DNA from: Algibacter sp. L1A34
Lineage (GTDB): Bacteria > Bacteroidota > Bacteroidia > Flavobacteriales > Flavobacteriaceae
Direction of reading: 5' to 3'
Assembly: GCF_009796805.1 (NCBI RefSeq)
Contig: NZ_CP047029.1
Span: 2,180,501-2,244,500, forward strand
Length of the DNA stretch: 64,000 nucleotides
Numbering within the stretch: the first letter of the stretch is position 1; every line of letters starts with the position of its first letter. The translations under genes were made by a program, and so were the position numbers. The notes beneath the pieces were generated by a model, which was given only the letters and a program-made list of their open reading frames with translations, was not told where the DNA came from and did not search any database. Shown piece after piece: positions 1-64,000 of this stretch.

Positions 1-61
1 AGCTGGCTAGAGCAGCTGATTTGTAATCAGCAGGTCGTGGGTTCGAGTCCCTCCATCGGCT
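1..61 (+). tRNA. tRNA-Thr (anticodon TGT), 5' end outside the window
   Basis: The anticodon arm is GCTGA/TCAGC around the loop TTTGTAA, giving anticodon TGT (threonine, ACA codons). The T-arm carries TTCGAGT, and the 3' acceptor strand CATCGGC at 54-60 is followed by discriminator T at 61. CCA is not encoded. The 5' acceptor strand and the start of the D-arm lie before base 1. The T-stem has one T-T mismatch, which does not disturb the rest of the cloverleaf. Confidence 0.93.
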
Positions 62-71
62 CTTAAAAAAC

Positions 72-106
72 AAAAAAGACCTTTCAAATTTGAAAGGTCT
101 TTTTTT
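72..106. terminator. Intrinsic terminator, probably bidirectional
   Basis: A perfect hairpin (GACCTTTCAA / TTGAAAGGTC) is flanked by an A-tract on the left and a T-tract on the right. It would stop the tRNA-Thr transcript on the plus strand and the lipoprotein gene ending at 128 on the minus strand. Confidence 0.85.
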
Positions 107-127
107 ATGTGTAAAAAGTAAGGTTTA

Positions 128-829
128 TTATTCTTTTTCAGAAGCTTTAATTTCATCAATAAACGCTTGCAATTCCTTTCCATATTTAGATGCTTTAACT
201 TTTTCTGTTAGAGATACATTAATGGTATCCAATAAGCTTATTTTAGCGTTGTATATTTCGGTTAAAGCTAAATAAGGTGCAACTTCACTATCTTTATTAT
301 TAAGAGCGAAATTCACAGTATACAAGTATCTTCTTTTTAAGATACTTTCAGTTTGCTTTTGGATTACTTTTAGTTTAGAAGTATCTCCAGCCATTTGTGC
401 TTCAAACTTATCTTTTATTAAATCTAAATTTCTTCCGTTAAATTTACCAATCATGGTTTGGTAATTTTCTAATACCTTTTGCTGTTCCGATCCAATAATT
501 TTTGCATCATAAGCAAAATTTTTAAGGGTTGCGTTTATTTCCGTAATACCTTTATCTGCAAAAAATGAAATGCCATCTTCTCGTTTACTGTTTTTGTCTA
601 AAAACAGAAAGAAAACCTCAGGGGTTTCTAAGTTGCTATGTAATTCGAAATTTGGATTTCCACTTATAACTAAAGAGTCTACATTAACAAGAGCAGAGTC
701 TTTTACTTTTTTAAGATAAACGGTTCCTTTTTTTAAACCTTTAATATGGCCTTTAACGGTTAAGTCGTGTTGTTCTTTTCCGCAAGAAACCATCAAACAA
801 ACTAATAATATTACAAGTACTCTATTCAT
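128..829 (-). CDS. DUF4369-type lipoprotein
   Basis: A 233-residue exported lipoprotein. Residues 1-16 form a lipoprotein signal with lipobox VSC (Cys16). The following part (VKGHIKGLKKGTVYLKK) matches the DUF4369 domain that precedes thioredoxin-like domains in many Bacteroidota proteins. Here there is no thioredoxin CxxC domain: the C-terminal half is predicted helical, with no recognised motif. It is probably anchored in the envelope with unknown function. It is monocistronic, and a hairpin lies just after the stop. DUF4369 membership is from remembered sequence pattern. Confidence 0.8.
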   Translation of the reverse strand: MNRVLVILLVCLMVSCGKEQHDLTVKGHIKGLKKGTVYLKKVKDSALVNVDSLVISGNPNFELHSNLETPEVFFLFLDKNSKREDGISFFADKGITEINATLKNFAYDAKIIGSEQQKVLENYQTMIGKFNGRNLDLIKDKFEAQMAGDTSKLKVIQKQTESILKRRYLYTVNFALNNKDSEVAPYLALTEIYNAKISLLDTINVSLTEKVKASKYGKELQAFIDEIKASEKE

Positions 830-947
830 AGAAAATTATGCTTTTTTTTAAGTGTTACAAATATCTCACTTTTATATTTTAAATACTAATACCCATAATT
901 GAATTATTTACGTTAAAAAGAACTTAAAATTATCAAGCACTTAAAGT

Positions 948-964
948 TTGGCACGCCGTTTGCT
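948..964 (+). promoter_or_regulatory. Sigma-54 (RpoN) promoter
   Basis: The sequence TTGGCACGCCGTTTGCT matches the RpoN consensus TGGCACG-N4-TTGCW at every position. There are exactly ten bases between the GG (950-951) and GC (962-963) dinucleotides. The expected start is near 974-975. No other match was seen on either strand of this window. Confidence 0.75.
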
Positions 965-973
965 TTTAGAGTA

Positions 974-1088
974 ATAGTTATATTCTATATAAATAGTTTA
1001 TTGAGTGGTTACTTTAAACTTTAGAATTGTAACTCATATTTTGATTGGTTAGTTAGAAAAAAAGCATCCGTTTACGGGTGCTTTTTTT
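974..1088 (+). ncRNA. Candidate RpoN-dependent small RNA
   Basis: A transcript starting about 12 bases after the GC of the sigma-54 promoter would run about 115 nt to the terminator at 1057-1088. It contains no ATG; the only start-like codon is a GTG opening a 15-codon frame. AGTAA near the 5' end can pair with TTACT near 1009-1013. No protein gene lies between promoter and terminator, so a regulatory RNA is the simplest reading. This is inferred from layout; no Rfam family was recognised. Confidence 0.5.
1057..1088 (+). terminator. Intrinsic terminator of the candidate sRNA
   Basis: An eight-pair stem AGCATCCG/CGGGTGCT (one T-G pair) with loop TTTA is followed by seven T residues. The A-tract before it could also allow termination on the minus strand. 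Confidence 0.85.
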
Positions 1089-1137
1089 GTTTAATACATG
1101 TAGGTGATTTTAATAGTAAGTAATAAAAAACCATGCG

Positions 1138-1207
1138 TTTCATCGATTTTATCGATTATTTAATCTTTAAGTGTTAAAATTAAGTGTATTTCATCGATTT
1201 TAAGTGT
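1138..1207. repeat. Interleaved short direct repeats upstream of a promoter
   Basis: TTTCATCGATTTTA occurs at 1138-1151 and again at 1189-1202. TTAAGTGT-like units occur around 1167-1174, 1180-1187 and 1200-1207. They sit 30-100 bases upstream of the promoter at 1238-1245 and could be sites for a regulator. No family of binding site was recognised. Confidence 0.4.
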
Positions 1208-1237
1208 GTTTAATCGTTTCGTTAAGTTTCTAAATTA

Positions 1238-1245
1238 TATATTTG
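1238..1245 (+). promoter_or_regulatory. TAnnTTTG promoter element
   Basis: TATATTTG matches the Bacteroidota -7 consensus exactly. The -33 region has TTTC rather than a clean TTG. It would produce a transcript of about 140 nt from about 1252 to the terminator at 1361-1390 without an evident protein gene. Confidence 0.45.
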
Positions 1246-1360
1246 GAGTGTTCTAAATAACACACCTTTTAGTTCAATGGATTAATTAATTAGTATTTGC
1301 ATTATGTTGTTGAAATGGAATCCCAAATCTAACCTCATAATAATAACGCAAATGATAGAA

Positions 1361-1390
1361 AACCGAGTTTGAGGGAACTCGGTTTTTTTT
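1361..1390 (+). terminator. Intrinsic terminator
   Basis: The nine-pair stem AACCGAGTT/AACTCGGTT with loop TGAGGG is followed by eight T residues. It lies immediately before the promoter of the VanX-like gene and isolates that gene from upstream transcription. Confidence 0.85.
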
Positions 1391-1403
1391 ATGTCTAATT
1401 ATT

Positions 1404-1431
1404 TTGGGTTTCATTATTTTAGCTAACTTTG
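1404..1431 (+). promoter_or_regulatory. Perfect TTG-N17-TAnnTTTG promoter of the VanX-like gene
   Basis: TTG at 1404-1406 and TAACTTTG at 1424-1431 are separated by 17 bases, the flavobacterial consensus spacing. Transcription should begin about six bases after the -7 element, at or next to the ATG at 1437, so the mRNA would be leaderless or nearly so. Confidence 0.7.
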
Positions 1432-1436
1432 CTATT

Positions 1437-2102
1437 ATGAAGTCGAAATTTCTCTATTTAGCTCTACTATTCTCTGTCTTTTCATTTGCACAATTACCTA
1501 AGGGTTTTGTTTATGTTAAAGATATAATTCCAGATTTAAATGTTGAGTTGCGCTATAATACCACCTATAATTTTGTTGGCAAGCGAGTAGATGGTTATAA
1601 ATCTAACCGTTTAATTTTAACAAAACAGGCTGCTGAAGCTCTACGTTTGGTACAAGCTGAATTAGAAGATGAAAATTTATGCCTTAAAGTATACGATGGT
1701 TATAGACCTCAACAAGGCGTAAATCACTTTATACGTTGGGCTAGGGATTTGAGCGATACTATCAATAAATCTATTTTTTATCCTAAAATTAATAAGCGAA
1801 TATTGTTTAAATCAGGCTATATTGCTACAAGATCTGGCCATAGTAGAGGAAGTACCATCGATTTAACTATTGTAGATGGTAATACTGGAGACATTTTAGA
1901 CATGGGAAGTCCGTTCGATTTTTTCGGAGAAGCATCATGGGTTAATTATCCTAATATTTCAGAAAAGCAAAAAGAAAATCGACAAATACTTCAATCGGTA
2001 ATGCGTAAATATGGTTTTAGAAATTACTCAAAAGAATGGTGGCATTTTACACTTCGCGGCGAACCGTTTCCTAAAACATTTTTTGATTTCCCTATAGAAT
2101 AA
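1437..2102 (+). CDS. D-Ala-D-Ala dipeptidase, VanX-like (peptidase M15D)
   Basis: This is an exported zinc dipeptidase of the VanX/DdpX family, expected to cleave D-Ala-D-Ala. Residues 1-19 are a signal peptide (MKSKFLYLALLFSVFSFAQ). The family motifs are present: DGYRP with the catalytic Arg near residue 90, SGHSRGSTIDLT with zinc ligands His135 and Asp142, and EWWHF with catalytic Glu200 and zinc ligand His203. An in-frame TTG at 1404 exists, but it is the -33 element of the promoter, so the ATG at 1437 is chosen. It stands alone, not in a van cluster, so wall recycling or use of D-Ala-D-Ala as nutrient is more likely than glycopeptide resistance. Confidence 0.88.
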   Translation: MKSKFLYLALLFSVFSFAQLPKGFVYVKDIIPDLNVELRYNTTYNFVGKRVDGYKSNRLILTKQAAEALRLVQAELEDENLCLKVYDGYRPQQGVNHFIRWARDLSDTINKSIFYPKINKRILFKSGYIATRSGHSRGSTIDLTIVDGNTGDILDMGSPFDFFGEASWVNYPNISEKQKENRQILQSVMRKYGFRNYSKEWWHFTLRGEPFPKTFFDFPIE

Positions 2103-2134
2103 TTTATATTAAAGTTGTTATGCGTTTTAGCTAA

Positions 2135-2827
2135 TTACTCAATAATTTCGCAATCACGTATATAGATATTGAGCAACGGCCAATCGCCTTTACCTGTATC
2201 TACTGCTGCAATTTTATCAATAACGTCCATACCACGCGTTACATGCCCAAAAACGGTGTAATCGCCATCTAGAAAGTGCGAGCCACCATGTTGTTGAATA
2301 ATAAAAAACTCATAAGGCGATGCTAATTTATGTGGGTTATCAATAGCACTACTAGGCATAGAAATTACACCGCGATCATGTTTAAAGCCTCGTTTGGTAT
2401 CTGGAGGAAGCAGATATTTTCCGATTTTCCCTCGTTTTTTAGAAATTTTAATATCGTCGCTATTACCTGCTTGTACCATATAATTATCTATCACGCGGTA
2501 AAATTGGGTGTCAACAAAATATTTCTGTTTAGTGAGAAAAATAAAATTTGACCGGTGGAATTTTGTTTCATTATAAAGCAAAATATCAAAGCTACCAAAA
2601 TCTGTTGTAATCCGGACTTTGTTTTCTTTGTGGTGTTTATCATATTCAAGAAAAAACTCCATGGCACTTTTAGAATCTAACCTTTCAAAAGCATCAGGAT
2701 CTTCTTGAATTGTATCCTTTTTAATTGTTTTTGTTACCGCAGTTTCTGTTGTAGATTTCTTTTTAGAATGCTTATCTTCACAATTCAGAAATAAAAAAAA
2801 TAAACATAAAAGCAATACAATACGCAT
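2135..2827 (-). CDS. Cyclophilin-type peptidyl-prolyl isomerase, lipoprotein
   Basis: A 230-residue envelope prolyl isomerase. The N-terminus is a lipoprotein signal (lipobox LNC, Cys16) followed by a Lys/Thr-rich linker. From about residue 70 on it is a bacterial cyclophilin domain: FYRVIDNYMVQAGN near the active site, EFFIIQQ in the core, and VFGHVTRGMDVIDKI near the end. It likely assists folding of periplasmic or outer-membrane proteins. The gene is divergent from the Nudix gene, with only four bases between the two start codons. Confidence 0.88.
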   Translation of the reverse strand: MRIVLLLCLFFLFLNCEDKHSKKKSTTETAVTKTIKKDTIQEDPDAFERLDSKSAMEFFLEYDKHHKENKVRITTDFGSFDILLYNETKFHRSNFIFLTKQKYFVDTQFYRVIDNYMVQAGNSDDIKISKKRGKIGKYLLPPDTKRGFKHDRGVISMPSSAIDNPHKLASPYEFFIIQQHGGSHFLDGDYTVFGHVTRGMDVIDKIAAVDTGKGDWPLLNIYIRDCEIIE

Positions 2828-2831
2828 ATCA

Positions 2832-3473
2832 ATGAATTTTGATGAATTTTTAAAATCTATTTCAAAAATAGAAAATATACAGCTACCAGCCGAGGCTTCT
2901 CAGTTTAAAATGGTACCACCTTTCCGTCAAGAACTTTTAAAAAAGCAAGAAGAAGCTATTAAACACGCCAAACAAGCTGGTGTTTTATCTTTATTTTATC
3001 CGAATGAAAACAATGAAACAACCTTCGTTTTAATTTTAAGGAAAATCTATAAAGGCGCACACTCTGGGCAAGTGGCGTTTCCTGGAGGTAAATTGGAAGC
3101 AAGCGATAAATCTTTGGAAGATGCTGCAGTTCGTGAAACTTTTGAAGAAGTGGGAGTGCCCATTAAAAACATAAAAGTAATGCGTGAATTAAGTAAAGTT
3201 TATATTCCGCCAAGTAACTTTTATGTATATCCATTTTTGGGAGTTACATATAAAAAACCTACTTTTATAAAGCAAGAAGATGAAGTCGAGGCTATTATAG
3301 AAATAAAATTAAAACATTTTTTAGATGAAAAAAGTGTGATTCAAAAAAAGGTAAAAACCTCGTATAGTCTTGAAGTCGAGGTGCCTGCATTTAATTTAAA
3401 TGGGCATATAGTTTGGGGGGCGACAGCCATGATGCTAAGTGAAGTTAAAGACTTATTAAAACAGCTTATCTAG
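2832..3473 (+). CDS. Nudix hydrolase, CoA pyrophosphatase type
   Basis: A 213-residue cytoplasmic Nudix enzyme. The Nudix box is intact at residues 86-108 (G-x5-E-x7-RE-x2-EE-x-G). The preceding segment HSGQVAFPGG is characteristic of the CoA diphosphatase subgroup (NudL/Pcd1), which cleaves CoA and its derivatives to phosphopantetheine and 3',5'-ADP. ATG at 2832 gives the usual family length. Substrate assignment rests on that extended motif only. Confidence 0.85.
   Translation: MNFDEFLKSISKIENIQLPAEASQFKMVPPFRQELLKKQEEAIKHAKQAGVLSLFYPNENNETTFVLILRKIYKGAHSGQVAFPGGKLEASDKSLEDAAVRETFEEVGVPIKNIKVMRELSKVYIPPSNFYVYPFLGVTYKKPTFIKQEDEVEAIIEIKLKHFLDEKSVIQKKVKTSYSLEVEVPAFNLNGHIVWGATAMMLSEVKDLLKQLI
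2863..2870 (-). promoter_or_regulatory. Candidate promoter of the cyclophilin gene, inside the Nudix gene
   Basis: On the minus strand this reads TATTTTTG, a TAnnTTTG match, about 36 bases upstream of the cyclophilin start. It lies inside the first codons of the divergent Nudix gene. No clear TTG is present at the -33 position. Confidence 0.35.
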
Positions 3474-3487
3474 TTTGCTAGAATTGT

Positions 3488-3495
3488 TACATTTG
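3488..3495 (+). promoter_or_regulatory. TAnnTTTG promoter element before the acyltransferase gene
   Basis: TACATTTG matches the -7 consensus, about 38 bases before the ATG at 3533. A TTG at the ideal -33 distance is missing, so the promoter may be weak or partly read from upstream. Confidence 0.4.
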
Positions 3496-3532
3496 TAAAT
3501 ACTATTTAACTAACCAATTTGATGCGTGATTT

Positions 3533-4330
3533 ATGGGATTGTTTAAGAGAAATCCATTCGGACATATATTAATTTTAAAGAAATGGCTTATCAGAATCTT
3601 CGGATTGATAACGCATAGAAGGTTTCGGGGCTTTAACGAACTACAAATTGAAGGCTCGGAAATTATAAAAGATTTACCAGATACCAACGTGCTTTTTGTA
3701 TCAAATCATCAAACGTATTTCGCAGATGTTGTAGCTATGTTTCATGTTTTTAATGCAAGTTTAAGCGGAAGAACAGATTCTATAAAAAACATTGGTTATA
3801 TCTGGCACCCAAAACTTAATATATATTATGTAGCAGCCAAAGAAACCATGAAAGCTGGTTTATTGCCTAAAATTTTGGCTTATATGGGCTCGATTAGTAT
3901 TGAACGTACTTGGAGATCGGAAGGTAAAGATGTAAACCGCCAAGTAAAAATGAGCGATATTTCTAGTATTGGTAAAGCTTTAGATGATGGTTGGGTAATT
4001 ACCTTTCCACAAGGTACAACTACGCCTTTTAAGCCTATTAGAAAGGGAACAGCACATATTATTAAACGTTATAAACCCATTGTTGTACCTATTGTTATTG
4101 ATGGGTTCCGTAGATCTTTTGATAAAAAAGGATTATTTATAAAAAAGAAAAACATTTTTCAATCTTTTGAAATAAAAGCACCTTTAGAAATTGATTACGA
4201 GAATGATACCAACGATGATATTGTGAAAAAAATAGAACAAGCTATTGAGCAACATCCTTCTTTTCTTAAAGTAATTCCACAAAAAGAACTTGCAGCTCTT
4301 GAAGAATTGAATAAAAAACGTAAATGGTAA
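3533..4330 (+). CDS. 1-acyl-sn-glycerol-3-phosphate acyltransferase (PlsC family)
   Basis: A 265-residue membrane-associated acyltransferase of phospholipid synthesis. Motif I reads NHQTYFAD (His59, Asp65): the spacing is HX5D, one residue longer than the textbook HX4D. Motif III reads FPQGT at 158-162 in place of FPEGT. The C-terminal part (IVVPIVIDGFRRSF) matches motif IV. It likely adds the second acyl chain to lysophosphatidate, but the variant motifs leave room for another acyl acceptor such as an aminolipid. The start follows a TAnnTTTG promoter. Confidence 0.8.
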   Translation: MGLFKRNPFGHILILKKWLIRIFGLITHRRFRGFNELQIEGSEIIKDLPDTNVLFVSNHQTYFADVVAMFHVFNASLSGRTDSIKNIGYIWHPKLNIYYVAAKETMKAGLLPKILAYMGSISIERTWRSEGKDVNRQVKMSDISSIGKALDDGWVITFPQGTTTPFKPIRKGTAHIIKRYKPIVVPIVIDGFRRSFDKKGLFIKKKNIFQSFEIKAPLEIDYENDTNDDIVKKIEQAIEQHPSFLKVIPQKELAALEELNKKRKW

Positions 4331-4369
4331 AACATTTTGTTTTCATACTTACTTATTAGATTATAGTTA

Positions 4370-6517
4370 ATGCCAGAAGCAACCACCACGAACGAGGTGT
4401 TTTCAAATTTAAAAAACTATTTTGGTTACGATAGTTTTAGAGCCAATCAACAAGAAATTGTAGAAGCCGTTTTAAACAAAAAAGATTGCTTGGTTATTAT
4501 GCCAACAGGCGGTGGTAAATCTATGTGTTTTCAACTTCCGGCTTTATCTTTTAAAGGGGTTACTCTTGTGATTTCGCCTTTGATAGCTTTAATGAAAGAC
4601 CAAGTAGATGGTTTGAATGCCAACGGAATACCCGCAGAGTATTTCAACAGTAGCCAAAGTGGTTTAGAGCAATCATCCATTATAGAAAACGTAATTCGAG
4701 CCGAAATAAAATTACTTTACGTAGCTCCAGAAAGTTTAGCTTCACTACAAAATATTTTAACCGAAAAATATATTAGCTGTATTGCGATAGACGAGGCGCA
4801 TTGTATTTCTTCTTGGGGACACGATTTTCGTCCATCGTATCAGCAGCTTGGTTTTTTGAAATCGACTCTTCCTAATACGCCTTTTATAGCATTAACAGCA
4901 ACTGCAGATAAAGCTACACGAGAAGATATAGCCAAACAACTCCGTATAGAACATGCGCAACTGTTTATTTCATCTTTCGATAGAAAAAATATTGGTTTGG
5001 AAGTACGAGCGGCGAATAATCGAATTTCACAAGTTGTCAAGTTTATAAATTCTAGACCAAACCAATCGGGAATTATTTATTGCTTAAGCAGAAAAACAAC
5101 AGAGCAACTTGCAAAAAAATTAAAAGCAAATAAAATTCCAGCAGAAGCTTACCACGCTGGTTTAAACTTTGATAAACGAAGTAAGGTTCAAGAATCTTTT
5201 ATTCGTGATAAAACCCAAATAGTTTGTGCTACAGTGGCTTTCGGGATGGGTATTGATAAATCTAACGTGCGTTGGGTAGTGCATTACAATATGCCTAAAA
5301 ATATTGAAGGCTACTATCAAGAAATTGGTCGCGCTGGTCGAGATGGATTAAAATCGCATGCTTTGTTGTTTCATAGCTATGCCGATGTTATTCAGTTACA
5401 AAATTTTGCAAGTGGCGCATCTAATGAAGCCGTGCAGATTGCTAAACTTGACAGGATGAAACAGTTTGCAGAAGCTAACACTTGCAGACGGAAAATTTTA
5501 CTTGGTTATTTTGGTGAGTTATTAGGCGATGACTGCGGTAATTGTGATGTTTGTAAAAATCCACCACAATTTTTTGATGGTACTATTATCGCTCAAAAAA
5601 TTCTTTCGGCAGTGTATCGTTTACAAGAAAAAGAAGCCATGGGTATGATTATCGATGTGCTCCGCGGTTCTCAAAATGCGGCTGTTTTGGCAAAGGGATA
5701 TCAAAATGTACGCACCTTTGGTATTGGGAATGATATTGCCTGGAAACATTGGCAATATTTTGTAATTCAGCTTATAAATCAAGGGTTTTGCGAAATAGCA
5801 TTTCATAAAAATAATGCCTTGCAACTTACCGAATTTTCTAATAACGTGTTGTTTAAAGGTGCAAAAGTAGCCCTTACAAAACCTGTTGCTGTTACCGAAA
5901 TAAAACCTGTGGTTAAGGAGAAACGCACGCGAGCAACAAAAACAAGGACAAAAACACGTACTAAAGCCAAAGCACCAACAGATAATTTATTTGAACGCTT
6001 ACGCAGATTGCGTTATAAAATTGCCCAAGAAGAAGATATTCCTGCTTATTTGGTGTTTAGTGATGCTACTTTAAAAGAAATTGAAAAGGAACGCCCATTA
6101 AGTGAAGATGATTTTTTAAGGATTAGTGGAGTAGGGCAGCGTAAGCTTGAAGTTTATGGTGATGAATTTATGGCAGAAATCATGAATTTCATGGGGTCTA
6201 AACCTAAGAAAACAAAAAAAGGAGATACATATTTAAAAACTTACGAACTTTATCAATCGGGTTTATCTATAGATGAAATTGCTATGCAACGCAAATTAGG
6301 AACAACAACCGTTTACTCACATATTGCAAAATTGTATAGTACAGGTAAAAAAATAAATATCTACGATTTTGTGAGTAAAAGCGAAGTAGAAGCTGTTCAA
6401 AAAGCCAAAAAAGAATTAGATGGTCCAAAAGCCTTAAGAGCATATTTTGAATATTTTAATGAATCGATAGATTATTTTAAAATACGTTTAGCATTAAGTG
6501 TTATTGATAAAGACTAA
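4370..6517 (+). CDS. recQ: ATP-dependent DNA helicase RecQ
   Basis: A 715-residue 3'-5' DNA helicase of recombination and repair. Domain order: RecA-like domain 1 with Walker A (MPTGGGKS, about residues 44-51) and DEAH box in AIDEAHCISSWGHDFRPSY; helicase C domain ending in QEIGRAGRDG; RQC region with the zinc cysteines CRRKI...CGNCDVC; an Arg/Thr-Lys linker; an HRDC domain (about 540-610); and a C-terminal helix-turn-helix segment (YQSGLSIDEIAMQRKLGTTT). Length and order fit Bacteroidota RecQ. The ATG at 4370 starts 39 bases after the acyltransferase stop, so co-transcription is possible. Confidence 0.96.
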   Translation: MPEATTTNEVFSNLKNYFGYDSFRANQQEIVEAVLNKKDCLVIMPTGGGKSMCFQLPALSFKGVTLVISPLIALMKDQVDGLNANGIPAEYFNSSQSGLEQSSIIENVIRAEIKLLYVAPESLASLQNILTEKYISCIAIDEAHCISSWGHDFRPSYQQLGFLKSTLPNTPFIALTATADKATREDIAKQLRIEHAQLFISSFDRKNIGLEVRAANNRISQVVKFINSRPNQSGIIYCLSRKTTEQLAKKLKANKIPAEAYHAGLNFDKRSKVQESFIRDKTQIVCATVAFGMGIDKSNVRWVVHYNMPKNIEGYYQEIGRAGRDGLKSHALLFHSYADVIQLQNFASGASNEAVQIAKLDRMKQFAEANTCRRKILLGYFGELLGDDCGNCDVCKNPPQFFDGTIIAQKILSAVYRLQEKEAMGMIIDVLRGSQNAAVLAKGYQNVRTFGIGNDIAWKHWQYFVIQLINQGFCEIAFHKNNALQLTEFSNNVLFKGAKVALTKPVAVTEIKPVVKEKRTRATKTRTKTRTKAKAPTDNLFERLRRLRYKIAQEEDIPAYLVFSDATLKEIEKERPLSEDDFLRISGVGQRKLEVYGDEFMAEIMNFMGSKPKKTKKGDTYLKTYELYQSGLSIDEIAMQRKLGTTTVYSHIAKLYSTGKKINIYDFVSKSEVEAVQKAKKELDGPKALRAYFEYFNESIDYFKIRLALSVIDKD

Positions 6518-6577
6518 AGAGTTTCTGTTTTTTTAACTGAAAATTAATTAACTTCGATTTTAATAAAACTGAAAAAT

Positions 6578-7156
6578 ATGCCGACAGATTTAATTGAAGA
6601 CGAGGTTTTTAGTAAACAAGATTTCTCAAAAAACCGATTACCTAAGGCCGATTACGAGTATTGCACGTTTAAGAATTGTAACTTTTCTGAAGGTTTATTG
6701 TCGGGTGTACAATTTTTAGAATGTGAATTTATCGACTGTAATTTGAGCTCTTCAGATATTACAGGTTCTACTTTTCAGGATGTTAAATTTGTAGGCTGTA
6801 AATTATTGGGTTTGCATTTTGAAAGTTGTAACCCGTTTGGTTTTGCTTTACAGTTTAAAGATTGCCAATTAAATCATGCTTCTTTTTATCAAATGGAATT
6901 AAAACATGTGCAGTTTTCTAACTCTAAGCTAATAACTGTAGATTTTACTGAAAGTAATTTTAGCGCGTCAAGTTTTAATGATTGCGATTTACAAGGCGCT
7001 ACTTTTGAAAATACGAATCTAGAAAAAACAGATTTCCGAAAAGCGATTAATTATAATATTCATCCTGAAAAGAATAGAATAAAAGGTGCCAAGTTTTCGT
7101 TAGATGGTGTGGCTGGGCTTTTAGCCGTTTATGGGGTTGAGATTGAAGCTGTTTAA
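6578..7156 (+). CDS. Pentapeptide-repeat protein (McbG/Qnr-like)
   Basis: A 192-residue protein made almost entirely of pentapeptide repeats of the A(D/N)LxX type with aromatic or Leu at the centre (for example CTFKNCNFSEG, CEFIDCNLSSS, CDLQGATFENTNL). Such proteins fold as a right-handed quadrilateral beta-helix; some (Qnr, McbG, MfpA) mimic DNA and protect gyrase. Cytoplasmic, no signal peptide. Whether it gives quinolone protection cannot be told from sequence. It lies 60 bases after recQ, with a TAACTTCG sequence (6549-6556) that could act as its own promoter. Confidence 0.85.
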   Translation: MPTDLIEDEVFSKQDFSKNRLPKADYEYCTFKNCNFSEGLLSGVQFLECEFIDCNLSSSDITGSTFQDVKFVGCKLLGLHFESCNPFGFALQFKDCQLNHASFYQMELKHVQFSNSKLITVDFTESNFSASSFNDCDLQGATFENTNLEKTDFRKAINYNIHPEKNRIKGAKFSLDGVAGLLAVYGVEIEAV

Positions 7157-7176
7157 TTCTTCTATTTTTTGAGTTA

Positions 7177-7887
7177 CTATTGCAATATTCTCATGAAAAT
7201 GGAAACATAATACAATCCTGTTAATATAAAAACGATACCTGCAACTGTTCGCATTACCTTTTCAATTTTAGTAATTCTATTATAGAAAACCCCAACTTTT
7301 CCGGCTGTAAAGGCTAATAAATAAGTAAAAAGAATTACTGGTAACCCTGTTCCGAATGCGAATATAATGGGTAAATAAAGTCCGTTTGCGGATGTAATGG
7401 TCATTGGGATTAGCATGCCAAAAAATAAGGCACCGCTATATGGACAAAATGCTAAAGCAAAAACCACACCTATCAAAAAAGAACCTAGTAATCCTTTATC
7501 TTTAAATTTATCTGATAATTTTTCCTGAAAATTCGATTTTCCTAAAAAATTGAGTTTGATAATGTTTAACATAATCAGCCCAATGATTATTAATAAAGGC
7601 CCTAAATACTTCTCTCCATTCTGATTAAAAAATCGAGCAATATGAAATTTGCTTGCTCCAAAATATAATATCAACCCAATTGCAGTATAACTAAACCCTC
7701 TTCCTAAAGAGTATAATAACCCACTTAAAAAAATTTTCCGTTTGCTTGAAATATTTTTTGAGATATAAGCAGTTGCTGTTATATTGGTTGCCAAAGGGCA
7801 CGGGCTTATGGCTGTCATTAATCCGAGTATAAATGCCGATAGAATAGGAACGTTATAATCTTCTAAAAGAGATTGTAAAAAATCCAT
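7177..7887 (-). CDS. arsG: ArsG-type efflux permease (CcdA/DsbD transmembrane family)
   Basis: A 236-residue inner-membrane protein with about six helices. It has the paired Cys-Pro motifs of the CcdA/DsbD transmembrane family: AISPCPLATN near residue 30 and FCPYSGALF near residue 147. Its place directly after an ArsF-like protein and an ArsP permease points to ArsG, which in Shewanella works with ArsE and ArsF to reduce nitroaromatic arsenicals and export the amino products. The start codon is adjacent to the arsF stop, so the two are translationally coupled. An alternative role is electron transfer across the membrane (CcdA-like). Confidence 0.72.
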   Translation of the reverse strand: MDFLQSLLEDYNVPILSAFILGLMTAISPCPLATNITATAYISKNISSKRKIFLSGLLYSLGRGFSYTAIGLILYFGASKFHIARFFNQNGEKYLGPLLIIIGLIMLNIIKLNFLGKSNFQEKLSDKFKDKGLLGSFLIGVVFALAFCPYSGALFFGMLIPMTITSANGLYLPIIFAFGTGLPVILFTYLLAFTAGKVGVFYNRITKIEKVMRTVAGIVFILTGLYYVSIFMRILQ

Positions 7888-8355
7888 TTATAAGGTCTTT
7901 AATTCCGTGTCAATTTTGGCTTTTAATTCTTTAGAAAACACATCTTGGTCATTTCCTTCCATAAAGGCAAATTCGGTTAAATCAATTTGTTTTTCTTTAC
8001 CATTTTTTATCACATTAATAATTAAAGCAGTTCCTGAGGCTTCGAATTTTTCAGCAATTTTTTCGTTCTCCTTTTTGTCGACATCAATAACTTGAAATGT
8101 GATTTCTTTAGCTTCTAGTTCTTTTGAAAAATAAGTATCTAATGTATATTTTGTATTTGCTTCAATGGCTTTACAAGTCATGCATCTGTGGGTAGAGTGG
8201 AAGTCTAAAACTTCTATTTTTGAAATGGATTGATTTAAGGATAGTTCTTTATTTTTGCTTTGTTCTTTACAAGCTATTAGCATCATTCCGATTGCTAAAA
8301 CTGTGAATATTTTACTCATTACTTTAATTTTGTTTTTTTGGATCTTCAATTTCAT
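7888..8355 (-). CDS. arsF: ArsF-like nitroreductase-subunit family lipoprotein
   Basis: A 155-residue exported protein. The likely mature start follows the lipobox LIAC in IGMMLIACKEQ. An internal Met13 (8319) would give a more typical lipoprotein signal, so 8355 is the longest form. The motif FHSTHRCMTCKAIE carries a redox-type CxxC. This motif and the fold (short thioredoxin-like) fit the ArsF family, reported with ArsE and ArsG to reduce nitrophenyl arsenicals such as roxarsone. Immediately precedes arsG. Confidence 0.68.
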   Translation of the reverse strand: MKLKIQKNKIKVMSKIFTVLAIGMMLIACKEQSKNKELSLNQSISKIEVLDFHSTHRCMTCKAIEANTKYTLDTYFSKELEAKEITFQVIDVDKKENEKIAEKFEASGTALIINVIKNGKEKQIDLTEFAFMEGNDQDVFSKELKAKIDTELKTL

Positions 8356-8373
8356 TGTATAATTTATTTATGA

Positions 8374-9351
8374 TTATAATAATATGTTGAATAAATAGCC
8401 TGAAATAATAATGCAGAAGGTAACCACACTAAAAAAGATAGCAATCAGTTTTAATGTCATCACTTTTTTTAAGAGCATGGCTTCTGGTAAGGATAAACCA
8501 ACAACACCCATCATAAAGGCAATTGCAGTGCCTAACGGAATACCTTTTGCTACTAAAACCTGAGCTACAGGTAGTATTCCAGATGCGTTAGAGTACATGG
8601 GTACTGCTAAAATAGTAGCAATGGGTACAGCAAAAAGATTGTCTTTCGCCATATATTTCTCAAAGAAACCTTCGGGAATATAACCATGCATTAGTCCTCC
8701 AATCGCAATACCTACAATAACATAAGGAATAATACCTTTAAGAATATTTAGTACTTCGTCCCAAATTATTGGCAACCGTTGTTTTAAAGTTTGCTTTTCG
8801 GCAATAAAGGTATCTTGTTCTTTTTGTGCATTTGCTAAAATATTTTTTACCCAAGGTGTTAAATAAGCTTCCAATTTTAATTTCTGAAGAATAACGCCTG
8901 AAATTGTACCTAATAAAATACCGCTAATTACATAAATAATAGTGGTTTTAACTCCAAATAGGCCAACAAAAAGTCCGATGGCAACTTCATTAACTAAAGG
9001 AGACGTAATTAAAAATGCAAAGGTGACACCCAATGGTATTCCTCCTCTTACAAAACCAATAAATAACGGAACGGAAGAGCATGAACAGAATGGTGTTACG
9101 ACTCCAAAAAGACTGGCCACTAAATATTCTAAACCGTATAATTTATTTCTTGAAAGATAGTTTTTAACCTTATCTATAGGGAAGTAGCTGTTAATTGTGC
9201 CCATTAAAAATATAATTACTAAAAGAAGTAATAGAATTTTTACTGTATCATAAATAAAGAAATTTAGAGCTTCTGCCAGATGTTGTTCTTTGTTTAAGTT
9301 CACAACATCATAAACAAACCAATCTGCTATATTTTGTATCCAATCAAACAT
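8374..9351 (-). CDS. arsP: ArsP-type organoarsenical permease (DUF318 family)
   Basis: A 325-residue inner-membrane permease with about eight helices. The family signature TPFCSCSSVPLFIGFV is present near residues 85-100, followed by the second conserved segment FLITSPLVNEVA. The cysteine cluster is the one implicated in trivalent organoarsenical efflux in ArsP. The start overlaps the osmC-like gene by eight bases, indicating one operon. Some DUF318 permeases have other substrates, but the ArsR/ArsE/ArsF/ArsG neighbours support arsenic. Confidence 0.8.
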   Translation of the reverse strand: MFDWIQNIADWFVYDVVNLNKEQHLAEALNFFIYDTVKILLLLLVIIFLMGTINSYFPIDKVKNYLSRNKLYGLEYLVASLFGVVTPFCSCSSVPLFIGFVRGGIPLGVTFAFLITSPLVNEVAIGLFVGLFGVKTTIIYVISGILLGTISGVILQKLKLEAYLTPWVKNILANAQKEQDTFIAEKQTLKQRLPIIWDEVLNILKGIIPYVIVGIAIGGLMHGYIPEGFFEKYMAKDNLFAVPIATILAVPMYSNASGILPVAQVLVAKGIPLGTAIAFMMGVVGLSLPEAMLLKKVMTLKLIAIFFSVVTFCIIISGYLFNILL

Positions 9352-9751
9352 TTTTAATTGTTTTAATTGTGCCAGAAATGTTACAAGACATTTTTACGGT
9401 ATTATAGATTGTTCCAAACTTTTCGATGTTCTTTTTTAACAAATCTGTATTTAACTTTTTATCGTTACTGTAGATTGTTAAAGTATAAGTTAGATTATCC
9501 ATCCTTGGTGGATTTTCAAGACGCGTGGCATTAACTTCAAGTGTGGTTTTAGTATATGTGAATTTCATCATAGCAGAAAAACGTTCTACATTTTTAAGCA
9601 TGCATGCAGCAAACGACCCTAAGAATAATTCTGCCGGATTAGGCAAGGTTTTAGCTGTTTTTGGAGTTGTCCCAAAATCTATATTCGATTCTTTTATATG
9701 AATAACAGCATCTTCATCTGAGATAGAAGATGCTTTGATTTGATAATTCAT
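9344..9751 (-). CDS. OsmC family protein
   Basis: A 135-residue cytoplasmic protein with the OsmC/Ohr fold. Two conserved cysteines are visible: one in FLGSFAACMLKNVE and one in VKMSCNISG. They match the peroxidatic and resolving positions of OsmC-type thiol peroxidases. Its position inside the ars operon suggests a role in thiol or organic hydroperoxide stress caused by arsenicals. That link is inference; OsmC proteins are not standard members of ars operons. Confidence 0.82.
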   Translation of the reverse strand: MNYQIKASSISDEDAVIHIKESNIDFGTTPKTAKTLPNPAELFLGSFAACMLKNVERFSAMMKFTYTKTTLEVNATRLENPPRMDNLTYTLTIYSNDKKLNTDLLKKNIEKFGTIYNTVKMSCNISGTIKTIKNV

Positions 9752-9765
9752 AACCTAAAATTTAA

Positions 9766-10002
9766 TTAGTTTAAAAGGGCTAATACTTCGTTTTTTGAAG
9801 GTATTCTGCCTTTTATTGTAATAACACCATCAATGACCAATGCTGGTGTACTCATAACATTGAATTTCATGATTTCTTCGATATCCTCAACTTTTTCAAT
9901 AGTTGCATCAATATTGTTTTCCGATACTACATCTTTAACAACACCTGTCATAGTTTGACATTTTGGACACCCAGTTCCTAGAATTTTAATTACTTTACTC
10001 AT
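9766..10002 (-). CDS. arsE: Small thioredoxin-like protein (ArsE-like)
   Basis: A 78-residue redox protein of the MTH895/TM0996 mini-thioredoxin family. The active site GTGCPKCQT contains CPKC at residues 13-16, and the cis-Pro segment is MSTPALVID. It is expected to be cytoplasmic. In ArsEFG systems a protein of this kind is ArsE, working with ArsF on nitroaromatic arsenicals. It lies 50 bases after arsR and 14 before the osmC-like gene, in the same direction. Confidence 0.75.
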   Translation of the reverse strand: MSKVIKILGTGCPKCQTMTGVVKDVVSENNIDATIEKVEDIEEIMKFNVMSTPALVIDGVITIKGRIPSKNEVLALLN

Positions 10003-10052
10003 AATATTTGTATTTGTTTATCGTCAATAAACGATATGTTTATTAAAAAATA

Positions 10053-10358
10053 TCAATCAAAAAATTGCTGAAATAATGATTTGGCAATACTCCAGTTTTT
10101 TTGATCGATACAGTACTTTATTTTGGGCGGTTTTAATTCACCTTGAATTAAACCAGCGTTTTTAAGCTCTTTAAGGTGTTGAGAAATTGTAGATTGTGCC
10201 AAAGGAAAGACTTCAACCAAATCACCAGTAAAACAGCACGATTGGTTTTCAAGGTGTTTTAAAATGGCAATACGTGTTGGGTGGGCTAAAGCTTTAGCAA
10301 ATTTTGCTAGAGTTTCTGTATCTTCCTTGTATTCTATATGTTCTAAACTTCTTTTCAT
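10053..10358 (-). CDS. arsR: ArsR/SmtB-family transcriptional repressor
   Basis: A 101-residue winged-helix repressor. ALAHPTRIAILKHLEN is the family start, and QSTISQHLKELKNAGLI is the recognition helix. A Cys-Cys pair (SCCFTGDL, about residues 40-41) precedes it and may be part of an arsenical sensor site. First gene of the operon that ends with arsG. A dyad ATCG-N8-CGAT surrounds the -7 promoter element just upstream, consistent with autorepression. Confidence 0.85.
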   Translation of the reverse strand: MKRSLEHIEYKEDTETLAKFAKALAHPTRIAILKHLENQSCCFTGDLVEVFPLAQSTISQHLKELKNAGLIQGELKPPKIKYCIDQKNWSIAKSLFQQFFD

Positions 10359-10365
10359 ATCTCTT

Positions 10366-10381
10366 ATCGCAAATGTACGAT
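10366..10381 (-). promoter_or_regulatory. arsR promoter with overlapping dyad operator
   Basis: The minus strand reads TACATTTG (10370-10377), an exact -7 element, eight bases from the arsR ATG. It sits exactly between ATCG and CGAT, which form an inverted repeat (10366-10381). A repressor bound here would occlude RNA polymerase. The mRNA leader would be extremely short. Confidence 0.5.
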
Positions 10382-10494
10382 TGGTTTTTTAGTTGGAAGA
10401 TGATATTTATCACCTTTCTATATATTTAAAATAGGTTTCCTTATTTAGTTTAAAAGAGATCTTGTTTAAGTATCCCCTGATTAGTCGTAACGAA

Positions 10495-10983
10495 CTATTT
10501 ATTTTGTTCTTGTAAGGTATTAGTTTCAGTACTCAAAAACGTTTTAAAATTTCTAATGAGCCGTTTTTCTTCACTGTCCATTATATTTAAAATGAGCATT
10601 AAAAATAAAGGAAAAAAGAAGTAGAGTGGAACAAGAATCCATAGTTTCAAGAATAAGTTTACAATAAATAAAATAGCAGGTATAATGAGCAAAAATGTTA
10701 ACCAATATTTGCTCTTGGTTTCTAAAACTATTTGAGTTTTCTGTTTAGTGAGTTCTTTTAAAGTACCATTTGCAATAATGTCACTTTTGGTATTATGATA
10801 ATTAATATCGAATAATTTGTTTGAGCCAAAAGAAAAATTTAGGCTAATGATGAAATCATTTTGGTATTGCCAATTAAAATGAAATGTTTTCCCGTTGCTG
10901 TTAAGTCGTTTTTTTAAATCGTCTATGCTTAGATCTATTTCAATATGTTCTGTTCGTGATTTAAGAAGGGATAGGAATTTCAT
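10495..10983 (-). CDS. Hypothetical protein with two membrane segments
   Basis: A 162-residue protein with no family recognised. The N-terminal 85 residues look soluble (alternating charged and aromatic residues). A pair of hydrophobic stretches follows, at about 92-111 and 114-133, with a short turn, and then a charged tail of about 28 residues. This is the layout of a small membrane-anchored protein with cytoplasmic ends. No operon partner is obvious: 136 bases separate it from arsR. Confidence 0.6.
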   Translation of the reverse strand: MKFLSLLKSRTEHIEIDLSIDDLKKRLNSNGKTFHFNWQYQNDFIISLNFSFGSNKLFDINYHNTKSDIIANGTLKELTKQKTQIVLETKSKYWLTFLLIIPAILFIVNLFLKLWILVPLYFFFPLFLMLILNIMDSEEKRLIRNFKTFLSTETNTLQEQNK

Positions 10984-11319
10984 TAAATTTGTTTTTGATA
11001 GCTCTAGTCTTTGATACGTTAGTTTTTCTTGTTGCTTATCCGTAGAATAGATTTCTGAATTGCCACATAAAATCTTTATGGGTGATAATTAATTAAATAT
11101 TTTCGTCTCTATAATCAAACGAATTTATACTTTATTTCTCATAAAGGCAACTTCGTTTATTACTATTAAAACTAAGTAAATTAACCATGAATTTAAAGTT
11201 AGGAGTTTATCTAAGCAAATAACCCCGCGTTAGGGATTGCAGAGAAAAGCCCACAGCCTGACGAAGGAAGTGCGAGGACTTGTAACGTAAAGCCCGACCC
11301 TTTTCGGGTAACGCCCAAA
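10984..11319. other. Intergenic region with a structured element
   Basis: Nothing was seen in 10984-11220 apart from AT-rich sequence. The last third carries the GC-rich structured element described at 11221-11317, directly against the stop of the radical SAM gene. Confidence 0.6.
11221..11317 (-). repeat. GC-rich foldable intergenic element, probably a dispersed Bacteroidota repeat
   Basis: This segment is far richer in GC than its surroundings. GCGTTA (11227-11232) is complementary to TAACGC (11309-11314), closing a structure of about 90 nt. Inside, CCCGA/TCGGG forms a tight hairpin with a six-base loop, and CCT/AGG a minor one. On the minus strand it follows the radical SAM stop codon within about five bases, so it would form the mRNA 3' end. 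I recall similar GGGCGTTACCC...CTAACGCGGGG blocks after genes in many Flavobacteriaceae; that is memory, not a search. Only one copy is in this window. Confidence 0.55.
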
Positions 11320-13191
11320 TTATTTTACGGTTACTTCTAATAAAAAGCTTTCGATTAAATTTTTAGAGTGACTGGTTGGAAGTACGGGAAAGTTAAACCA
11401 GTTTTGTAAGGGAGTGTTGAACCCTGCATTGTTTAAATAGTTGTGTAATGCGAGGTTTAAGCCTTTGGTGTATTTAGGATGATTGGCGCCTTGGGGATCT
11501 TTATGGTATAAATCGTTTTGGGCAAAACCTTCGAAAACAGGGCCTGTTATTGTGATTCCGAATGCTTCTGGGTTTTTACCAATAGGGCTATGGATTGTGG
11601 TTGTGAATTGGTGCCAAAAAGCAGATTGGATACAGTTTTTTTCGAATAATTGCCTAACAATTTCGAGTGAATCTATGGTTTCTTGTTCCGTTTCGGTTGG
11701 GAAGCCATACATGAGGTAGGCGTGAACCATGATGTTATTTTGTGAGAAATTATGGGTTACTCTGGTTACTTGAGCGATATCGACGCCTTTTTTCATTTTA
11801 GATAATAGGCGATCTGATGCTACTTCTAATCCGCCTGTAACGGCTATGCATCCCGATTTTTCCATTAGTTGACATAACTCGAAATCGAATGTTTTTTCGA
11901 ACCTAATGTTGGTCCACCACGTGATGTTTAGGTTGCGTTCTATTAATGTGTTGGATAGGGCGCGCAACATTTTTGGTGGAGCGGCTTCGTCCACAAAATG
12001 AAAACCTGTAATGCCAGTGTCCTTAATTATTTTTTCGATTTTATTTACTAAATCGTCTGCGGTTGTGTTTTGATAATTACCAATATAATCTAGGTTTACA
12101 TCGCAAAAGGAACATTGTTTCCAGTAACAGCCGTGAGAAATGGTGAGTTTGTTCCATCTGGCATCTGTCCACATACGGTGCATGGGGTTTACAACATCTA
12201 GAAAGGATACGTATTTATGATAAGGTAAACCTGAATAATTTGGAGCAGGTAGGTTTCTGTGATGGTAAATGGTGTTCGGGGTTTTGTTCTTGTAAACCAC
12301 TTGGTTGTTTTCTAGCACAAAGGTTCGCTCCAGTTGGTTTATATCGATTTTGCCTTCGAGGTAACTTACCAATTTTAATAACGGACCTTCTCCATCGTCC
12401 AGAGAAATGAAATCTACAAATTCAAAAATTCTAGGATCTTCGAGAGATCGTAATTCGGTGTTGCAATATCCGCCGCCAAAAGCAACATAAATATCTGGAA
12501 AAAGTTGTTTTATAAATTGCGAACAGCGTAGGGCTGCAAACAAATTACCTGGAAAAGGAATGGTGAAACAAACTAATTTGGGGTTGTGATTTTTAATTTG
12601 AGCGACTAAGATATCCAACATTTTCTCTTCTATGAGTGTGGGTTGGTAACTTAGGAACTCGTCTATTTGATTGAAGCTACTTGCTGAGGTTGCTATTTGT
12701 TCGGCATATTTTGTGAATGCAAAAAATTCGTCGACATTGGCTTGAATAAAATCGCCTATTTCTTCAATAAAAAGGGTTGCGTGATGCTTGGCTTTATCGA
12801 TGATTCCGATATCGCCACCTGCCCATTTAATTTTGGTGTTAACATGTTTTAAGCGATGTCCAGCTGGTAAAAAATCTACGTTTAAGATATTCTTTGCTGT
12901 TTTTAAATCGTGCTTTTGTAGAAATGCAATAACTACATCTACACATGAAATGTATTGGGCTTTCATCCTGCTAACTTCTGGGTAATGGTTATTATCCAAT
13001 TCTTGAGCTTCCGCAAACATATCGCGTAAAAACCCGCTAGAAAAAACCGCCGTAAATAACTCAATGCTTAAATCGCAATGGGGTACAGATATATCATGAA
13101 TTTCCAGAAACCCTTTTAGATAAGCGGTTGCTGGATAAGCTGTGTTTAACTGCGTAAATGGTGGTGTAATAAAAAGGACTTTGGGCTGCAT
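11320..13191 (-). CDS. B12-binding-domain radical SAM protein
   Basis: A 623-residue protein of the cobalamin-binding radical SAM class. The N-terminal part (LFITPPFTQLN and the region to about 330) resembles a B12-binding Rossmann domain. The radical SAM cluster motif follows in SHGCYWKQCSFCD near residues 353-365: spacing CX4CX2C, as in several B12 radical SAM proteins with a GCxWxxCxFC pattern. WWTNIRFEK and GLEVASDRLLSKMKKG fit the TIM barrel. The reaction is unknown (methylation or rearrangement of an unreactive carbon is typical). The gene stands alone, and its 3' end carries a structured repeat. Confidence 0.82.
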   Translation of the reverse strand: MQPKVLFITPPFTQLNTAYPATAYLKGFLEIHDISVPHCDLSIELFTAVFSSGFLRDMFAEAQELDNNHYPEVSRMKAQYISCVDVVIAFLQKHDLKTAKNILNVDFLPAGHRLKHVNTKIKWAGGDIGIIDKAKHHATLFIEEIGDFIQANVDEFFAFTKYAEQIATSASSFNQIDEFLSYQPTLIEEKMLDILVAQIKNHNPKLVCFTIPFPGNLFAALRCSQFIKQLFPDIYVAFGGGYCNTELRSLEDPRIFEFVDFISLDDGEGPLLKLVSYLEGKIDINQLERTFVLENNQVVYKNKTPNTIYHHRNLPAPNYSGLPYHKYVSFLDVVNPMHRMWTDARWNKLTISHGCYWKQCSFCDVNLDYIGNYQNTTADDLVNKIEKIIKDTGITGFHFVDEAAPPKMLRALSNTLIERNLNITWWTNIRFEKTFDFELCQLMEKSGCIAVTGGLEVASDRLLSKMKKGVDIAQVTRVTHNFSQNNIMVHAYLMYGFPTETEQETIDSLEIVRQLFEKNCIQSAFWHQFTTTIHSPIGKNPEAFGITITGPVFEGFAQNDLYHKDPQGANHPKYTKGLNLALHNYLNNAGFNTPLQNWFNFPVLPTSHSKNLIESFLLEVTVK

Positions 13192-13345
13192 CGTGCAAAG
13201 ATAGAGTCTTTAAAATAAATGCATTGAAAAATTTATAACCCTTTAAGATTATAAGGCAAATTGTTTTAGAAAAATAGAGATTAAAAATCACTTTATATAT
13301 CTTATTCATCTAAAAAAGTAGCGATACTGAATATGTATGTTTTAA

Positions 13346-14506
13346 TTACCTCACAAATAATTGAACTTGAGTTACAGCACCAGAATTAGCTGGAATTCCA
13401 TTACTATAATGAGATCTGCTCCCTATAGAGTAAAACCAATTAACATGATTTACTGTACCATCTAAAAAAGTGTTGTTGCTGTTAGATTCTAGACCACCCC
13501 ATCCATTATTTGTCATATTTATATTGATAGGAGTGTAACCTGCTACAGGGCTTGTTGGAGATCCTCCACTTCTTGGATCGAAGGTCTGGCTCCAATGGTT
13601 GGTTAAACCAAGGGTAGGGTAGTAAAGCCTAAACTCGTAGGCTGTATTGCTTTTAATATCATCTAATTTACTTAAAATGGAATATTTATTCGTTGTTAGT
13701 CCAGGAGAAGCCACGTTAAATTCGTTTGCCTCTGCATCATTTGCCCAAAAGTAAGTAGATGCAATATACCCTAAGGTATTATGATTAAAAACTAAGGTCC
13801 AGCCACCGCCATCATTAGTCATATCGCAATAACAATCAAAAGGCAGGTTTCCTCCTGTACCATCTGGATCTACGGTATAAATGCCGTCGGTTGTACTTCC
13901 TGAATTTAAATACTCTAAACAATTTGCAAGAGGTGTATCGCTAACATTAATATCTATATTACAAGTAAAACTGGTTCCAACAAAGTCTATAGTAAACGTA
14001 TCTGTTTGTATCGCCAATGGTGTACCTGTGCCATTTAGCGTAATGGTGTTTATACCTATTGCAGAAAATGTTCCAGAAGCATTAAAACTATAACCGTTAA
14101 CAGTATTTGTTTGGATGGTATAGCTGTCTATTTTATTTACGAGGACATCTATGGTAATAGTATGGTTTGTATTTAAAGGAGAGTTTAAAAGGTAAGAGCC
14201 ATTGGCATGGCTAGAGCTACAGTCTAGCTTATTAATTGGCGTTTCACTTAAACATCCAGACCAATTGGTTCCGTTAAAAAACTGAAAGCATTTATAATCT
14301 GTATTAAATACTAACAATCCTTCAGCAGGAGAGATAATAGCGTTTAATTCTGTGGTGGTCATTCTAGGAGGCAAGAATCCTTGAGTTGTTGATTGGATAT
14401 CTAAAATAGAAGAAGGATCTGGAGTGGTTGTTCCTATACCTACTTGCGAAAAACTATTAAAACTGATAAGGCATATCAAGATTTTTAAGAGCGGAATTTT
14501 GTTCAT
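13346..14506 (-). CDS. Secreted fibrinogen-like domain protein
   Basis: A 386-residue exported protein. Residues 1-20 are a signal peptide ending FNSFSQ. The first part (VGIGTTTPDPSSILDIQST) is the tail-fibre-like opening common in flavobacterial surface proteins. A middle segment looks like a beta-sandwich repeat. The C-terminal part from about 208 (CLEYLNSG, CYCDMTNDGGGWTLV) matches the start of a fibrinogen-like domain. No Por secretion tail is obvious. A surface adhesin or sugar-binding role is possible but not shown. Confidence 0.7.
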   Translation of the reverse strand: MNKIPLLKILICLISFNSFSQVGIGTTTPDPSSILDIQSTTQGFLPPRMTTTELNAIISPAEGLLVFNTDYKCFQFFNGTNWSGCLSETPINKLDCSSSHANGSYLLNSPLNTNHTITIDVLVNKIDSYTIQTNTVNGYSFNASGTFSAIGINTITLNGTGTPLAIQTDTFTIDFVGTSFTCNIDINVSDTPLANCLEYLNSGSTTDGIYTVDPDGTGGNLPFDCYCDMTNDGGGWTLVFNHNTLGYIASTYFWANDAEANEFNVASPGLTTNKYSILSKLDDIKSNTAYEFRLYYPTLGLTNHWSQTFDPRSGGSPTSPVAGYTPININMTNNGWGGLESNSNNTFLDGTVNHVNWFYSIGSRSHYSNGIPANSGAVTQVQLFVR

Positions 14507-14945
14507 GTTGAGGGAGAGAATATTTGTTTAATTACACGAATATATACAATATTTATTTTAGTAAAAAATGATATTTTTTACTGTTAAGTTTTTCTTACGA
14601 ATACGTGTTATAGGTAGTTAAAATAGGCTGTAAGGGATAATTAAAACCTTTCAAGTTTTAGTCGTATAATCATAATATTTGAATTTTTGAATGGCTTTTT
14701 AAGCTAATCTGTTTTTGATAATTTTATTTTAAAAAAGCTGATGTATTTTTCTTTAAACTACTCATTGTTTAGAAAAAATAAAGACTAATAGCTTATAGGA
14801 AATTGTGTTTTGAAAATGTATCAAAATTTATGTTTTTCACTTTCAATCTAATAGGTATTAAATAAACTTTATTTAGCATAAAAAGAAACACCTCTTTATT
14901 TGCATAAAGAGGTGTTTAATTAAAATACGAATGTCTGTTTTTGTA
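14507..14945. other. Intergenic region, mostly AT-rich
   Basis: It separates two minus-strand genes. A near-consensus TATATTCG lies on the minus strand about 40 bases before the fibrinogen-like gene. The terminator at 14878-14917 lies at the far end. No RNA gene or reading frame of interest was seen between. Confidence 0.5.
14878..14917 (-). terminator. Intrinsic terminator of the LipL32-like operon
   Basis: A 14-pair perfect stem (AAACACCTCTTTAT / ATAAAGAGGTGTTT) with a four-base loop is followed on the minus strand by CTTTTTATG. It lies 29 bases after the stop of the LipL32-like gene. Confidence 0.85.
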
Positions 14946-15626
14946 TTATAGTCCTTTTTTAAGTTCTTCTATGGTTTTAGCCATTACAACACCAGGTAAT
15001 TTTACTGGGGCAGCAACTTCTGCTAAAAATGTTCCTTTAACTTCTCCTGTTTTGTAAGTTGTAAAACCAATACGGTATAAACCAGCAGTTAAAGCTTTTG
15101 TAGGGCTTCCCATTTCACTTTTATATCTTAATAACGAATTGTAGCTGCTTCCACTAGGTTGTTTTGGCATTTCACTACTATCATCATTACTAGCAAGTTT
15201 AGTCCAAGTTGCATTTTTAGCAGCGTCTTCAGTAATATCTTCTTTTTTGAAAATAGTAGAACGCTCTAAAGTAATGTAAGTATCGAAATAATCGCTAGAA
15301 GAAGCATTTTCTGTGTAAGCTGCAGAGCTTATAGCATCTTTAACTTTTGTTTTAGCTACAGGAGAAAGCATTCTTACACCAAGTTCTGGAGCAACAGCAG
15401 GAACCCATAGGTAGATGTAATAGAATTTTTTACCATCTACAACTTCATCTTCATTTCCGACAGAAGCATATCCTAAATAAGATATTACGTCGGTATAAGG
15501 CACTTTAATTGTTTTTGGACCAATTTTTTTTTCAACTGAACTTCCAAACTTTTTTAATTTTTGAGCTTCTGCGTTAAAAATACAACAGAAAGCGAATACT
15601 GATAATACTACTAATTTAATTTTCAT
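14946..15626 (-). CDS. LipL32-like exported protein
   Basis: A 226-residue exported protein with signal peptide MKIKLVVLSVFAFCCIFNAEA, cut after AEA. The mature part resembles Leptospira LipL32, a major surface protein: IYLWVPAVAPELGVRMLSP and GLYRIGFTTYKTGEVKGTF match LipL32 segments I remember closely, in the same order and spacing (beta-sandwich). The start lacks a good lipobox although two cysteines lie in the signal, so it is probably soluble or surface protein rather than lipid-anchored. Last gene of an operon with a SIMPL protein and a four-helix membrane protein. Confidence 0.75.
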   Translation of the reverse strand: MKIKLVVLSVFAFCCIFNAEAQKLKKFGSSVEKKIGPKTIKVPYTDVISYLGYASVGNEDEVVDGKKFYYIYLWVPAVAPELGVRMLSPVAKTKVKDAISSAAYTENASSSDYFDTYITLERSTIFKKEDITEDAAKNATWTKLASNDDSSEMPKQPSGSSYNSLLRYKSEMGSPTKALTAGLYRIGFTTYKTGEVKGTFLAEVAAPVKLPGVVMAKTIEELKKGL

Positions 15627-15670
15627 GTTTGTTTTTTAGTGATTTTGTTAATTTATGGACATTCGTATTT

Positions 15671-16288
15671 TTATTTTAATTCAAACGAGACTGATACACT
15701 ATGGGCTTGCGATGTTGAAGCTCCATAGTTTTGTATATACTGTGCGTTTGTGTTTTGGTCTGAAATGCTAACAATGTCTCCAATAGTTTTATTCAATTTT
15801 TTCGCTATAGCTTTTGCTTTTTGTTTTGCATTATCAATGGCTTTTATTGAAAGGTCTACTAATTGTTTATTTGTTAAATCTGTTGTTTCTACTTCTATAT
15901 TTGAAATTGACACTCCAGCCGATTTTAGATTTATTATTTTTCTAACTTCTTCTTTATTAGTTGTTTTTAAATAATAAGACTCAGATTCTCTATTTTGTGA
16001 ATAAGACATAGCAAATTCATAATATGTGTTTCTTCTAAATCTGCTAAAATCGATTCCTGAATCTGCTAATTTATTAATGTAATTTTTTCGAACTAGATCT
16101 AAAGAGGTGGCTTCCACTTCTCCTTGTCCCTCATAAACCATTATTTGTTGTAAAGCAATTAGAATGGTGTAACTATCATCTAATACTGTTTTTTTTGTTT
16201 CACCAATCACTACAATTGTGTTTTTGCTCTCCTGCGAAATTACAGGTATTGTAAAGAATAATACAATTAAATAGATGAATTTTCTCAT
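15671..16288 (-). CDS. SIMPL domain protein (DUF541)
   Basis: A 205-residue exported protein with signal peptide ending VISQ. The rest has the SIMPL/DUF541 pattern: GETKKTVLDDSYTI at the N-terminus, ISNIEVETTDL in the middle, then the Lys/Ala-rich helix AIDNAKQKAKAIAKKLNKTIGD and a final strand VSVSFELK. Family members are periplasmic and of uncertain biochemical role (E. coli YggE is linked to oxidative stress). Lies 44 bases before the LipL32-like gene. Confidence 0.83.
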   Translation of the reverse strand: MRKFIYLIVLFFTIPVISQESKNTIVVIGETKKTVLDDSYTILIALQQIMVYEGQGEVEATSLDLVRKNYINKLADSGIDFSRFRRNTYYEFAMSYSQNRESESYYLKTTNKEEVRKIINLKSAGVSISNIEVETTDLTNKQLVDLSIKAIDNAKQKAKAIAKKLNKTIGDIVSISDQNTNAQYIQNYGASTSQAHSVSVSFELK

Positions 16289-16313
16289 GGTAATTTGAAT
16301 TTAATTTTAGTTT

Positions 16314-16733
16314 TTAAAAGAAAAAGATAGAAGCAACTATCATCCAGGCACCTACAAATAATCCTACAATACCAAGTTTGCCTTGTTTTGGAGCTAATTT
16401 CTCTCTAAGTACCATTGCTTTTTCTTTTGCAGCATCATTTTTAGATAAAACAAACTTGTTAATAAGGCTAAATCCTAACATAAAACCTAAAATAGATTGT
16501 ATAACACTTCCAGCTAATAATGTCGCCCACCAAATAGGAAATGTTGTAATCCAACCTAAGTTTAAAATTGAAAAGATAATTCCCCAAATACCGTAAAAAC
16601 ATAATATTAATCCAATCCAACCTTGGTAAGGTTCTATTTTTTCTAAAAGCTCTTTTGCATTAGGTTTTTTTGATAATAATAAAGATGGTACTGCGATAAT
16701 ACTTAATAAGATTAATGTAATTCCGAAAGTCAT
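16314..16733 (-). CDS. Small membrane protein with four helices
   Basis: A 139-residue integral membrane protein with four hydrophobic segments, at about 1-18, 37-58, 66-95 and 118-138, with a Lys-rich loop before the last. No catalytic motif is seen and the family is not recognised. First gene of the operon that continues with SIMPL and LipL32-like genes; gaps of 25 and 44 bases. Confidence 0.7.
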
Positions 16734-16815
16734 AATTTTTGTTTTTTAATGGTTAAAATTTGTTTTTTATAATTGAAACACCATGTTTTTTTGTGATGTT
16801 TCTCATATTCTTATA

Positions 16816-16823
16816 CAAATTTA
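16816..16823 (-). promoter_or_regulatory. TAnnTTTG promoter element of the LipL32 operon
   Basis: The minus strand reads TAAATTTG, an exact -7 match, giving a start near 16810 and a leader of about 76 nt. There is no TTG at -33; that position holds GGGGTTAT instead, as expected for an activator-dependent promoter. Confidence 0.5.
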
Positions 16824-16842
16824 TACCAATAGCCTCTTCTGT

Positions 16843-16889
16843 ATAACCCCTTATTTAGTGAAAATGAATACCCTGAAAACAGGGGTATG
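16843..16889. promoter_or_regulatory. Candidate response-regulator binding site
   Basis: ATACCCTG-AAAA-CAGGGGTAT (16868-16889) is an inverted repeat with one bulged base. A further half-site, AGGGGTTAT on the minus strand, lies at 16843-16851. Relative to the predicted start at about 16810 the sites centre near -68 and -36, normal positions for an activator. The NarL-type regulator at 17105-17746 is the obvious candidate. Confidence 0.45.
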
Positions 16890-17039
16890 CTTTGTATTGT
16901 GTTGATAGTTAGTAATTAATGGTTTTTGGGTTTTTACTTTTTTTAGATAAAATTCCCTTTTTAATAGAACTACGTAGAAGAATATGTTTTTTTGTTCCTT
17001 TAAATTAGTTTGTTTTAATATTTAAAAGAAGATTGGAGC

Positions 17040-17074
17040 AAAAAAAAGGTGCTATTATAAAATAGAACCTTTTT
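17040..17074. terminator. Intrinsic terminator after the two-component genes
   Basis: AAAAAGGT-G-CTATT / AATAG-A-ACCTTTTT forms a stem with loop ATAA. On the minus strand eight T residues follow; on the plus strand five, so it could work both ways. Confidence 0.75.
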
Positions 17075-17104
17075 GTATAATTGATTTAGTGTATGTTGAG
17101 GCTA

Positions 17105-17746
17105 TTAAGACACATACCCTTTTTTTATGGCGTATTTGGTAAGTCCAGCAAGGTTTCTAACGTTAAGCTTAGTGATTAGGTTTTTTCGGTAGCTTTCAAT
17201 AGTGTGTTTACTTAAAAAGAGCTTATCTGCAATTTCTTGTGTTGTAAACTCTTCTGCAATTAGTGAGATTACTTCAATCTCACGCTTTGTTAATTTAATT
17301 TCTTTTTCTTTATTTTTTTCAAACTTATTTTGAAGGTAAATATCTTTAATATCTTTTGAAAAATACTTTTCGCCTCCCAAAATAGTTTCTATAGCCTTTA
17401 AAAACTCTTCTTTTTGTGCGTTTTTTTGAAGATAACCATCTACGTTGTTTTCAATGAGCGAATCAATAATATCCGGCGTGTTATGCATACTAACAACCAA
17501 CGTTTTTATATTTCTGGAGGTCTCTTTTATCCATTTGTTTAAAGCAATACCATCTACTTCGGGCATGGTAACATCGGTAATTACAAGATCTATTTTTTCT
17601 TCAGTATTTATTGATATATATTTTTGAACATGGCCGCCATGCTTTGCCGTAAATAGAATATTGTAATTGCTTTCCGTTTTTAGAATACTTAATAAACCAT
17701 CTAAAAACATTTTATGGTCGTCGGCTATAATGAGGTTATGCTTCAT
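17105..17746 (-). CDS. NarL/FixJ-type response regulator
   Basis: A 213-residue regulator. The receiver domain has the acidic pair DD at residues 10-11 and the phosphorylatable Asp in DLVITDVTMPEVDG near residue 58. The C-terminal LuxR-type helix-turn-helix reads LTKREIEVISLIAEEFTTQE and LFLSKHTIESYRKNLITKL. It sits four bases after the histidine kinase gene and is almost certainly its partner. The palindrome upstream of the neighbouring LipL32 operon is a likely target. Confidence 0.92.
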   Translation of the reverse strand: MKHNLIIADDHKMFLDGLLSILKTESNYNILFTAKHGGHVQKYISINTEEKIDLVITDVTMPEVDGIALNKWIKETSRNIKTLVVSMHNTPDIIDSLIENNVDGYLQKNAQKEEFLKAIETILGGEKYFSKDIKDIYLQNKFEKNKEKEIKLTKREIEVISLIAEEFTTQEIADKLFLSKHTIESYRKNLITKLNVRNLAGLTKYAIKKGYVS

Positions 17747-17750
17747 TTTA

Positions 17751-19844
17751 TTATGCTTTTAAAGGAATTTCTATATTGATGCTTGTTCCTCTTTCGAGTT
17801 TAGAATCTATATGTAATATGCCGTTATAATTTTCTACTCTATTCTTTATATTCGTTAAGCCAATGCCTAATGTTGTTACCGATAAATCGAACCCAATACC
17901 ATCGTCTTCATAAATAAAGAATATACATCCATTTAAAAGGTCTAATTGTATATCTATGGTTTTGGCTTTAGCGTATTTAATGGTGTTGGTTGTTAACTCT
18001 TGAAAAATCGAAAACAATTCATTTTGTAATATTTTAGTTAGAGAATTAATTTTTACTTCATCGAAAAATGAAACATTTATAATTAGTTCACTGGCTTCTT
18101 CAACAGTATTTATATATTCTTTAATTAAATCTACAAAATCGTTTTCTCTAATTTTTTTAGGTAATAAATTGTGCGATAAGTTTCTTACCTGTTCATAAGT
18201 GTCATCTAATTGACTGTAGATTAACTTCATATTATTGGGGTGATTAGAAAGCTGACTAAATTGTAATTTTATAGCTGCTAAATTACCCCCAACACTATCA
18301 TGCATTTCTTGTGCAATCTTTTTTCGTTCTTGGTTTTGTCCTTCAACAGATGCTTTAATCAACTTTAATTCTTGATCTTTTTTTAAGGAATTAACACGCT
18401 GCTCATTAATCTCTTTCTCTTTTAAATTAAGTAAACCTTGTGCTTGTAGTTTTTGATAGTAAATAATTAAAAGGGCCACAATAGGTATTAGTAAAATAAA
18501 AAATGCAACAAGTACAATATATTTAATGGTCTTTTGTCTATCTAATTCAACGACTTTTAATGCCTCTTTTTCTTTAAGTAGTGCAATTTCATTTTTACGC
18601 TTTTCAACTCCATTTTGTAATTGCAAGACTTGATTTTCGTTTTGTTTTGCAATTATAGCTTTTTGAAGTTTGTATTTTTCTATATCTGCATCTTTGTTCT
18701 TAATATTTAAGCTCTTATTTAAGTTTTCTATCTGTAATACTTTTATAGTTTTTTCTTTTTCGAGAGTTTCAAATTTAATTTCTAGACTATTAATTTCTTT
18801 TTCTTTTTGAGAGTTATCTATAGAGTCTTTTATCTGGTAATATCTTTTTCCATAACTATAAGCACTGTTATAATCATCTTTTCTAACAGAAATTTTTTCC
18901 AGCATAAGATAACTATGCATCAGTACATCTAAAGCACCCAAACTCATGGCTTTTGGTAAAGCGCTTGTAAATATTAAAAGCGCATCATTATCTCTTTTTT
19001 CATTATACAGTGTAGTTCCTATTTTATCTGTAACGATGAGTTCTAAATTATAGAATTTGTTTTGAAAACTTGTTTTTTTTGCGTCGTAGAATTCTAAAAG
19101 CGCTTTGTTTGCTTCTCCATTATTTAAATAATTATCCCCTATATTGATAATAACGTTTATTAAGGCTTGTTTTCTATTGGGGTCTTTCTCACAAATTTCT
19201 TTCGCTTTCTGTAAATAATTATTTGATGTTTTGTATTTGTTAAATGACGAATAAATAGATCCCAAATTGATGTAGCTTCCTAAAATAATTTCATCATTGT
19301 TAGAATATTTAATGCATTTTTCGAAAAGATCTAAAGCTTCTTGGTTCTTGCCTAATGCAATATATGTACTAGCTAATCCATGTAAATGTGAGTAGTATAA
19401 GTTGGTTTCGTTATGTTTTTCGCTTAGTTCTGCGCCTTTAATATTCCATTTTTTACTTTCATGATACAAGCCTTTATTTTTATTGTTTATAGCAAGTAAT
19501 TGGTAAGCCAATATGGTTAGTCTATTTGCTAAAGAGTCGTTAACAGCACTTTTACTTTTAAGCGCTTGTTGGGTATAATAAATAGAAGAATCTATAGCTG
19601 CGTATTTATTATGATAATAAGCAAGCAGAAAGTTGGTGTTTGCTAAAGCTTTATTTGTTTTAAATTTAGGTAATAAATTATGAGCCTGTTTATATGCTTT
19701 TTTATCAAAACCATTATTAAAAAAGTAAAAAAGTGAATCTACTTTTTTATTTTCTCTATCAATAGAAGTCGCCGTTTGTGCCATACAAATAGAGGTATAG
19801 CATACACAAAGAAAAATAATTATGTTTTGAGGCTTAAAAAGCAT
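17751..19844 (-). CDS. TPR-containing sensor histidine kinase (HisKA_3 type)
   Basis: A kinase of about 697 residues. It has a signal peptide, then a periplasmic array of TPR repeats (about 30-350, for example EALDLFEKCIKYSNNDE), a coiled coil, one membrane segment (IKYIVLVAFFILLIPIVALL) and a second coiled coil. The HisKA_3 dimerisation helix follows, with the phospho-accepting His in KKIAQEMHDSVGG, and an ATPase domain with TTNTIKYAKA and LGIGLTNIKNRV. The upstream TTG at 19850 is less likely than the ATG at 19844, which directly opens the signal sequence. The periplasmic TPRs suggest it senses a protein or envelope state. Confidence 0.9.
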   Translation of the reverse strand: MLFKPQNIIIFLCVCYTSICMAQTATSIDRENKKVDSLFYFFNNGFDKKAYKQAHNLLPKFKTNKALANTNFLLAYYHNKYAAIDSSIYYTQQALKSKSAVNDSLANRLTILAYQLLAINNKNKGLYHESKKWNIKGAELSEKHNETNLYYSHLHGLASTYIALGKNQEALDLFEKCIKYSNNDEIILGSYINLGSIYSSFNKYKTSNNYLQKAKEICEKDPNRKQALINVIINIGDNYLNNGEANKALLEFYDAKKTSFQNKFYNLELIVTDKIGTTLYNEKRDNDALLIFTSALPKAMSLGALDVLMHSYLMLEKISVRKDDYNSAYSYGKRYYQIKDSIDNSQKEKEINSLEIKFETLEKEKTIKVLQIENLNKSLNIKNKDADIEKYKLQKAIIAKQNENQVLQLQNGVEKRKNEIALLKEKEALKVVELDRQKTIKYIVLVAFFILLIPIVALLIIYYQKLQAQGLLNLKEKEINEQRVNSLKKDQELKLIKASVEGQNQERKKIAQEMHDSVGGNLAAIKLQFSQLSNHPNNMKLIYSQLDDTYEQVRNLSHNLLPKKIRENDFVDLIKEYINTVEEASELIINVSFFDEVKINSLTKILQNELFSIFQELTTNTIKYAKAKTIDIQLDLLNGCIFFIYEDDGIGFDLSVTTLGIGLTNIKNRVENYNGILHIDSKLERGTSINIEIPLKA

Positions 19845-20086
19845 GTGCAAATGTAGGAATTGCGGAACGTATAATCATCCCAGAAAACAGTGATTTACTA
19901 GTTTTTTAAAACAAAAAGTAGTTTCCTATAAATATATGGTTTCGAACGAATTATTCTCTTAAAACAGATAAACTAATGGTAGTATTATTTTTAAAGCATT
20001 AAAATTCGTTAATAACTCCTTAGAAAACCTGCTTTAAATACGCATCAAAAGTACTATTTTGCACCTTCTATTTTAAACTGAATGAA

Positions 20087-22399
20087 GTGAAAGTCTGTAT
20101 AGCCGAAAAACCCAGTGTTGCCCGCGAAATTGCTACCGTATTAGGTGCAAATACTAAACGCGATGGTTATTATGAAGGTAATGGTTATGCGGTAACTTAT
20201 ACTTTTGGTCACTTATGTACACTTAAAGAGCCAAATGATTATAAGCCTTATTGGAAAAGTTGGGATTTGAATAATTTACCAATGCTTCCCGAGAAATTTG
20301 AAACTAAAGTGGTTGCCAATGATGGTATCCAGAAGCAATTTAGAATTGTAAAAAGTTTATTTGATAAAGCCGAATTGGTTATAAATTGTGGGGATGCTGG
20401 GCAAGAAGGAGAGCTTATTCAGCGATGGGTGATGAATGAAGCCGAATATAAAGGTAAAGTACAGCGTTTATGGATTTCGTCATTAACAACCGAAGCAATA
20501 AAAGAAGGTTTTCAGAATTTGAAACCATCTGAGGATTACGATAATTTATATTATGCTGGTTTTTCTAGAGCTATTGGCGATTGGCTTTTAGGAATGAATG
20601 CTACTAGATTATACACCGTAAAACATGGTGGTTATAAACAAGTGTTATCCGTAGGTCGGGTGCAAACACCTACGTTGGCTATGGTTGTTGGTAGATTTAA
20701 AGACATTGAGAACTTTAAGCCGCAACCGTATTGGGAACTACAAACCTTGTATCGTGAAACGCTTTTTAGTTATGAAGAAGGCCGTTTTGTTAAAAAAGAA
20801 GATGGGGAAGCGTTAGCAAATAGAGTTAAAGAGAGCGACTTTGAGATTCAATCTACAACCAAGAAAAAAGGTAAAGAATACGCGCCAAAATTGTTCGATT
20901 TAACGGGTTTACAGGTGTATTGTAATACGAAGTTTGGCTTTTCTGCAGATGAAACATTGAAAATTGTTCAGAAATTATATGAACAAAAAGTAGTAACCTA
21001 TCCAAGAGTAGATACCACATTTTTACCAAACGATGTGTATCCAAAAGTGTCAGGAATACTTCAGAAGTTAACCAATTATTCTACTTTAACACAACCGCTT
21101 TTAGGAAAGAAAATAAAAAAATCTACTCGGGTTTTTAACGATAAAAAAGTAACCGATCACCACGCTATTATTCCAACGGGAATTCAAATTAATTTACAAT
21201 ACAATCAACAACAGGTTTATGATATTATTGTAAAACGATTTATTGCTGTTTTTTATGACGATTGTATCGTTTCTAATACCACTGTTTTAGGTAATGCAGC
21301 TAAAGTTGTTTTTAAAACTACTGGAAAAGAAATTTTAGAAAAAGGTTGGCGCGTGGTTTTTGAAAACCCTAATGCTAAAGAAAAAGAATCTGGGATTTTA
21401 CCAACTTTTGTAAAAGGAGAAAAAGGTCCGCACGAACCTTCGTTTTTAGAAAAGGAAACAAAACCGCCAAATCAATTTACAGAGGCTACTTTATTACGTG
21501 CTATGGAAACAGCAGGTAAGCAGGTAGACGATGAAGAACTTAGAGATTTAATGAAAGAAAACGGTATTGGTAGACCATCTACACGTGCCAATATTATAGA
21601 AACGCTATTTAAAAGAAAATATATAATACGTAACAAAAAACAGGTGTTACCAACTATTACGGGCGTTCAGTTAATTGATACCATACAGAATGATTTGCTA
21701 AAGTCGGCCGAACTTACAGGGTCTTGGGAGAAGCAGTTAAAGGATATTGAAAAAGGTACATATAGCGCCGGTGCTTTTATAAAAAACATGAAACGCATGG
21801 TAGATGCTTTGGTTTACGAAGTACGAAGTGAAACCAAACGTGCTAATATTTCGCAAGCCAATGTTGTTAAAAATAGAGCGGCCAAAGCTACAGTGAAAAA
21901 ACAAGCTGGAATTATGGCTGAGGTTTGTCCGAAATGTAAAAAAGGACAACTTTTAAAAGGGAAAACGGCTTATGGTTGTAGCGCTTATAAGGATGGTTGT
22001 AAGTTTTTAATGCCTTTTAGTTTTGGTGAGAAAAAGATATCTGAAAAGCAGTTTATTCGATTGCTTCAAAAAGGGTCGACTGTTAATTTAAAAGGTTTTA
22101 AAATTGATGGAGGAACAGTTGAAGGTCTGTTACGTTTTGATGATGATTTTAATCTGAAATTAGAGCCGAAAGTAAAAGTAGAGAAGGCACAAAAAATAGC
22201 AACATCTGAGAATTCCGATAAATTAACCTGTCCAAAATGTCATAAAGGCACCGTTATAAAAGGAAAAACGGCTTACGGTTGTAGCGCTTATAAATCGGGT
22301 TGTGATTTTAAAATGACTTTTGATTCTGTTAAATCTAAAATTAACGGACAGAAGCCTACAAAAGAACTAGTTTATAAAATATTGAAAGGCGAAGTGTAA
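20087..22399 (+). CDS. topB: DNA topoisomerase III
   Basis: A 770-residue type IA topoisomerase. It starts with GTG (KVCIAEKPSVAREIA is the Toprim start; the ATG five bases upstream meets a stop after two codons). The Toprim acidic motif is GDAGQEGELIQRW. The catalytic Tyr lies in VVTYPRVDTTFL; LSVGRVQTPTLAMV and GIGRPSTRANIIETL are conserved core segments. Two zinc-finger-like C-terminal repeats (VCPKCKKGQLLKGKTAYGCS and TCPKCHKGTVIKGKTAYGCS) end the protein. Together with recQ, 14 kb upstream, it could act in decatenation or recombination intermediates. Confidence 0.95.
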   Translation: MKVCIAEKPSVAREIATVLGANTKRDGYYEGNGYAVTYTFGHLCTLKEPNDYKPYWKSWDLNNLPMLPEKFETKVVANDGIQKQFRIVKSLFDKAELVINCGDAGQEGELIQRWVMNEAEYKGKVQRLWISSLTTEAIKEGFQNLKPSEDYDNLYYAGFSRAIGDWLLGMNATRLYTVKHGGYKQVLSVGRVQTPTLAMVVGRFKDIENFKPQPYWELQTLYRETLFSYEEGRFVKKEDGEALANRVKESDFEIQSTTKKKGKEYAPKLFDLTGLQVYCNTKFGFSADETLKIVQKLYEQKVVTYPRVDTTFLPNDVYPKVSGILQKLTNYSTLTQPLLGKKIKKSTRVFNDKKVTDHHAIIPTGIQINLQYNQQQVYDIIVKRFIAVFYDDCIVSNTTVLGNAAKVVFKTTGKEILEKGWRVVFENPNAKEKESGILPTFVKGEKGPHEPSFLEKETKPPNQFTEATLLRAMETAGKQVDDEELRDLMKENGIGRPSTRANIIETLFKRKYIIRNKKQVLPTITGVQLIDTIQNDLLKSAELTGSWEKQLKDIEKGTYSAGAFIKNMKRMVDALVYEVRSETKRANISQANVVKNRAAKATVKKQAGIMAEVCPKCKKGQLLKGKTAYGCSAYKDGCKFLMPFSFGEKKISEKQFIRLLQKGSTVNLKGFKIDGGTVEGLLRFDDDFNLKLEPKVKVEKAQKIATSENSDKLTCPKCHKGTVIKGKTAYGCSAYKSGCDFKMTFDSVKSKINGQKPTKELVYKILKGEV

Positions 22400-22472
22400 C
22401 GTGTTTATTGCTATATCCACGACAGGACATATAATAAGTCTTTAGTTTTTATGAGACACTTGTATTGGGTTT

Positions 22473-23153
22473 TTAAGAATCGGTTTTAAAAACCTTTAGC
22501 TTTAATGCTTTTTCAGAATCTTCTAAAATTATAATTTTATAATTCTTCCATTCTATATACCGTTCCTTTTCCGTGTCCTTATTTAGCGATATAAAAGATA
22601 TGGTTTTCTGGTTATTTTCTTCGAATAACGAAATATTATAGGTGTTAAAAGCATCTGTCTGATTTCCATTTATATCCTCAGACCATTCTCCAACGCAATC
22701 TTTAAACAGAATTTCAAGGTTTCCAATAATAATTTTTTGACCTAAATCAATAAATATTGTTTTTCCAAAGTCTAATTTTTCAATAACTAACGCAACTTCC
22801 TCTTTCTTAATCTTTAAGTCAAAAGAATAGTTTTTATATGCTTTCGGGTAGTTTGTTTTTATACTATCACTAGAGATCTTATAATACCAAAGAAAAGTAG
22901 AGTATTTAGCATTGTTTTCAACTACATTTAATTCCAGTTGAATATGTGGAGAATTCTCGTTTCTTGGTTTTGATTGAATGAATAGATTCGCTGGTTCTAT
23001 AACTAGTTTCTCAAATGTAATACTCGGGTTTTTCCCCTCTATTAAAGGCATTATAATAGAATTATTTATCATATACTTTTCTGATTGAGCATATCCTGTA
23101 AATTGAATGAATGCAAGTAATAGAATCAAGACATTAGTTTCAAAACCCTTCAT
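22473..23153 (-). CDS. Exported hypothetical protein
   Basis: A 226-residue protein with signal peptide ending FTGYAQ. The mature part is rich in beta-strand-like alternation and charged residues, with one Cys near the middle (FKDCVGEWSED). No family was recognised. Convergent with topB (73-base gap) and alone in its direction, with 243 bases before it. Confidence 0.6.
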   Translation of the reverse strand: MKGFETNVLILLLAFIQFTGYAQSEKYMINNSIIMPLIEGKNPSITFEKLVIEPANLFIQSKPRNENSPHIQLELNVVENNAKYSTFLWYYKISSDSIKTNYPKAYKNYSFDLKIKKEEVALVIEKLDFGKTIFIDLGQKIIIGNLEILFKDCVGEWSEDINGNQTDAFNTYNISLFEENNQKTISFISLNKDTEKERYIEWKNYKIIILEDSEKALKLKVFKTDS

Positions 23154-23396
23154 TATTTGGTGTGTTTTATTGTAAAGTTCATGGTTTTATTTAAGTAAGA
23201 ACTTATTGAAGTTGTTTATGAATTTTATATTCAATAGTAATGGTTGCTAAATGGTAAATTAAGATAGCAGGCAGCATTTTTGTATATGGTTTGTTGCGTG
23301 GTTAAGTAACTAAAAATTAAATAAAAAACCCGAAGAGTTTTCGTAAATAAGCTAAAACTAGTAATAAATCATATACGATTTTATTGCATGGCGTTT

Positions 23397-23858
23397 TTAT
23401 TTTTCCTCCGTATCTAGTTCTTTCCATTTCTCATAAGAAACTATTCCGTTTTCAGGTTTAGATTTTCCATTTAAAATCCCAATAAATTCTAGAGAATGTC
23501 CATCTGGGTCGTTAAAATATATTGATATTGCAGGTATCCAGGCAAAAACCATTGGTCTTTCAGTTCCATCATTTAGAAAATTGTAACACCCAATGTTTCT
23601 CTTTTTTAGATAATTCACAGATTGATTTATAACCCATTCAGGCTCGCATTCAAATGCAAAATGTCGAATATCAATTTCATCTTTAGGTTTTTCCCATAAA
23701 CCTAGCATAGATTGCTTATCCTTTCCAATCCAGAAAAAAGCTGCTCTTCGTTCTTCTTCATAATGACATTGTTTTAGTTCAAGAATATTTCCATAAAATT
23801 CAATCGACCGTTCAATATTTTCAACAAATAGATGTGTTTCAAAAAGTCCTTTTATCAT
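23397..23858 (-). CDS. VOC family protein (glyoxalase/dioxygenase fold)
   Basis: A small VOC protein of 153 residues from the ATG at 23858; an upstream in-frame ATG at 23888 would add ten residues not expected in the family. IKGLFETHLFVENIERSIEFYG is the usual first beta-alpha-beta module and SIYFNDPDGHSLEFIGIL the last, with metal-ligand positions His (near the start), His in DIRHFAFE and Glu near the end. Substrate unknown: fosfomycin-type thiol transfer, glyoxalase and dioxygenase roles all occur in this fold. Confidence 0.8.
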   Translation of the reverse strand: MIKGLFETHLFVENIERSIEFYGNILELKQCHYEEERRAAFFWIGKDKQSMLGLWEKPKDEIDIRHFAFECEPEWVINQSVNYLKKRNIGCYNFLNDGTERPMVFAWIPAISIYFNDPDGHSLEFIGILNGKSKPENGIVSYEKWKELDTEEK

Positions 23859-23913
23859 ATTATAGTTCCGGTTTTTCTTAAATGACATACAACATCAACA
23901 TAACTCAAATTAT

Positions 23914-25770
23914 TTATTCTCCTTCAAACTCTAGCATATCATCAATAGTATTCGCCGTAACCGAATGATAATTTGCGCGTGCTTTTCTATAAATAGCTAA
24001 AGCTTCATCTGTTTTGTTATTCCTTTTAAAAGCTTTGTAAATGGTTGAAACATACCAGCGACGCCCAACTTGAGTTAAAAAAGTCTCTATTTTTTCATCT
24101 ATATTATTACCATGATAATCGTGATTTATGGCTTGCTCGTACCAAACCATTGCAATATAGGAGTTGTTGGAGTTGGTTAAATTGAACGTATTATCAATTA
24201 ATCCCATTTGTTCTGCACTCATATCTTCAGGGAAATTACGAACAAAATGTACCCATTCTTGCGGTGTCCAATCTGTTGTTATGGCTTTATCGATTGTATT
24301 TGTTTCTACAAACTCGTGAACTGTTTTTTCTACGTTTTCAAATTTATCAGAAACAATAATCGCTTGGTTTTCTGGGATTCCTGGCTCGTAAATCCATTCT
24401 TCTGTATTGAAGGTAATTCCGTTTTTTATTAATAGGTTTTCATTTAAATAGGTTACAAACTTTTCGGTAGTCATGGTTGAAAAAGCGTGAGATTTAAAAT
24501 AGTTCTTCAAGAAAATATCAAATTTTTCACGACCAACCGTTTCTTCTAATGTTCTTAAAAACAGGTAACCTTTATCGTATGCAATACTGTTCATGCCATC
24601 ATCTGGGTTGCGTCCTTTTAAGTGTAATTTCAGTTTTGTATCATTTGGAGTGTCTTTAAAACCTTCCAATTCTTCTTCTAAATCTTGACGTCCAATTCTA
24701 GCTAACATATTTGCGCGATCTTTTCCGTAAAGGGCTTCCATAATGCGCATTTCAAAATAAACAGTAAAACCTTCGTTAAGCCAAAAATCGTCCCAAGTGG
24801 CATTGGTTACTAAATTTCCAGACCATGAATGCGCCAATTCGTGAGCAATAAGCGATGTTAAACTTTTATCGCCAGCAATTACGGTTGGTGTTGCAAAAGT
24901 TAAACGTGGGTTTTCCATACCTCCAAACGGGAAACTTGGTGGTAGCACAATAACATCAAACTGTTCCCATGCATATTTACCGTAAAGTTTTTCCGCGGAA
25001 GCGACCATATCTTCCATATCCGAGAACTCATAAAAGGCTTTGTCTAACATAGATTTTTCTGCATAAACACCTGTTCTATTGCTTATAGGTTTGTATGCAA
25101 TGTCTCCAACAGCAAGAGCAATTAAATAAGGCGAAATAGGTTGCGTCATTTTAAAATAGTAAACACCATCTTGTGTTTTTACCTTTGGGTTTTCTGCACT
25201 CATAACCGCCATAAGCTGTGCTGGCACTTCAACTTTAGCATTGTATGTTAATCTAATTTGCGGGCTATCTTGTATCGGGATCCAAGTACGCGTTAAAATA
25301 GCTTGGCCTTGTGTGAATAAAAAGGGTTGGTCTTTATCGGCTGTTTGCTGAGGTTTTAACCATTGGAGTGCTTCGGTTTTGTTCGTTGTTTTATAAAAGA
25401 TAGTAATTTGCTTCGTATCTTTTTTAATTGAAATTTTTAATGGGTTCCCAAGTGTTTCATCAAAAGCACCTAAAGAGAAGTTCGTGTCTTCACCATCGGC
25501 TTGTACGTTTTCAATATTTAAAAATTTTGAATCAAGTATAATTTCCGAAGCATCGTTATTACTAATTAGATAGGATGCTGTTCCCGAAATAATTTCAGTT
25601 TTAAAATCTACTATAATATCCAAGTCTAAATGGGTTATTACAGCTTGATTTGGTTTTGCAAACGAGTGCGGTTCTTCAATATAAGTCATTAAAGGTTCTG
25701 TTTTTTTAGTGTTTTGGCAGCTTGAGAACAATAGTAGGATGCAGCCAAAAAGTGAAATAATGGTTTTCAT
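23914..25770 (-). CDS. M1 family metallo-aminopeptidase, lipoprotein
   Basis: A 618-residue exported peptidase of the leukotriene A4 hydrolase-like branch. The N-terminus is a lipoprotein signal (LLLFSSCQN). The exopeptidase motif GGMENPRLTF and the zinc site HELAHSWSGNL...NEGFTVYFE (HExxH-x18-E) are intact in the middle. The C-terminal part (from about 470) is the helical LTA4H-type domain. It likely trims peptides in the periplasm or at the surface. Monocistronic. The gene contains one copy of a 13-bp palindromic sequence (24991-25003) that also occurs at 34776. Confidence 0.93.
   Translation of the reverse strand: MKTIISLFGCILLLFSSCQNTKKTEPLMTYIEEPHSFAKPNQAVITHLDLDIIVDFKTEIISGTASYLISNNDASEIILDSKFLNIENVQADGEDTNFSLGAFDETLGNPLKISIKKDTKQITIFYKTTNKTEALQWLKPQQTADKDQPFLFTQGQAILTRTWIPIQDSPQIRLTYNAKVEVPAQLMAVMSAENPKVKTQDGVYYFKMTQPISPYLIALAVGDIAYKPISNRTGVYAEKSMLDKAFYEFSDMEDMVASAEKLYGKYAWEQFDVIVLPPSFPFGGMENPRLTFATPTVIAGDKSLTSLIAHELAHSWSGNLVTNATWDDFWLNEGFTVYFEMRIMEALYGKDRANMLARIGRQDLEEELEGFKDTPNDTKLKLHLKGRNPDDGMNSIAYDKGYLFLRTLEETVGREKFDIFLKNYFKSHAFSTMTTEKFVTYLNENLLIKNGITFNTEEWIYEPGIPENQAIIVSDKFENVEKTVHEFVETNTIDKAITTDWTPQEWVHFVRNFPEDMSAEQMGLIDNTFNLTNSNNSYIAMVWYEQAINHDYHGNNIDEKIETFLTQVGRRWYVSTIYKAFKRNNKTDEALAIYRKARANYHSVTANTIDDMLEFEGE
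24991..25003. repeat. Palindromic 13-mer TTCCGCGGAAGCG, copy 1
   Basis: The sequence occurs here and at 34776-34788, both inside minus-strand genes and both read as Ala-Ser-Ala-Glu. Its core TTCCGCGGAA is a perfect palindrome, unexpected twice by chance in DNA this poor in GC. Confidence 0.5.
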
Positions 25771-25948
25771 ATAGAATTAAAATAGTTTGAATATAGTTAC
25801 GAAGTTACTCGTTTTTGTTTTAAAAGCAATAAATAAACCAAGGTCGAAAAAATAAAACGTACATTCGCAGCTTAATAATTCGAGGTGATGTTTTATACAT
25901 AAATTGTCATCTCAACGGCTCGAAAAAAGAGCTTACTAAACAATTTAT

Positions 25949-27232
25949 ATGTCATTTCAATCTTTAGGCCTATCCGAAGCCTTGCTAAAAGCGATTAGCA
26001 AAAAAGGATACACTACTCCAAGTCCAATTCAAGAAAAAGCGATTCCTCCAGTATTGGAAGGACACGATGTTTTAGCTTCGGCGCAAACGGGAACAGGAAA
26101 AACAGCAGGTTTTACATTACCGCTTTTACATCTTTTATCGGAAAACCCGAAAGAAAAATATAGACCAATTCGTGCTTTAATTTTAACGCCAACGCGTGAA
26201 TTAGCAGCACAAGTTTATGCTAATGTTAAAGAATATAGTGAGTTTTTAAATTTGCGTAGTGCCGTTATTTTTGGTGGTGTAAACCAGAAACCACAAGTAG
26301 CAACACTTCGCCAAGGAATTGATGTTTTAGTTGCAACTCCAGGACGTTTGTTAGATTTACAAAACCAAGGTTTACTATCACTTAAACGTGTGGAAATTTT
26401 TGTTTTAGATGAAGCAGATAGAATGTTGGATATGGGTTTTTTACGCGATATTGAACGTGTTATTAAATCGATGCCAGAAAAGCGTCAGAATTTGATGTTT
26501 TCAGCAACGTTTTCAAAAGATATTAAAAAGTTAGCTCATGGGATTTTAAACCACCCAGTACAAGTTGAAGCAACTCCAGAAAACACAACGGTTGATGCGA
26601 TTACTCAAAAAGTATATCGTGTTGCCAAAGGTTCTAAAACAGGGTTAATTATTAAATTAATTTCTGAAGGTAATTGGAAACAAGTTTTAGTTTTTGGACG
26701 TACTAAACACGGGGCAAATAAGCTTTGTGAAAAATTAGATAAGGCAGGGATTACAGCTGCAGCTATTCATGGGAATAAAAGTCAAGGTGCGCGTACAAAG
26801 GCTTTAGCAGGTTTTAAAAGCGGACGCGTTCGTGTTTTAGTTGCTACAGATATTGCGGCACGTGGATTAGATATTCCATTATTACCACATGTTATCAATT
26901 TTGAAATTCCAAATATTCCAGAAGATTACGTACATAGAATTGGTAGAACGGGTAGAGCAGGAGCAAAAGGTTTAGCGCTTTCTTTAGTGAGTGCCGATGA
27001 GACTTCTTTTTTACGTGATATTGAGAAGCTTATTGAAATGAAGATTCCTGTTGAAATCGTGGAAGGTTTTGAGCCAGATCCAAATGCATCTACAGCACCA
27101 ATAAAACAAGGACAAGGACGCCAAAATAGAAATTCTAGACCATCTAATAAATCTGGAAACTCTAGTAGTAAAAGCTCTAGTAAAAGTAGTGGTTCAAGAC
27201 GACCAAAGCGTAACTCTGACCGTCGAAATTAG
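25949..27232 (+). CDS. rhlE: DEAD-box RNA helicase, RhlE-like
   Basis: A 427-residue ATP-dependent RNA helicase. Motifs in order: Q motif [13 protein letters not shown], Walker [42 protein letters not shown], then [11 protein letters not shown] and [10 protein letters not shown]. The tail after residue 370 is a low-complexity Ser/Arg/Lys/Asn region, typical of RhlE and used for RNA or ribosome contact. It is likely involved in ribosome assembly or cold-related RNA remodelling. First gene of a short operon with two very small genes. Confidence 0.93.
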
Positions 27233-27235
27233 AAC

Positions 27236-27460
27236 ATGCAACAGGTTTTAAAAGATAAAATAATTGACGTTTGTAATAAAAAGATAGCTGTAAAAGGAGA
27301 CACCGTTGGTGTTTCCTTTTACGCTTTTTTTAAAAACAAAAATGATAATCCAGAATTGTTAATGGAAGCCGCTACTTGGTGGATTGAAACCCATAAACTG
27401 GATCATTTTGAAAAAGCGGTTAAAATAAAAGCATTAGTAAATGGAATCGCAACCAAATAA
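27236..27460 (+). CDS. DUF6500-like small protein
   Basis: A 74-residue soluble protein starting three bases after the rhlE stop and overlapping the next gene by 20 bases. Conserved-looking core: GDTVGVSFYAFFKNKND and AATWWIETHKLDHFEKA. I recognise it as resembling DUF6500, known mainly from Bacteroidota and proteobacteria; function unknown. Coupling to rhlE suggests an RNA-related or stress-related role, which is inference. Confidence 0.7.
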   Translation: MQQVLKDKIIDVCNKKIAVKGDTVGVSFYAFFKNKNDNPELLMEAATWWIETHKLDHFEKAVKIKALVNGIATK

Positions 27461-27671
27461 CCCCTTACACGGTATAAAGCTAGAGCAAATTATTAATGAT
27501 TTGGTTGAGCATTATGGTTGGGAATACATGGGGTACAATATAAAAATTAAATGTTTTACAGATAATCCATCGGTAAAATCGAGTTTGAAATTTTTGCGTA
27601 GAATGCCGTGGGCACGCACAAAAGTGGAGAACATGTATTTAAAAATGCTGAAGAATAAAAATAGAAGCTAG
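27441..27671 (+). CDS. VF530 family (DUF2132) DNA-binding protein
   Basis: A 76-residue protein. NPLHGIKLEQIINDLVEHYGW, then INIKCFTDNPSVKSSLKFLR-type segments and a final PWARTKVENMYL are the VF530/DUF2132 signature, a small helical fold reported to bind DNA. Translationally overlapping with the previous gene by 20 bases, so the three-gene rhlE operon is tight. Convergent with the next gene, 18 bases away. Confidence 0.82.
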   Translation: MESQPNNPLHGIKLEQIINDLVEHYGWEYMGYNIKIKCFTDNPSVKSSLKFLRRMPWARTKVENMYLKMLKNKNRS

Positions 27672-27689
27672 GTTATACTTCGTTTTCAA

Positions 27690-28439
27690 TTATCTTAATA
27701 TTCTAATCTTATCAGAAACGCTACCGCGTTCACCAATTCTCGCAGCTAGAAGTATCATTTTAATTGTGAATTTATGATTGGTTATCGTTTTTGAGAATTC
27801 GGCTATCTCTCCATCACGCTTCAATATAGCATTGTTTTTTGAAAGTATATCTGGTTGATTAACCATGGTGTTGGCAAACTTCCAAGCTCCATCGCGAGCC
27901 ATATTCATACTAAAGTTTATTAAAAAGTCATCGACCTTATTCGTGAATTTTAAGATTTTGAGAAGGGTTGGCCAAATTTCAGACAAATCGGCTAGTACAT
28001 CATTAATTAATGCGGAGAGGATATCATTTATTTTGTTGAAATCGGACTGTAAACTTCTAATTGTTGAAGGGTTTGATATTTCGGCTGCGGCAATACCTAA
28101 GTCTAAATTAATATGTGCATTCATTCCTAAAAGTAAATGTTGAAGTACGATAGGTGGCCAAGTAAAGGAAGTATCAAAAGTTGATTGCCAAGATTTAGAG
28201 ACTGGTTGATTTTGTTTATAATTTGAATAAGCCATTAAATAGCGATTGGCAAAAATAACATCTAACTTCTCCATTCTTACATCATCATCAAAATAGTTTG
28301 TGCCGAGTTTATTTTTAACCGTTAGAGTTACTTTTTGATATAGCGCCGCAAAATAACCAAGTGTGCTTTCTTCTTTTATAGAAGTTTGGATAATGAATTC
28401 TAAATGCTCAATAACTTCATCAATGGTAGTTGCAATCAT
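27690..28439 (-). CDS. DUF5995 family protein
   Basis: A 249-residue soluble, mostly helical protein. The central motif TWPPIVLQHLLLGMNAHINLD, with conserved His residues, matches DUF5995 as I know it. The His-rich motif suggests a metal site, but no function is assigned. It ends the minus-strand series that begins at udk, 24 bases after the cobalamin-domain fragment. Confidence 0.72.
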   Translation of the reverse strand: MIATTIDEVIEHLEFIIQTSIKEESTLGYFAALYQKVTLTVKNKLGTNYFDDDVRMEKLDVIFANRYLMAYSNYKQNQPVSKSWQSTFDTSFTWPPIVLQHLLLGMNAHINLDLGIAAAEISNPSTIRSLQSDFNKINDILSALINDVLADLSEIWPTLLKILKFTNKVDDFLINFSMNMARDGAWKFANTMVNQPDILSKNNAILKRDGEIAEFSKTITNHKFTIKMILLAARIGERGSVSDKIRILR

Positions 28440-28463
28440 TTTATTGAAATTTAGAGTTATACT

Positions 28464-28967
28464 TTAATTAATCAAAATCTCTAATATTTTTATAGCGGCT
28501 TCGCTAATTTTAGTTTTAGGATCAAAAATGGCAATAACGCCTGCATCAATCAAAAAATGATAATCTTGTTTTGATATTACGCCCTCAATGATAACCATAA
28601 TATCTTCACGTTCATAAGCTTTAAGCGCATCTATAACTTCTAGAACGAGTGTTTTGTGTCCTGTTGTTAACGAGGAAATATTTAAAATATGTATATCGTT
28701 TTCTACAGCTTGCTTTGCAACTTCGGTAGGCGATTGGAATGATGGACCAATATCAACATCAAAACCAATATCGGCATAACTTGTGGCAATTATTTTCGAG
28801 TTCTGATCATCTTGTCCCATTTTGGCAACCATAATTCTAGGGCGTCTTCCGTCTTGCTCGGCAAAAATGTCGGCTAATTCTTGAGCTTTATTAAAGGATA
28901 TATCTTTTTTTATTGCTTTGTTATACATATCAGAAAATGATTTAGTTTGAGACTTTATGTCTTCCAA
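28464..28967 (-). CDS. Cobalamin-binding-domain fragment of methylmalonyl-CoA mutase, motif degenerate
   Basis: A 167-residue fragment equal to the C-terminal B12 domain normally fused to the mutase large subunit. The only start near the overlap is TTG (28967); the first ATG (28928) would remove 13 residues. Family motif DxHxxG is replaced: [14 protein letters not shown], so the cobalt-ligand His (His610 in Propionibacterium) is Gln55 and one residue is missing. SxL is kept (SSL, 98-100). GG is EG (128-129). The domain therefore probably does not bind cobalamin in the usual way. It is out of frame by +1 with the upstream part, so this is either a relic or an unusual split. Confidence 0.7.
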
Positions 28968-30585
28968 ATTCTACTTCTAAAGCCTTGGTTATTTCACCTA
29001 TAGTAGCGCGTTCGCGAGCAGCTTCAATAGCTAAAGCTAATAAATTATTTTGTGCTGTGCGAGCAGCTTCCGTTAAATTTGATAAAGCTGTTTTTACGTT
29101 TTCAGAATTTCTATTTGCTTTTATTTGTTTTAAACGGTCTATTTGATTGTTTCTAACCGTTTCGTTATTAGTTTCAAGCGTAGAAATAGAATCTTCTTCT
29201 TCAAGAACATATTTGTTTACTCCAACAATAATGTCTTGATTAGAATCAATTTTTGCTTGTTTTTTAGCAGTAGCTTCTTCAATTCTAAGTTTAGGGATTC
29301 CTGCTTCAATAGCTTTACTCATACCTCCAAGAGATTCTATTTCTTCAATTAAAGTCCAAGCTTTGTTTGCTATATCGGCGGTTAGTTTCTCTACAAAATA
29401 ACTGCCTGCCCATGGGTCTACGGTCTTTGTTATTTGTGTTTCGTCTTGTAAATATATTTGTGTGTTTCTAGCAATACGTGCCGAGAAATCGGTTGGTAAC
29501 TCAATGGTTTCATCTAAAGTGGAGGTATGTAAACTTTGAGTGCCTGCAAATACCGAAGATGTAGCTTCAATAGTTGTTCGAGTAATATTATTAAAAGGAT
29601 CTTGTTTTGTTAAACTCCAACCAGCCGTTTGAGAATGTGTACGCAATGATAATGATTTTGGGCTCTTCGGGTTAAATGGCTTGATTAGTTTTGCCCATAA
29701 CATTCGTGCGGCTCGCATTTTGGCAATTTCCATAAAATGATTCATGCCAATTCCCCAAACGAAAGAAAGTTTTGGCGCAAATGCGTCTATATCTAAGCCA
29801 GCATTAAGTCCTTTTTTTATATACTCCAAACCATCGGCTAGGGTATAAGCCAATTCAATATCACAGGTAGCTCCAGCTTCTTGGATGTGGTATCCAGAAA
29901 TACTGATGCTATTAAACTTCGGCATGTTTTTGTTTGTGAATTCAAAAATATCCGAAATAATTTTCATTGATGGTGTTGGCGGATAGATGTCGGCATTATC
30001 CAGCATAAACGCCTTTAAAGTATCGTTTTGGATGGTGCCAATTAATTGTTCTAGTTTTACACCTTGCTCTTCTGCAGCTATAATATAAAAAGCCATGATA
30101 GGCAAAACAGCTCCATTCATCGGTATGGAAATCGAGATTTTATCGAGAGGAATTTGGTCGAAGAGTATTTTTATGTCTTCAACAGAATCTATAGCAACAC
30201 CAGACCTTCCAACATCTCCATCCATGCATTCGTAACTGGAATCGTAACCAAGATTTGTTACGGAATCTAAAGTAATTGAAAGTGTTTTTTGTCCTTCTTT
30301 TAAACTATGTTTATAAAAAACATTACCATCTTTAGCAGCAGAGAATCCAGCATGATGCCTAATGGTCCAAGGTTTTTCAACATACATTGTGCTATATGGG
30401 CCGCGTAAATAAGGTGGTATTCCAGCAGCAAAATTGAGATGTTCTAAATCTTCAACATCCACTTTAGAATATTTCGGTTTAAACGGAATGCCTTCGGAAG
30501 TGATAAAGTTTTCAGTTTTATTCACTTCCAAATTTTGGCTTTCAGCTTCTGCTTTTAAAGTAATATGTTGAAGGTTTTTTCTCAA
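28942..30585 (-). CDS. Methylmalonyl-CoA mutase large subunit, catalytic part, active site altered
   Basis: A 547-residue protein matching the TIM-barrel part of the mutase large subunit nearly end to end. The family normally continues in the same chain into the B12 domain (about 700 residues). Against Propionibacterium numbering, Tyr89 is His78 (TIRHHAGFS), Arg207 is Asp196 ([10 protein letters not shown]) and the loop normally reading FDLPTHRGYDSD is [12 protein letters not shown]. Gln197 and His244 equivalents are kept (Gln186, His233). Tyr89 and Arg207 contact the substrate, so normal catalysis is doubtful. The frame is open and most of the chain well conserved, so decay is recent or selection persists. 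Confidence 0.8.
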
Positions 30586-30588
30586 TTT

Positions 30589-31242
30589 TTATTTAGTTAT
30601 TGGCCTTTTATTAAAATCTACTTTTTGTTCAACAATTGGTTTTTCTTTCACATTAGATAAATCAATATCGAAAAGTTTCGCGTAATACAAATCTAAAGCA
30701 ATGTAAGTCGCTAAATATTTATCTGAAATTGCAGCTCTATAGTTTCGTGCAATTGGCGTCACGAATAATTGAGGCTTCATACTATTGGTTGTAACTAGCG
30801 CATCAAATGTTGTTTTTAAGTTTTTATCTTTTAAGTTACTTGCAATACAATTAATCAAATCGCTTTTGTAATTTAAATGGCTGTCTGGATTGTTTGCATC
30901 CCAAAGGCTTCCTTCGTTTTTTAAAGCTTCAAATACTTTTACGGTGTGTGGAGAAACTACATCGGCATATTTTACTCTATTAATAGTAGCATTTCTAAGA
31001 AATTGCGAGTAAGAGGTGGTCATGTTTTTTTGTCCGTTTTTAGCATAAAATGAAGCAATATCATCTTCAAAGCTAAATAAGGCTTCATTTATTAAGGCTG
31101 TATTTTGGTTTTCACAGTTAATAACGTTGCCTTTTTCTGCAAATTTGTAATCGTTAAAAGTATTTTCTTTTTTACAACTTACAGCGGTTAATGCCACTAA
31201 TAATAAGATAATGTTAACGGTTGATTTCATTTTGTTTTTCAT
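30589..31242 (-). CDS. Hypothetical lipoprotein between the mutase genes
   Basis: A 217-residue protein with a lipoprotein signal (LVALTAVSCKKEN). The mature part is helical with no recognised motif. It overlaps the mutase small-subunit gene by 29 bases from ATG 31242; the ATG at 31230 is a possible alternative start. Its stop is three bases before the start of the large-subunit gene. Envelope location makes a direct mutase role unlikely; the link is transcriptional. Confidence 0.65.
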   Translation of the reverse strand: MKNKMKSTVNIILLLVALTAVSCKKENTFNDYKFAEKGNVINCENQNTALINEALFSFEDDIASFYAKNGQKNMTTSYSQFLRNATINRVKYADVVSPHTVKVFEALKNEGSLWDANNPDSHLNYKSDLINCIASNLKDKNLKTTFDALVTTNSMKPQLFVTPIARNYRAAISDKYLATYIALDLYYAKLFDIDLSNVKEKPIVEQKVDFNKRPITK

Positions 31243-32596
31243 TTTTTAATCGGGTTTGTTCTACTTGTTCTGATAATCGTTTTTCTATAATGGGAGCAAT
31301 TAAAGTCTTTCTCTTATTTATTTTTACAAAAGGATAAAGCTGTAATTGGTGTTCCATTTTATCGTTTGGGTTAATGTGTTTATTTGTGCCTAATAAAACA
31401 CGCTCACCACTATTAAATTGTTGTTGCTCTTTATCTGCACTTTCTTTAATTTTACGTTGAATAGTGCCAGATTTTAACTGATTTAAAAATCCGCCATTAC
31501 GTTCAATATTTTTAAATAAGTCTAATGCTTTTTCTGCTAATTGTTCTGTTAGCGATTCTATGTAATAGGCGCCATCGGCCGGATTGTTCACTTTATCAAA
31601 ATAGCTTTCATGCTTTAAAATAAGCAGTTGGTTTCTAGCAATACGTTCTCCAAACTCGTTATCTTTATGGTAAATGGCATCGAAAGGCAAGTTACAAACT
31701 GTATTTGCTCCGCCCAAAATGGCACTCATGCATTCGGTGGTTGTGCGTAATATATTGGTATTGTAATCGTAGAGTGTTTTGTTACGTTTTGTTGGCGTGG
31801 CAATAATGTGGCAATCTGTATTTATGTTGTATTCTGTTGCTAAAGTACGCCATAGTAGTCGTAAAGCTCTAATTTTTGCAATTTCAAAGAAATAGTTCGA
31901 TCCTACTGAGATGCTAAATATTGTTTGAATAGTTTGCTTAGTATCTATTTTTAAATGGTTGAGATATTCGTTGGCATGCGCTAAGGCATAGGCTAATTGC
32001 TGAACGATATTGGCTCCAGCATTTTGATACAAACTAGTGTTTATATTTATTTGTTTTGAACTCTGAAAACAAGTTTCGAATTTTGAAAAATCATCGGTTA
32101 AACTCTTAAACCAGTTGCCCGTTTTAGCAAGGTTTCCGATAATATCAACTGAAATGGTAATGTCCCTTTTCCCCGTAAGGGTTAATATTTTTTCAATAAA
32201 TTCTACAGATAGAAACTGTAATTCAAAATGAATAGGAATAGCAGAGGTATCTATGTTTTTTAATAAACTTTCAATAGAAATATTTTCTTCGGAAGGAATA
32301 ATGAAATGAATACGTTCTGCGCCGCGTTTAATTGCATTTACAGCTTTTAAATTCGAGTTTTCAATATGAGCAACAAATATGGTTTGTCCAATTTTCCATG
32401 GAGAACCGCTTATTGATGAGGTTGTTGGGTTTTTTTTTAAATCGTCGGTATTATAAAATGGTTTTACAGCAATATCTTCGTTTGAATTCCAGATAAGGGT
32501 ATCGTTAAAATCAGCTCCATTTAAATCGAACTGAATTTTTTGTTTCCATTGTTTAGTAGAAACCGGATCGAAACCATCAAACAAGCCTTTACTCAT
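31214..32596 (-). CDS. mutA: Methylmalonyl-CoA mutase small subunit
   Basis: A 460-residue homologue of the mutase barrel: FDPVSTKQWKQKIQFDLNGAD at the start, then ALRLLWRTLATEYNIN and SAILGGANTVCNLPFDAIY, and ADGAYYIESLTEQLAEKALDLF near the end. As usual for the small subunit in Bacteroidota, there is no B12 domain. It is structural, pairing with the large subunit to form the heterodimer that converts methylmalonyl-CoA to succinyl-CoA. It overlaps the divIC-like gene by eight bases and the lipoprotein gene by 29. Confidence 0.85.
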   Translation of the reverse strand: MSKGLFDGFDPVSTKQWKQKIQFDLNGADFNDTLIWNSNEDIAVKPFYNTDDLKKNPTTSSISGSPWKIGQTIFVAHIENSNLKAVNAIKRGAERIHFIIPSEENISIESLLKNIDTSAIPIHFELQFLSVEFIEKILTLTGKRDITISVDIIGNLAKTGNWFKSLTDDFSKFETCFQSSKQININTSLYQNAGANIVQQLAYALAHANEYLNHLKIDTKQTIQTIFSISVGSNYFFEIAKIRALRLLWRTLATEYNINTDCHIIATPTKRNKTLYDYNTNILRTTTECMSAILGGANTVCNLPFDAIYHKDNEFGERIARNQLLILKHESYFDKVNNPADGAYYIESLTEQLAEKALDLFKNIERNGGFLNQLKSGTIQRKIKESADKEQQQFNSGERVLLGTNKHINPNDKMEHQLQLYPFVKINKRKTLIAPIIEKRLSEQVEQTRLKNEKQNEINR

Positions 32597-32921
32597 CTTT
32601 TTTTACTTTTAAACTATCTTCATATTCAATGATGTAAATTTCTTCATTATCACGCTTCATGAAATATTCTTCTCGGGCAAATTTTTCTAAACCTTCTTCC
32701 GAGCTTAATTTTTTAATTGCTTTATTATCGTTTTCAATTTCACGCTTATAATATTCTTTTTCATTTTCTAAAGCATCAATATCGGTATTTAATTCGTGAT
32801 GAATGAGCCAAGAGTTGGCATCGAAAAAAATCATCCAAATCATGAAACCAGCAAATATCACGATAAACCAATTTTTAAAAGGTTTTAAATATTTACTTGT
32901 ATTTTTATTGAATTTCGCCAT
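32589..32921 (-). CDS. FtsB/DivIC-type septum protein
   Basis: A 110-residue bitopic protein: short basic N-terminus, one membrane helix (WFIVIFAGFMIWMIFF, about 17-32), then a periplasmic coiled coil (about 45-80) and the conserved GLEKFAREEYFMKRDNEEIYII segment typical of FtsB/DivIC. It likely bridges the cell-division complex with FtsL and FtsQ. It starts on the base after the udk stop, and its stop overlaps mutA. Confidence 0.85.
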   Translation of the reverse strand: MAKFNKNTSKYLKPFKNWFIVIFAGFMIWMIFFDANSWLIHHELNTDIDALENEKEYYKREIENDNKAIKKLSSEEGLEKFAREEYFMKRDNEEIYIIEYEDSLKVKKDE

Positions 32922-33527
32922 TTAGAGTCTGTCGTTAATAATGGTGCGCACAATATCCACCGCAACGGTATTGTATTTATTATTTGGTATAATAATATCG
33001 GCATATTCTTTCATAGGCTCGATAAATTGGTCGTGCATTGGTTTTAATGTTGTTTGGTAACGTGTTAAAACCTCGTTTATATCTCTACCGCGTTCGCTAA
33101 TATCACGTTTTAAACGGCGAATTAAACGCTCGTCTGTATCGGCATGAACAAATATTTTGATATCGAACATATCACGAAGTTCGGGATTTGTTAATATTAA
33201 AATACCTTCAACAATCATCACTTTTCGTGGATGTGTTAAAATAGTATCGCCCGTTCTATTGTGTTTTACAAATGAATATACGGGTTGATGTATGTTTTTT
33301 CCTTTTTTTAATGCTTTTAAATGTGTTTCTAATAAATCGAAATCTATGGATCTAGGGTGATCGAAATTTACGTTAACACGTTCATCAAGAGATAGGTGAG
33401 TATTGTCTTTATAATAGGAATCTTGCGAAATAACACCTACTTCACCTTCAGGTAATTCGTGTAGAATTTGATTTACAACCGTTGTTTTTCCGCAGCCAGT
33501 ACCGCCTGCAATTCCTATAATTAGCAT
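32922..33527 (-). CDS. udk: Uridine kinase
   Basis: A 201-residue cytoplasmic nucleoside kinase of pyrimidine salvage (uridine/cytidine to UMP/CMP). P-loop GIAGGTGCGKTTV at residues 5-17; SQDSYYKD and NFDHPRSIDFDLL are uridine-kinase motifs, and RRLKRDISERGRDINEVLTRY is the lid. Length is normal. First gene of the run udk-divIC-mutA-lipoprotein-mutase. Confidence 0.93.
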   Translation of the reverse strand: MLIIGIAGGTGCGKTTVVNQILHELPEGEVGVISQDSYYKDNTHLSLDERVNVNFDHPRSIDFDLLETHLKALKKGKNIHQPVYSFVKHNRTGDTILTHPRKVMIVEGILILTNPELRDMFDIKIFVHADTDERLIRRLKRDISERGRDINEVLTRYQTTLKPMHDQFIEPMKEYADIIIPNNKYNTVAVDIVRTIINDRL

Positions 33528-33577
33528 GTTTTTTTATTTTGTGCAAAGTTAATTAATTGTAAAGGTTTAAGGAATCT

Positions 33578-33994
33578 TTATTTTTTAATTTTTGCAACGT
33601 CGTCTTCGGTAATAATTTTGTCGTTTTTATTACCCCAAGCGTTGGTAATATAATTCATAACATCGGCCACTTCATCATCGCTTAAACCTAAAGGCATCAT
33701 GCTGCCATTATATATTTTGCCATTAACGACCATTCTACCTGTTTTGCCGAATTTTATGGCTTTTATGCTCTCGATTGTTTCTTTTAAAAGGAAATCGGAT
33801 TTTGCTAATGGCGGATAAACTTTTTCTACGCCTTTACCGTTTGGTAAATGGCAAGACACACAAAAATCATTATAAATTTCTCGACCTCGAACTATACTTT
33901 CTTTTAATGGATCGGTTTTGATATAGGTTGTTTTATCTGGCGTTATCTGGTATAATGAATAGCAAAATAATAGACATAATACAGTTATTTTCAT
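33578..33994 (-). CDS. Exported c-type cytochrome
   Basis: A 138-residue protein with an N-terminal signal and one haem site CVSCH near residues 43-47; the distal Met ligand is likely in GSMMPLGLSDDEVADVMNYI. It is a cytochrome c class I domain. It follows the PQQ-type dehydrogenase gene by three bases, so it is the probable electron acceptor of that enzyme in the periplasm. Confidence 0.9.
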   Translation of the reverse strand: MKITVLCLLFCYSLYQITPDKTTYIKTDPLKESIVRGREIYNDFCVSCHLPNGKGVEKVYPPLAKSDFLLKETIESIKAIKFGKTGRMVVNGKIYNGSMMPLGLSDDEVADVMNYITNAWGNKNDKIITEDDVAKIKK

Positions 33995-33998
33995 AGTT

Positions 33999-35123
33999 TT
34001 ATTTTTTTGGAATAATTTTAAAAATGCCTTTACCTTCTACGGCAACGTAAATATAACCATCTGGAGCTTGGACTACGTTACGTACGCGGCCAATATTTTT
34101 AAATAATTCTTCGCGTTTTACTACTTTGTTATTCTCGAGAACTAAGCGTTCTAAATATTGAAATTTTAAGGAGCCTACCAAGATATTATTTTTCCATTCT
34201 GGATATTTCCCCGACGTTACAAAAGCCATACCACTTGGGGCGATAGATGGTACCCAATAAAACAAGGGTTGCTCCATACCTTCTTTTTCTGTTATTTCTG
34301 TAAATGCTGTGCCACTGTAATTTACGCCATAGGAAATTATAGGCCAACCGTAGTTTTTCCCTTTGGCAAGTATATTAATTTCATCGCCACCTTTTGGTCC
34401 ATGTTCGTTAACCCAAATTACTCCTGTTTCTGGGTGTTTAGCCATGCCTTGAGGATTACGATGTCCGTAACTGAAAATAGCTGTTTTGGCATTGGGTGTG
34501 TTTACAAACGGATTATCTGCAGGGATTGTTCCATCATCATTTAATCTATATATTTTTCCACAATCGCGCGTAATATCTTGTGGGTTTTCGTCACGATTAC
34601 CACGTTCGCCAATAGAGAAATATAAATAACCATCATTATCAAATGTTATTCTAGAACCAAAATGTTGTCCTTTTTTAGTGTTTGGTCCAGCTTTGTATAA
34701 TACCTGTTTTTCAACTAAAGTATTGTTGCTTATTTTGGCTCGCATTAGCGCAGTATTGCCACCATCGCCTTCTCCTTCCGCGGAAGCGTATGTAATATAT
34801 ATCCAACCGTTATTTTTATAATCTGGATGAATTTCAATGTCTAATAAGCCTCCTTGTCCGCGAACATAAATATCGGGTAAACCATCTATATTTGTTTTTG
34901 TTCCATTTTTAAAAAGAATAAGTTCACCAGCTTTTTCTGTAATAAGTATACCACCATCTGGTAAAAAAGCCATACCCCAAGGCGTGTTTAAATTGGGAAC
35001 AACTAACTCTGTTGTGTAATTTAAGTTTACAGGTGTTGTTGCTTTTACTTCCGTTTCGGTTTGTTGAGCACAAGCATTTAGTGATAGTGAAATTACAGCA
35101 ATTATAACGTGAAGTTTTTTCAT
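33999..35123 (-). CDS. PQQ-dependent sugar dehydrogenase, lipoprotein
   Basis: A 374-residue soluble-glucose-dehydrogenase-like beta-propeller. Lipoprotein signal with ISLSLNACAQQ. Conserved segments include NTPWGMAFLPDGGILITEKAG, HFGSRITFDNDGYLYFSIGERG, SYGHRNPQGM and HGPKGGDEINI, which carry the active-site His, the Ca/PQQ-binding residues and Arg. It should oxidise an aldose with PQQ and pass electrons to the cytochrome encoded next to it. It contains the second copy of a 13-bp palindrome (34776-34788). Confidence 0.88.
   Translation of the reverse strand: MKKLHVIIAVISLSLNACAQQTETEVKATTPVNLNYTTELVVPNLNTPWGMAFLPDGGILITEKAGELILFKNGTKTNIDGLPDIYVRGQGGLLDIEIHPDYKNNGWIYITYASAEGEGDGGNTALMRAKISNNTLVEKQVLYKAGPNTKKGQHFGSRITFDNDGYLYFSIGERGNRDENPQDITRDCGKIYRLNDDGTIPADNPFVNTPNAKTAIFSYGHRNPQGMAKHPETGVIWVNEHGPKGGDEINILAKGKNYGWPIISYGVNYSGTAFTEITEKEGMEQPLFYWVPSIAPSGMAFVTSGKYPEWKNNILVGSLKFQYLERLVLENNKVVKREELFKNIGRVRNVVQAPDGYIYVAVEGKGIFKIIPKK
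34776..34788. repeat. Palindromic 13-mer TTCCGCGGAAGCG, copy 2
   Basis: Identical to the copy at 24991-25003; here it is read as Tyr-Ala-Ser-Ala-Glu on the minus strand within the sugar dehydrogenase gene. Confidence 0.5.
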
Positions 35124-35148
35124 CTTTTTTGTTTTTTTATAAATTTAG

Positions 35149-37446
35149 TTAAAACATATAACTTAAGTTTATTCCGGTGTAATAATTTATAGGATTACCT
35201 GGGTAATAGTATCTTGGAGCAGTACCGCCAAAGCCAATAGCGTTAATTAGTATTTGCGATGCGTAGTGTTTATTAAAAATATTATCTAGACCAAAATAGG
35301 CATTAAGTTTAAGGTGTTTCTTTATGTTGTGCTTGTAGCCCAACTTAATATTCGTTAAACTATAACTGTTAGAAAAAAGCGAGTTGCTATCCGTTATGGG
35401 TATGCGCCCCACATATTGATAGTTTATCGTTGCATACATACCCCGTTTAGTATCTAAATCGAGACCTGTATTTAATAGATTTGATGGCACACCAGTTAGT
35501 TTGTTTCCTGAGAAATTGTCTCCATTATCTAGAAATTCTTTAAATTTAAAATTGTTTAAAGTATAGGTTACATAATGGTTGAGAGATATCATTTTCGATT
35601 CCAACCATTGGTATTTTAAAACTATTTCCAGCCCATCGTGAGTTGTTCTTCCAGCGTTAATACCAATAAATTGGTCGTCACCCGTTCTTCTGGCCACTAA
35701 AAGATTACGAACGTCTAACCTGTATAAAGCTAAATTGAGTTTTAAACGGTTGTTGAAAAAAGCATTTCTAGTGCCTATTTCGAAATTCCAGCCGGTTTCT
35801 GGTTTTATGTCGGTATTTATTAGTCCATCGGGTAGCAAGGTTTCTTGAGTTGAAGGAGGTGAAAAACCATGACTGATATTCCCGTAAAGACTAACATGAT
35901 CTGTGAATAAATGTGAAAATCCGAATTTTGGAGATAATATAGCTTTGAATTTGTAGTTCCCCGATTGGTCTGGGTTTTCATTTGTAACAAATTGGTCTAA
36001 TAGATTGTAAGATGTTTTGTTAAAGTTTAAACCAAGGGAAAATGTTGTTCTTTCTGAAGCTTGATAATTAGTCTCAAAGAAAAGGTTATAATACGTTCTG
36101 TTTTCTTTAAATTCAGATAGTTTGTCTCCTTTAATGCTCCCTGTTCCTGCAGGGAAATCTTGATATAGGTTTTCAAAAGTTCTAGATGTATAGGTGTCTT
36201 TAAAAAACTCGCCACCAAGAGTCCAATTTACTTTTTTAAAGGATCCTAAAAGGCGGCTTCTTAAACCAAAAGCAGCTGTGTTTTCCGTTAGAATATTAAA
36301 AGGTCTTGGTTCGTATGCTTTCTTAAATGAGGTAAAAATACTTGTTATTTGTTTTAGGTTACTTGCGTATTGATGATTCCAAGAACTCCCGAAAATACCA
36401 CGTTGCGAATCTTCGTAGCCTTTAGATTGTGCCCAAGTAAAAGCTGCTGATTTGGGGTTGTTTGTAAAGGTGCTTTTGTCTATAGAACTTGGTATGAAAG
36501 CTTTTAAATCTACATAACTGGCTAAAAATGAAATATCATCCTTTTCACTTAAAAAGTGTTTAGTGTTGATAGTAAAAGTTTGCCGATTGTATTTATTATT
36601 ATCGCGGTACCCATCGCTTTGTGTGTTGCTATGTATAATTTTAAAACTGTTTTTACCTGTACCGTGATTTATATTTAATAGGCCTTTTATAAGTCCGAAC
36701 GATCCAAACGAAATATCAGTTTGAAACGACGTCTGATTTAAATAAGCGCTTTGTGGAATTAAATGGATAGTACCACCTAATCCAGCACCATAAATACTAG
36801 AGCCAGCACCTTTAATAATTTCAAAGCGGGAGATCGTGCTCAATTCAAAATCTTCAATGTTAGTTTCTCCGTTCCCTGATGTAAGCGGGATATCCAGAAA
36901 ATAAGCTCTAATTTTTGAAGTTCCATATAGATTCCTGGAACCAATACCTCTAATAGAAATTTTGTTTGTATTTAAAGCTCCCGATTGCATGAACACACTA
37001 GGAACTCTGTTTAAAGCATGGATTGGGTTTGTTGTGTTTCCGCGTTCAATATCTTTAGATGTAACTATGTCTATAGTTGTATTTGCTTTTTTTAGTTTTA
37101 GGGGTAAATGGTGTGCGTTAACAATAATTTCACTTAAGTGAGAAGGGTTTAGCTCTAACTGAATAGTAGTATAGTTAGATTTTACAAATTCGATTTTTAC
37201 TTGATAGCCTATTTTTTCAATTTGATATAATCCAGATTTTTGCAGTTTAAAAGCACCTAAAACATTAGAAATTGAAACAATATGGTTTAGGCTATCTTTA
37301 ATTGTTACATTTTCAAGCGGAGTTCCGTTTTCGCTATCAATAATTTTGCCTGTTATAATTTGTTGAGCATTTATATTTAAGCCTCCAATAAGCAAAATAA
37401 TAAACGTTATTATTTTACTGAAATACAAATGGTTATGCTTTTTCAT
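35149..37446 (-). CDS. TonB-dependent outer-membrane receptor
   Basis: A 765-residue receptor. After a signal peptide (ends LNINAQ) comes a carboxypeptidase-like regulatory domain (ITGKIIDSENGTPLENVTI, about 30-110), then the plug (LNRVPSVFMQSGALNTNKIS; GAGSSIYGAGLGGTIHL) and a 22-strand barrel ending in Phe (YTGINLSYMF). No SusD partner is next to it, so it is probably for a small ligand rather than a polysaccharide. Directly upstream of the PQQ-type dehydrogenase (25 bases), suggesting import of PQQ or a metal cofactor; that is inference. Confidence 0.9.
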   Translation of the reverse strand: MKKHNHLYFSKIITFIILLIGGLNINAQQIITGKIIDSENGTPLENVTIKDSLNHIVSISNVLGAFKLQKSGLYQIEKIGYQVKIEFVKSNYTTIQLELNPSHLSEIIVNAHHLPLKLKKANTTIDIVTSKDIERGNTTNPIHALNRVPSVFMQSGALNTNKISIRGIGSRNLYGTSKIRAYFLDIPLTSGNGETNIEDFELSTISRFEIIKGAGSSIYGAGLGGTIHLIPQSAYLNQTSFQTDISFGSFGLIKGLLNINHGTGKNSFKIIHSNTQSDGYRDNNKYNRQTFTINTKHFLSEKDDISFLASYVDLKAFIPSSIDKSTFTNNPKSAAFTWAQSKGYEDSQRGIFGSSWNHQYASNLKQITSIFTSFKKAYEPRPFNILTENTAAFGLRSRLLGSFKKVNWTLGGEFFKDTYTSRTFENLYQDFPAGTGSIKGDKLSEFKENRTYYNLFFETNYQASERTTFSLGLNFNKTSYNLLDQFVTNENPDQSGNYKFKAILSPKFGFSHLFTDHVSLYGNISHGFSPPSTQETLLPDGLINTDIKPETGWNFEIGTRNAFFNNRLKLNLALYRLDVRNLLVARRTGDDQFIGINAGRTTHDGLEIVLKYQWLESKMISLNHYVTYTLNNFKFKEFLDNGDNFSGNKLTGVPSNLLNTGLDLDTKRGMYATINYQYVGRIPITDSNSLFSNSYSLTNIKLGYKHNIKKHLKLNAYFGLDNIFNKHYASQILINAIGFGGTAPRYYYPGNPINYYTGINLSYMF

Positions 37447-37577
37447 TTTCTGTTTGTGTGAGTTTTTATGTCAGGTTATGCTAATATTAAATGCAACTTG
37501 TTTTATTCTTATAAAGGTTAAAAATAATTTTTTTAAAAATTATATAAAATATTTAGTGCATATATTATATAAAAAAG

Positions 37578-37585
37578 TATATTTG
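37578..37585 (+). promoter_or_regulatory. Promoter element of tRNA-Pro
   Basis: TATATTTG matches the -7 consensus and lies 22 bases before the mature tRNA 5' end. The -33 region holds TTAGTG rather than TTG. Confidence 0.5.
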
Positions 37586-37607
37586 CATCCCGTTAGAGAT
37601 AACTATT

Positions 37608-37682
37608 CGGGGTGTAGCGTAGCCCGGTTATCGCGCCACGTTTGGGACGTGGAGGCCGCAGGTTCGAATCCTGCCACCCCGA
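37608..37682 (+). tRNA. tRNA-Pro (anticodon TGG)
   Basis: The acceptor arms CGGGGTG/CACCCCG pair fully. The anticodon arm CCACG/CGTGG encloses TTTGGGA with anticodon TGG (proline, CCA). The T-arm reads GCAGG-TTCGAAT-CCTGC. Discriminator A; CCA is not encoded. The C1-G72 pair is typical of bacterial tRNA-Pro. Confidence 0.96.
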
Positions 37683-37705
37683 CTAACCTAGAGATAGGGA
37701 AGATA

Positions 37706-37741
37706 AAAACACTGTTAATCGTATGATTTTCAGTGTTTTTT
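37706..37741 (+). terminator. Intrinsic terminator of tRNA-Pro
   Basis: AACACTG-TT-AATC-GTAT-GATT-TT-CAGTGTT makes a two-part stem followed by T residues, about 25 bases after the tRNA. Confidence 0.75.
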
Positions 37742-37865
37742 GTTTTATATGTTATTGTTTGATATCATATAATAAATACAGAGTATGAACGCTCATTCTA
37801 AATTTGAGTTTTACACTTAGGTGAATAAATATATGATGATACTTATAAAGGTGCTTTTACTAAAA

Positions 37866-37906
37866 GCAGTGCTCTTTTACTTGTTTTTCACAAGAGTACG
37901 CTGCTA
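37866..37906 (-). terminator. Probable terminator of the Sco operon
   Basis: AGCAG...CTGCT and CTCTT/AAGAG pair to form an interrupted stem, followed on the minus strand by a short T-run. It lies just past the stop of the Sco-family gene. Confidence 0.5.
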
Positions 37907-37915
37907 ACGAAAGTT

Positions 37916-38581
37916 TTATTCTTCATTTTTTAAAGTATTTATATCATTGATTAGCGCTTTCATATCTAAAGCTACGGTGCCATTATAAATACCTCGAATT
38001 TTTTTGCTTTTGTCTACTAAAATTAAATGCTCGGTATGTAGAAACTCTGTGCTATCTCTACTGAAACCAATATCTTCTTCGGCATAATAAGATTGTCTCG
38101 CTAATTTATAGATGTCACTTTTTGAACCTGTTAGAAATTGCCAATTCTTATTGGTTATGTCATGAATCTTCTTGTAAGTGTTTAGTTTACTTGGCGTATC
38201 TATCCAAGGTGTAACAGAATAAGATAGAAAGACAAGGTCTTTATTGTTTTGCAAGCTATCACTAACTATTTTTAAATTATCTGTCATTATTGGGCAAATA
38301 CTACCGCAAGTCGTGAAAATAAAATTGGCAACGTGTATTTTATTTTTAATTATATTTTGATTCACCAAAACACTATCTTGATTTAAGAATTCAAAATCAG
38401 CAATAGTATGTGTAATTTCTTTTTGAACGCTAGATTTATCCTTTATAAATACAGGGGTAAAAGTCGGGTCATTATAGTAAGGCAAAGCTATGGTGTCTTT
38501 TATATTCTGAAGCTGCTTTTTGTTTCCATTACAACCAATGAGTAAAATACTACTTATTAAAAAAAATACTATCCGATACAT
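37916..38581 (-). CDS. SCO family (Sco1/SenC) lipoprotein
   Basis: A 221-residue thioredoxin-fold lipoprotein (signal ISSILLIGCNGN). The copper-binding CxxxC is in FIFTTCGSICPIMTDN (about residues 96-105), and the third ligand His lies in EFLHTEHLILVDKS. Such proteins deliver copper to the CuA site of cytochrome oxidase or act as copper-linked reductases. Here it ends a LytTR-headed operon with no oxidase genes, so its client may be another copper protein, possibly the YHYH protein. It overlaps the upstream YwqK gene by 32 bases. Confidence 0.88.
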   Translation of the reverse strand: MYRIVFFLISSILLIGCNGNKKQLQNIKDTIALPYYNDPTFTPVFIKDKSSVQKEITHTIADFEFLNQDSVLVNQNIIKNKIHVANFIFTTCGSICPIMTDNLKIVSDSLQNNKDLVFLSYSVTPWIDTPSKLNTYKKIHDITNKNWQFLTGSKSDIYKLARQSYYAEEDIGFSRDSTEFLHTEHLILVDKSKKIRGIYNGTVALDMKALINDINTLKNEE

Positions 38582-39134
38582 TTACACAGTTTTTAGTTCC
38601 TAATAACCCATATCTTTTACCACTAATGATAACGTAGTTTGCTCTAATTTTCCCGTTATCATACCATAGTTTTTGTGAGCCTTCCTCTTGTCCGTTGGTA
38701 TAATGAGCTAAATGAAATAAAAACCCATAGCTATTCCATTCTTTTAATTCACCTTCATAGGCATCCTTTTTGGCTGTATATTCAAATCTTTTATTTCCAT
38801 TTTTCCAAAAGGCAATTTGCTTACCGTTTTTTTGTCCAGAAGAATAATGTCGCAATTCCTTTAATTTATTATCAGTGTACCATTTTTTTGAAGCACCTTC
38901 TTTTAACCCATTGTAATAACTTTCTATTAAAATCGTATCTACGGACCCTGGATGTAGTTCGTAAACGAAACCTGAATAGATTTTGTCTTCCAAATAGAGT
39001 GAACTGGTTTTTGTTGTGGTATTTGATTTTAAAACAAATGAAGCTGGAATGTTTTTAATAATAACAGTTTTATTTGTTTCGTTTTTACAAGAACACATGC
39101 AAATAATCAGGAAAATTAAATGGGCGTATTTCAT
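38550..39134 (-). CDS. MORN/YwqK-type repeat lipoprotein
   Basis: A 194-residue lipoprotein (LIICMCSCKNE). The mature part is a series of MORN-like repeats with the pattern YxNGxxxGxxxxWYxxG (YYNGLKEGASKKWYTDN; YTNGQEEGSQKLWYDNGK). Databases often call this the YwqK antitoxin family, but an envelope lipoprotein without a toxin neighbour is unlikely to be an antitoxin. It overlaps the YHYH gene by one base and the Sco gene by 32. Confidence 0.8.
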   Translation of the reverse strand: MKYAHLIFLIICMCSCKNETNKTVIIKNIPASFVLKSNTTTKTSSLYLEDKIYSGFVYELHPGSVDTILIESYYNGLKEGASKKWYTDNKLKELRHYSSGQKNGKQIAFWKNGNKRFEYTAKKDAYEGELKEWNSYGFLFHLAHYTNGQEEGSQKLWYDNGKIRANYVIISGKRYGLLGTKNCVNVSDSIFFNK

Positions 39135-39883
39135 TACTGTGTTACAGTTCCTGGTGTTCCATAATATCCGTTTCCGTTTATATAAGGGTCTGTATTGGTA
39201 ATATGATAGTGATAAATACCATCAGGGTAATCTTCGGTAGCGTGGTTATGACCATGATATGCATCTAATCCAGTAACGTCCATTTCATTTTCTTCAGGAC
39301 CATAAACAGGAAAACCATCTAAAAGAAAACCAAGTAGTGCAGACCTGCTAGCCGTTACGGTTGTTAAATATAGTGGTTCAATATGATAATGGAAGGTTCC
39401 GTTTGCTGTTGGGTGTCCCAAATATTTATCAAAACTTTGAAACTCGTCTGTAAGCGGCTGGTTAGGTCCTGCATATTGATTAAATAGAGGTACTCCGTTT
39501 AATGAAACACCGATGGCTCCAAGTGGTGTTGCTGCATGATTAGTAGCTACTGTTGGGTTTAAAGGGATTTTAAAGGTGTAATCAAAAGAAGCTATTGTAT
39601 TGGGATTTTTTTTGAAAGTATAACCTTCGAAAGTTGTACCACTAAAATCTTCGTATAACTCACTTGAAGTTGGGTAATAAACACTCTTATGGTCTGGTGT
39701 GCCATTTGTATTTATGGTAATATAAGTGCCATCGCTTGTAATACTTGTTGCACCATAAATTTTTAAATACACATCAGGAACTTCTATAGTTTCAGGGGTT
39801 GTTACTTTATCGTCTTCATTACAACTAGCAAGGCTTAAAAAGATCATTATTATGGTGAAGTTTTTAATATATTTCGATTTCAT
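39134..39883 (-). CDS. YHYH domain lipoprotein
   Basis: A 249-residue lipoprotein (FLSLASCNEDD). The YHYH domain shows two copies of the namesake pattern (TFHYHIEPLYLT; GIYHYHITNTDPY), with additional His in DAYHGHNHATEDYPDG and the GFPVYGP segment. Family function is unknown; the His clusters suggest metal binding. Its overlap with the YwqK-like gene and closeness to the Sco copper chaperone make copper a candidate. The neighbouring upstream gene is the arylsulfotransferase-like propeller. Confidence 0.85.
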   Translation of the reverse strand: MKSKYIKNFTIIMIFLSLASCNEDDKVTTPETIEVPDVYLKIYGATSITSDGTYITINTNGTPDHKSVYYPTSSELYEDFSGTTFEGYTFKKNPNTIASFDYTFKIPLNPTVATNHAATPLGAIGVSLNGVPLFNQYAGPNQPLTDEFQSFDKYLGHPTANGTFHYHIEPLYLTTVTASRSALLGFLLDGFPVYGPEENEMDVTGLDAYHGHNHATEDYPDGIYHYHITNTDPYINGNGYYGTPGTVTQ

Positions 39884-40028
39884 ATAGATTCTATTTTGAT
39901 TAATGTTTTTTTGTTGAAATATTTTCGATGGCAGCTACTTGTAAGAGTAGTATTGGATATATTGCACTTCATTTTCAAATAGGGAAGTCTATAGCAAGTA
40001 AGATTACAATGATAACGCTTATTTACTT

Positions 40029-41063
40029 TTAATAACTAGAATATTTCCTAATCTTGAATATTTCAGAGCTCTTATTTGTATTCGTGCTCTCTGGTGAATA
40101 GTCCCAAACTTCTTCTCCAGTTTCAGAGACCTCTATAATGCGTGCTTCAATTCCCGAGCAAATGATGGTATTGCCGGATTCTAAACGATAAACTCCCGAT
40201 ATATGATCAGAATAAAAATCATTTGAATATTGCCATATAAGCTCATCTAACTTTGTGATTTCTAATACTTCTGATTTATTGTTACCTGCATTATTGTTAA
40301 AGACTAAAATATTTCCATTATCTAAAAGAGTAGCATCATGCTGACCAGATAGAGTGCCATTAACAGATAGAGTGGTTGTTATTTCTTTACTTTCTTTATT
40401 GATTAAATAGAGTTTATTTTGACTTCTGGAACTTATTAAAATAGAGCCGTTTTTATAATCAATAGAGTTAAAATGAAGAAAGTCTGTTTTATCATTATCG
40501 TTTGGAATAAGGCCACCGTCATTTATTGCGCTCCATTCCCAAATAACCGAATTGTTAGTTTTGTCTATTAGTAATATGTTTTCATTCCAGTATTCTTCTC
40601 CATTGTATTCTAGAAGTTCCCATGTAAGAGCAATTATTGTATTTTCATCTACCTCTTTAAAATCGTGATGAAATGTAGAGTTGTCACTATCTTTTTGAAC
40701 AGACCAAATAACATTGCTATTATCGTTTAGTTCTTCGATAATTCCTCCAACAGCACCACCACTAGAAAAAACTCCTGCTTTAGCTTCGGGTGTGGACCCT
40801 AAACGAAGAAGGTTATTGTTTTTAGATAAATAAGACCCCCCAGAAGTTTGGAATGAAGATGTCCATGATTTTACATCATTTCCTATGGTATCGATTAGAT
40901 GTATTGTTTTGTCTCCCATAAAAGAGTAAAGAACATATCCATCGCTAAGTTTACCTATTGTATCATCTATTGGTGTCTCTATATTACCACTATTGGAATC
41001 TTTTTCGCAAGAGAAAATTAAAAAACCAGTGATTATAATTATTAAAAATTTTAAGTGTTTCAT
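40029..41063 (-). CDS. Arylsulfotransferase-like beta-propeller lipoprotein
   Basis: A lipoprotein of 344 residues from the ATG at 41063 (an upstream TTG at 41069 is less likely). Signal ITGFLIFSCEKDS. Repeats such as DNGNILVFNN, LESGNTIICSG and a conserved STFHHDFKEVDENT segment match ASST-type (arylsulfotransferase) propellers, where a His forms the sulfo-histidine intermediate. Whether it transfers sulfate is unproven, since ASST-like propellers are also used as binding modules. The operon context is unusual for a sulfotransferase. Confidence 0.72.
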   Translation of the reverse strand: MKHLKFLIIIITGFLIFSCEKDSNSGNIETPIDDTIGKLSDGYVLYSFMGDKTIHLIDTIGNDVKSWTSSFQTSGGSYLSKNNNLLRLGSTPEAKAGVFSSGGAVGGIIEELNDNSNVIWSVQKDSDNSTFHHDFKEVDENTIIALTWELLEYNGEEYWNENILLIDKTNNSVIWEWSAINDGGLIPNDNDKTDFLHFNSIDYKNGSILISSRSQNKLYLINKESKEITTTLSVNGTLSGQHDATLLDNGNILVFNNNAGNNKSEVLEITKLDELIWQYSNDFYSDHISGVYRLESGNTIICSGIEARIIEVSETGEEVWDYSPESTNTNKSSEIFKIRKYSSY

Positions 41064-41127
41064 ATTCAATTATTTTTGGCTTCTTATTTAAGAGCGTTAA
41101 TTTAAAAGTGCGTTATGGTATAAGTGC

Positions 41128-42354
41128 TTAATTTACATCTCTTACACATCTAATAAAATTATAAACATAGCGAACATCACCTTGTGGACCAAAATTATCA
41201 GGAAAATCTGTTGCATCTCCAGATTTAGGATCATTACGTTGTGCTCCGGCACCATGTACATCCATTAGATTACCATTCATTACGCCTTGAGCTTTTCCAA
41301 AGCAAAAATAAACGGCATCGGTATATGGAGTTGGTCCATCTTGTAATGGTGAGCTGGACCAATAGTAACCATACTGTCCAGTATTACCATCGGTATCAAT
41401 AATAGGAGTACAAGAAAATAATGGGTCTATCGCTGGTGAAGAAGTCGTTGAAGGGCTTCGTGTATAATCAACAATACTCTGTAATTCTTTAGCATTCGGC
41501 ATTCTCCAGTCGCCATGTTCGGCAAGTGTAAGTGACTCGGCGTAATCTAATGCGTTTTCCCAGTCGTAAGTATTACCATTATCTGCTTGTTGCCACATTA
41601 AACCTGTTGCAAGGTCTGTAATAGTACCATCACCATTGTCTGTAAAGTTGTTTTCGCCATAAGATTCGTTACCTCTTACCATTCTAAAATACATAGTGTT
41701 AGGAGAACCATCTGCAGGCTTATATTTAGGGTATCCTTTTAATCGACCATCAACAAAATTATAACCAAAAATGGCCTCATCTCCATTCATTATAAGTCCC
41801 GCATAATGTGTTTTAGACCAAGTTTGTCCATCTATTTCTCTTTCTCCTATAGATTCATCTCCAATAGGTTGTTCAAAATAATTGGTATCGATAAATAGGT
41901 CTACGGCATCATCGCCAAAGCATCTTCCTGTAAAATTAGCTAATGAGTACAATTCTTTGATAGTAGGTATTCTCCAGTCTGTATGATCCCCCAAACTTAT
42001 AGTTTCTACTAATGCTGCAGCATCTGAATAAGACATTTTATCGCCCATATCTTGTTGCCACATTAAACCTGTTATATTATCAGTAACTGTTCCGTCACCA
42101 TTGTTGGTATACGATGGTTGATTTCCATTGTAAGTTGCGTCTTGCCCGTAAAAATCTTGCCCCGAAGTTGGTGCTGTTATTAGAGCATCATTACTGTAAA
42201 ACTCGAAAACACCTGTATCTACAATTGGATAGGTTTTGTCTGTTGTGTCCAAAGTAGAAGCATCATCTGATATCTCTGATTCGTCATTATTACATGAAAA
42301 TAATGTAATGGTAAGTATAAAGATTGCTAAAAAATTAATATGTTTAATATTCAT
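41128..42354 (-). CDS. DUF1566 (Lcl C-terminal-like) lipoprotein, copy 1
   Basis: A 408-residue lipoprotein (TITLFSCNNDE) with two DUF1566 units: NGDGTVTDNITGLMWQQ followed by HTDWRIPTIKELYSL, then NGDGTITDLATGLMWQQ and HGDWRMPNAKELQSIVDY. The same fold ends the Legionella Lcl adhesin. A close paralogue follows upstream at 42464-43651. A minus-strand TAAATTTG (42372-42379) 18 bases before the start could be an internal promoter. Confidence 0.85.
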   Translation of the reverse strand: MNIKHINFLAIFILTITLFSCNNDESEISDDASTLDTTDKTYPIVDTGVFEFYSNDALITAPTSGQDFYGQDATYNGNQPSYTNNGDGTVTDNITGLMWQQDMGDKMSYSDAAALVETISLGDHTDWRIPTIKELYSLANFTGRCFGDDAVDLFIDTNYFEQPIGDESIGEREIDGQTWSKTHYAGLIMNGDEAIFGYNFVDGRLKGYPKYKPADGSPNTMYFRMVRGNESYGENNFTDNGDGTITDLATGLMWQQADNGNTYDWENALDYAESLTLAEHGDWRMPNAKELQSIVDYTRSPSTTSSPAIDPLFSCTPIIDTDGNTGQYGYYWSSSPLQDGPTPYTDAVYFCFGKAQGVMNGNLMDVHGAGAQRNDPKSGDATDFPDNFGPQGDVRYVYNFIRCVRDVN

Positions 42355-42371
42355 GTTTTTTTTATTAAAGT

Positions 42372-42379
42372 CAAATTTA
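42372..42379 (-). promoter_or_regulatory. Candidate internal promoter element
   Basis: The minus strand reads TAAATTTG, an exact -7 match 18 bases before the DUF1566 copy 1 start. No TTG at the -33 position. Confidence 0.35.
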
Positions 42380-42463
42380 CTTACTGTATAAGTTTAAAGA
42401 AAAAGGTATAAATAGAATACATTGTTTCATCAATGAAAATCTAGATTTAAGAAATTTGAATTA

Positions 42464-43651
42464 TTATTCTGTTATATCTCTTACACATCTTATAAAATTA
42501 TATACATAGCGAACATCGCCTTGAGGTCCAAAAAACTGCGGGTAATTATCTTTACTTCCACTTTTAGGATCGCTTCTTTGGCAGCCCGCACCATGAACAT
42601 CCATTAATGTTCCTCTCATTTTTCCTTGTCCCTCGCCAAAAGCAATATAAACAGCACTAGCAGATGGATTTCGACCATCTAAATGTGTTGTGCTCGTCCA
42701 AAAATAAGGGTACTGTCCAGACTTTCCTTCTGGGTCATTTATTTCTGTTGTGTTGAATATAGGGTTTGTAGCCGGAGAATTTGTTGTTTGAGGCGACCTT
42801 GAGTAATCTACAATACTTTGTAGCGCTTTGGTATTGGGTAAACGCCAATCGGAATAGTTTGCGAGTTCTAAGTTTTCGGCATATTCTAAAGATGATTCCC
42901 AATCTCGTCCTTTTCCATCATCAGTTTTTTGCCACATTAATCCGGTAGCATAATCGCTTATTGTACCATCTCGATTATCGATAAAATTATTTTTTCCATA
43001 TTCAGTATTTCCTCGAACCATACGGAAGTACATGGTGTTTTCATCTCCTGTTCTGGGTTTATATTTAGGATAGCCCTTGATTCTTCCATCAACAAAATTA
43101 ACGCCAAAAATAGTGGCGTCTTTTCTCATAGTTTTGCCTACATATTCTGTTGCCGACCAAGTTTGTGCATCAATTTCACGTTCCCCAATATTTGTGTTTC
43201 CAAGTGGCTGATTAAAATATTCGGTATCAATAAACTTATCTATGGCAACAGCGCCTTTAACTTTACCCGTAAATAAAATAAGTGAATACAATTCTTTTAT
43301 TGTTGGAACTCGCCAGTCTGTATAACCTCCAAGGTTTGATTCTTTAGCTTTTTTAAAGGCCTCATCAAAAGTCATTTTTGCTCCCATATCTTTTTCCCAA
43401 ACCAAGCCAGTAACGTGGTCTGTAATAGTGCCGTCGTTATTATCGTTGTAAGATGGTTGATTGCCAGTGTATGTTGCATCTTGCCCATAATAAGGCTGTG
43501 CTTTGGTTGGTTCTGCTATTATGGCTTTATCGCTATAAAATACTTTTACACCTGTATCTACAATAGCATAGTTAGATTGGGCTTTTGCCACAGAAATAAC
43601 CGACAAAAATAGGCTAAGCGCCGTAAATAGTTTTTTGCTATAATATATCAT
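42464..43651 (-). CDS. DUF1566 (Lcl C-terminal-like) exported protein, copy 2
   Basis: A 395-residue protein with a cleavable signal (LFLSVISVAKAQ) instead of a lipobox. It has two DUF1566 units with the same motifs as copy 1 (NNDGTITDHVTGLVWEKDMG; NRDGTISDYATGLMWQKTDD) and a nearly identical end (GPQGDVRYVYNFIRCVRD). The pair is a tandem duplication in which one member is lipid-anchored and the other soluble or surface-exported. It lies 96 bases after the LytTR regulator, whose likely target it is. Confidence 0.85.
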   Translation of the reverse strand: MIYYSKKLFTALSLFLSVISVAKAQSNYAIVDTGVKVFYSDKAIIAEPTKAQPYYGQDATYTGNQPSYNDNNDGTITDHVTGLVWEKDMGAKMTFDEAFKKAKESNLGGYTDWRVPTIKELYSLILFTGKVKGAVAIDKFIDTEYFNQPLGNTNIGEREIDAQTWSATEYVGKTMRKDATIFGVNFVDGRIKGYPKYKPRTGDENTMYFRMVRGNTEYGKNNFIDNRDGTISDYATGLMWQKTDDGKGRDWESSLEYAENLELANYSDWRLPNTKALQSIVDYSRSPQTTNSPATNPIFNTTEINDPEGKSGQYPYFWTSTTHLDGRNPSASAVYIAFGEGQGKMRGTLMDVHGAGCQRSDPKSGSKDNYPQFFGPQGDVRYVYNFIRCVRDITE

Positions 43652-43747
43652 TTCTTTATTTTTAGTATTAACTTACTATAAAGATCTAAAAGATAAGAGT
43701 CAAAAAAAAGTAATATCAACGGAACCCAGTATTTAATCAATGGAATT

Positions 43748-44464
43748 TTAGCTGAAAAAGTTGTTACTAATAAATTCTTTAAATTGATCGATGTAAGTGT
43801 CGCTCACAACAATAAATCTTTTATCGCTGTAAATAATTCGGTTACGTTCTACGGTAATAATATGGTTGAGGTTAACAATAAAGGAACGGTGAATACGCAT
43901 AAAATTTTCCTGAGGTAATACTTCTTCAATATTTTTAAGACGAATTAATGTTTTTACAGGAGCTCTATTTACTAAATGGATACAGACATATTCTTTTTGA
44001 GATTCTAGATATTCTATATCGTTAAAATTGATTCGGATATGCTTTTGTCCAGATTTGATAAACAGGTAATCACCAGTCTTTTTAATTTCTGTTTTTAGAA
44101 GCGTATCTTTTTTTATAAAGTCTTCAGCTTTGGTAGATGCAGATAAGAAATCGTTGTATTCAATTGGTTTTAGCAAATAATCTACAGCATTTACTTTGTA
44201 GCTTTCTATGGCATAATCACTATAAGCTGTGGTGAAAATTATTTTAGGCGGATTTTTAAGTGATTTGGCCAATTCCATACCACTAAGATCTGGCATATTA
44301 ATATCTAAAAACATCAAATCTATAGCGTTAGTTTTCAGGTATTCCTTAACCAATGATGCATTCGTGAATTTTGCAGAAAGTTGCAGAAATGGCGTTTGCT
44401 CAATGTAAGAAACAACCTGCCTCAATGCTAGAGGTTCATCGTCTACTGCTATACAGGTTATCAT
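43748..44464 (-). CDS. LytTR-family response regulator
   Basis: A 238-residue regulator. The receiver has DDEPLAL at the start and the phospho-Asp in DLMFLDINMPDLSG near residue 54. The C-terminal LytTR DNA-binding domain has FIKSGQKHIRINFNDIEYLES and NFMRIHRSFIVNLNHI. It overlaps the histidine kinase gene by four bases and precedes the envelope operon, which it probably controls. Confidence 0.93.
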   Translation of the reverse strand: MITCIAVDDEPLALRQVVSYIEQTPFLQLSAKFTNASLVKEYLKTNAIDLMFLDINMPDLSGMELAKSLKNPPKIIFTTAYSDYAIESYKVNAVDYLLKPIEYNDFLSASTKAEDFIKKDTLLKTEIKKTGDYLFIKSGQKHIRINFNDIEYLESQKEYVCIHLVNRAPVKTLIRLKNIEEVLPQENFMRIHRSFIVNLNHIITVERNRIIYSDKRFIVVSDTYIDQFKEFISNNFFS

Positions 44465-45570
44465 ATAGGTATCTTAATAGTTGAATTAAATATCTTGTCG
44501 TGCTCTGTATGGGTAAATGTATAATTATTTTTGAAAAGTAATTTAAGGCGCTTTTCAGTATTTTCTATACCTATTCCAGGCTGTTCTTTGGGTTTTTTCT
44601 TTTTATGTAAACTGTTGGATATACTAAATTCAAGCTCGTTTTTATGAATAAATAAGTTAATATGAACGAATGATTTTTCATCATAGCTTATACCATACTT
44701 AAACGCGTTTTCTAGAATGTTTGTGAAAAGTAATGACGGAATAGTGATATCGGGTAGCTGTTCTGGTAAGTTAAATTGAATATCAATCTCTTCGCTAAAC
44801 CGTAATTTCATGAGTTCAATATAACTATTAATGAAATTTATTTCTTTTATTAAAGTAGTTGGCGTTGCGTCGGATTCGTATAACAAATGGCGCATTAATA
44901 CAGAAAGTTTGGCAATGGAACTTTTTGCTTCTTTAGTATCGAAATCAACCAAGGAATGAATATTATTGAGTGTATTCATTAAAAAGTGCGGACTAATTTG
45001 ATTGCGTAAAAATGCTAATTCATTTTTAATATTTTCTTTTTCTATCTCGGCTTTTTCCTGCAGTCCCTGTGCCCATTTTACAGAAAGGTTCATTCCTGTA
45101 TCAAAACCTACCAATAAAATTGATAATAATATAAGGTTTATATAGGGTGGTGTTGCAGATGTTGGGGCTTCTTGTTTTCTTGTCTTTCTTTGTCTGAGTT
45201 CTTTATTAGAATCAGGAAACTGCAGTAGATTTTGCCCGTGTAATGGTGGTGCTTGTTGTGGGTTTTCCTGTTGCCGTATTGTTATAGAGCCAAGAACGGT
45301 TAGTGCAATTAATAGCGTTGCAGAAAGTATATATAAAGAAACTCTAGATTTAAATAAAAACAGAGGAATTAAAATAACTCTGTTTATGCAAAATATAATG
45401 AGTAGCGGTAAGTAATCGAACCAAACATTAAAAATGATGTTCCAATTAACTGTATCGACGTTAATCCACTGAAAGAATAGGGGTGCGGTAAATAATAACA
45501 ACCAAAAGGCTGAAATAAAAATTAACTCAAAAATCTTTGAATTGCGTTTGTTTAAGAATTCTAGATTCAT
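44461..45570 (-). CDS. LytS-type sensor histidine kinase (His_kinase family)
   Basis: A 369-residue membrane kinase. It has four hydrophobic segments within residues 1-165, with a Gln/Pro-rich periplasmic loop (about 100-140), then the His_kinase domain with ELAFLRNQISPHFLMNTLNNI (phospho-His in SPHF) and the ATP-binding part FTNILENAFKYG and GIGIENTEKRL. No separate sensor domain, so the input may be the membrane or the short loop. Partner of the LytTR regulator. Confidence 0.92.
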   Translation of the reverse strand: MNLEFLNKRNSKIFELIFISAFWLLLFTAPLFFQWINVDTVNWNIIFNVWFDYLPLLIIFCINRVILIPLFLFKSRVSLYILSATLLIALTVLGSITIRQQENPQQAPPLHGQNLLQFPDSNKELRQRKTRKQEAPTSATPPYINLILLSILLVGFDTGMNLSVKWAQGLQEKAEIEKENIKNELAFLRNQISPHFLMNTLNNIHSLVDFDTKEAKSSIAKLSVLMRHLLYESDATPTTLIKEINFINSYIELMKLRFSEEIDIQFNLPEQLPDITIPSLLFTNILENAFKYGISYDEKSFVHINLFIHKNELEFSISNSLHKKKKPKEQPGIGIENTEKRLKLLFKNNYTFTHTEHDKIFNSTIKIPI

Positions 45571-46015
45571 AATACTTTTTAAGCTCTATTAAGATACTGT
45601 AAAACTGCAATTATTATGGTTAGAATTCAAATATTTTCAATAGAAAGGCTGTTTGAGTCAATAAAAACTTATAGTTGAGGTTTAGGATGTTCTAAGGGGG
45701 TGAAACTAGATTAATGATTTTATTTCATTTTAAATGGCTCAATTATGCTCTCAAGTTCGCGTATCTTTTTTTTGAAACTACAAGATTAACATGATAAAAC
45801 AAATCCTCTGTTAGCTGTTCTGTAGTCGTATATAAATCGATAATAGGAATTGTATCAATTTTTTTTCAACAAGCGTCCAAATTGCTTTTTTTTTGAAGTA
45901 TATCTGAAATCCGGGACTCAATATCTTTTGCTGTTACTCAATACTCACTCAAAGTTTTGCTTTTAGTATTTCGTTTATACTAAAATATTTTTAGACTTTA
46001 TAAAATATTCAAATC
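45571..46015. other. Intergenic region with possible remnant coding sequence
   Basis: No intact gene. On the minus strand, roughly 45960 to 45735, two neighbouring frames give protein-like stretches (TAKDIESRISDILQKK and IDLYTTTEQLTEDLFYHV) broken by frame changes near A-tracts and by stops. This could be a decayed gene; I did not recognise the family. The remainder is AT-rich without structure. Confidence 0.3.
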
Positions 46016-46522
46016 CTATTGAAAAAGCCCCATTTCGTCAACTTTAACTCTAATTCGTCGATTACCATTTTCAAGTGTGATTTTGTATAGTTTTTTTGTC
46101 TTACTAGATTCGTGATAATTAACTAAATACACGTTTTTTGTTACAGACCAATTTGGAAACCTGTTATTAATCGCTTTTACAACGAGACTAGGTAATTCTG
46201 TATCAGTATATCTTTCTGCAGTACTCAATAAAATTCCCTTATCGTTATAGGAAGCAAGTACTTTCCCTTCTGGAATAATAAAATATACATCGTATAGATC
46301 ATTTTCATCAGTATAGACATCCAAATCCTTTATATTGAAATCACTTACTTTTATTTGCAGGTTTTCAACCGGAATGGCGGCTTCTTCTGAATTTGCGCTG
46401 CTCAAGTATTTATAATTATGAACAATATAAACTTCGGGAAGTTGTACCGTTAAGGTTGGCTCTTGGGCATTTATTTGGGAAGTTAATCCCAATATTAATA
46501 AACCTAGGATTATTTTATTCAT
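46016..46522 (-). CDS. PepSY-like exported protein
   Basis: A 168-residue exported protein (signal ends SQINAQ). The C-terminal half (VVKAINNRFPNWSVTKNVYL and LYKITLENGNRRIRVKVDEMG) has the PepSY-like pattern of small Bacteroidota periplasmic proteins. Some databases label its relatives nicotinate-nucleotide adenylyltransferase, but no nucleotidyltransferase motif is present, so that name should not be carried over. Function unknown; alone in its direction. Confidence 0.68.
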   Translation of the reverse strand: MNKIILGLLILGLTSQINAQEPTLTVQLPEVYIVHNYKYLSSANSEEAAIPVENLQIKVSDFNIKDLDVYTDENDLYDVYFIIPEGKVLASYNDKGILLSTAERYTDTELPSLVVKAINNRFPNWSVTKNVYLVNYHESSKTKKLYKITLENGNRRIRVKVDEMGLFQ

Positions 46523-46704
46523 GACTTTAAGTATTAAAAGTTAATATGAAATAAATGTATCCATATAAATCAAGATAGTAAATGATAACCATCAGTTATA
46601 AAGACGATTAAGGAGGTTTTTATTTTGCTCACTAGAGTAAAAAAACTAGAATAGTAAGAATTATTTTTTTATTAAAAAGCCATTGATATAATAGAATTAA
46701 AGTG

Positions 46705-47925
46705 TTATTCTTTGCGCTTTAATTTAATTAAAGTTATTTCTGGTCGCATTCCCAATCTACCTGGAAATCCAAGCCAACCGAGGCCTCTATTAACATATAA
46801 AGACTGATTATTATGTTGATATAAACCAGCCCAATGTTTGTACTTATATTTTATAGGACTCCACGAATTATTTTTAAAATTAATGGCAGCTTGCATACCA
46901 TGGGTATGTCCGGAAAGGGTAAGTGCGATATCTGTTGCATCTATAACCTCTTCGTTCCAATGGTTAGGATCATGAGAAAGTAAAATTTTAAATACAATAT
47001 CTGAAGTGTTTTTTAAGGCTTTTTGCAAATCACCATATTGCTTAAACGGAGGTTTTCCCCAATTTTCGATACCAATTACGGCTATTTTATCTTGATTAAT
47101 TTGAATGATTTCGGATGTATTTAATAATAATTTGAAATCTATATTTTTATAAAACTCTTTAATTTTATTTAAGTTTTCTTCTTTTTTTTCATCAGAATTC
47201 CATTGGCTATAATCACCATAATCATGATTTCCAAAAATGGCATATTTACCTTTTTTAGCAATTAATTTTTTGAACACTTTATCCCAGCCAACCAGTTCCC
47301 AAGCATAATTATTAACTAAATCTCCGGTAAAAAAAATTAGGTCTGGATGCAAATCATTTATTAGCTTAATCGCTTTTTCTAAAACTTTATAGCGGTAATT
47401 AAAGCTACCCAAATGCAAATCGGATATTTGAACAATTTTTAAACCATCAAACGATTTAGGTAAATTACTAAACTCTATTTTATGACGATGGATTTTAAAA
47501 TGATACACCGCTTTAAATATGGAATACATAACAATATAAAAGGGTAGAAATCCAGAGAATAAACCAATAAGAGGAATAATAATTAAGGATTCTTTTTCTG
47601 AAAATATATAGTTGCTGAAAAATAAAATAGAGATTATTATAACAAATAAAAATTTAGGAATAAAAGAAGAAATCGTAAGTCCATACAATGATGAAATTAG
47701 CAATTGTTTACGTTTTGGGTTAATATCATCTAATTTTATTTTTAGGACAATAATTGCCGATATTAAACCAACAGTAAATGACCAAAATAAAATATTAATA
47801 ATAGTTTTTAAAAGTACTGATGGAATTAATTTGGTAATAGACTGTAACCAATAAAATGCTGCAATATCTATTAGCAAGATTGCTAAACATAATAGCAAGA
47901 TTGTAAATAATGAATAAGTGCGCAT
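46705..47925 (-). CDS. Membrane-bound metallophosphoesterase
   Basis: A 406-residue protein with about four N-terminal membrane helices (to residue 145) and a calcineurin-like phosphoesterase domain: QISDLHLGS, FFTGDLVNN, FGNHDYGDY, LLSHDPNHW and LSGHTHGMQ give the complete two-metal site. The domain order matches YkuE/LpxG-like enzymes that act on lipid-linked substrates at the membrane. It follows the phosphatidyltransferase gene by 19 bases, supporting a lipid role. Confidence 0.88.
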   Translation of the reverse strand: MRTYSLFTILLLCLAILLIDIAAFYWLQSITKLIPSVLLKTIINILFWSFTVGLISAIIVLKIKLDDINPKRKQLLISSLYGLTISSFIPKFLFVIIISILFFSNYIFSEKESLIIIPLIGLFSGFLPFYIVMYSIFKAVYHFKIHRHKIEFSNLPKSFDGLKIVQISDLHLGSFNYRYKVLEKAIKLINDLHPDLIFFTGDLVNNYAWELVGWDKVFKKLIAKKGKYAIFGNHDYGDYSQWNSDEKKEENLNKIKEFYKNIDFKLLLNTSEIIQINQDKIAVIGIENWGKPPFKQYGDLQKALKNTSDIVFKILLSHDPNHWNEEVIDATDIALTLSGHTHGMQAAINFKNNSWSPIKYKYKHWAGLYQHNNQSLYVNRGLGWLGFPGRLGMRPEITLIKLKRKE

Positions 47926-47944
47926 AGCGTATTTGTTTATGTTT

Positions 47945-48529
47945 TTACTTTTTTAAGCGGCGCTTGTCTCTCAAAGCCCAATAAATTCCTTTTACATCTG
48001 ATGCCCAATTATCGAACATATAAATGAGAGTGATTTCTTCAAAGGTTTCTAATAGCCCAATAACAATCATTATAAAGAATAAAGTATATTCTGGTGTAAA
48101 AAATAGCGACCATAGAATAAATAAACTTTGAAAAACGGCTGATAGTTTCGCTAAATACGTATGAAAAGCAGTGGCTTTACCATACTTAAAATACGCTATC
48201 AGCATTTGAATAATGTAAGGAACAAAAGCGATAAGAATTAAAATTAGGTTTTCTTTTATGAAATCATTTTCAAAATATAATAACCCAGTTAGACCAACTA
48301 TAAGTGTTATTTGGTCTCCAAAAGAATCGAGTTGCGACCCTCTTGGACTTGTAATTTTTAACTTCCTTGCTAAATAACCATCAATAGCATCGGTAGAGTA
48401 ACTTATTAATAGGAGCCAAGTAAAAATCAATCTTAAATCAAACCAAATTAAAGCCAATAAAAATGGTGCAGCAAATATTCTATAAAATGAAAACCAATCA
48501 GCAATATTGAAGTTTTTAAAAGTAAGCAT
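47945..48529 (-). CDS. CDP-alcohol phosphatidyltransferase family protein
   Basis: A 194-residue inner-membrane enzyme with five or six helices. The signature D-x2-DG-x2-AR-x8-G-x3-D-x3-D is complete in STDAIDGYLARKLK and PRGSQLDSFGDQ (about residues 46-70). It transfers a phosphatidyl group from CDP-diacylglycerol to an alcohol such as glycerol phosphate, serine or inositol. The acceptor cannot be told. First gene of a two-gene unit with the metallophosphoesterase. Confidence 0.88.
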   Translation of the reverse strand: MLTFKNFNIADWFSFYRIFAAPFLLALIWFDLRLIFTWLLLISYSTDAIDGYLARKLKITSPRGSQLDSFGDQITLIVGLTGLLYFENDFIKENLILILIAFVPYIIQMLIAYFKYGKATAFHTYLAKLSAVFQSLFILWSLFFTPEYTLFFIMIVIGLLETFEEITLIYMFDNWASDVKGIYWALRDKRRLKK

Positions 48530-48888
48530 ATATCATTCTTTGCTATAAAAATAGATTATATTAGTGGGATTAATCATGAGCTTTATCAATTAAGCTATTT
48601 TTTTAGTTAAAAATCCGTAATGTTTCGAGGAGCTTTATTCCAAAGATTTTACAAGCTAATTCTAAACTTCTTTTCCTGTTTTTAATTTCTTGAGACGTTC
48701 AATATGCTTAGGTTTACTTGGGAAATATACTTTTTACTAATAAAGTGTATCAAGCTCAAAATATGACCAATATTATTGTTTTTGTATCATTAGGACAGGC
48801 TTTTACAGTATTAGGTTTATTAATTTTTGAAATCTTTTAAAAGAGAGCCTTAACGTATTGGTTTTGTTATGTAAAGAAGAACCGTTTA
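48530..48888. other. Intergenic region with a tiny hydrophobic frame
   Basis: No normal gene. On the plus strand, ATG at 48763 opens 25 codons ending at 48840 that encode a nearly uniform hydrophobic peptide (NIIVFVSLGQAFTVLGLLIF). No convincing promoter or ribosome site is seen. The rest is featureless AT-rich DNA. Confidence 0.3.
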
Positions 48889-50829
48889 TTACATTATTTG
48901 AGATAATTTATATCGTGTAGTTAATAATCCTTGAACATCTTTTATGGGTTTAAAACATCCTTTTAGACGCAATTTTTCAGATTTACTTAAAGTTTGAAGT
49001 TTCAAGTATCTTCCGGAATCATTGTGTAGCAATCCTTGTTCAGATCGATGCCTTTGTAAAATTTTAAATGAATCGATACAAGACTCATATAGGTCTTTAT
49101 TTTGAGGTTCCAATTCTGCTAAAGTTTGATAACGATCTATGGTGTTAACCTTGTTTTCAATTTGATGAGAAAGTGTTAATAGTCTTGCCGCATCAATTAA
49201 AGGCATTAAAGCTCTTGCTTTTAAATCGAATTCATTTTTATGTGCTCCATTAGATTCTACAATTAATTGTCTGAAAAATCCAATAGGAGGTGGGTTTAGT
49301 ATAGCATTTCGTCCTAGGTAATTTAAAAATATATCAAAAGAATTAATCGATTTAATAATACTTTTTGATATTTCTTTTGCTAAACCTTCTTCTCCATTCA
49401 AACAGTTAAAATCAAAAAAAATAGTACACATCATTATACTTTTTTCAGAAGGTTTTTGTATCCAATGGTTAAATTGGCTTTTCCACTCGCTTAAAGATAG
49501 GCACCATTTAGGGTTACTGGCCATCATATCTGCCGGGCAGTATTCAAATCCTACTTTGTTTAATTTTGCTGTTACCTTTTTAGTAAATTCTAAGAAATAG
49601 GCTTTTATTGTTTTATGTAATTCTTCATTTACATCTTCAAAAACCAAAGCGTTATCCTGGTCTGTTATTAGTAATTGTTCATTTCTACCCTGGCTACCTA
49701 GTGATAACCAAGCAAATTTTACAGGAGGCGTATAGGGCATTTCATTTAAAGAAAATTCAATTATTTTGTTTGTAATAGATTTATTAATTTCAGATATTAT
49801 TTTTGAAATAAAAATTATCGGTGTTTTTTGCTCAAGATATTGAGCTAAAAGCGTGCTTGTTTTTTCACGAATAAGTGTTAAAGCTTCAATATCTTTTGCT
49901 CGTTTAATGTTTTTTATAAAAGCAGAAGGATTGTTTCCTCTTAAAATAAGTATATCACGCTCAGATAATATTCCTTTTAAATCAGAATTAGTATCGCCTT
50001 TAGTGGTAATACATAAATGTGAGATATTATATTTTAACATGATTATTTGAGCTTCGGCTACTGTTATATCGTCTGAAACTGTAATAACCGGAGAGGACAT
50101 TATTTGTGTTACATTTTCTTCAATAGAAACAAGTCCAGTAGCAATTTTAGATCGTAAATCCTTATTTGTTATAATGCCTATTGGTTTATTGTTTTTTTCA
50201 ATAACAATGGAGCCTACTTGATGCTCACTCATAGATTGAGCGCTTTCTTTTATTGAAGTGCCTTTTTTACAGGTAATGGGATTAGTACTGTAAGTTGCAA
50301 GTTGACTATCAAAAAACAAATTGCTTTTTTTGATAATATCTTCATTTGCAAATAACTCGCTTGGTTCGTTTTTAGAATAAAGGTCTTTAATATTGGTTGT
50401 GAAACTTGCAATTATAAAATTATAGACTTTGTTGTTTTCTTTAATGATATCTTTAAATGTCGCTATAGGAATACCATAAATAATAGATTCTTCTTTTGCA
50501 TTTGCACTCATTAAATAGTTGTCTTTTTGAATTAAAGGACGTAATCCAAAGACATCGCCTTCGTCGCAAATATCTAATAAAATAGAGCTTTCTTCCATTT
50601 TTGCACGTAATTCTATAGCGCCTTGAGCTACAACATAAAAATACTCATGCGGCGTTTCTTTCTGAGAAAACACGAGTTGGTTAGGTTTTAAATGGAGTGT
50701 TCTAATTTTTGATGTAATTAGTTTTAATTGATTTTTTTCAAGAATATCAAACGGAGGATACGCTTTTAAGAAATCATAAATTCTCTGCGAATTGTTAGTG
50801 CTCACGGTTTTTCTATTATTAATTAACAC
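48889..50829 (-). CDS. CNMP-CBS-DUF294 signalling protein
   Basis: A 646-residue cytoplasmic protein. Order: cyclic-nucleotide-binding-like domain (about 15-130), two CBS domains (about 180-300, with IVIEKNNKPIGIITNKDLRS and LCITTKG), a DUF294 nucleotidyltransferase-like domain (WLSLGSQGRNEQLLITDQDNALV, about 375-400) and a DUF294_C helical domain. The start is GTG at 50829; GTG at 50805 is an equally possible start closer to homologues. Such proteins are often next to acetate-type symporters, as here, and are thought to control uptake in response to nucleotides. Divergent from the InsA-like gene. Confidence 0.85.
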   Translation of the reverse strand: MLINNRKTVSTNNSQRIYDFLKAYPPFDILEKNQLKLITSKIRTLHLKPNQLVFSQKETPHEYFYVVAQGAIELRAKMEESSILLDICDEGDVFGLRPLIQKDNYLMSANAKEESIIYGIPIATFKDIIKENNKVYNFIIASFTTNIKDLYSKNEPSELFANEDIIKKSNLFFDSQLATYSTNPITCKKGTSIKESAQSMSEHQVGSIVIEKNNKPIGIITNKDLRSKIATGLVSIEENVTQIMSSPVITVSDDITVAEAQIIMLKYNISHLCITTKGDTNSDLKGILSERDILILRGNNPSAFIKNIKRAKDIEALTLIREKTSTLLAQYLEQKTPIIFISKIISEINKSITNKIIEFSLNEMPYTPPVKFAWLSLGSQGRNEQLLITDQDNALVFEDVNEELHKTIKAYFLEFTKKVTAKLNKVGFEYCPADMMASNPKWCLSLSEWKSQFNHWIQKPSEKSIMMCTIFFDFNCLNGEEGLAKEISKSIIKSINSFDIFLNYLGRNAILNPPPIGFFRQLIVESNGAHKNEFDLKARALMPLIDAARLLTLSHQIENKVNTIDRYQTLAELEPQNKDLYESCIDSFKILQRHRSEQGLLHNDSGRYLKLQTLSKSEKLRLKGCFKPIKDVQGLLTTRYKLSQIM

Positions 50830-50870
50830 TTAATATAGTGAAATATTTAAGAGTCTATTAAATAATATGT

Positions 50871-50905
50871 TGCTAAATTGATATATTTATGCTAAATTAG
50901 TATAT
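50871..50905 (+). repeat. Two direct copies of a 16-bp element (TGCTAAATTnnTATAT)
   Basis: TGCTAAATTGATATAT at 50871-50886 and TGCTAAATTAGTATAT at 50890-50905 are spaced by 19 bases, about two helical turns. The second ends on the base before the ATG of the InsA-like gene, and both overlap a TATATTTA promoter-like sequence (50883-50890). They lie in the divergent control region with the DUF294 gene. A third, inverted copy lies after the gene at 51326-51341. Confidence 0.6.
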
Positions 50906-51325
50906 ATGAAAATTAAACTATGTCCAAATTGCGGTTCAGATAGAAATATAAAGAGTGGAATTGTAAATGATAGACAGCGTTATAAGTGTAAGGAATGCGG
51001 CTATTTTTTTACTGTAAATAAGATAGGGAAGAAGATAGACGATTATTATGTTAACAAGTCTCTTCAGTTGTATCTAGAAGGGTTGACCTATCGGGAGATT
51101 GAGCGTATTTTAGGTATTTCTCATGTTAGTATAATGAACTGGGTTAAGAAGTATAATATTAAACGTCCTTATAATTCTAATTACCATCCAACATATAAGA
51201 TATTAAATGCTCTTGAGCTAGGTAAATACTTTGCTAACGCTGAGAATATTAAAGGAGCAGGTGTTGTTGTTACCGAGTTGGGGGATAAGTTTATGCTTAT
51301 AAAATGGGAGCGTTTTAAAGATTAA
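50906..51325 (+). CDS. InsA-like zinc-finger/HTH DNA-binding protein
   Basis: A 139-residue protein. Residues 6-36 are a treble-clef zinc finger (CPNC...CKEC) and 50-95 a helix-turn-helix (YREIERILGISHVSIMNWVKKY), the same pair found in InsA of IS1. Residues 115-139 (GAGVVVTELGDKFMLIKWERF) form an extra tail absent from InsA. No transposase catalytic domain or InsB follows. The gene sits between an acetate-locus signalling gene and a porin, with repeats on both sides, so a domesticated regulator is more likely than an insertion element. Confidence 0.75.
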   Translation: MKIKLCPNCGSDRNIKSGIVNDRQRYKCKECGYFFTVNKIGKKIDDYYVNKSLQLYLEGLTYREIERILGISHVSIMNWVKKYNIKRPYNSNYHPTYKILNALELGKYFANAENIKGAGVVVTELGDKFMLIKWERFKD

Positions 51326-51341
51326 GTATATCTATTTAGCA
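51326..51341 (-). repeat. Inverted third copy of the 16-bp element
   Basis: Read on the minus strand it is TGCTAAATAGATATAC, 14 of 16 positions identical to copy 1. It starts directly after the InsA-like stop codon and 92 bases before the porin start, where it could control the porin-symporter operon. Confidence 0.55.
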
Positions 51342-51432
51342 AATAAATATATTAATTATTATTTAACAGATTGTTTTTCAGAGTTTAGCGGTGCACACAA
51401 AACCAATTATTCACTAACTAAACTACCAAAGA

Positions 51433-52683
51433 ATGAGAAAACACAATCTATTACTACTGTTTGGGCTATGTCTTGCGTCCTTTCAATGTTTATATGCTCA
51501 AGGCTCTCCGGATTATAACGGAGGTCTTAAGTTTAAATTTAACGAAGATGGTTCTAAATATCTTCGGCTTATTTCTTGGGCACAAGTACAGGCTAACTAT
51601 GGTTTAGAAGAATCTTTTGATGGAAACGGGAATGAAAATAGCCCGTTGAATTTTAATTTACGAAGAGCTCGTATTTTAATGTTTGCGCAAATTAATAAAG
51701 ATTTTTTAATCGTAACACACTTTGGCTTAAACAGTTTAACAAGTTCTACATTAAGTCCAACAGGAAAAGGGGATGGTTCTCAGCTATTTTTTCATGACGT
51801 TTGGGCACAATACAACTTAGGTAAAGACCACACTGTTGGCGGAGGTTTACATTACTTTAATGGTGTTTCAAGATTAAATAATCAAAGCACACTTAATATG
51901 ATGACGTTGGATAACAACCGTCAATCTTGGGCAACTATTGGTTTATCAGATCAATTTGCGCGTCATTTAGGTGTATTCTTAAAAGGTAAATTTGACAAAC
52001 TACAATATCGTGTTGCCATAAACGATGCTTCAGTATCATCTTTAGATGCTCGAACTGCTGTTGCAGGTGGAGATGCTGTTTACAATGGTCGTGCAAATCT
52101 AGGATCTAAAGATGCAGGTAAAACATACGCTGGTTATTTCGATTATAATTTTTTAGATCAAGAATCTAACTTTTTACCTTACAAAGTAGGAACATACTTA
52201 GGTGGAAAAAAAGTATTTAATGTAGGTGCAGGTTTCTTCTTGCATCCAAAAGGATCTGTAATTGATACAGGTACTGCGCTATCGCCAAATCTTGAAGGCG
52301 AAGATGTATCCATATTTGCTGTAGATGCTTTTTACGATACACCAATAGGTGAGGATGGAAGCGCAATTACGGCATACGCTGTATATCAAAATAGCGATTA
52401 CGGTAAGAATTATTTGTATAGTGCTTATGGAACAGGAAGCATGGTTTATGGACATGTGGGTTACGTTTTAAATGGTGAAAAAACCAAAACAAGATACCAG
52501 CCTTATGTAAGTTATGGTACGCATACTTATGATGCTGTAAGTGATGATAGGTCTACACTAGGTATTGGAATTAATGCTTTTATGAGCGGTCACAACTCGA
52601 AATTAACTTTAGAATATAAAAATCAAAAATTTGGTGCTTTAGATGCAAATACGATTTCGCTTCAAGCAATGATATATCTATAA
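51433..52683 (+). CDS. Phosphate-selective-porin (OprO/OprP)-like outer-membrane protein
   Basis: A 416-residue protein with a signal peptide (ends FQCLYAQ). The mature chain is rich in amphipathic strands: FNLRRARILMFAQINKDFL and FHDVWAQYNLG are family-like, and the end (ANTISLQAMIYL) fits a barrel closing strand. Porin type O/P. Being first in an operon with DUF4212 and the symporter, it probably lets carboxylates such as acetate cross the outer membrane, not phosphate; that is inference from context. Confidence 0.82.
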   Translation: MRKHNLLLLFGLCLASFQCLYAQGSPDYNGGLKFKFNEDGSKYLRLISWAQVQANYGLEESFDGNGNENSPLNFNLRRARILMFAQINKDFLIVTHFGLNSLTSSTLSPTGKGDGSQLFFHDVWAQYNLGKDHTVGGGLHYFNGVSRLNNQSTLNMMTLDNNRQSWATIGLSDQFARHLGVFLKGKFDKLQYRVAINDASVSSLDARTAVAGGDAVYNGRANLGSKDAGKTYAGYFDYNFLDQESNFLPYKVGTYLGGKKVFNVGAGFFLHPKGSVIDTGTALSPNLEGEDVSIFAVDAFYDTPIGEDGSAITAYAVYQNSDYGKNYLYSAYGTGSMVYGHVGYVLNGEKTKTRYQPYVSYGTHTYDAVSDDRSTLGIGINAFMSGHNSKLTLEYKNQKFGALDANTISLQAMIYL

Positions 52684-52695
52684 AAACGAACAACT

Positions 52696-52956
52696 ATGAG
52701 TGAAAAACAAGACAACGCATCGGCGTACTGGAAAGAAAACATCAAGTATTTAGCAATATTACTTGTTATATGGTTTGTCGTGTCCTTTGGATGTGGAATT
52801 CTATTTAGAGAAGAATTAAACCAAATTAGACTTGGCGGTTTTAAGCTAGGCTTTTGGTTTGCCCAACAAGGATCGATATATGTATTCGTGATTTTAATAT
52901 TCGTATACGTAAGATTAATGAACAAATTAGATAAAAAATACGGTTACGACGAGTAA
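52696..52956 (+). CDS. DUF4212 small symporter subunit
   Basis: An 86-residue protein with two membrane helices (about 17-36 and 52-74). The family pattern YWKENIKYLAILLVIWFVVSF and FWFAQQGSIYVFVILIFVYV is clear. DUF4212 proteins are almost always encoded directly before sodium:solute symporters and are taken as their small subunit. Here the symporter starts 29 bases later. Confidence 0.92.
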   Translation: MSEKQDNASAYWKENIKYLAILLVIWFVVSFGCGILFREELNQIRLGGFKLGFWFAQQGSIYVFVILIFVYVRLMNKLDKKYGYDE

Positions 52957-52985
52957 ACCTTAACTAAACAAAAACAATAAAAATT

Positions 52986-54752
52986 ATGAGTGTACAATTT
53001 TGGACATGGTTATTAGTAGGGATTACTTTCGCCTTATATTTTGGAATAGCAATTTGGGCTAGAGCAGGCTCAACAAAAGAATTTTATGTCGCTGGTGGAG
53101 GCGTTTCTCCTTTGGCAAATGGTATGGCAACTGCAGCCGATTGGATGAGTGCAGCCTCCTTTATTAGTATGGCAGGAATTATTTCCTTTTCGGGTTATGA
53201 TGGCTCTGTATACCTAATGGGCTGGACAGGTGGATATGTGCTTTTAGCATTGCTTCTAGCGCCTTATTTACGTAAGTTTGGGAAGTTTACTGTGCCAGAT
53301 TTTATTGGAGATCGATATTACTCAAATACAGCAAGAACAGTAGCAGTAATTTGCGCATTAATAGTTTCATTTACTTATGTTGCGGGACAAATGCGTGGTG
53401 TAGGTATTGTATTTTCGCAATTCTTACAAGTAGATATTAATCTCGGTGTAGTCATTGGGATGACGGTTGTTTTAACCTTCGCTCTTTTAGGAGGAATGAA
53501 AGGAATAACATATACGCAAGTAGCACAATATTGTGTGTTAATTTTTGCTTTTATGGTACCAGCCTTTTTCATCTCTATGCAAATGACAGGAAACATTATT
53601 CCCCAAATAGGAATGGGGGGCAAAGTAGAAGGCGGAGCCTTTCTTCTAGATAAGCTAGACTTATTGCATACAGAGCTTGGTTTTCATGAATACACAAGCG
53701 GAACAAAATCCACTTGGGATGTTTTTGCAATTACTTTAGCATTAATGACAGGAACTGCTGGTTTACCTCACGTTATTGTGCGTTTCTTTACAGTACCTAA
53801 AGTAAAAGATGCACGTAAATCTGCAGGTTATGCATTATTCTTAATAGCTATTTTATATACAACAGCACCTGCAATTGCGGTATTTTCTAGAACGAATTTA
53901 ATAGAAACAGTAAGTAATAAAGAATATTCTGAAATACCAGTATGGTTTAAAAACTGGGAGAATACGGGCTTAATTGCTTGGTCTGATAAAAATGGTGATG
54001 GAAAAATCCAGTATGTAGCTGGTAATTCTTTAGATGGTAAAAAACCAGTGTATACAGAGGCTAGAGGTTTACACGGAGAACGTATGGTTTCTAACGCAAG
54101 TGAAGCGAAAAACGAATTATATGTTGATAGAGATATTATGGTGTTGGCTAATCCAGAAATTGCAAATCTTCCAAATTGGGTGATCGCTTTAGTTGCAGCA
54201 GGTGGACTTGCGGCAGCATTATCTACTGCAGCAGGATTGCTTTTAGTGATTTCTACATCTATTTCTCACGATTTAATTAAAAAACAATTAAAACCAGATA
54301 TTTCTGATAAAGCAGAATTAACAGCGGCAAGAATCTCAATTTTTGTAGCAATCTTAATTGCTGGTTACTTTGGTGTTAATCCACCAGGATTTGTAGCAGC
54401 AGTCGTCGCCCTGGCGTTTGGGCTTGCAGCCGCTTCCTTTTTTCCTGCCATTATTTTAGGGATTTTTGATAAGCGAATGAATAGTCAAGGTGCTATTTCA
54501 GGCATGGTAGTAGGTATTGTATTAATGCTGTTCTACATGATGAAGTTTAAACTAGATATGTTTGGCGGTGGTACAAGTGAAGATTGGTGGTTCGGGACAT
54601 CTCCCGAAGGATTTGGTACTATTGCAATGACTGTAAATATTGTAATTTCATTGGTAGTTTCTAGATTAACACCAGCTCCACCTCAAAATGTTCAAGACAT
54701 GGTAGAGAGTATAAGAATACCTTCTGGAGCAGGTGAAGCTTCAGATCATTAG
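52986..54752 (+). CDS. Sodium:solute symporter, acetate/carboxylate type
   Basis: A 588-residue inner-membrane transporter of the SSS family with about 13 helices. EFYVAGGGVSPLANGMATAADWMSAASF is the usual opening and LGGMKGITYTQVAQY a conserved helix; a large insert of about 100 residues (275-375) is typical of the VC_2705-type group. With DUF4212 it likely takes up acetate, propionate or pyruvate. The CoA ligases for acetate and propionate lie downstream, supporting this. The stop is followed by a strong hairpin. Confidence 0.92.
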   Translation: MSVQFWTWLLVGITFALYFGIAIWARAGSTKEFYVAGGGVSPLANGMATAADWMSAASFISMAGIISFSGYDGSVYLMGWTGGYVLLALLLAPYLRKFGKFTVPDFIGDRYYSNTARTVAVICALIVSFTYVAGQMRGVGIVFSQFLQVDINLGVVIGMTVVLTFALLGGMKGITYTQVAQYCVLIFAFMVPAFFISMQMTGNIIPQIGMGGKVEGGAFLLDKLDLLHTELGFHEYTSGTKSTWDVFAITLALMTGTAGLPHVIVRFFTVPKVKDARKSAGYALFLIAILYTTAPAIAVFSRTNLIETVSNKEYSEIPVWFKNWENTGLIAWSDKNGDGKIQYVAGNSLDGKKPVYTEARGLHGERMVSNASEAKNELYVDRDIMVLANPEIANLPNWVIALVAAGGLAAALSTAAGLLLVISTSISHDLIKKQLKPDISDKAELTAARISIFVAILIAGYFGVNPPGFVAAVVALAFGLAAASFFPAIILGIFDKRMNSQGAISGMVVGIVLMLFYMMKFKLDMFGGGTSEDWWFGTSPEGFGTIAMTVNIVISLVVSRLTPAPPQNVQDMVESIRIPSGAGEASDH

Positions 54753-54800
54753 ATTATGGTTCTTATTTAAATTAATTAATTTTAATTTATTAGTTATAGT

Positions 54801-54832
54801 AAATCAGCATTACAATTTTGTAATGCTGATTT
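54801..54832 (+). terminator. Terminator or attenuator after the symporter gene
   Basis: A 15-pair perfect stem (AAATCAGCATTACAA / TTGTAATGCTGATTT) with a two-base loop. The T-run is interrupted (TTTCTTATATT), so termination may be partial and expression of the downstream kinase genes reduced rather than stopped. Confidence 0.65.
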
Positions 54833-54891
54833 CTTATATTAGTAGATATTTTATTGTTTTCGATTTCTCGGAAATAAAAAAAACAAACCAA

Positions 54892-55086
54892 ATGAAAAAA
54901 CGTCATGAACAAAAGCTAGTTGTATTATCTATAGCTTTGTTCTTAATTTTCAATATACCTTTCATCTTAATTTTTAATTTTGAAGGTGCCATTTGGGGTA
55001 TTCCAACCCTGTATTTTTCAATATTTTCTATTTGGTTAATCTCAATTATTATTTCATATATCGTACTAAAACGTCATTATGAGTAA
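54892..55086 (+). CDS. Small two-helix membrane protein
   Basis: A 64-residue protein from ATG 54892. After the basic start MKKRHEQK come two hydrophobic helices (LVVLSIALFLIFNIPFILIF; IPTLYFSIFSIWLISIIISY). A longer in-frame reading from 54733 crosses the hairpin and is rejected. It overlaps the histidine kinase start by eight bases, so translation is coupled. Family not recognised; it may be a DUF4212-like helper of the kinase's symporter domain. Confidence 0.72.
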   Translation: MKKRHEQKLVVLSIALFLIFNIPFILIFNFEGAIWGIPTLYFSIFSIWLISIIISYIVLKRHYE

Positions 55087-57769
55087 TTACGCGATAATCA
55101 CCATAATAATTATTTATTTAGCAGTATTGTTTTTCGTTGCTTTTCTTGCTGAAAAAAAACGAAGAAGCAAATGGGTTAATAACCCTTATGTATATACATT
55201 ATCTTTAGCTGTTTATTGCTCTGCTTGGACTTATTATGGAAGTATCGGTATTGCAGCTAATTCCGGAATTAATTTTTTACCCATTTATTTAGGGCCAGTT
55301 ATAGCAGCACCTTTGTGGATAATAGTGCTCAGAAAAATTATTAGGATTTCTAAACAACATAAAATTTCATCAATAGCCGATTTTATTTCACTTCGCTACG
55401 GAAATAATAGGTTTTTAGGAGCTTTAGTAACTTTAATCTGTCTATTTGGAACGCTGCCTTATATTTCATTACAACTAAAGGCTGTTTCAGAAACTTTCGA
55501 AATCATGGCTAATAAAAGTAGTTATGTTTCATCAACTATTTTAGGTGATTCTACATTTTATGTCGCTTTATTACTTGCCGTTTTTGCAGCTTTCTTTGGA
55601 ACACAAAACACAGATGCTTCAGAAAAACATAAAGGAATTATCGCATCTGTTGCTTTCGAATCGGTTTTAAAACTCGTTTTCTTTTTAATAATTGGAGTGT
55701 ATATCACATTTTATTTATTTGATGGTACATCCGATATTTATAATCAAATTTCAATAACCGAAAATTTTAAAGAGCTTACAACATTAGGCGGAGTAGAAGA
55801 TGGCTTTAATTGGTTTTTTCTAATTGCATTATCTTTTATGTCTATTTTTTTATTACCAAGACAGTTTCAAGTTTCAGTTTTAGAAAATAATAGAGAGAAG
55901 CATCTAAAAAAAGCGATTTGGTTATTTCCGTTATACTTATTGTTATTTAACGTATTTGTTATTTTTATTGCTTGGGCAGGAAAGCTCACATTTGGTTCAG
56001 ATTCAAATGCTGAATATTATACATTGTTGTTGCCTTTAGAAAATGATAATTATTTTTTAGCGGTCCTCGTTTTTCTCGGTGGGTTTTCTGCTGTTATTTC
56101 TATGGTGGTTGTGTCAACCGTTGCTTTGTCAACCATGGTAAGTAACAATTTAATTATTCCTTATGGTTTTTTAGATAAGTTTATAAAAAACCAACCGGAA
56201 CGAAATTCTAAATACATAAAGAATATTCGTCGTATTTCAATTTTTACAATTATAATTGCTGCATATTTTTTCTATGTGTCATTTTCACGTGAGTTATCAT
56301 TGTACTCAATAGGTTTAATTTCTTTTGTAATTATTTCTCAATTAGCACCTTCATTTTTTATTGGTTTATACTGGAATCGTGGTTCATCAAAAGCTGCTAT
56401 TCTGGGTATAATTGTAGGTTTCTGTATTGCGGTTTACACCTTGGTTCTGCCATTTACATTTCAAGCTTATACTGGTACAAGCGGTTTTATACATCATGGT
56501 TTATTGGGTATTACAGCATTAAAACCTTACGCTTTGTTTGGAATCGATTTTTTAAGTCCGCCAGCGCATGCTTTCTTTTGGAGTATAACATTTAATCTTA
56601 TGAGTTATTTAGTGTTTTCGCTAATTGCAAAAGGGAACTATAGAGAACGTAACTATGCAGAAATGTTTGTAGATAGTAATAATTTTTCATCACTTCAAGA
56701 TAGTGCTTTGGTCTGGAAAGGTGAAGCTTACGTGCAGGATATTAAAAATGTTTTGGTTCGGTTTTTAGGTGAAAAAAGAGCGACACGTGCTTTGGCTATT
56801 TTCTTTACCAAGTATAAACTACCTCAAGATACGCAATTGGCAGATGCACGTTTAATTAATTTTTCTGAAAAACTTTTAACAGGTAGTATTGGTTCGGCTT
56901 CAGCCAAAATATTAATAGCAAGTGTGGTTAAAGAGGAGCAGATTAGTTTAGTGGAAGTTTTGAAGATCTTGGAAGAATCTAAAGAAAACATTGTTAGTAA
57001 TAAAGTTTTGCTAGATAAGTCAAATGAGCTTTCTCAATTGTCTTCAAAATTAAAAGAAGCAAATGAAGAATTAATAAGTAAAGACAAACAAAAAGATGAG
57101 TTTTTAGATACGGTTGCGCACGAGCTTAAAACACCAATTACTGGTATTCGTGCAGCTACGGAGTTGCTTATGGATGAAGATGATGATATGCCACAGGAAA
57201 TAAAGGCGCAGTTCTTAAAAAATATTCTTCAAGATTCTGAGCGTTTAGGGCGGTTAATACATAATATTCTAGATTTTGAAAAATTAGAAACAGGGCGATT
57301 AAATTTAGATTTACAATATCAAGACATTCAAAAAACGATTGCAAAAGCTATTGGTAGTATCTCGCAAATTGCAGCAAAAAAAGAAGTCCAAATTATTAAT
57401 AGTAATTTACATGCTTTTATGACAAGTTATGATGAAGATCGGATACTTCAAGTATTAACCAATTTGATATCTAATGCCATAAAGTTTTGTCCGCCTAAAG
57501 TAGGGAAGATAGAAATAGATTATAGATTAGGAAATGAGTTAGTTGAAATCTCTGTAACCGATAATGGTAAAGGGATTCCGAAGGAAGATCACGATTTTAT
57601 TTTCGACAAATTTTATCAATCTAAAGATCAAAATACAAGAAAACCGCAAGGAAGCGGGTTAGGCTTAGCGATTACTAAGCAAATTGTTGAAAAACACAAA
57701 GGAAAAATTTGGGCAAAAAAAGATGTAAAAAATGGAGCAATGCTTGTTTTTACCATCCCTTTTAAGTAA
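55079..57769 (+). CDS. Symporter-domain sensor histidine kinase (CbrA-like)
   Basis: An 896-residue protein. Residues 1-530 form a sodium:solute symporter domain with about 13 helices (SLAVYCSAWTYYGSIGIAAN; STVALSTMVSNNLIIPYG). A linker with coiled coil (about 600-680) follows, then HisKA with the phospho-His in DTVAHELKTPITGI, and an HATPase domain (LTNLISNAIKFCPP; GSGLGLAITKQIVEKHKG). Similar proteins (CbrA) couple substrate transport or flux to signalling. The next gene is a lone receiver, and prpE and acs follow, so it probably senses short-chain acids. Confidence 0.93.
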   Translation: MSNYAIITIIIIYLAVLFFVAFLAEKKRRSKWVNNPYVYTLSLAVYCSAWTYYGSIGIAANSGINFLPIYLGPVIAAPLWIIVLRKIIRISKQHKISSIADFISLRYGNNRFLGALVTLICLFGTLPYISLQLKAVSETFEIMANKSSYVSSTILGDSTFYVALLLAVFAAFFGTQNTDASEKHKGIIASVAFESVLKLVFFLIIGVYITFYLFDGTSDIYNQISITENFKELTTLGGVEDGFNWFFLIALSFMSIFLLPRQFQVSVLENNREKHLKKAIWLFPLYLLLFNVFVIFIAWAGKLTFGSDSNAEYYTLLLPLENDNYFLAVLVFLGGFSAVISMVVVSTVALSTMVSNNLIIPYGFLDKFIKNQPERNSKYIKNIRRISIFTIIIAAYFFYVSFSRELSLYSIGLISFVIISQLAPSFFIGLYWNRGSSKAAILGIIVGFCIAVYTLVLPFTFQAYTGTSGFIHHGLLGITALKPYALFGIDFLSPPAHAFFWSITFNLMSYLVFSLIAKGNYRERNYAEMFVDSNNFSSLQDSALVWKGEAYVQDIKNVLVRFLGEKRATRALAIFFTKYKLPQDTQLADARLINFSEKLLTGSIGSASAKILIASVVKEEQISLVEVLKILEESKENIVSNKVLLDKSNELSQLSSKLKEANEELISKDKQKDEFLDTVAHELKTPITGIRAATELLMDEDDDMPQEIKAQFLKNILQDSERLGRLIHNILDFEKLETGRLNLDLQYQDIQKTIAKAIGSISQIAAKKEVQIINSNLHAFMTSYDEDRILQVLTNLISNAIKFCPPKVGKIEIDYRLGNELVEISVTDNGKGIPKEDHDFIFDKFYQSKDQNTRKPQGSGLGLAITKQIVEKHKGKIWAKKDVKNGAMLVFTIPFK

Positions 57770-57785
57770 ATTGTTAACTTAAAGT

Positions 57786-58151
57786 ATGAAGAAGAAAATT
57801 TTAATTGTTGACGATGAGCCAAATATTGTAATGTCGTTAGAATACACTTTCAAAAAACAAGGCTTTGAAGTGTTTATTGCAAGAGATGGAAGTGAGGCTT
57901 TAGAGATATTAAAACATGAGATTCCTAATGTTATTTTGCTAGATGTTATGATGCCAAATGTAGATGGATATCAAACGTTAACACATATAAAAAATACGAG
58001 CAATTTAAAAGATACCAAAGTGGTGTTTTTAACTGCCAAAAATAAAGCTTCAGATATTGAGAAAGGGTTAAATCTTGGAGCTGATAAATATTTAACTAAA
58101 CCTTTCTCAGTAAAAAAAATAGTTTCAGAAATACTGGAGCTTTTAGAATAA
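57786..58151 (+). CDS. Single-domain response regulator
   Basis: A 121-residue CheY-like receiver: acidic pair in VDDEPNI, phospho-Asp in VILLDVMMPNVDGYQ near residue 55, and Lys in DKYLTKPFS. It has no output domain, so the signal goes to another protein or a phosphorelay. Sixteen bases after the symporter-kinase gene, its evident partner. Confidence 0.92.
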   Translation: MKKKILIVDDEPNIVMSLEYTFKKQGFEVFIARDGSEALEILKHEIPNVILLDVMMPNVDGYQTLTHIKNTSNLKDTKVVFLTAKNKASDIEKGLNLGADKYLTKPFSVKKIVSEILELLE

Positions 58152-58223
58152 AAGTCTTTTAAAGTCTTTTTTTAAAATTGGTTTTGTGTGCAAACAAACT
58201 AAGTTTAATTAAAGTTTAAAGAC

Positions 58224-58442
58224 ATGAAATTTCGCATCACTCCATTAGCCTCAGATATTATAATTAGTATCTATGCTATTGCTACGCTATTTTTAAGGTT
58301 CAAATACGAAAATATTACAAATGTAAGTCCTGTGCTATCTATAGTTATGGGTATTTGTTTTGTGGTTATTATTTGGGTACTCATCAAGCTTAATGTGCTT
58401 AATCCTAATTGGTTTGGCTTACTTAATTCTAATAAAAAGTAA
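58224..58442 (+). CDS. Small membrane protein
   Basis: A 72-residue protein with two hydrophobic segments (ASDIIISIYAIATLFLRF; VLSIVMGICFVVIIWVLIKL). No family recognised. It lies between the receiver gene (72-base gap) and prpE (three-base gap), so it is part of the same operon. Similar in size and layout to the small protein at 54892-55086. Confidence 0.72.
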   Translation: MKFRITPLASDIIISIYAIATLFLRFKYENITNVSPVLSIVMGICFVVIIWVLIKLNVLNPNWFGLLNSNKK

Positions 58443-58445
58443 GTT

Positions 58446-60341
58446 ATGTATTATCAAGAATTTTACCAAGAAAGCATTCAGTATCCAGAACAATTTTGGA
58501 CTAAACACGCTAATAAATTGGATTGGTTTAAAGCGCCAAAAACAATTCTATCTAAAGATAAATACGATCATAATCAATGGTTTGAAGATGGACAACTTAA
58601 TTTAAGTTATTTGTGCATAGACAAGCATATTAAAGATGGTTTTGGTACTCAAAATGCAATTATTTTTGACTCTCCAGTTACAAATACTAAGCAACATATT
58701 ACTTTCAATCAATTACATCAAGAAGTTTCAAAGCTTGCTGGTGGATTGCAAAATTTAGGGCTTAAAAAAGGAGATACTTGCATTATTTATATGCCAATGA
58801 TTCCGCAGGCATTGTATGCTATGTTGGCTTGTGTTAGAATTGGTGTTATTCATTCAGTGGTGTTTGGTGGTTTTGCACCGCACGAACTCGCTATTAGAAT
58901 AGATGATTGTAAACCTAAAGCCATTATAACGGCTTCTAACGGAATAGAAATAAAACGTATTATTCCTTACAAACCTTTTGTAGATGAAGCAATTGATAAG
59001 GCCGAAAACAAACCAGAACATGTGATTGTATTCGATAGAGAATTAGATGTTGAGATTCCGAAGAAAGATTACGATGTAGATTACGCAACCTTAGTAGAAA
59101 AGTCTCCATCAATTGAAGCTGTTTTTGTAGAATCTACACACCCTTCTTATATATTATACACCTCAGGAACTACAGGAACACCAAAAGGAATTATTAGAGA
59201 TACAGGTGGTTATGCCACGGCATTAAAATTCTCTATGAAATATATTTATGGTCTAGATGAAGGAGATACCTTTTGGGCAGCTAGTGATGTAGGTTGGGTT
59301 GTTGGGCATAGTTATATTGTATATGGACCTTTGATAAATAGAAATACAACCATTTTATTTGAAGGCAAACCTATAAGAACACCAGATGCTTCAACTTTTT
59401 GGCGTGTTATTAGTGAGCATAATGTAAAAGTAATGTTTACGGCTCCAACAGCGATTAGAGCTATAAAAAAAGAAGATCCAAATGGAGAGTTGCTAGAGCA
59501 ATTTGATATGTCTTGTTTAAAATATCAGTTTTTAGCGGGAGAACGGTGTGATGTGGCAACTTTAACTTGGACAGAAGAAAAATTAAAAGTACCCGTTATA
59601 GATCATTGGTGGCAAACTGAAAGTGGTTGGCCCATGTTGGCTAATATGGTTGGTGTAGAATTACAACCTATAAAACCTGGGTCTGCAAGCTTTCCTGTTT
59701 GTGGTTATGATATACAAATTGTAAATAAAGAAGGAAAAGAAGTAGAAGCTGGAGTAGAAGGGTTTGTTGCAGTAAAATTACCATTACCACCGGGAATGTT
59801 AAGTAATCTTTGGGGGAATCCAGAGCGTTTTAAAGCGGGTTATCTAGATCGTTTTCTAGGTTATTATTTTTCTGGAGATGGTGGGTATAAAGATGAGGAT
59901 GGTTATGTTTTTATCACTGGTCGTGTAGACGATATTATAAATGTAGCTGGACACAGATTATCTACTGCCGAAATGGAAGAAATTGTAGCCTCACACAAAG
60001 CAGTTGCAGAATGTGCTGTTTTTGGAGTTCACTGTGAAATAAAAGGACAAAAACCATTAGGATTGGTTGTTTTAAAATCTGATGAAATTTCTGAAGATAA
60101 TAAGATTCAAAAAGAAATAGTACAAGATGTAAGACGTGAAATAGGAGCTGTTGCATCCTTTAAAGATGTGCTAGTTGTTAAGCGATTACCAAAAACACGT
60201 TCGGGCAAAATTTTAAGGAAATTATTGAGAAATATAGCAGATGAACATCAGTATAATGCACCATCAACCATTGATGATGTTAACATAATAGAAGAAATAA
60301 AATTAATATATCAAGCCCATAATATCGGGATTCATAAATAA
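58446..60341 (+). CDS. prpE: Propionyl-CoA synthetase (PrpE-type acyl-CoA ligase)
   Basis: A 631-residue AMP-forming ligase. Core motifs: YTSGTTGTPKGI (A3), WWQTESGWPML (PrpE-type, where acetyl-CoA synthetase has TETGG), YFSGDGGYKDEDGYVFITGRVDDIINVAGHRL, and the A10 Lys in LPKTRSGKILRK. These point to propionate over acetate. The reaction makes propionyl-CoA from propionate, ATP and CoA. It is followed 14 bases later by the acs gene. Propionyl-CoA disposal by the mutase route is uncertain because the mutase in this window looks inactive. Confidence 0.85.
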   Translation: MYYQEFYQESIQYPEQFWTKHANKLDWFKAPKTILSKDKYDHNQWFEDGQLNLSYLCIDKHIKDGFGTQNAIIFDSPVTNTKQHITFNQLHQEVSKLAGGLQNLGLKKGDTCIIYMPMIPQALYAMLACVRIGVIHSVVFGGFAPHELAIRIDDCKPKAIITASNGIEIKRIIPYKPFVDEAIDKAENKPEHVIVFDRELDVEIPKKDYDVDYATLVEKSPSIEAVFVESTHPSYILYTSGTTGTPKGIIRDTGGYATALKFSMKYIYGLDEGDTFWAASDVGWVVGHSYIVYGPLINRNTTILFEGKPIRTPDASTFWRVISEHNVKVMFTAPTAIRAIKKEDPNGELLEQFDMSCLKYQFLAGERCDVATLTWTEEKLKVPVIDHWWQTESGWPMLANMVGVELQPIKPGSASFPVCGYDIQIVNKEGKEVEAGVEGFVAVKLPLPPGMLSNLWGNPERFKAGYLDRFLGYYFSGDGGYKDEDGYVFITGRVDDIINVAGHRLSTAEMEEIVASHKAVAECAVFGVHCEIKGQKPLGLVVLKSDEISEDNKIQKEIVQDVRREIGAVASFKDVLVVKRLPKTRSGKILRKLLRNIADEHQYNAPSTIDDVNIIEEIKLIYQAHNIGIHK

Positions 60342-60355
60342 AAAGCTAATTAATA

Positions 60356-62263
60356 ATGAGTAATTATCACATAAAACATTTAGAAGAATATTATCAAGTA
60401 TATAGAAAGTCTGTTCGTAATCCCGAAGCTTTTTGGGAAGAAATAGCTGAAGAGCATTTTCTATGGCGAAAGAAATGGGATAATGTATTAAGTTGGGATT
60501 TTAAAAAACCAGAAATCAAATGGTTTGAAGGTGCAAAATTAAATATTACGGAAAATTGCATTGATAGGCATTTGTCTACAAGAGGCGATAAAACAGCTAT
60601 ATTATTTGAACCAAATGATCCCAAAGAAGCAGCACAGCACATTACTTATCAAGATTTATATCATCGTGTAAATAAGTTTGCAAATGTATTGAAAGCTAAA
60701 GGAGTTAAAAAAGGAGATCGCGTCTGTATTTATCTGCCTATGATTCCAGAATTAGCAATTTCCGTATTAGCTTGTGCTCGCATTGGAGCAATACACTCTG
60801 TTGTATTTGCGGGTTTTTCATCTATAGCCTTATCAACTAGAATTAATGATAGTGATTGTAAAATGGTCATTACTTCAGATGGTTCATATCGTGGTGCAAA
60901 AACGATCGATTTAAAAGTGATTGTAGATGAAGCATTAAACGATTGTAAATGTGTAGAATCTGTTTTAGTGGTAAAGCGTATCAATACAGATATTTATATG
61001 AAAGAAGGACGTGATGAATGGCTTCAACCTTTATTAGATGAAGCTTCAGACGAACTTGCTGCCACTGTTATGGATGCTGAAGATCCTTTGTTTATACTAT
61101 ATACTTCTGGTTCTACAGGTATGCCAAAAGGAATGGTGCATACAACGGGAGGCTATATGGTTTATAGTGCCTATACTTTTAAGAATGTTTTTCAATATAA
61201 AGAAAATGATATCTATTGGTGTACGGCAGATATTGGATGGATAACAGGACATAGTTATATTGTTTATGGTCCGTTAGCAAATGGAGCAACAACCGTTATG
61301 TTTGAGGGCGTACCGAGCTATCCAGATTATGGTCGTTTTTGGGAGATTGTAGAAAAGCATAAAATTACACAATTTTACACTGCACCTACGGCGATTAGAG
61401 CGTTAGCCAAAGAAGGCGTAGAGCACGTTGAAAAGTTCGATTTATCATCCTTAAAAGTTTTAGGAACTGTTGGAGAGCCAATTAACGAAGAGGCTTGGCA
61501 CTGGTATGATGATAATATTGGTAAGAAAAAATCACCAATTGTAGATACGTGGTGGCAAACCGAAACAGGAGGTATTATGATAACGCCTATTCCTTTTTGT
61601 ACACCCACAAAACCAACGTATGCAACACTACCGTTTATTGGTGTTCAGCCCGTATTAATGGATGAAAATGGTAAAGAAATAAAAGGCAATCAAGCCGATG
61701 GTCGTTTATGTGTAAAATTCCCTTGGCCAAGTATGGCTAGAACTATTTGGGGAAACCATCAACGTTATAAAGATACTTATTTTTCAGCTTATGAAAACAT
61801 GTATTTTACAGGCGATGGCGCACTTCGAGATGAGGTTGGTTATTACAGAATTACAGGTAGAGTGGATGATGTTATTATTGTATCTGGTCATAATCTAGGA
61901 ACTGCACCAATAGAAGATGCTATAAATGAACATCCAGCGGTTTCTGAAAGTGCAATAGTTGGCTTTCCACACGATGTAAAAGGAAATGCATTGTATGGTT
62001 ATGTAATTTTAAAAGAAACAGGAGAAGGAAGAAACCATGATAATTTAAGAAAAGAAATCAATCAAATTATTACCGAACAAATAGGCCCAATTGCTAAGCT
62101 AAATAAAATTCAATTTACAAATGAACTACCGAAAACGCGTTCTGGAAAAATTATGCGTCGTATTCTTAGAAAAATAGCAAGTAATGACACCAGTAATTTA
62201 GGAGATACTAGTACGTTATTAAACCCTGAATGTGTTCAAAATATAATGGATAACGTTTTGTAG
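60356..62263 (+). CDS. acs: Acetyl-CoA synthetase
   Basis: A 635-residue AMP-forming acetate:CoA ligase. Motifs: YTSGSTGMPKGM (A3), TWWQTETGGIMITPIP (acetate pocket with Trp and TETGG), YFTGDGALRDEVGYYRITGRVDDVIIVSGHNLGT, and LPKTRSGKIMRRIL carrying the acetylatable catalytic Lys. It converts acetate taken up by the upstream symporter to acetyl-CoA. Last gene of the operon; a terminator lies 40 bases after the stop. Confidence 0.95.
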   Translation: MSNYHIKHLEEYYQVYRKSVRNPEAFWEEIAEEHFLWRKKWDNVLSWDFKKPEIKWFEGAKLNITENCIDRHLSTRGDKTAILFEPNDPKEAAQHITYQDLYHRVNKFANVLKAKGVKKGDRVCIYLPMIPELAISVLACARIGAIHSVVFAGFSSIALSTRINDSDCKMVITSDGSYRGAKTIDLKVIVDEALNDCKCVESVLVVKRINTDIYMKEGRDEWLQPLLDEASDELAATVMDAEDPLFILYTSGSTGMPKGMVHTTGGYMVYSAYTFKNVFQYKENDIYWCTADIGWITGHSYIVYGPLANGATTVMFEGVPSYPDYGRFWEIVEKHKITQFYTAPTAIRALAKEGVEHVEKFDLSSLKVLGTVGEPINEEAWHWYDDNIGKKKSPIVDTWWQTETGGIMITPIPFCTPTKPTYATLPFIGVQPVLMDENGKEIKGNQADGRLCVKFPWPSMARTIWGNHQRYKDTYFSAYENMYFTGDGALRDEVGYYRITGRVDDVIIVSGHNLGTAPIEDAINEHPAVSESAIVGFPHDVKGNALYGYVILKETGEGRNHDNLRKEINQIITEQIGPIAKLNKIQFTNELPKTRSGKIMRRILRKIASNDTSNLGDTSTLLNPECVQNIMDNVL

Positions 62264-62302
62264 ATAATTAATTTTAAATAGAAATAAAGTTAATTTTTAT
62301 TA

Positions 62303-62338
62303 AAAGCGTTGGTAAGATATCTTATCAACGTTTTTTTT
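62303..62338 (+). terminator. Intrinsic terminator of the acs operon
   Basis: The stem CGTTGGTAAGAT / ATCTTATCAACG (one G-T pair) is followed by eight T residues. Confidence 0.85.
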
Positions 62339-62429
62339 AACTCTTTTATTAATGGGGAAACTAGCTTGGAGAATAAAAAGACTCGTTGAATAGATCAATT
62401 TTTATGTATGTGAGAAGTGACTAACATGT

Positions 62430-63134
62430 TCAAGCCTTTAAAAGCTCAAAATCAATATTTAATAATTGCAGTATATGTTCTTTGTTTTTTATATAAATAA
62501 TTTTTTTATGTATTTCAATAATTCCTTCATCTTTAAACTGTTTAAGGCTTCTTCCCAAACTTTCGGGAGAAGTGCCAATAATATTAGCCAAATCTTCTCG
62601 TGTTAAATCAATACCACTTCTTTCGTCTTGTTTTTGAAATCGATTATCAAGAATAAGCAAATTAATAGCCAAGCGTGCATTTAGATTTTTTTGTGCTAAT
62701 ACAGCAATAATATTAGCAAGAACACCAAATTCATGACCTATATTTTTTATAAAAGTTTGTTGTAAAGCAGGTATTTCCTTTAAAAGTTGAAAAAAAACAT
62801 CTTTGGGTATAAAGTTTACTTCCAAATCTTCCAATGCCTCACAAGAATCTTGATAGCGTTCTTCACCAAATAAAGCATGATATCCTAAAACATCGCCAGG
62901 CGTATAGATGTAAAAAATTTGTTCTGTTCCCGAAAAACCGCGTTTAAACTTTTTTGCTTTCCCTTTATTAATTTGAAAGATTCCTGTAGGAACACCTTCT
63001 TCATAAAACAAAAGACTTCCCTTCTTTATTATTAACGGTTCCATAGTTTCGAGAACTAATTTTTTTTCATTAGAAGTTAATGCTTCAAAAAGGAGCTTAC
63101 TTTGAAAATCAAATTGTGAATAGAAGTTTTTCAT
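62430..63134 (-). CDS. Crp/Fnr-family transcriptional regulator
   Basis: A 234-residue regulator. Cyclic-nucleotide-binding-like domain (FYEEGVPTGIFQINKGKAKK; YIYTPGDVLGYHALFGEERY, about 15-130), long helix, then a winged HTH (DLTREDLANIIGTSPESLGRSLKQFKDEGII). No Cys cluster for an Fe-S sensor, so it is not a classic Fnr. Divergent from the malic enzyme gene. A TATATTTG element lies five bases before its ATG and a dyad TAACA-TT-TGTTA lies between the two genes. Confidence 0.9.
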   Translation of the reverse strand: MKNFYSQFDFQSKLLFEALTSNEKKLVLETMEPLIIKKGSLLFYEEGVPTGIFQINKGKAKKFKRGFSGTEQIFYIYTPGDVLGYHALFGEERYQDSCEALEDLEVNFIPKDVFFQLLKEIPALQQTFIKNIGHEFGVLANIIAVLAQKNLNARLAINLLILDNRFQKQDERSGIDLTREDLANIIGTSPESLGRSLKQFKDEGIIEIHKKIIYIKNKEHILQLLNIDFELLKA

Positions 63135-63138
63135 CAGT

Positions 63139-63146
63139 CAAATATA
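63139..63146 (-). promoter_or_regulatory. Promoter element of the Crp/Fnr gene
   Basis: The minus strand reads TATATTTG, an exact -7 match only four bases before the ATG, so the mRNA would be leaderless or nearly so. Confidence 0.5.
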
Positions 63147-63168
63147 TGACAAATAACATATAAAAACA

Positions 63169-63180
63169 TAACATTTGTTA
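63169..63180. promoter_or_regulatory. Dyad TAACATTTGTTA, candidate Crp/Fnr site
   Basis: A perfect inverted repeat (TAACA-TT-TGTTA) in the region between the divergent regulator and malic enzyme genes. It lies upstream of both predicted -7 elements and could serve either direction. Confidence 0.4.
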
Positions 63181-63202
63181 GGTTTTGAAATAACTTTTGT
63201 TG

Positions 63203-63210
63203 TATTTTTG
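63203..63210 (+). promoter_or_regulatory. Promoter element of the malic enzyme gene
   Basis: TATTTTTG matches TAnnTTTG, with a TTG at 63185-63187 (spacing 15, shorter than ideal). It would leave a leader of roughly 125 nt before the ATG at 63342. Confidence 0.45.
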
Positions 63211-63341
63211 TGGTCGATTTAACTTAATATGTATTATGAATACATAATTAGTTTTATTAATAGAGGGAGCAGTCCTTCTTAGATGTTCTGGATTTCTACA
63301 AGCAATCGTTACTAATGCGTAACGACAATATAATTTATATA

Positions 63342-64000
63342 ATGGTTACTAATAAAAAAGGTTTTGAGGTTTTATATGATGGTACAATAAGTAAATCGTT
63401 GGCTTTCTCAAAAAACGAAAGGGAACAATTAGGATTGCGAGGTTTGCTTCCGTATTCTATTGTAAATCAAAGCGTTCAAGTGAAGCGTGTGATAGAGGGC
63501 TTGCGCCGGAAAGATTCGGATATTGAACGATATATTATGCTTTCTGCGCTTCAAGACAGAAATGAAAAGCTCTATTATAGAATAGCCAGTGAATATATAG
63601 AAGAAATTATGCCTATAATTTATACACCTACAGTTGGTGAAGCTTGTACAAAATTTTCTCATATTTTTAGACGAGCTAAAGGTTTTTATATAACACCTGA
63701 TGATAAGGGGGAAATGCTAAAAATTCTTGAAAATTGGCCAGAAAAGGATATACGAGTTATTGTGATAACCGATGGACAGCGAATCTTGGGTTTAGGGGAT
63801 TTAGGGGCAAACGGTATGGGAATACCTATAGGCAAGTTAGCATTGTATACGGCATGCGCCGGAATACACCCTAATCAATGCTTGCCAGTAATGCTAGATG
63901 TAGGTACGAATAATAAAGAAATACGAGAAGATATAATGTATTTGGGGTATCCCAAAGAACGAATTGAAGGCGAGGCATATTTAGAGTTGGTTAATGAATT
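63342..64000 (+). CDS. NAD-type malic enzyme, 3' end outside the window
   Basis: 219 codons are present and the frame is open to the edge. GLRGLLPYSIV, PIIYTPTVGEACTKFSHIFRR and TDGQRILGLGDLGANGMGIP (with the catalytic Arg region) and LPVMLDVGTNNKE are malic enzyme motifs of the long MaeA/SfcA type. It decarboxylates malate to pyruvate with NAD(P). ATG at 63342 is chosen; an in-frame ATG at 63315 would add nine residues. Next to the acetate locus it could supply pyruvate and NAD(P)H during growth on acetate. Confidence 0.9.
   Translation, partial: MVTNKKGFEVLYDGTISKSLAFSKNEREQLGLRGLLPYSIVNQSVQVKRVIEGLRRKDSDIERYIMLSALQDRNEKLYYRIASEYIEEIMPIIYTPTVGEACTKFSHIFRRAKGFYITPDDKGEMLKILENWPEKDIRVIVITDGQRILGLGDLGANGMGIPIGKLALYTACAGIHPNQCLPVMLDVGTNNKEIREDIMYLGYPKERIEGEAYLELVNE

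Follow-up and report, generated by a model that had tools for sequence, protein, structure and literature searches.

The closest described systems to the locus studied here are the heterodimeric MutA/MutB methylmalonyl-CoA mutases (1REQ, 6OXC) and 2-hydroxyisobutyryl-CoA mutase (4R3U), an active enzyme with B12 on its small chain. We analysed a window, i.e., a stretch of 64,000 nucleotides (G000:C1:2180501-2244500), from Algibacter sp. L1A34, whose genome is one contig of 4,638,103 bases. The window holds a native mut locus whose MutB is probably dead and B12-free, at an early stage of a recurrent conversion to a non-enzymatic pair. The genes follow one another along the minus strand as udk, divIC, mutA, a lipoprotein-like ORF of 217 aa, the MutB catalytic ORF and the B12-domain ORF (udk and divIC are the presumed identities, as named in an earlier note on this DNA):

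32922..33527, minus strand: udk
32589..32921, minus strand: divIC, with an 8-bp overlap with the mutA start
31214..32596, minus strand: MutA, native small subunit, 460 aa, 127/129 conserved sites kept
30589..31242, minus strand: lipoprotein-like ORF, 217 aa, between mutA and mutB
28942..30585, minus strand: MutB catalytic-domain ORF, native large subunit, 547 aa, substrate residues lost (PF01642, 696 bits)
28929..28967, minus strand: linker with frame change, the catalytic stop lying 13 nt ahead of the B12-ORF ATG
28464..28928, minus strand: B12-domain ORF, 154 aa from the ATG at 28928, cobalt-ligand His lost (PF02310)

The earlier note had placed this copy at its usual site after udk, divIC and mutA, in agreement with our results, and had read positions 28464-30585 as a single gene, where there are actually two ORFs in different frames. 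Counted from the first TTG, an in-frame alternative start at 28967 that gives a B12 ORF of 167 aa, the two ORFs overlap by 26 bp, and counted from the ATG at 28928 they are separated by a 13-nt gap. The 167-aa form matches PF02310 with 35.3 bits against a cut-off of 32.1. The lipoprotein-like ORF gave zero matches in Pfam and NCBIfam. In part of the family such an ORF likewise separates mutA from mutB, and it still adjoins MutA after MutB loss in G088, G334, G348 and Confluentibacter flavum. Besides, a DUF5995 protein (27690-28439 in the window) is encoded after the B12 ORF in the same orientation; its gene also adjoins MutB in G002 and G004, and none was seen in G001 and G003.

The native large subunit was compared with 1REQ_A, the Y89F entry 5REQ_A, the B12 domains in the PDB and an alignment of 13 sequences. 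We assume that a literature residue number equals the 1REQ chain index plus one (our own conversion). The substitutions reported in the earlier note were recovered, namely Tyr89 to His (RQYAG to RHHAG, seen against 1REQ_A, 5REQ_A and the alignment), Arg207 to Asp (FMVRN to FMLDN), the THRGYDSD loop to TNLGYDSS, and GG to EG in the B12 ORF (GGVIP to EGVIS), with Gln197 and His244 retained in the catalytic ORF. At the DxHxxG motif the reported loss of the cobalt-ligand His holds, but the deletion spans two residues and not one (MGQDGHDRGAK to MGQD--DQNSK). In addition, the Arg at position 283 is replaced by Lys, and 70 of the 437 positions that are invariant across four intact natives are changed. 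An alignment artefact as the origin of the substitutions is ruled out by the 1REQ comparison together with the 13-sequence alignment. Among 76 named native MutBs adjoining MutA, DGHDRG, TIQNDILKEFMVRNTY and the GGVIP/GGVVP motif are kept in all 76, RQYAG in 75, THRGYDSD in 74, and GYHMQEAG, counted in its literal form only, in 69. This near-invariance indicates that the changes in the window exceed chance.

The AlphaFold model of the catalytic ORF (mean pLDDT 63, pTM 0.69) finds its best Foldseek matches in 6OXD_A, 4REQ_A and 1REQ_A (TM of about 0.85 by query length), and its predicted fold is still mutase-like; the models of this ORF and of MutA say little on function. The ORF also scores 892 bits with NCBIfam NF006944 (cut-off 876), so automatic annotation would name a dead ORF a mutase, a label by which models that take B12 dependence from gene names would be misled. 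Judged by its residues, the native MutB is no normal mutase and appears to be dead, and we infer that the native pair has lost both B12 binding and the isomerisation of acyl-CoA. The retained His244 and Gln197, and the B12-domain chain that is separate in known mutases (4R3U), would suit a pair that still acts as a mutase on another substrate or with another mode of cobamide binding, and that receives its B12 domain on a separate chain, like the isobutyryl- and 2-hydroxyisobutyryl-CoA mutases. Such activity is very improbable given the loss of the GG motif and of the His that binds cobalt in the window, the loss of this His in 7/7 separate B12 ORFs (see below), and the changes of Tyr89, Arg207 and the THRGYDSD loop.

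The earlier note had proposed a search for a second complete mutase, and the genome does contain one, an intact pair at C1:3836214-3839311 with complete mutase motifs. In this pair MutA-II (599 aa) adjoins MutB-II, and the module around it comprises a carboxyltransferase, OAD_gamma, a biotin carrier, OAD_beta and an acetyl-CoA hydrolase/transferase family protein, with MeaB nearby. This gene content suggests that succinate is converted to propionate by way of a sodium-pumping methylmalonyl-CoA decarboxylase. MutB-II is approximately 66% (66-67%) identical to the catalytic ORF of the window and approximately 73% to intact natives. A large frame of 1149 aa at C1:11884-13554 is presumably IcmF. 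Considering the intact second pair, the native pair looks redundant. We lean slightly towards the reading that the MutB of the window is a redundant dead remnant that persists as a pseudo-subunit of MutA, at an early stage of a recurrent route.

We surveyed 397 genomes of the family. Module-type MutA occurs in 24 of them (G000 included), 333 have native MutA (E <=1e-75), and 341 have a full MutB, whichever its type (E <=1e-100). Of the 24 module genomes, 21 have native MutA; it was not found in G029, G279 and G284, the last of which yielded neither native MutA nor native MutB. Among these 21 carriers, native MutB is intact in seven (G019, G067, G074, G144, G222, G288, G389), all seven tested motifs being present in six of them and six motifs in G389. 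It is damaged in five (G000, G003, G018, G148, G295) and reduced to the B12 ORF in one (G161), and no native MutB piece was found beside MutA in the other eight (G036, G088, G098, G137, G146, G173, G334, G348). MutB also occurs in 309 of the 312 non-carriers with native MutA, as judged by an E-value cut-off that is blind to active-site residues, and the contrast between carriers and non-carriers (7/21 vs 309/312) gives a Fisher p of 4e-17 with kinship ignored. Contrasts within single genera agree with it (G018 vs G271, G161 vs G349, G348 vs G160, G146 vs G340, and G000 and G003 vs G001, G002 and G004). The non-carriers lacking a full MutB are G143, a 200-contig draft that has MutA and neither MutB nor module, G297, which is 76% complete and holds a damaged catalytic ORF of 428 aa on a separate contig, and G170. 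Decay was rejected as the origin of weak MutB scores in non-module genomes, since the ten inspected (G246, G115, G107, G315, G248, G404, G251, G269, G331, G411; G075, G093, G177 and G319 were left out) show long open frames bearing insertions, pieces at contig ends or N runs. On a MutA tree of 66 sequences, the loci that lack an intact MutB fall into 16 maximal clades. This figure depends on the sampling, on the assumption of irreversibility and on the grouping of G170 with G297, which is uncertain and may reflect long-branch attraction; we speak of several independent events and do not claim 16.

That MutB is not intact in 14 of the 21 carriers that keep MutA, with no recognisable remnant in eight, would be expected if the module pair had replaced the native enzyme and the native MutB were a young pseudogene whose frames are still open as leftovers of recent function, with MutA kept for another reason. 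We hold such plain decay to be conceivable, if somewhat doubtful. The pseudo-subunit reading is weakened by the same survey, as MutB is gone and MutA stands alone in 8 of the 24 module genomes, and G284 has neither.

Some loci of the survey have an unusual architecture. Two native-type MutA/MutB pairs are present in G030 (L047, L048), the second adjoining carboxylase genes. At L107:7036-7248, a near-copy of the MutB N-terminus (70 aa) lies between the lipoprotein-like gene and the full MutB, approximately 1.9 kb ahead of the latter, as a partial duplication with inserted DNA. MutB with an N-terminal extension of approximately 300 aa was seen at L053:3887-6892 (G046), and frames of approximately 1000-1037 aa in G041, G043, G054, G056 and G058; the G046 frame partly matches a second mutase-like stretch and may be a MutA-MutB fusion.

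Branch omegas were estimated with our own codon-ML script on a tree of the same genus. For the MutB catalytic ORF, omega is 0.051 in the background, 0.187 on the window branch and 0.177 in G003, which is above the background (2dlnL 36.5 and 33.9, respectively) and below 1 (2dlnL 51.6 and 78.4). The catalytic ORF of the window evolves at 3.6 times the background rate, yet is sub-neutral, and selection on it is weakened and not absent. Constraint on the MutA of the window matches that in relatives whose enzyme is intact (omega 0.116 in the background, 0.124 in the window, 0.114 in G003). On the same branches, udk and divIC show no significant change, and neither does a pqq-type neighbour, with an omega of 0.042 in the background, 0.071 in the window and 0.078 in G003 (2dlnL of 2.5 each against the background). 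An omega of 1, expected of a neutral pseudogene, was not found on the window branch, and a recent switch to neutrality could still fit.

The lesions of the MutB in the window consist of a single frame change, located right at the boundary of the two domains, and a single two-codon deletion, with zero stops; approximately 4.2 stop codons would be expected in the catalytic ORF if the excess of missense changes were neutral. The erosion is regional and falls mostly in the active-site half, with conserved sites lost at 36/134 in residues 78-228 and 19/170 in residues 229-420 (Fisher p 5e-4); the N-arm lost 1/39 (p 6e-4) and residues 421-544 lost 14/94. Both the missing stops and this strong regional bias argue against plain decay, whereas the raised omega, the frameshift and the many invariant residues lost argue for it. 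In G003 the erosion is even along the protein (29/134, 28/170, 21/94 and 6/39; p 0.30, 0.50), which also favours plain decay and weakens the pseudo-subunit reading. The latter is further weakened because long constraint followed by recent neutral decay, over approximately 14% of the branch, gives the same mean omega; under this mix, the Poisson chance of the missing stops is approximately 0.016 by our own arithmetic. The earlier note had named close relatives with identical substitutions as evidence that would count against its interpretation, and the four other genomes of the genus include no such case, native MutB being full-length in G001, G002 and G004 and differently damaged in G003. A dead ancestor shared by G000 and G003 was considered and rejected, since only 5 of 23 co-changed aligned positions carry the same residue and G000 groups with the intact G001 and G004 (deeper nodes with 55 and 81% support).

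Besides the window, G148, G422, G161, G018, G029 and G279 also have a separate B12 ORF (154-159 aa), and the cobalt-ligand His is gone in all seven. The window fits the split type of degenerate MutB seen in G148, G422 and G018, with a catalytic ORF and a His-less B12 ORF beside MutA. For G029 and G279, only a B12 ORF was found after divIC, and MutA and the catalytic domain were not found. The B12-like ORFs of these two genomes (L066:3469-3948 and L067:3650-4123) are both open and 33% identical, and the omega between them is saturated, with the optimiser at its bounds.

Across 122 distinct intact linkers between the two domains, one position is always Val, followed by Tyr and then by S, G, K, A or R. 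The Val codon has become ATG in the window, G148 and G422, representing three lineages, and G161 keeps GTG at this place as a likely start; all four have Asn in third position. The B12 ORFs of G018, G029 and G279 start elsewhere, without an ATG at the linker Val. The recurrent ATG is suggestive of selection for initiation and is not proof of it, and it speaks against plain decay that three lineages have gained an ATG precisely at the B12 piece. On the other hand, the absence of a new ATG at the Val in G161, G018, G029 and G279 weakens the pseudo-subunit reading, as does a frameshift known from one genome, where a sequencing error is possible. A single indel in one genome, with no second strain found in the split state, is what an error of sequencing or assembly in a fused, inactive protein would produce. 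We regard this as improbable, because the ATG lies 13 nt after the stop and takes the place of the Val found in every one of 122 intact linkers, because the independently split genes of G148 and G422 show the same ATG, and because the genome is one contig.

Shortened MutBs were studied in genus g67, in which 38 genomes were searched, 28 gave a match at 1e-20, and 18 loci were taken in addition to G295 and G074; the module status was established for 6 of the 13 g67 genomes with damaged MutB. Intact MutB of 685-686 aa is present in seven (G074, G430, G439, G440, G441, G449, G450), and in G422 MutB is split into 485 and 156 aa. A single shortened MutB of 205-392 aa occurs in 12 species, in all of them after a MutA of 387-446 aa:

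205 aa: G295
208 aa: G425, G428, G436
333 aa: G423
365 aa: G429
381 aa: G443, G457
382 aa: G424, G427
389 aa: G447
392 aa: G446

Pairwise omegas are 0.076-0.184 for the MutBs of 205-208 aa (four pairs) and 0.099 and 0.134 for those of 381-392 aa (two pairs), all significantly below 1 (2dlnL 47.5-143.8), with several dS values saturated. The MutAs beside them have pairwise omegas of 0.053-0.138, significantly below 1. As pairs of intact g67 MutBs have lower omegas (0.014-0.029), the shortened forms are constrained, and less so than the enzyme. This purifying selection on the shortened forms of relatives also speaks against plain decay. Between G425 and G295, the dS of the mini-MutB is lower than that of the adjoining MutA, possibly due to gene exchange or saturation.

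In a core alignment of 15 shortened MutBs (the 12 of g67, G018, G297 and G170), none of the 15 lacks residues 241-300 or 381-400, and mean occupancy is 13.6-14.9 at residues 1-20, 61-80, 301-320, 341-360 and 401-420. Occupancy is low at 101-120 (5.8), 181-200 (6.0), 201-220 (9.0), 321-340 (6.2), 361-380 (4.1) and 421-500 (0.3-3.3), and identity to the intact protein in the poorly kept stretches is at most 1.6 of 15. These stretches presumably hold the active-site loops, as assigned from 1REQ. G170, a genome of one contig with a completeness of 100, has a MutA of 444 aa and a mini-MutB of 214 aa, and no PF01642 match was found in this complete genome outside the mini-MutB locus.

Among 80 named loci, MutB lies beside MutA in 76, and the exceptions are all four Confluentibacter species, in which the omega of MutA is 0.084 against a background of 0.041 and below 1 (2dlnL 602). 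At 129 MutA sites conserved across 110 intact loci, orphan MutAs keep 0.937 on average (0.71 in G037, from another family, and 0.91-0.99 in the others), and MutAs with a damaged partner keep 0.809 (range 0.64-0.98). Beside shortened MutBs, the loss of conserved sites lies mainly at residues 276-332, a segment that follows strands 262-268 and 299-301 in the AlphaFold model of MutA (mean pLDDT 75.5), and by this model both subunits seem to be losing the same face. The MutA of the window does not show this loss at approximately 276-332, and its MutB is unlike the trimmed pairs of the g67 and G170 type, with 547 aa and loops that are present but altered. Since its MutA is not co-eroded as beside the shortened MutBs, the window possibly lies off the trimming route.

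The constraint on MutA while native MutB decays could also result from a subunit swap, in which native MutA serves MutB-II as well. The eight MutA-only module genomes carry MutB-II (by definition of the set) and keep 95-99% of the conserved MutA sites in six cases and 91-92% in two, and Confluentibacter is MutA-only in 4/4 species with a low omega, though one twice the background. Nevertheless, the module has its own MutA-II beside MutB-II, and a swap accounts neither for G170, which lacks MutB-II, nor for the selection on shortened MutBs; G143 has MutA without MutB or module, though it is a fragmented draft. We give the swap some credence, short of favouring it, and it is possibly compatible with either retention or decay of MutB.

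Considering the evidence from the relatives, retention of the native MutB as a partner is somewhat likelier than plain decay. The pseudo-subunit reading would involve the following steps. The second intact pair in the module would make the native MutB redundant, and this redundancy would free the active site, so that its residues are lost; the linker between the catalytic and B12 domains would then break, and the B12 piece would acquire its own start codon. MutB would be trimmed towards the N-terminal arm and a few helices, a retained core that we take as the presumed MutA-facing surface, and what remains would persist for now as a pseudo-subunit of MutA. Our guess is that, in the remaining complex, the MutB remnant stabilises MutA in a structural or regulatory role. 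The earlier note had posed a dying enzyme against a B12-free role; these are the right alternatives, and for the window copy either may hold. The module with the second pair, the unchanged constraint on mutA and the recurrence in relatives go beyond that note. For the family, we consider it fairly probable that Flavobacteriaceae hold a recurrently evolved, cobalamin-free and non-enzymatic mutase derivative, composed of MutA and a stripped MutB and under purifying selection even in G170, in which MutA has a second job independent of the mutase and of which the window would be a first step, its B12 domain being already on the way to a gene of its own.

Among the papers that could be searched, we found none joining 'methylmalonyl-CoA mutase' and 'pseudoenzyme', and no description of such a MutA/MutB remnant. 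Within one genus, the graded series of 685-686, 485+156, 333-392 and 205-208 aa shows a route from a large metalloenzyme to a small selected protein. From this series MutA, which annotation treats as no more than the silent half of the mutase, is predicted to have its own function. The pair of the window resembles the heterodimers 1REQ and 6OXC in fold, gene order, N-arm and helices, and differs from them in lacking the substrate and cobalt-ligand residues, in having the B12 domain as a separate ORF and in a MutA without the C-terminal domain (460 vs 616-637 aa). It shares with 4R3U the placement of the catalytic and B12 domains on separate chains, but differs from it in having lost the ligand His and in being recently split, the fused state being 99% conserved in close relatives. 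Compared with the module pair, to whose MutB-II the catalytic ORF is 66-67% identical, complete motifs, a small subunit of 599 aa and decarboxylase neighbours belong to MutA-II/MutB-II. The likeness to pseudoenzyme subunits in general would be that of a dead paralogue kept for binding over catalysis.
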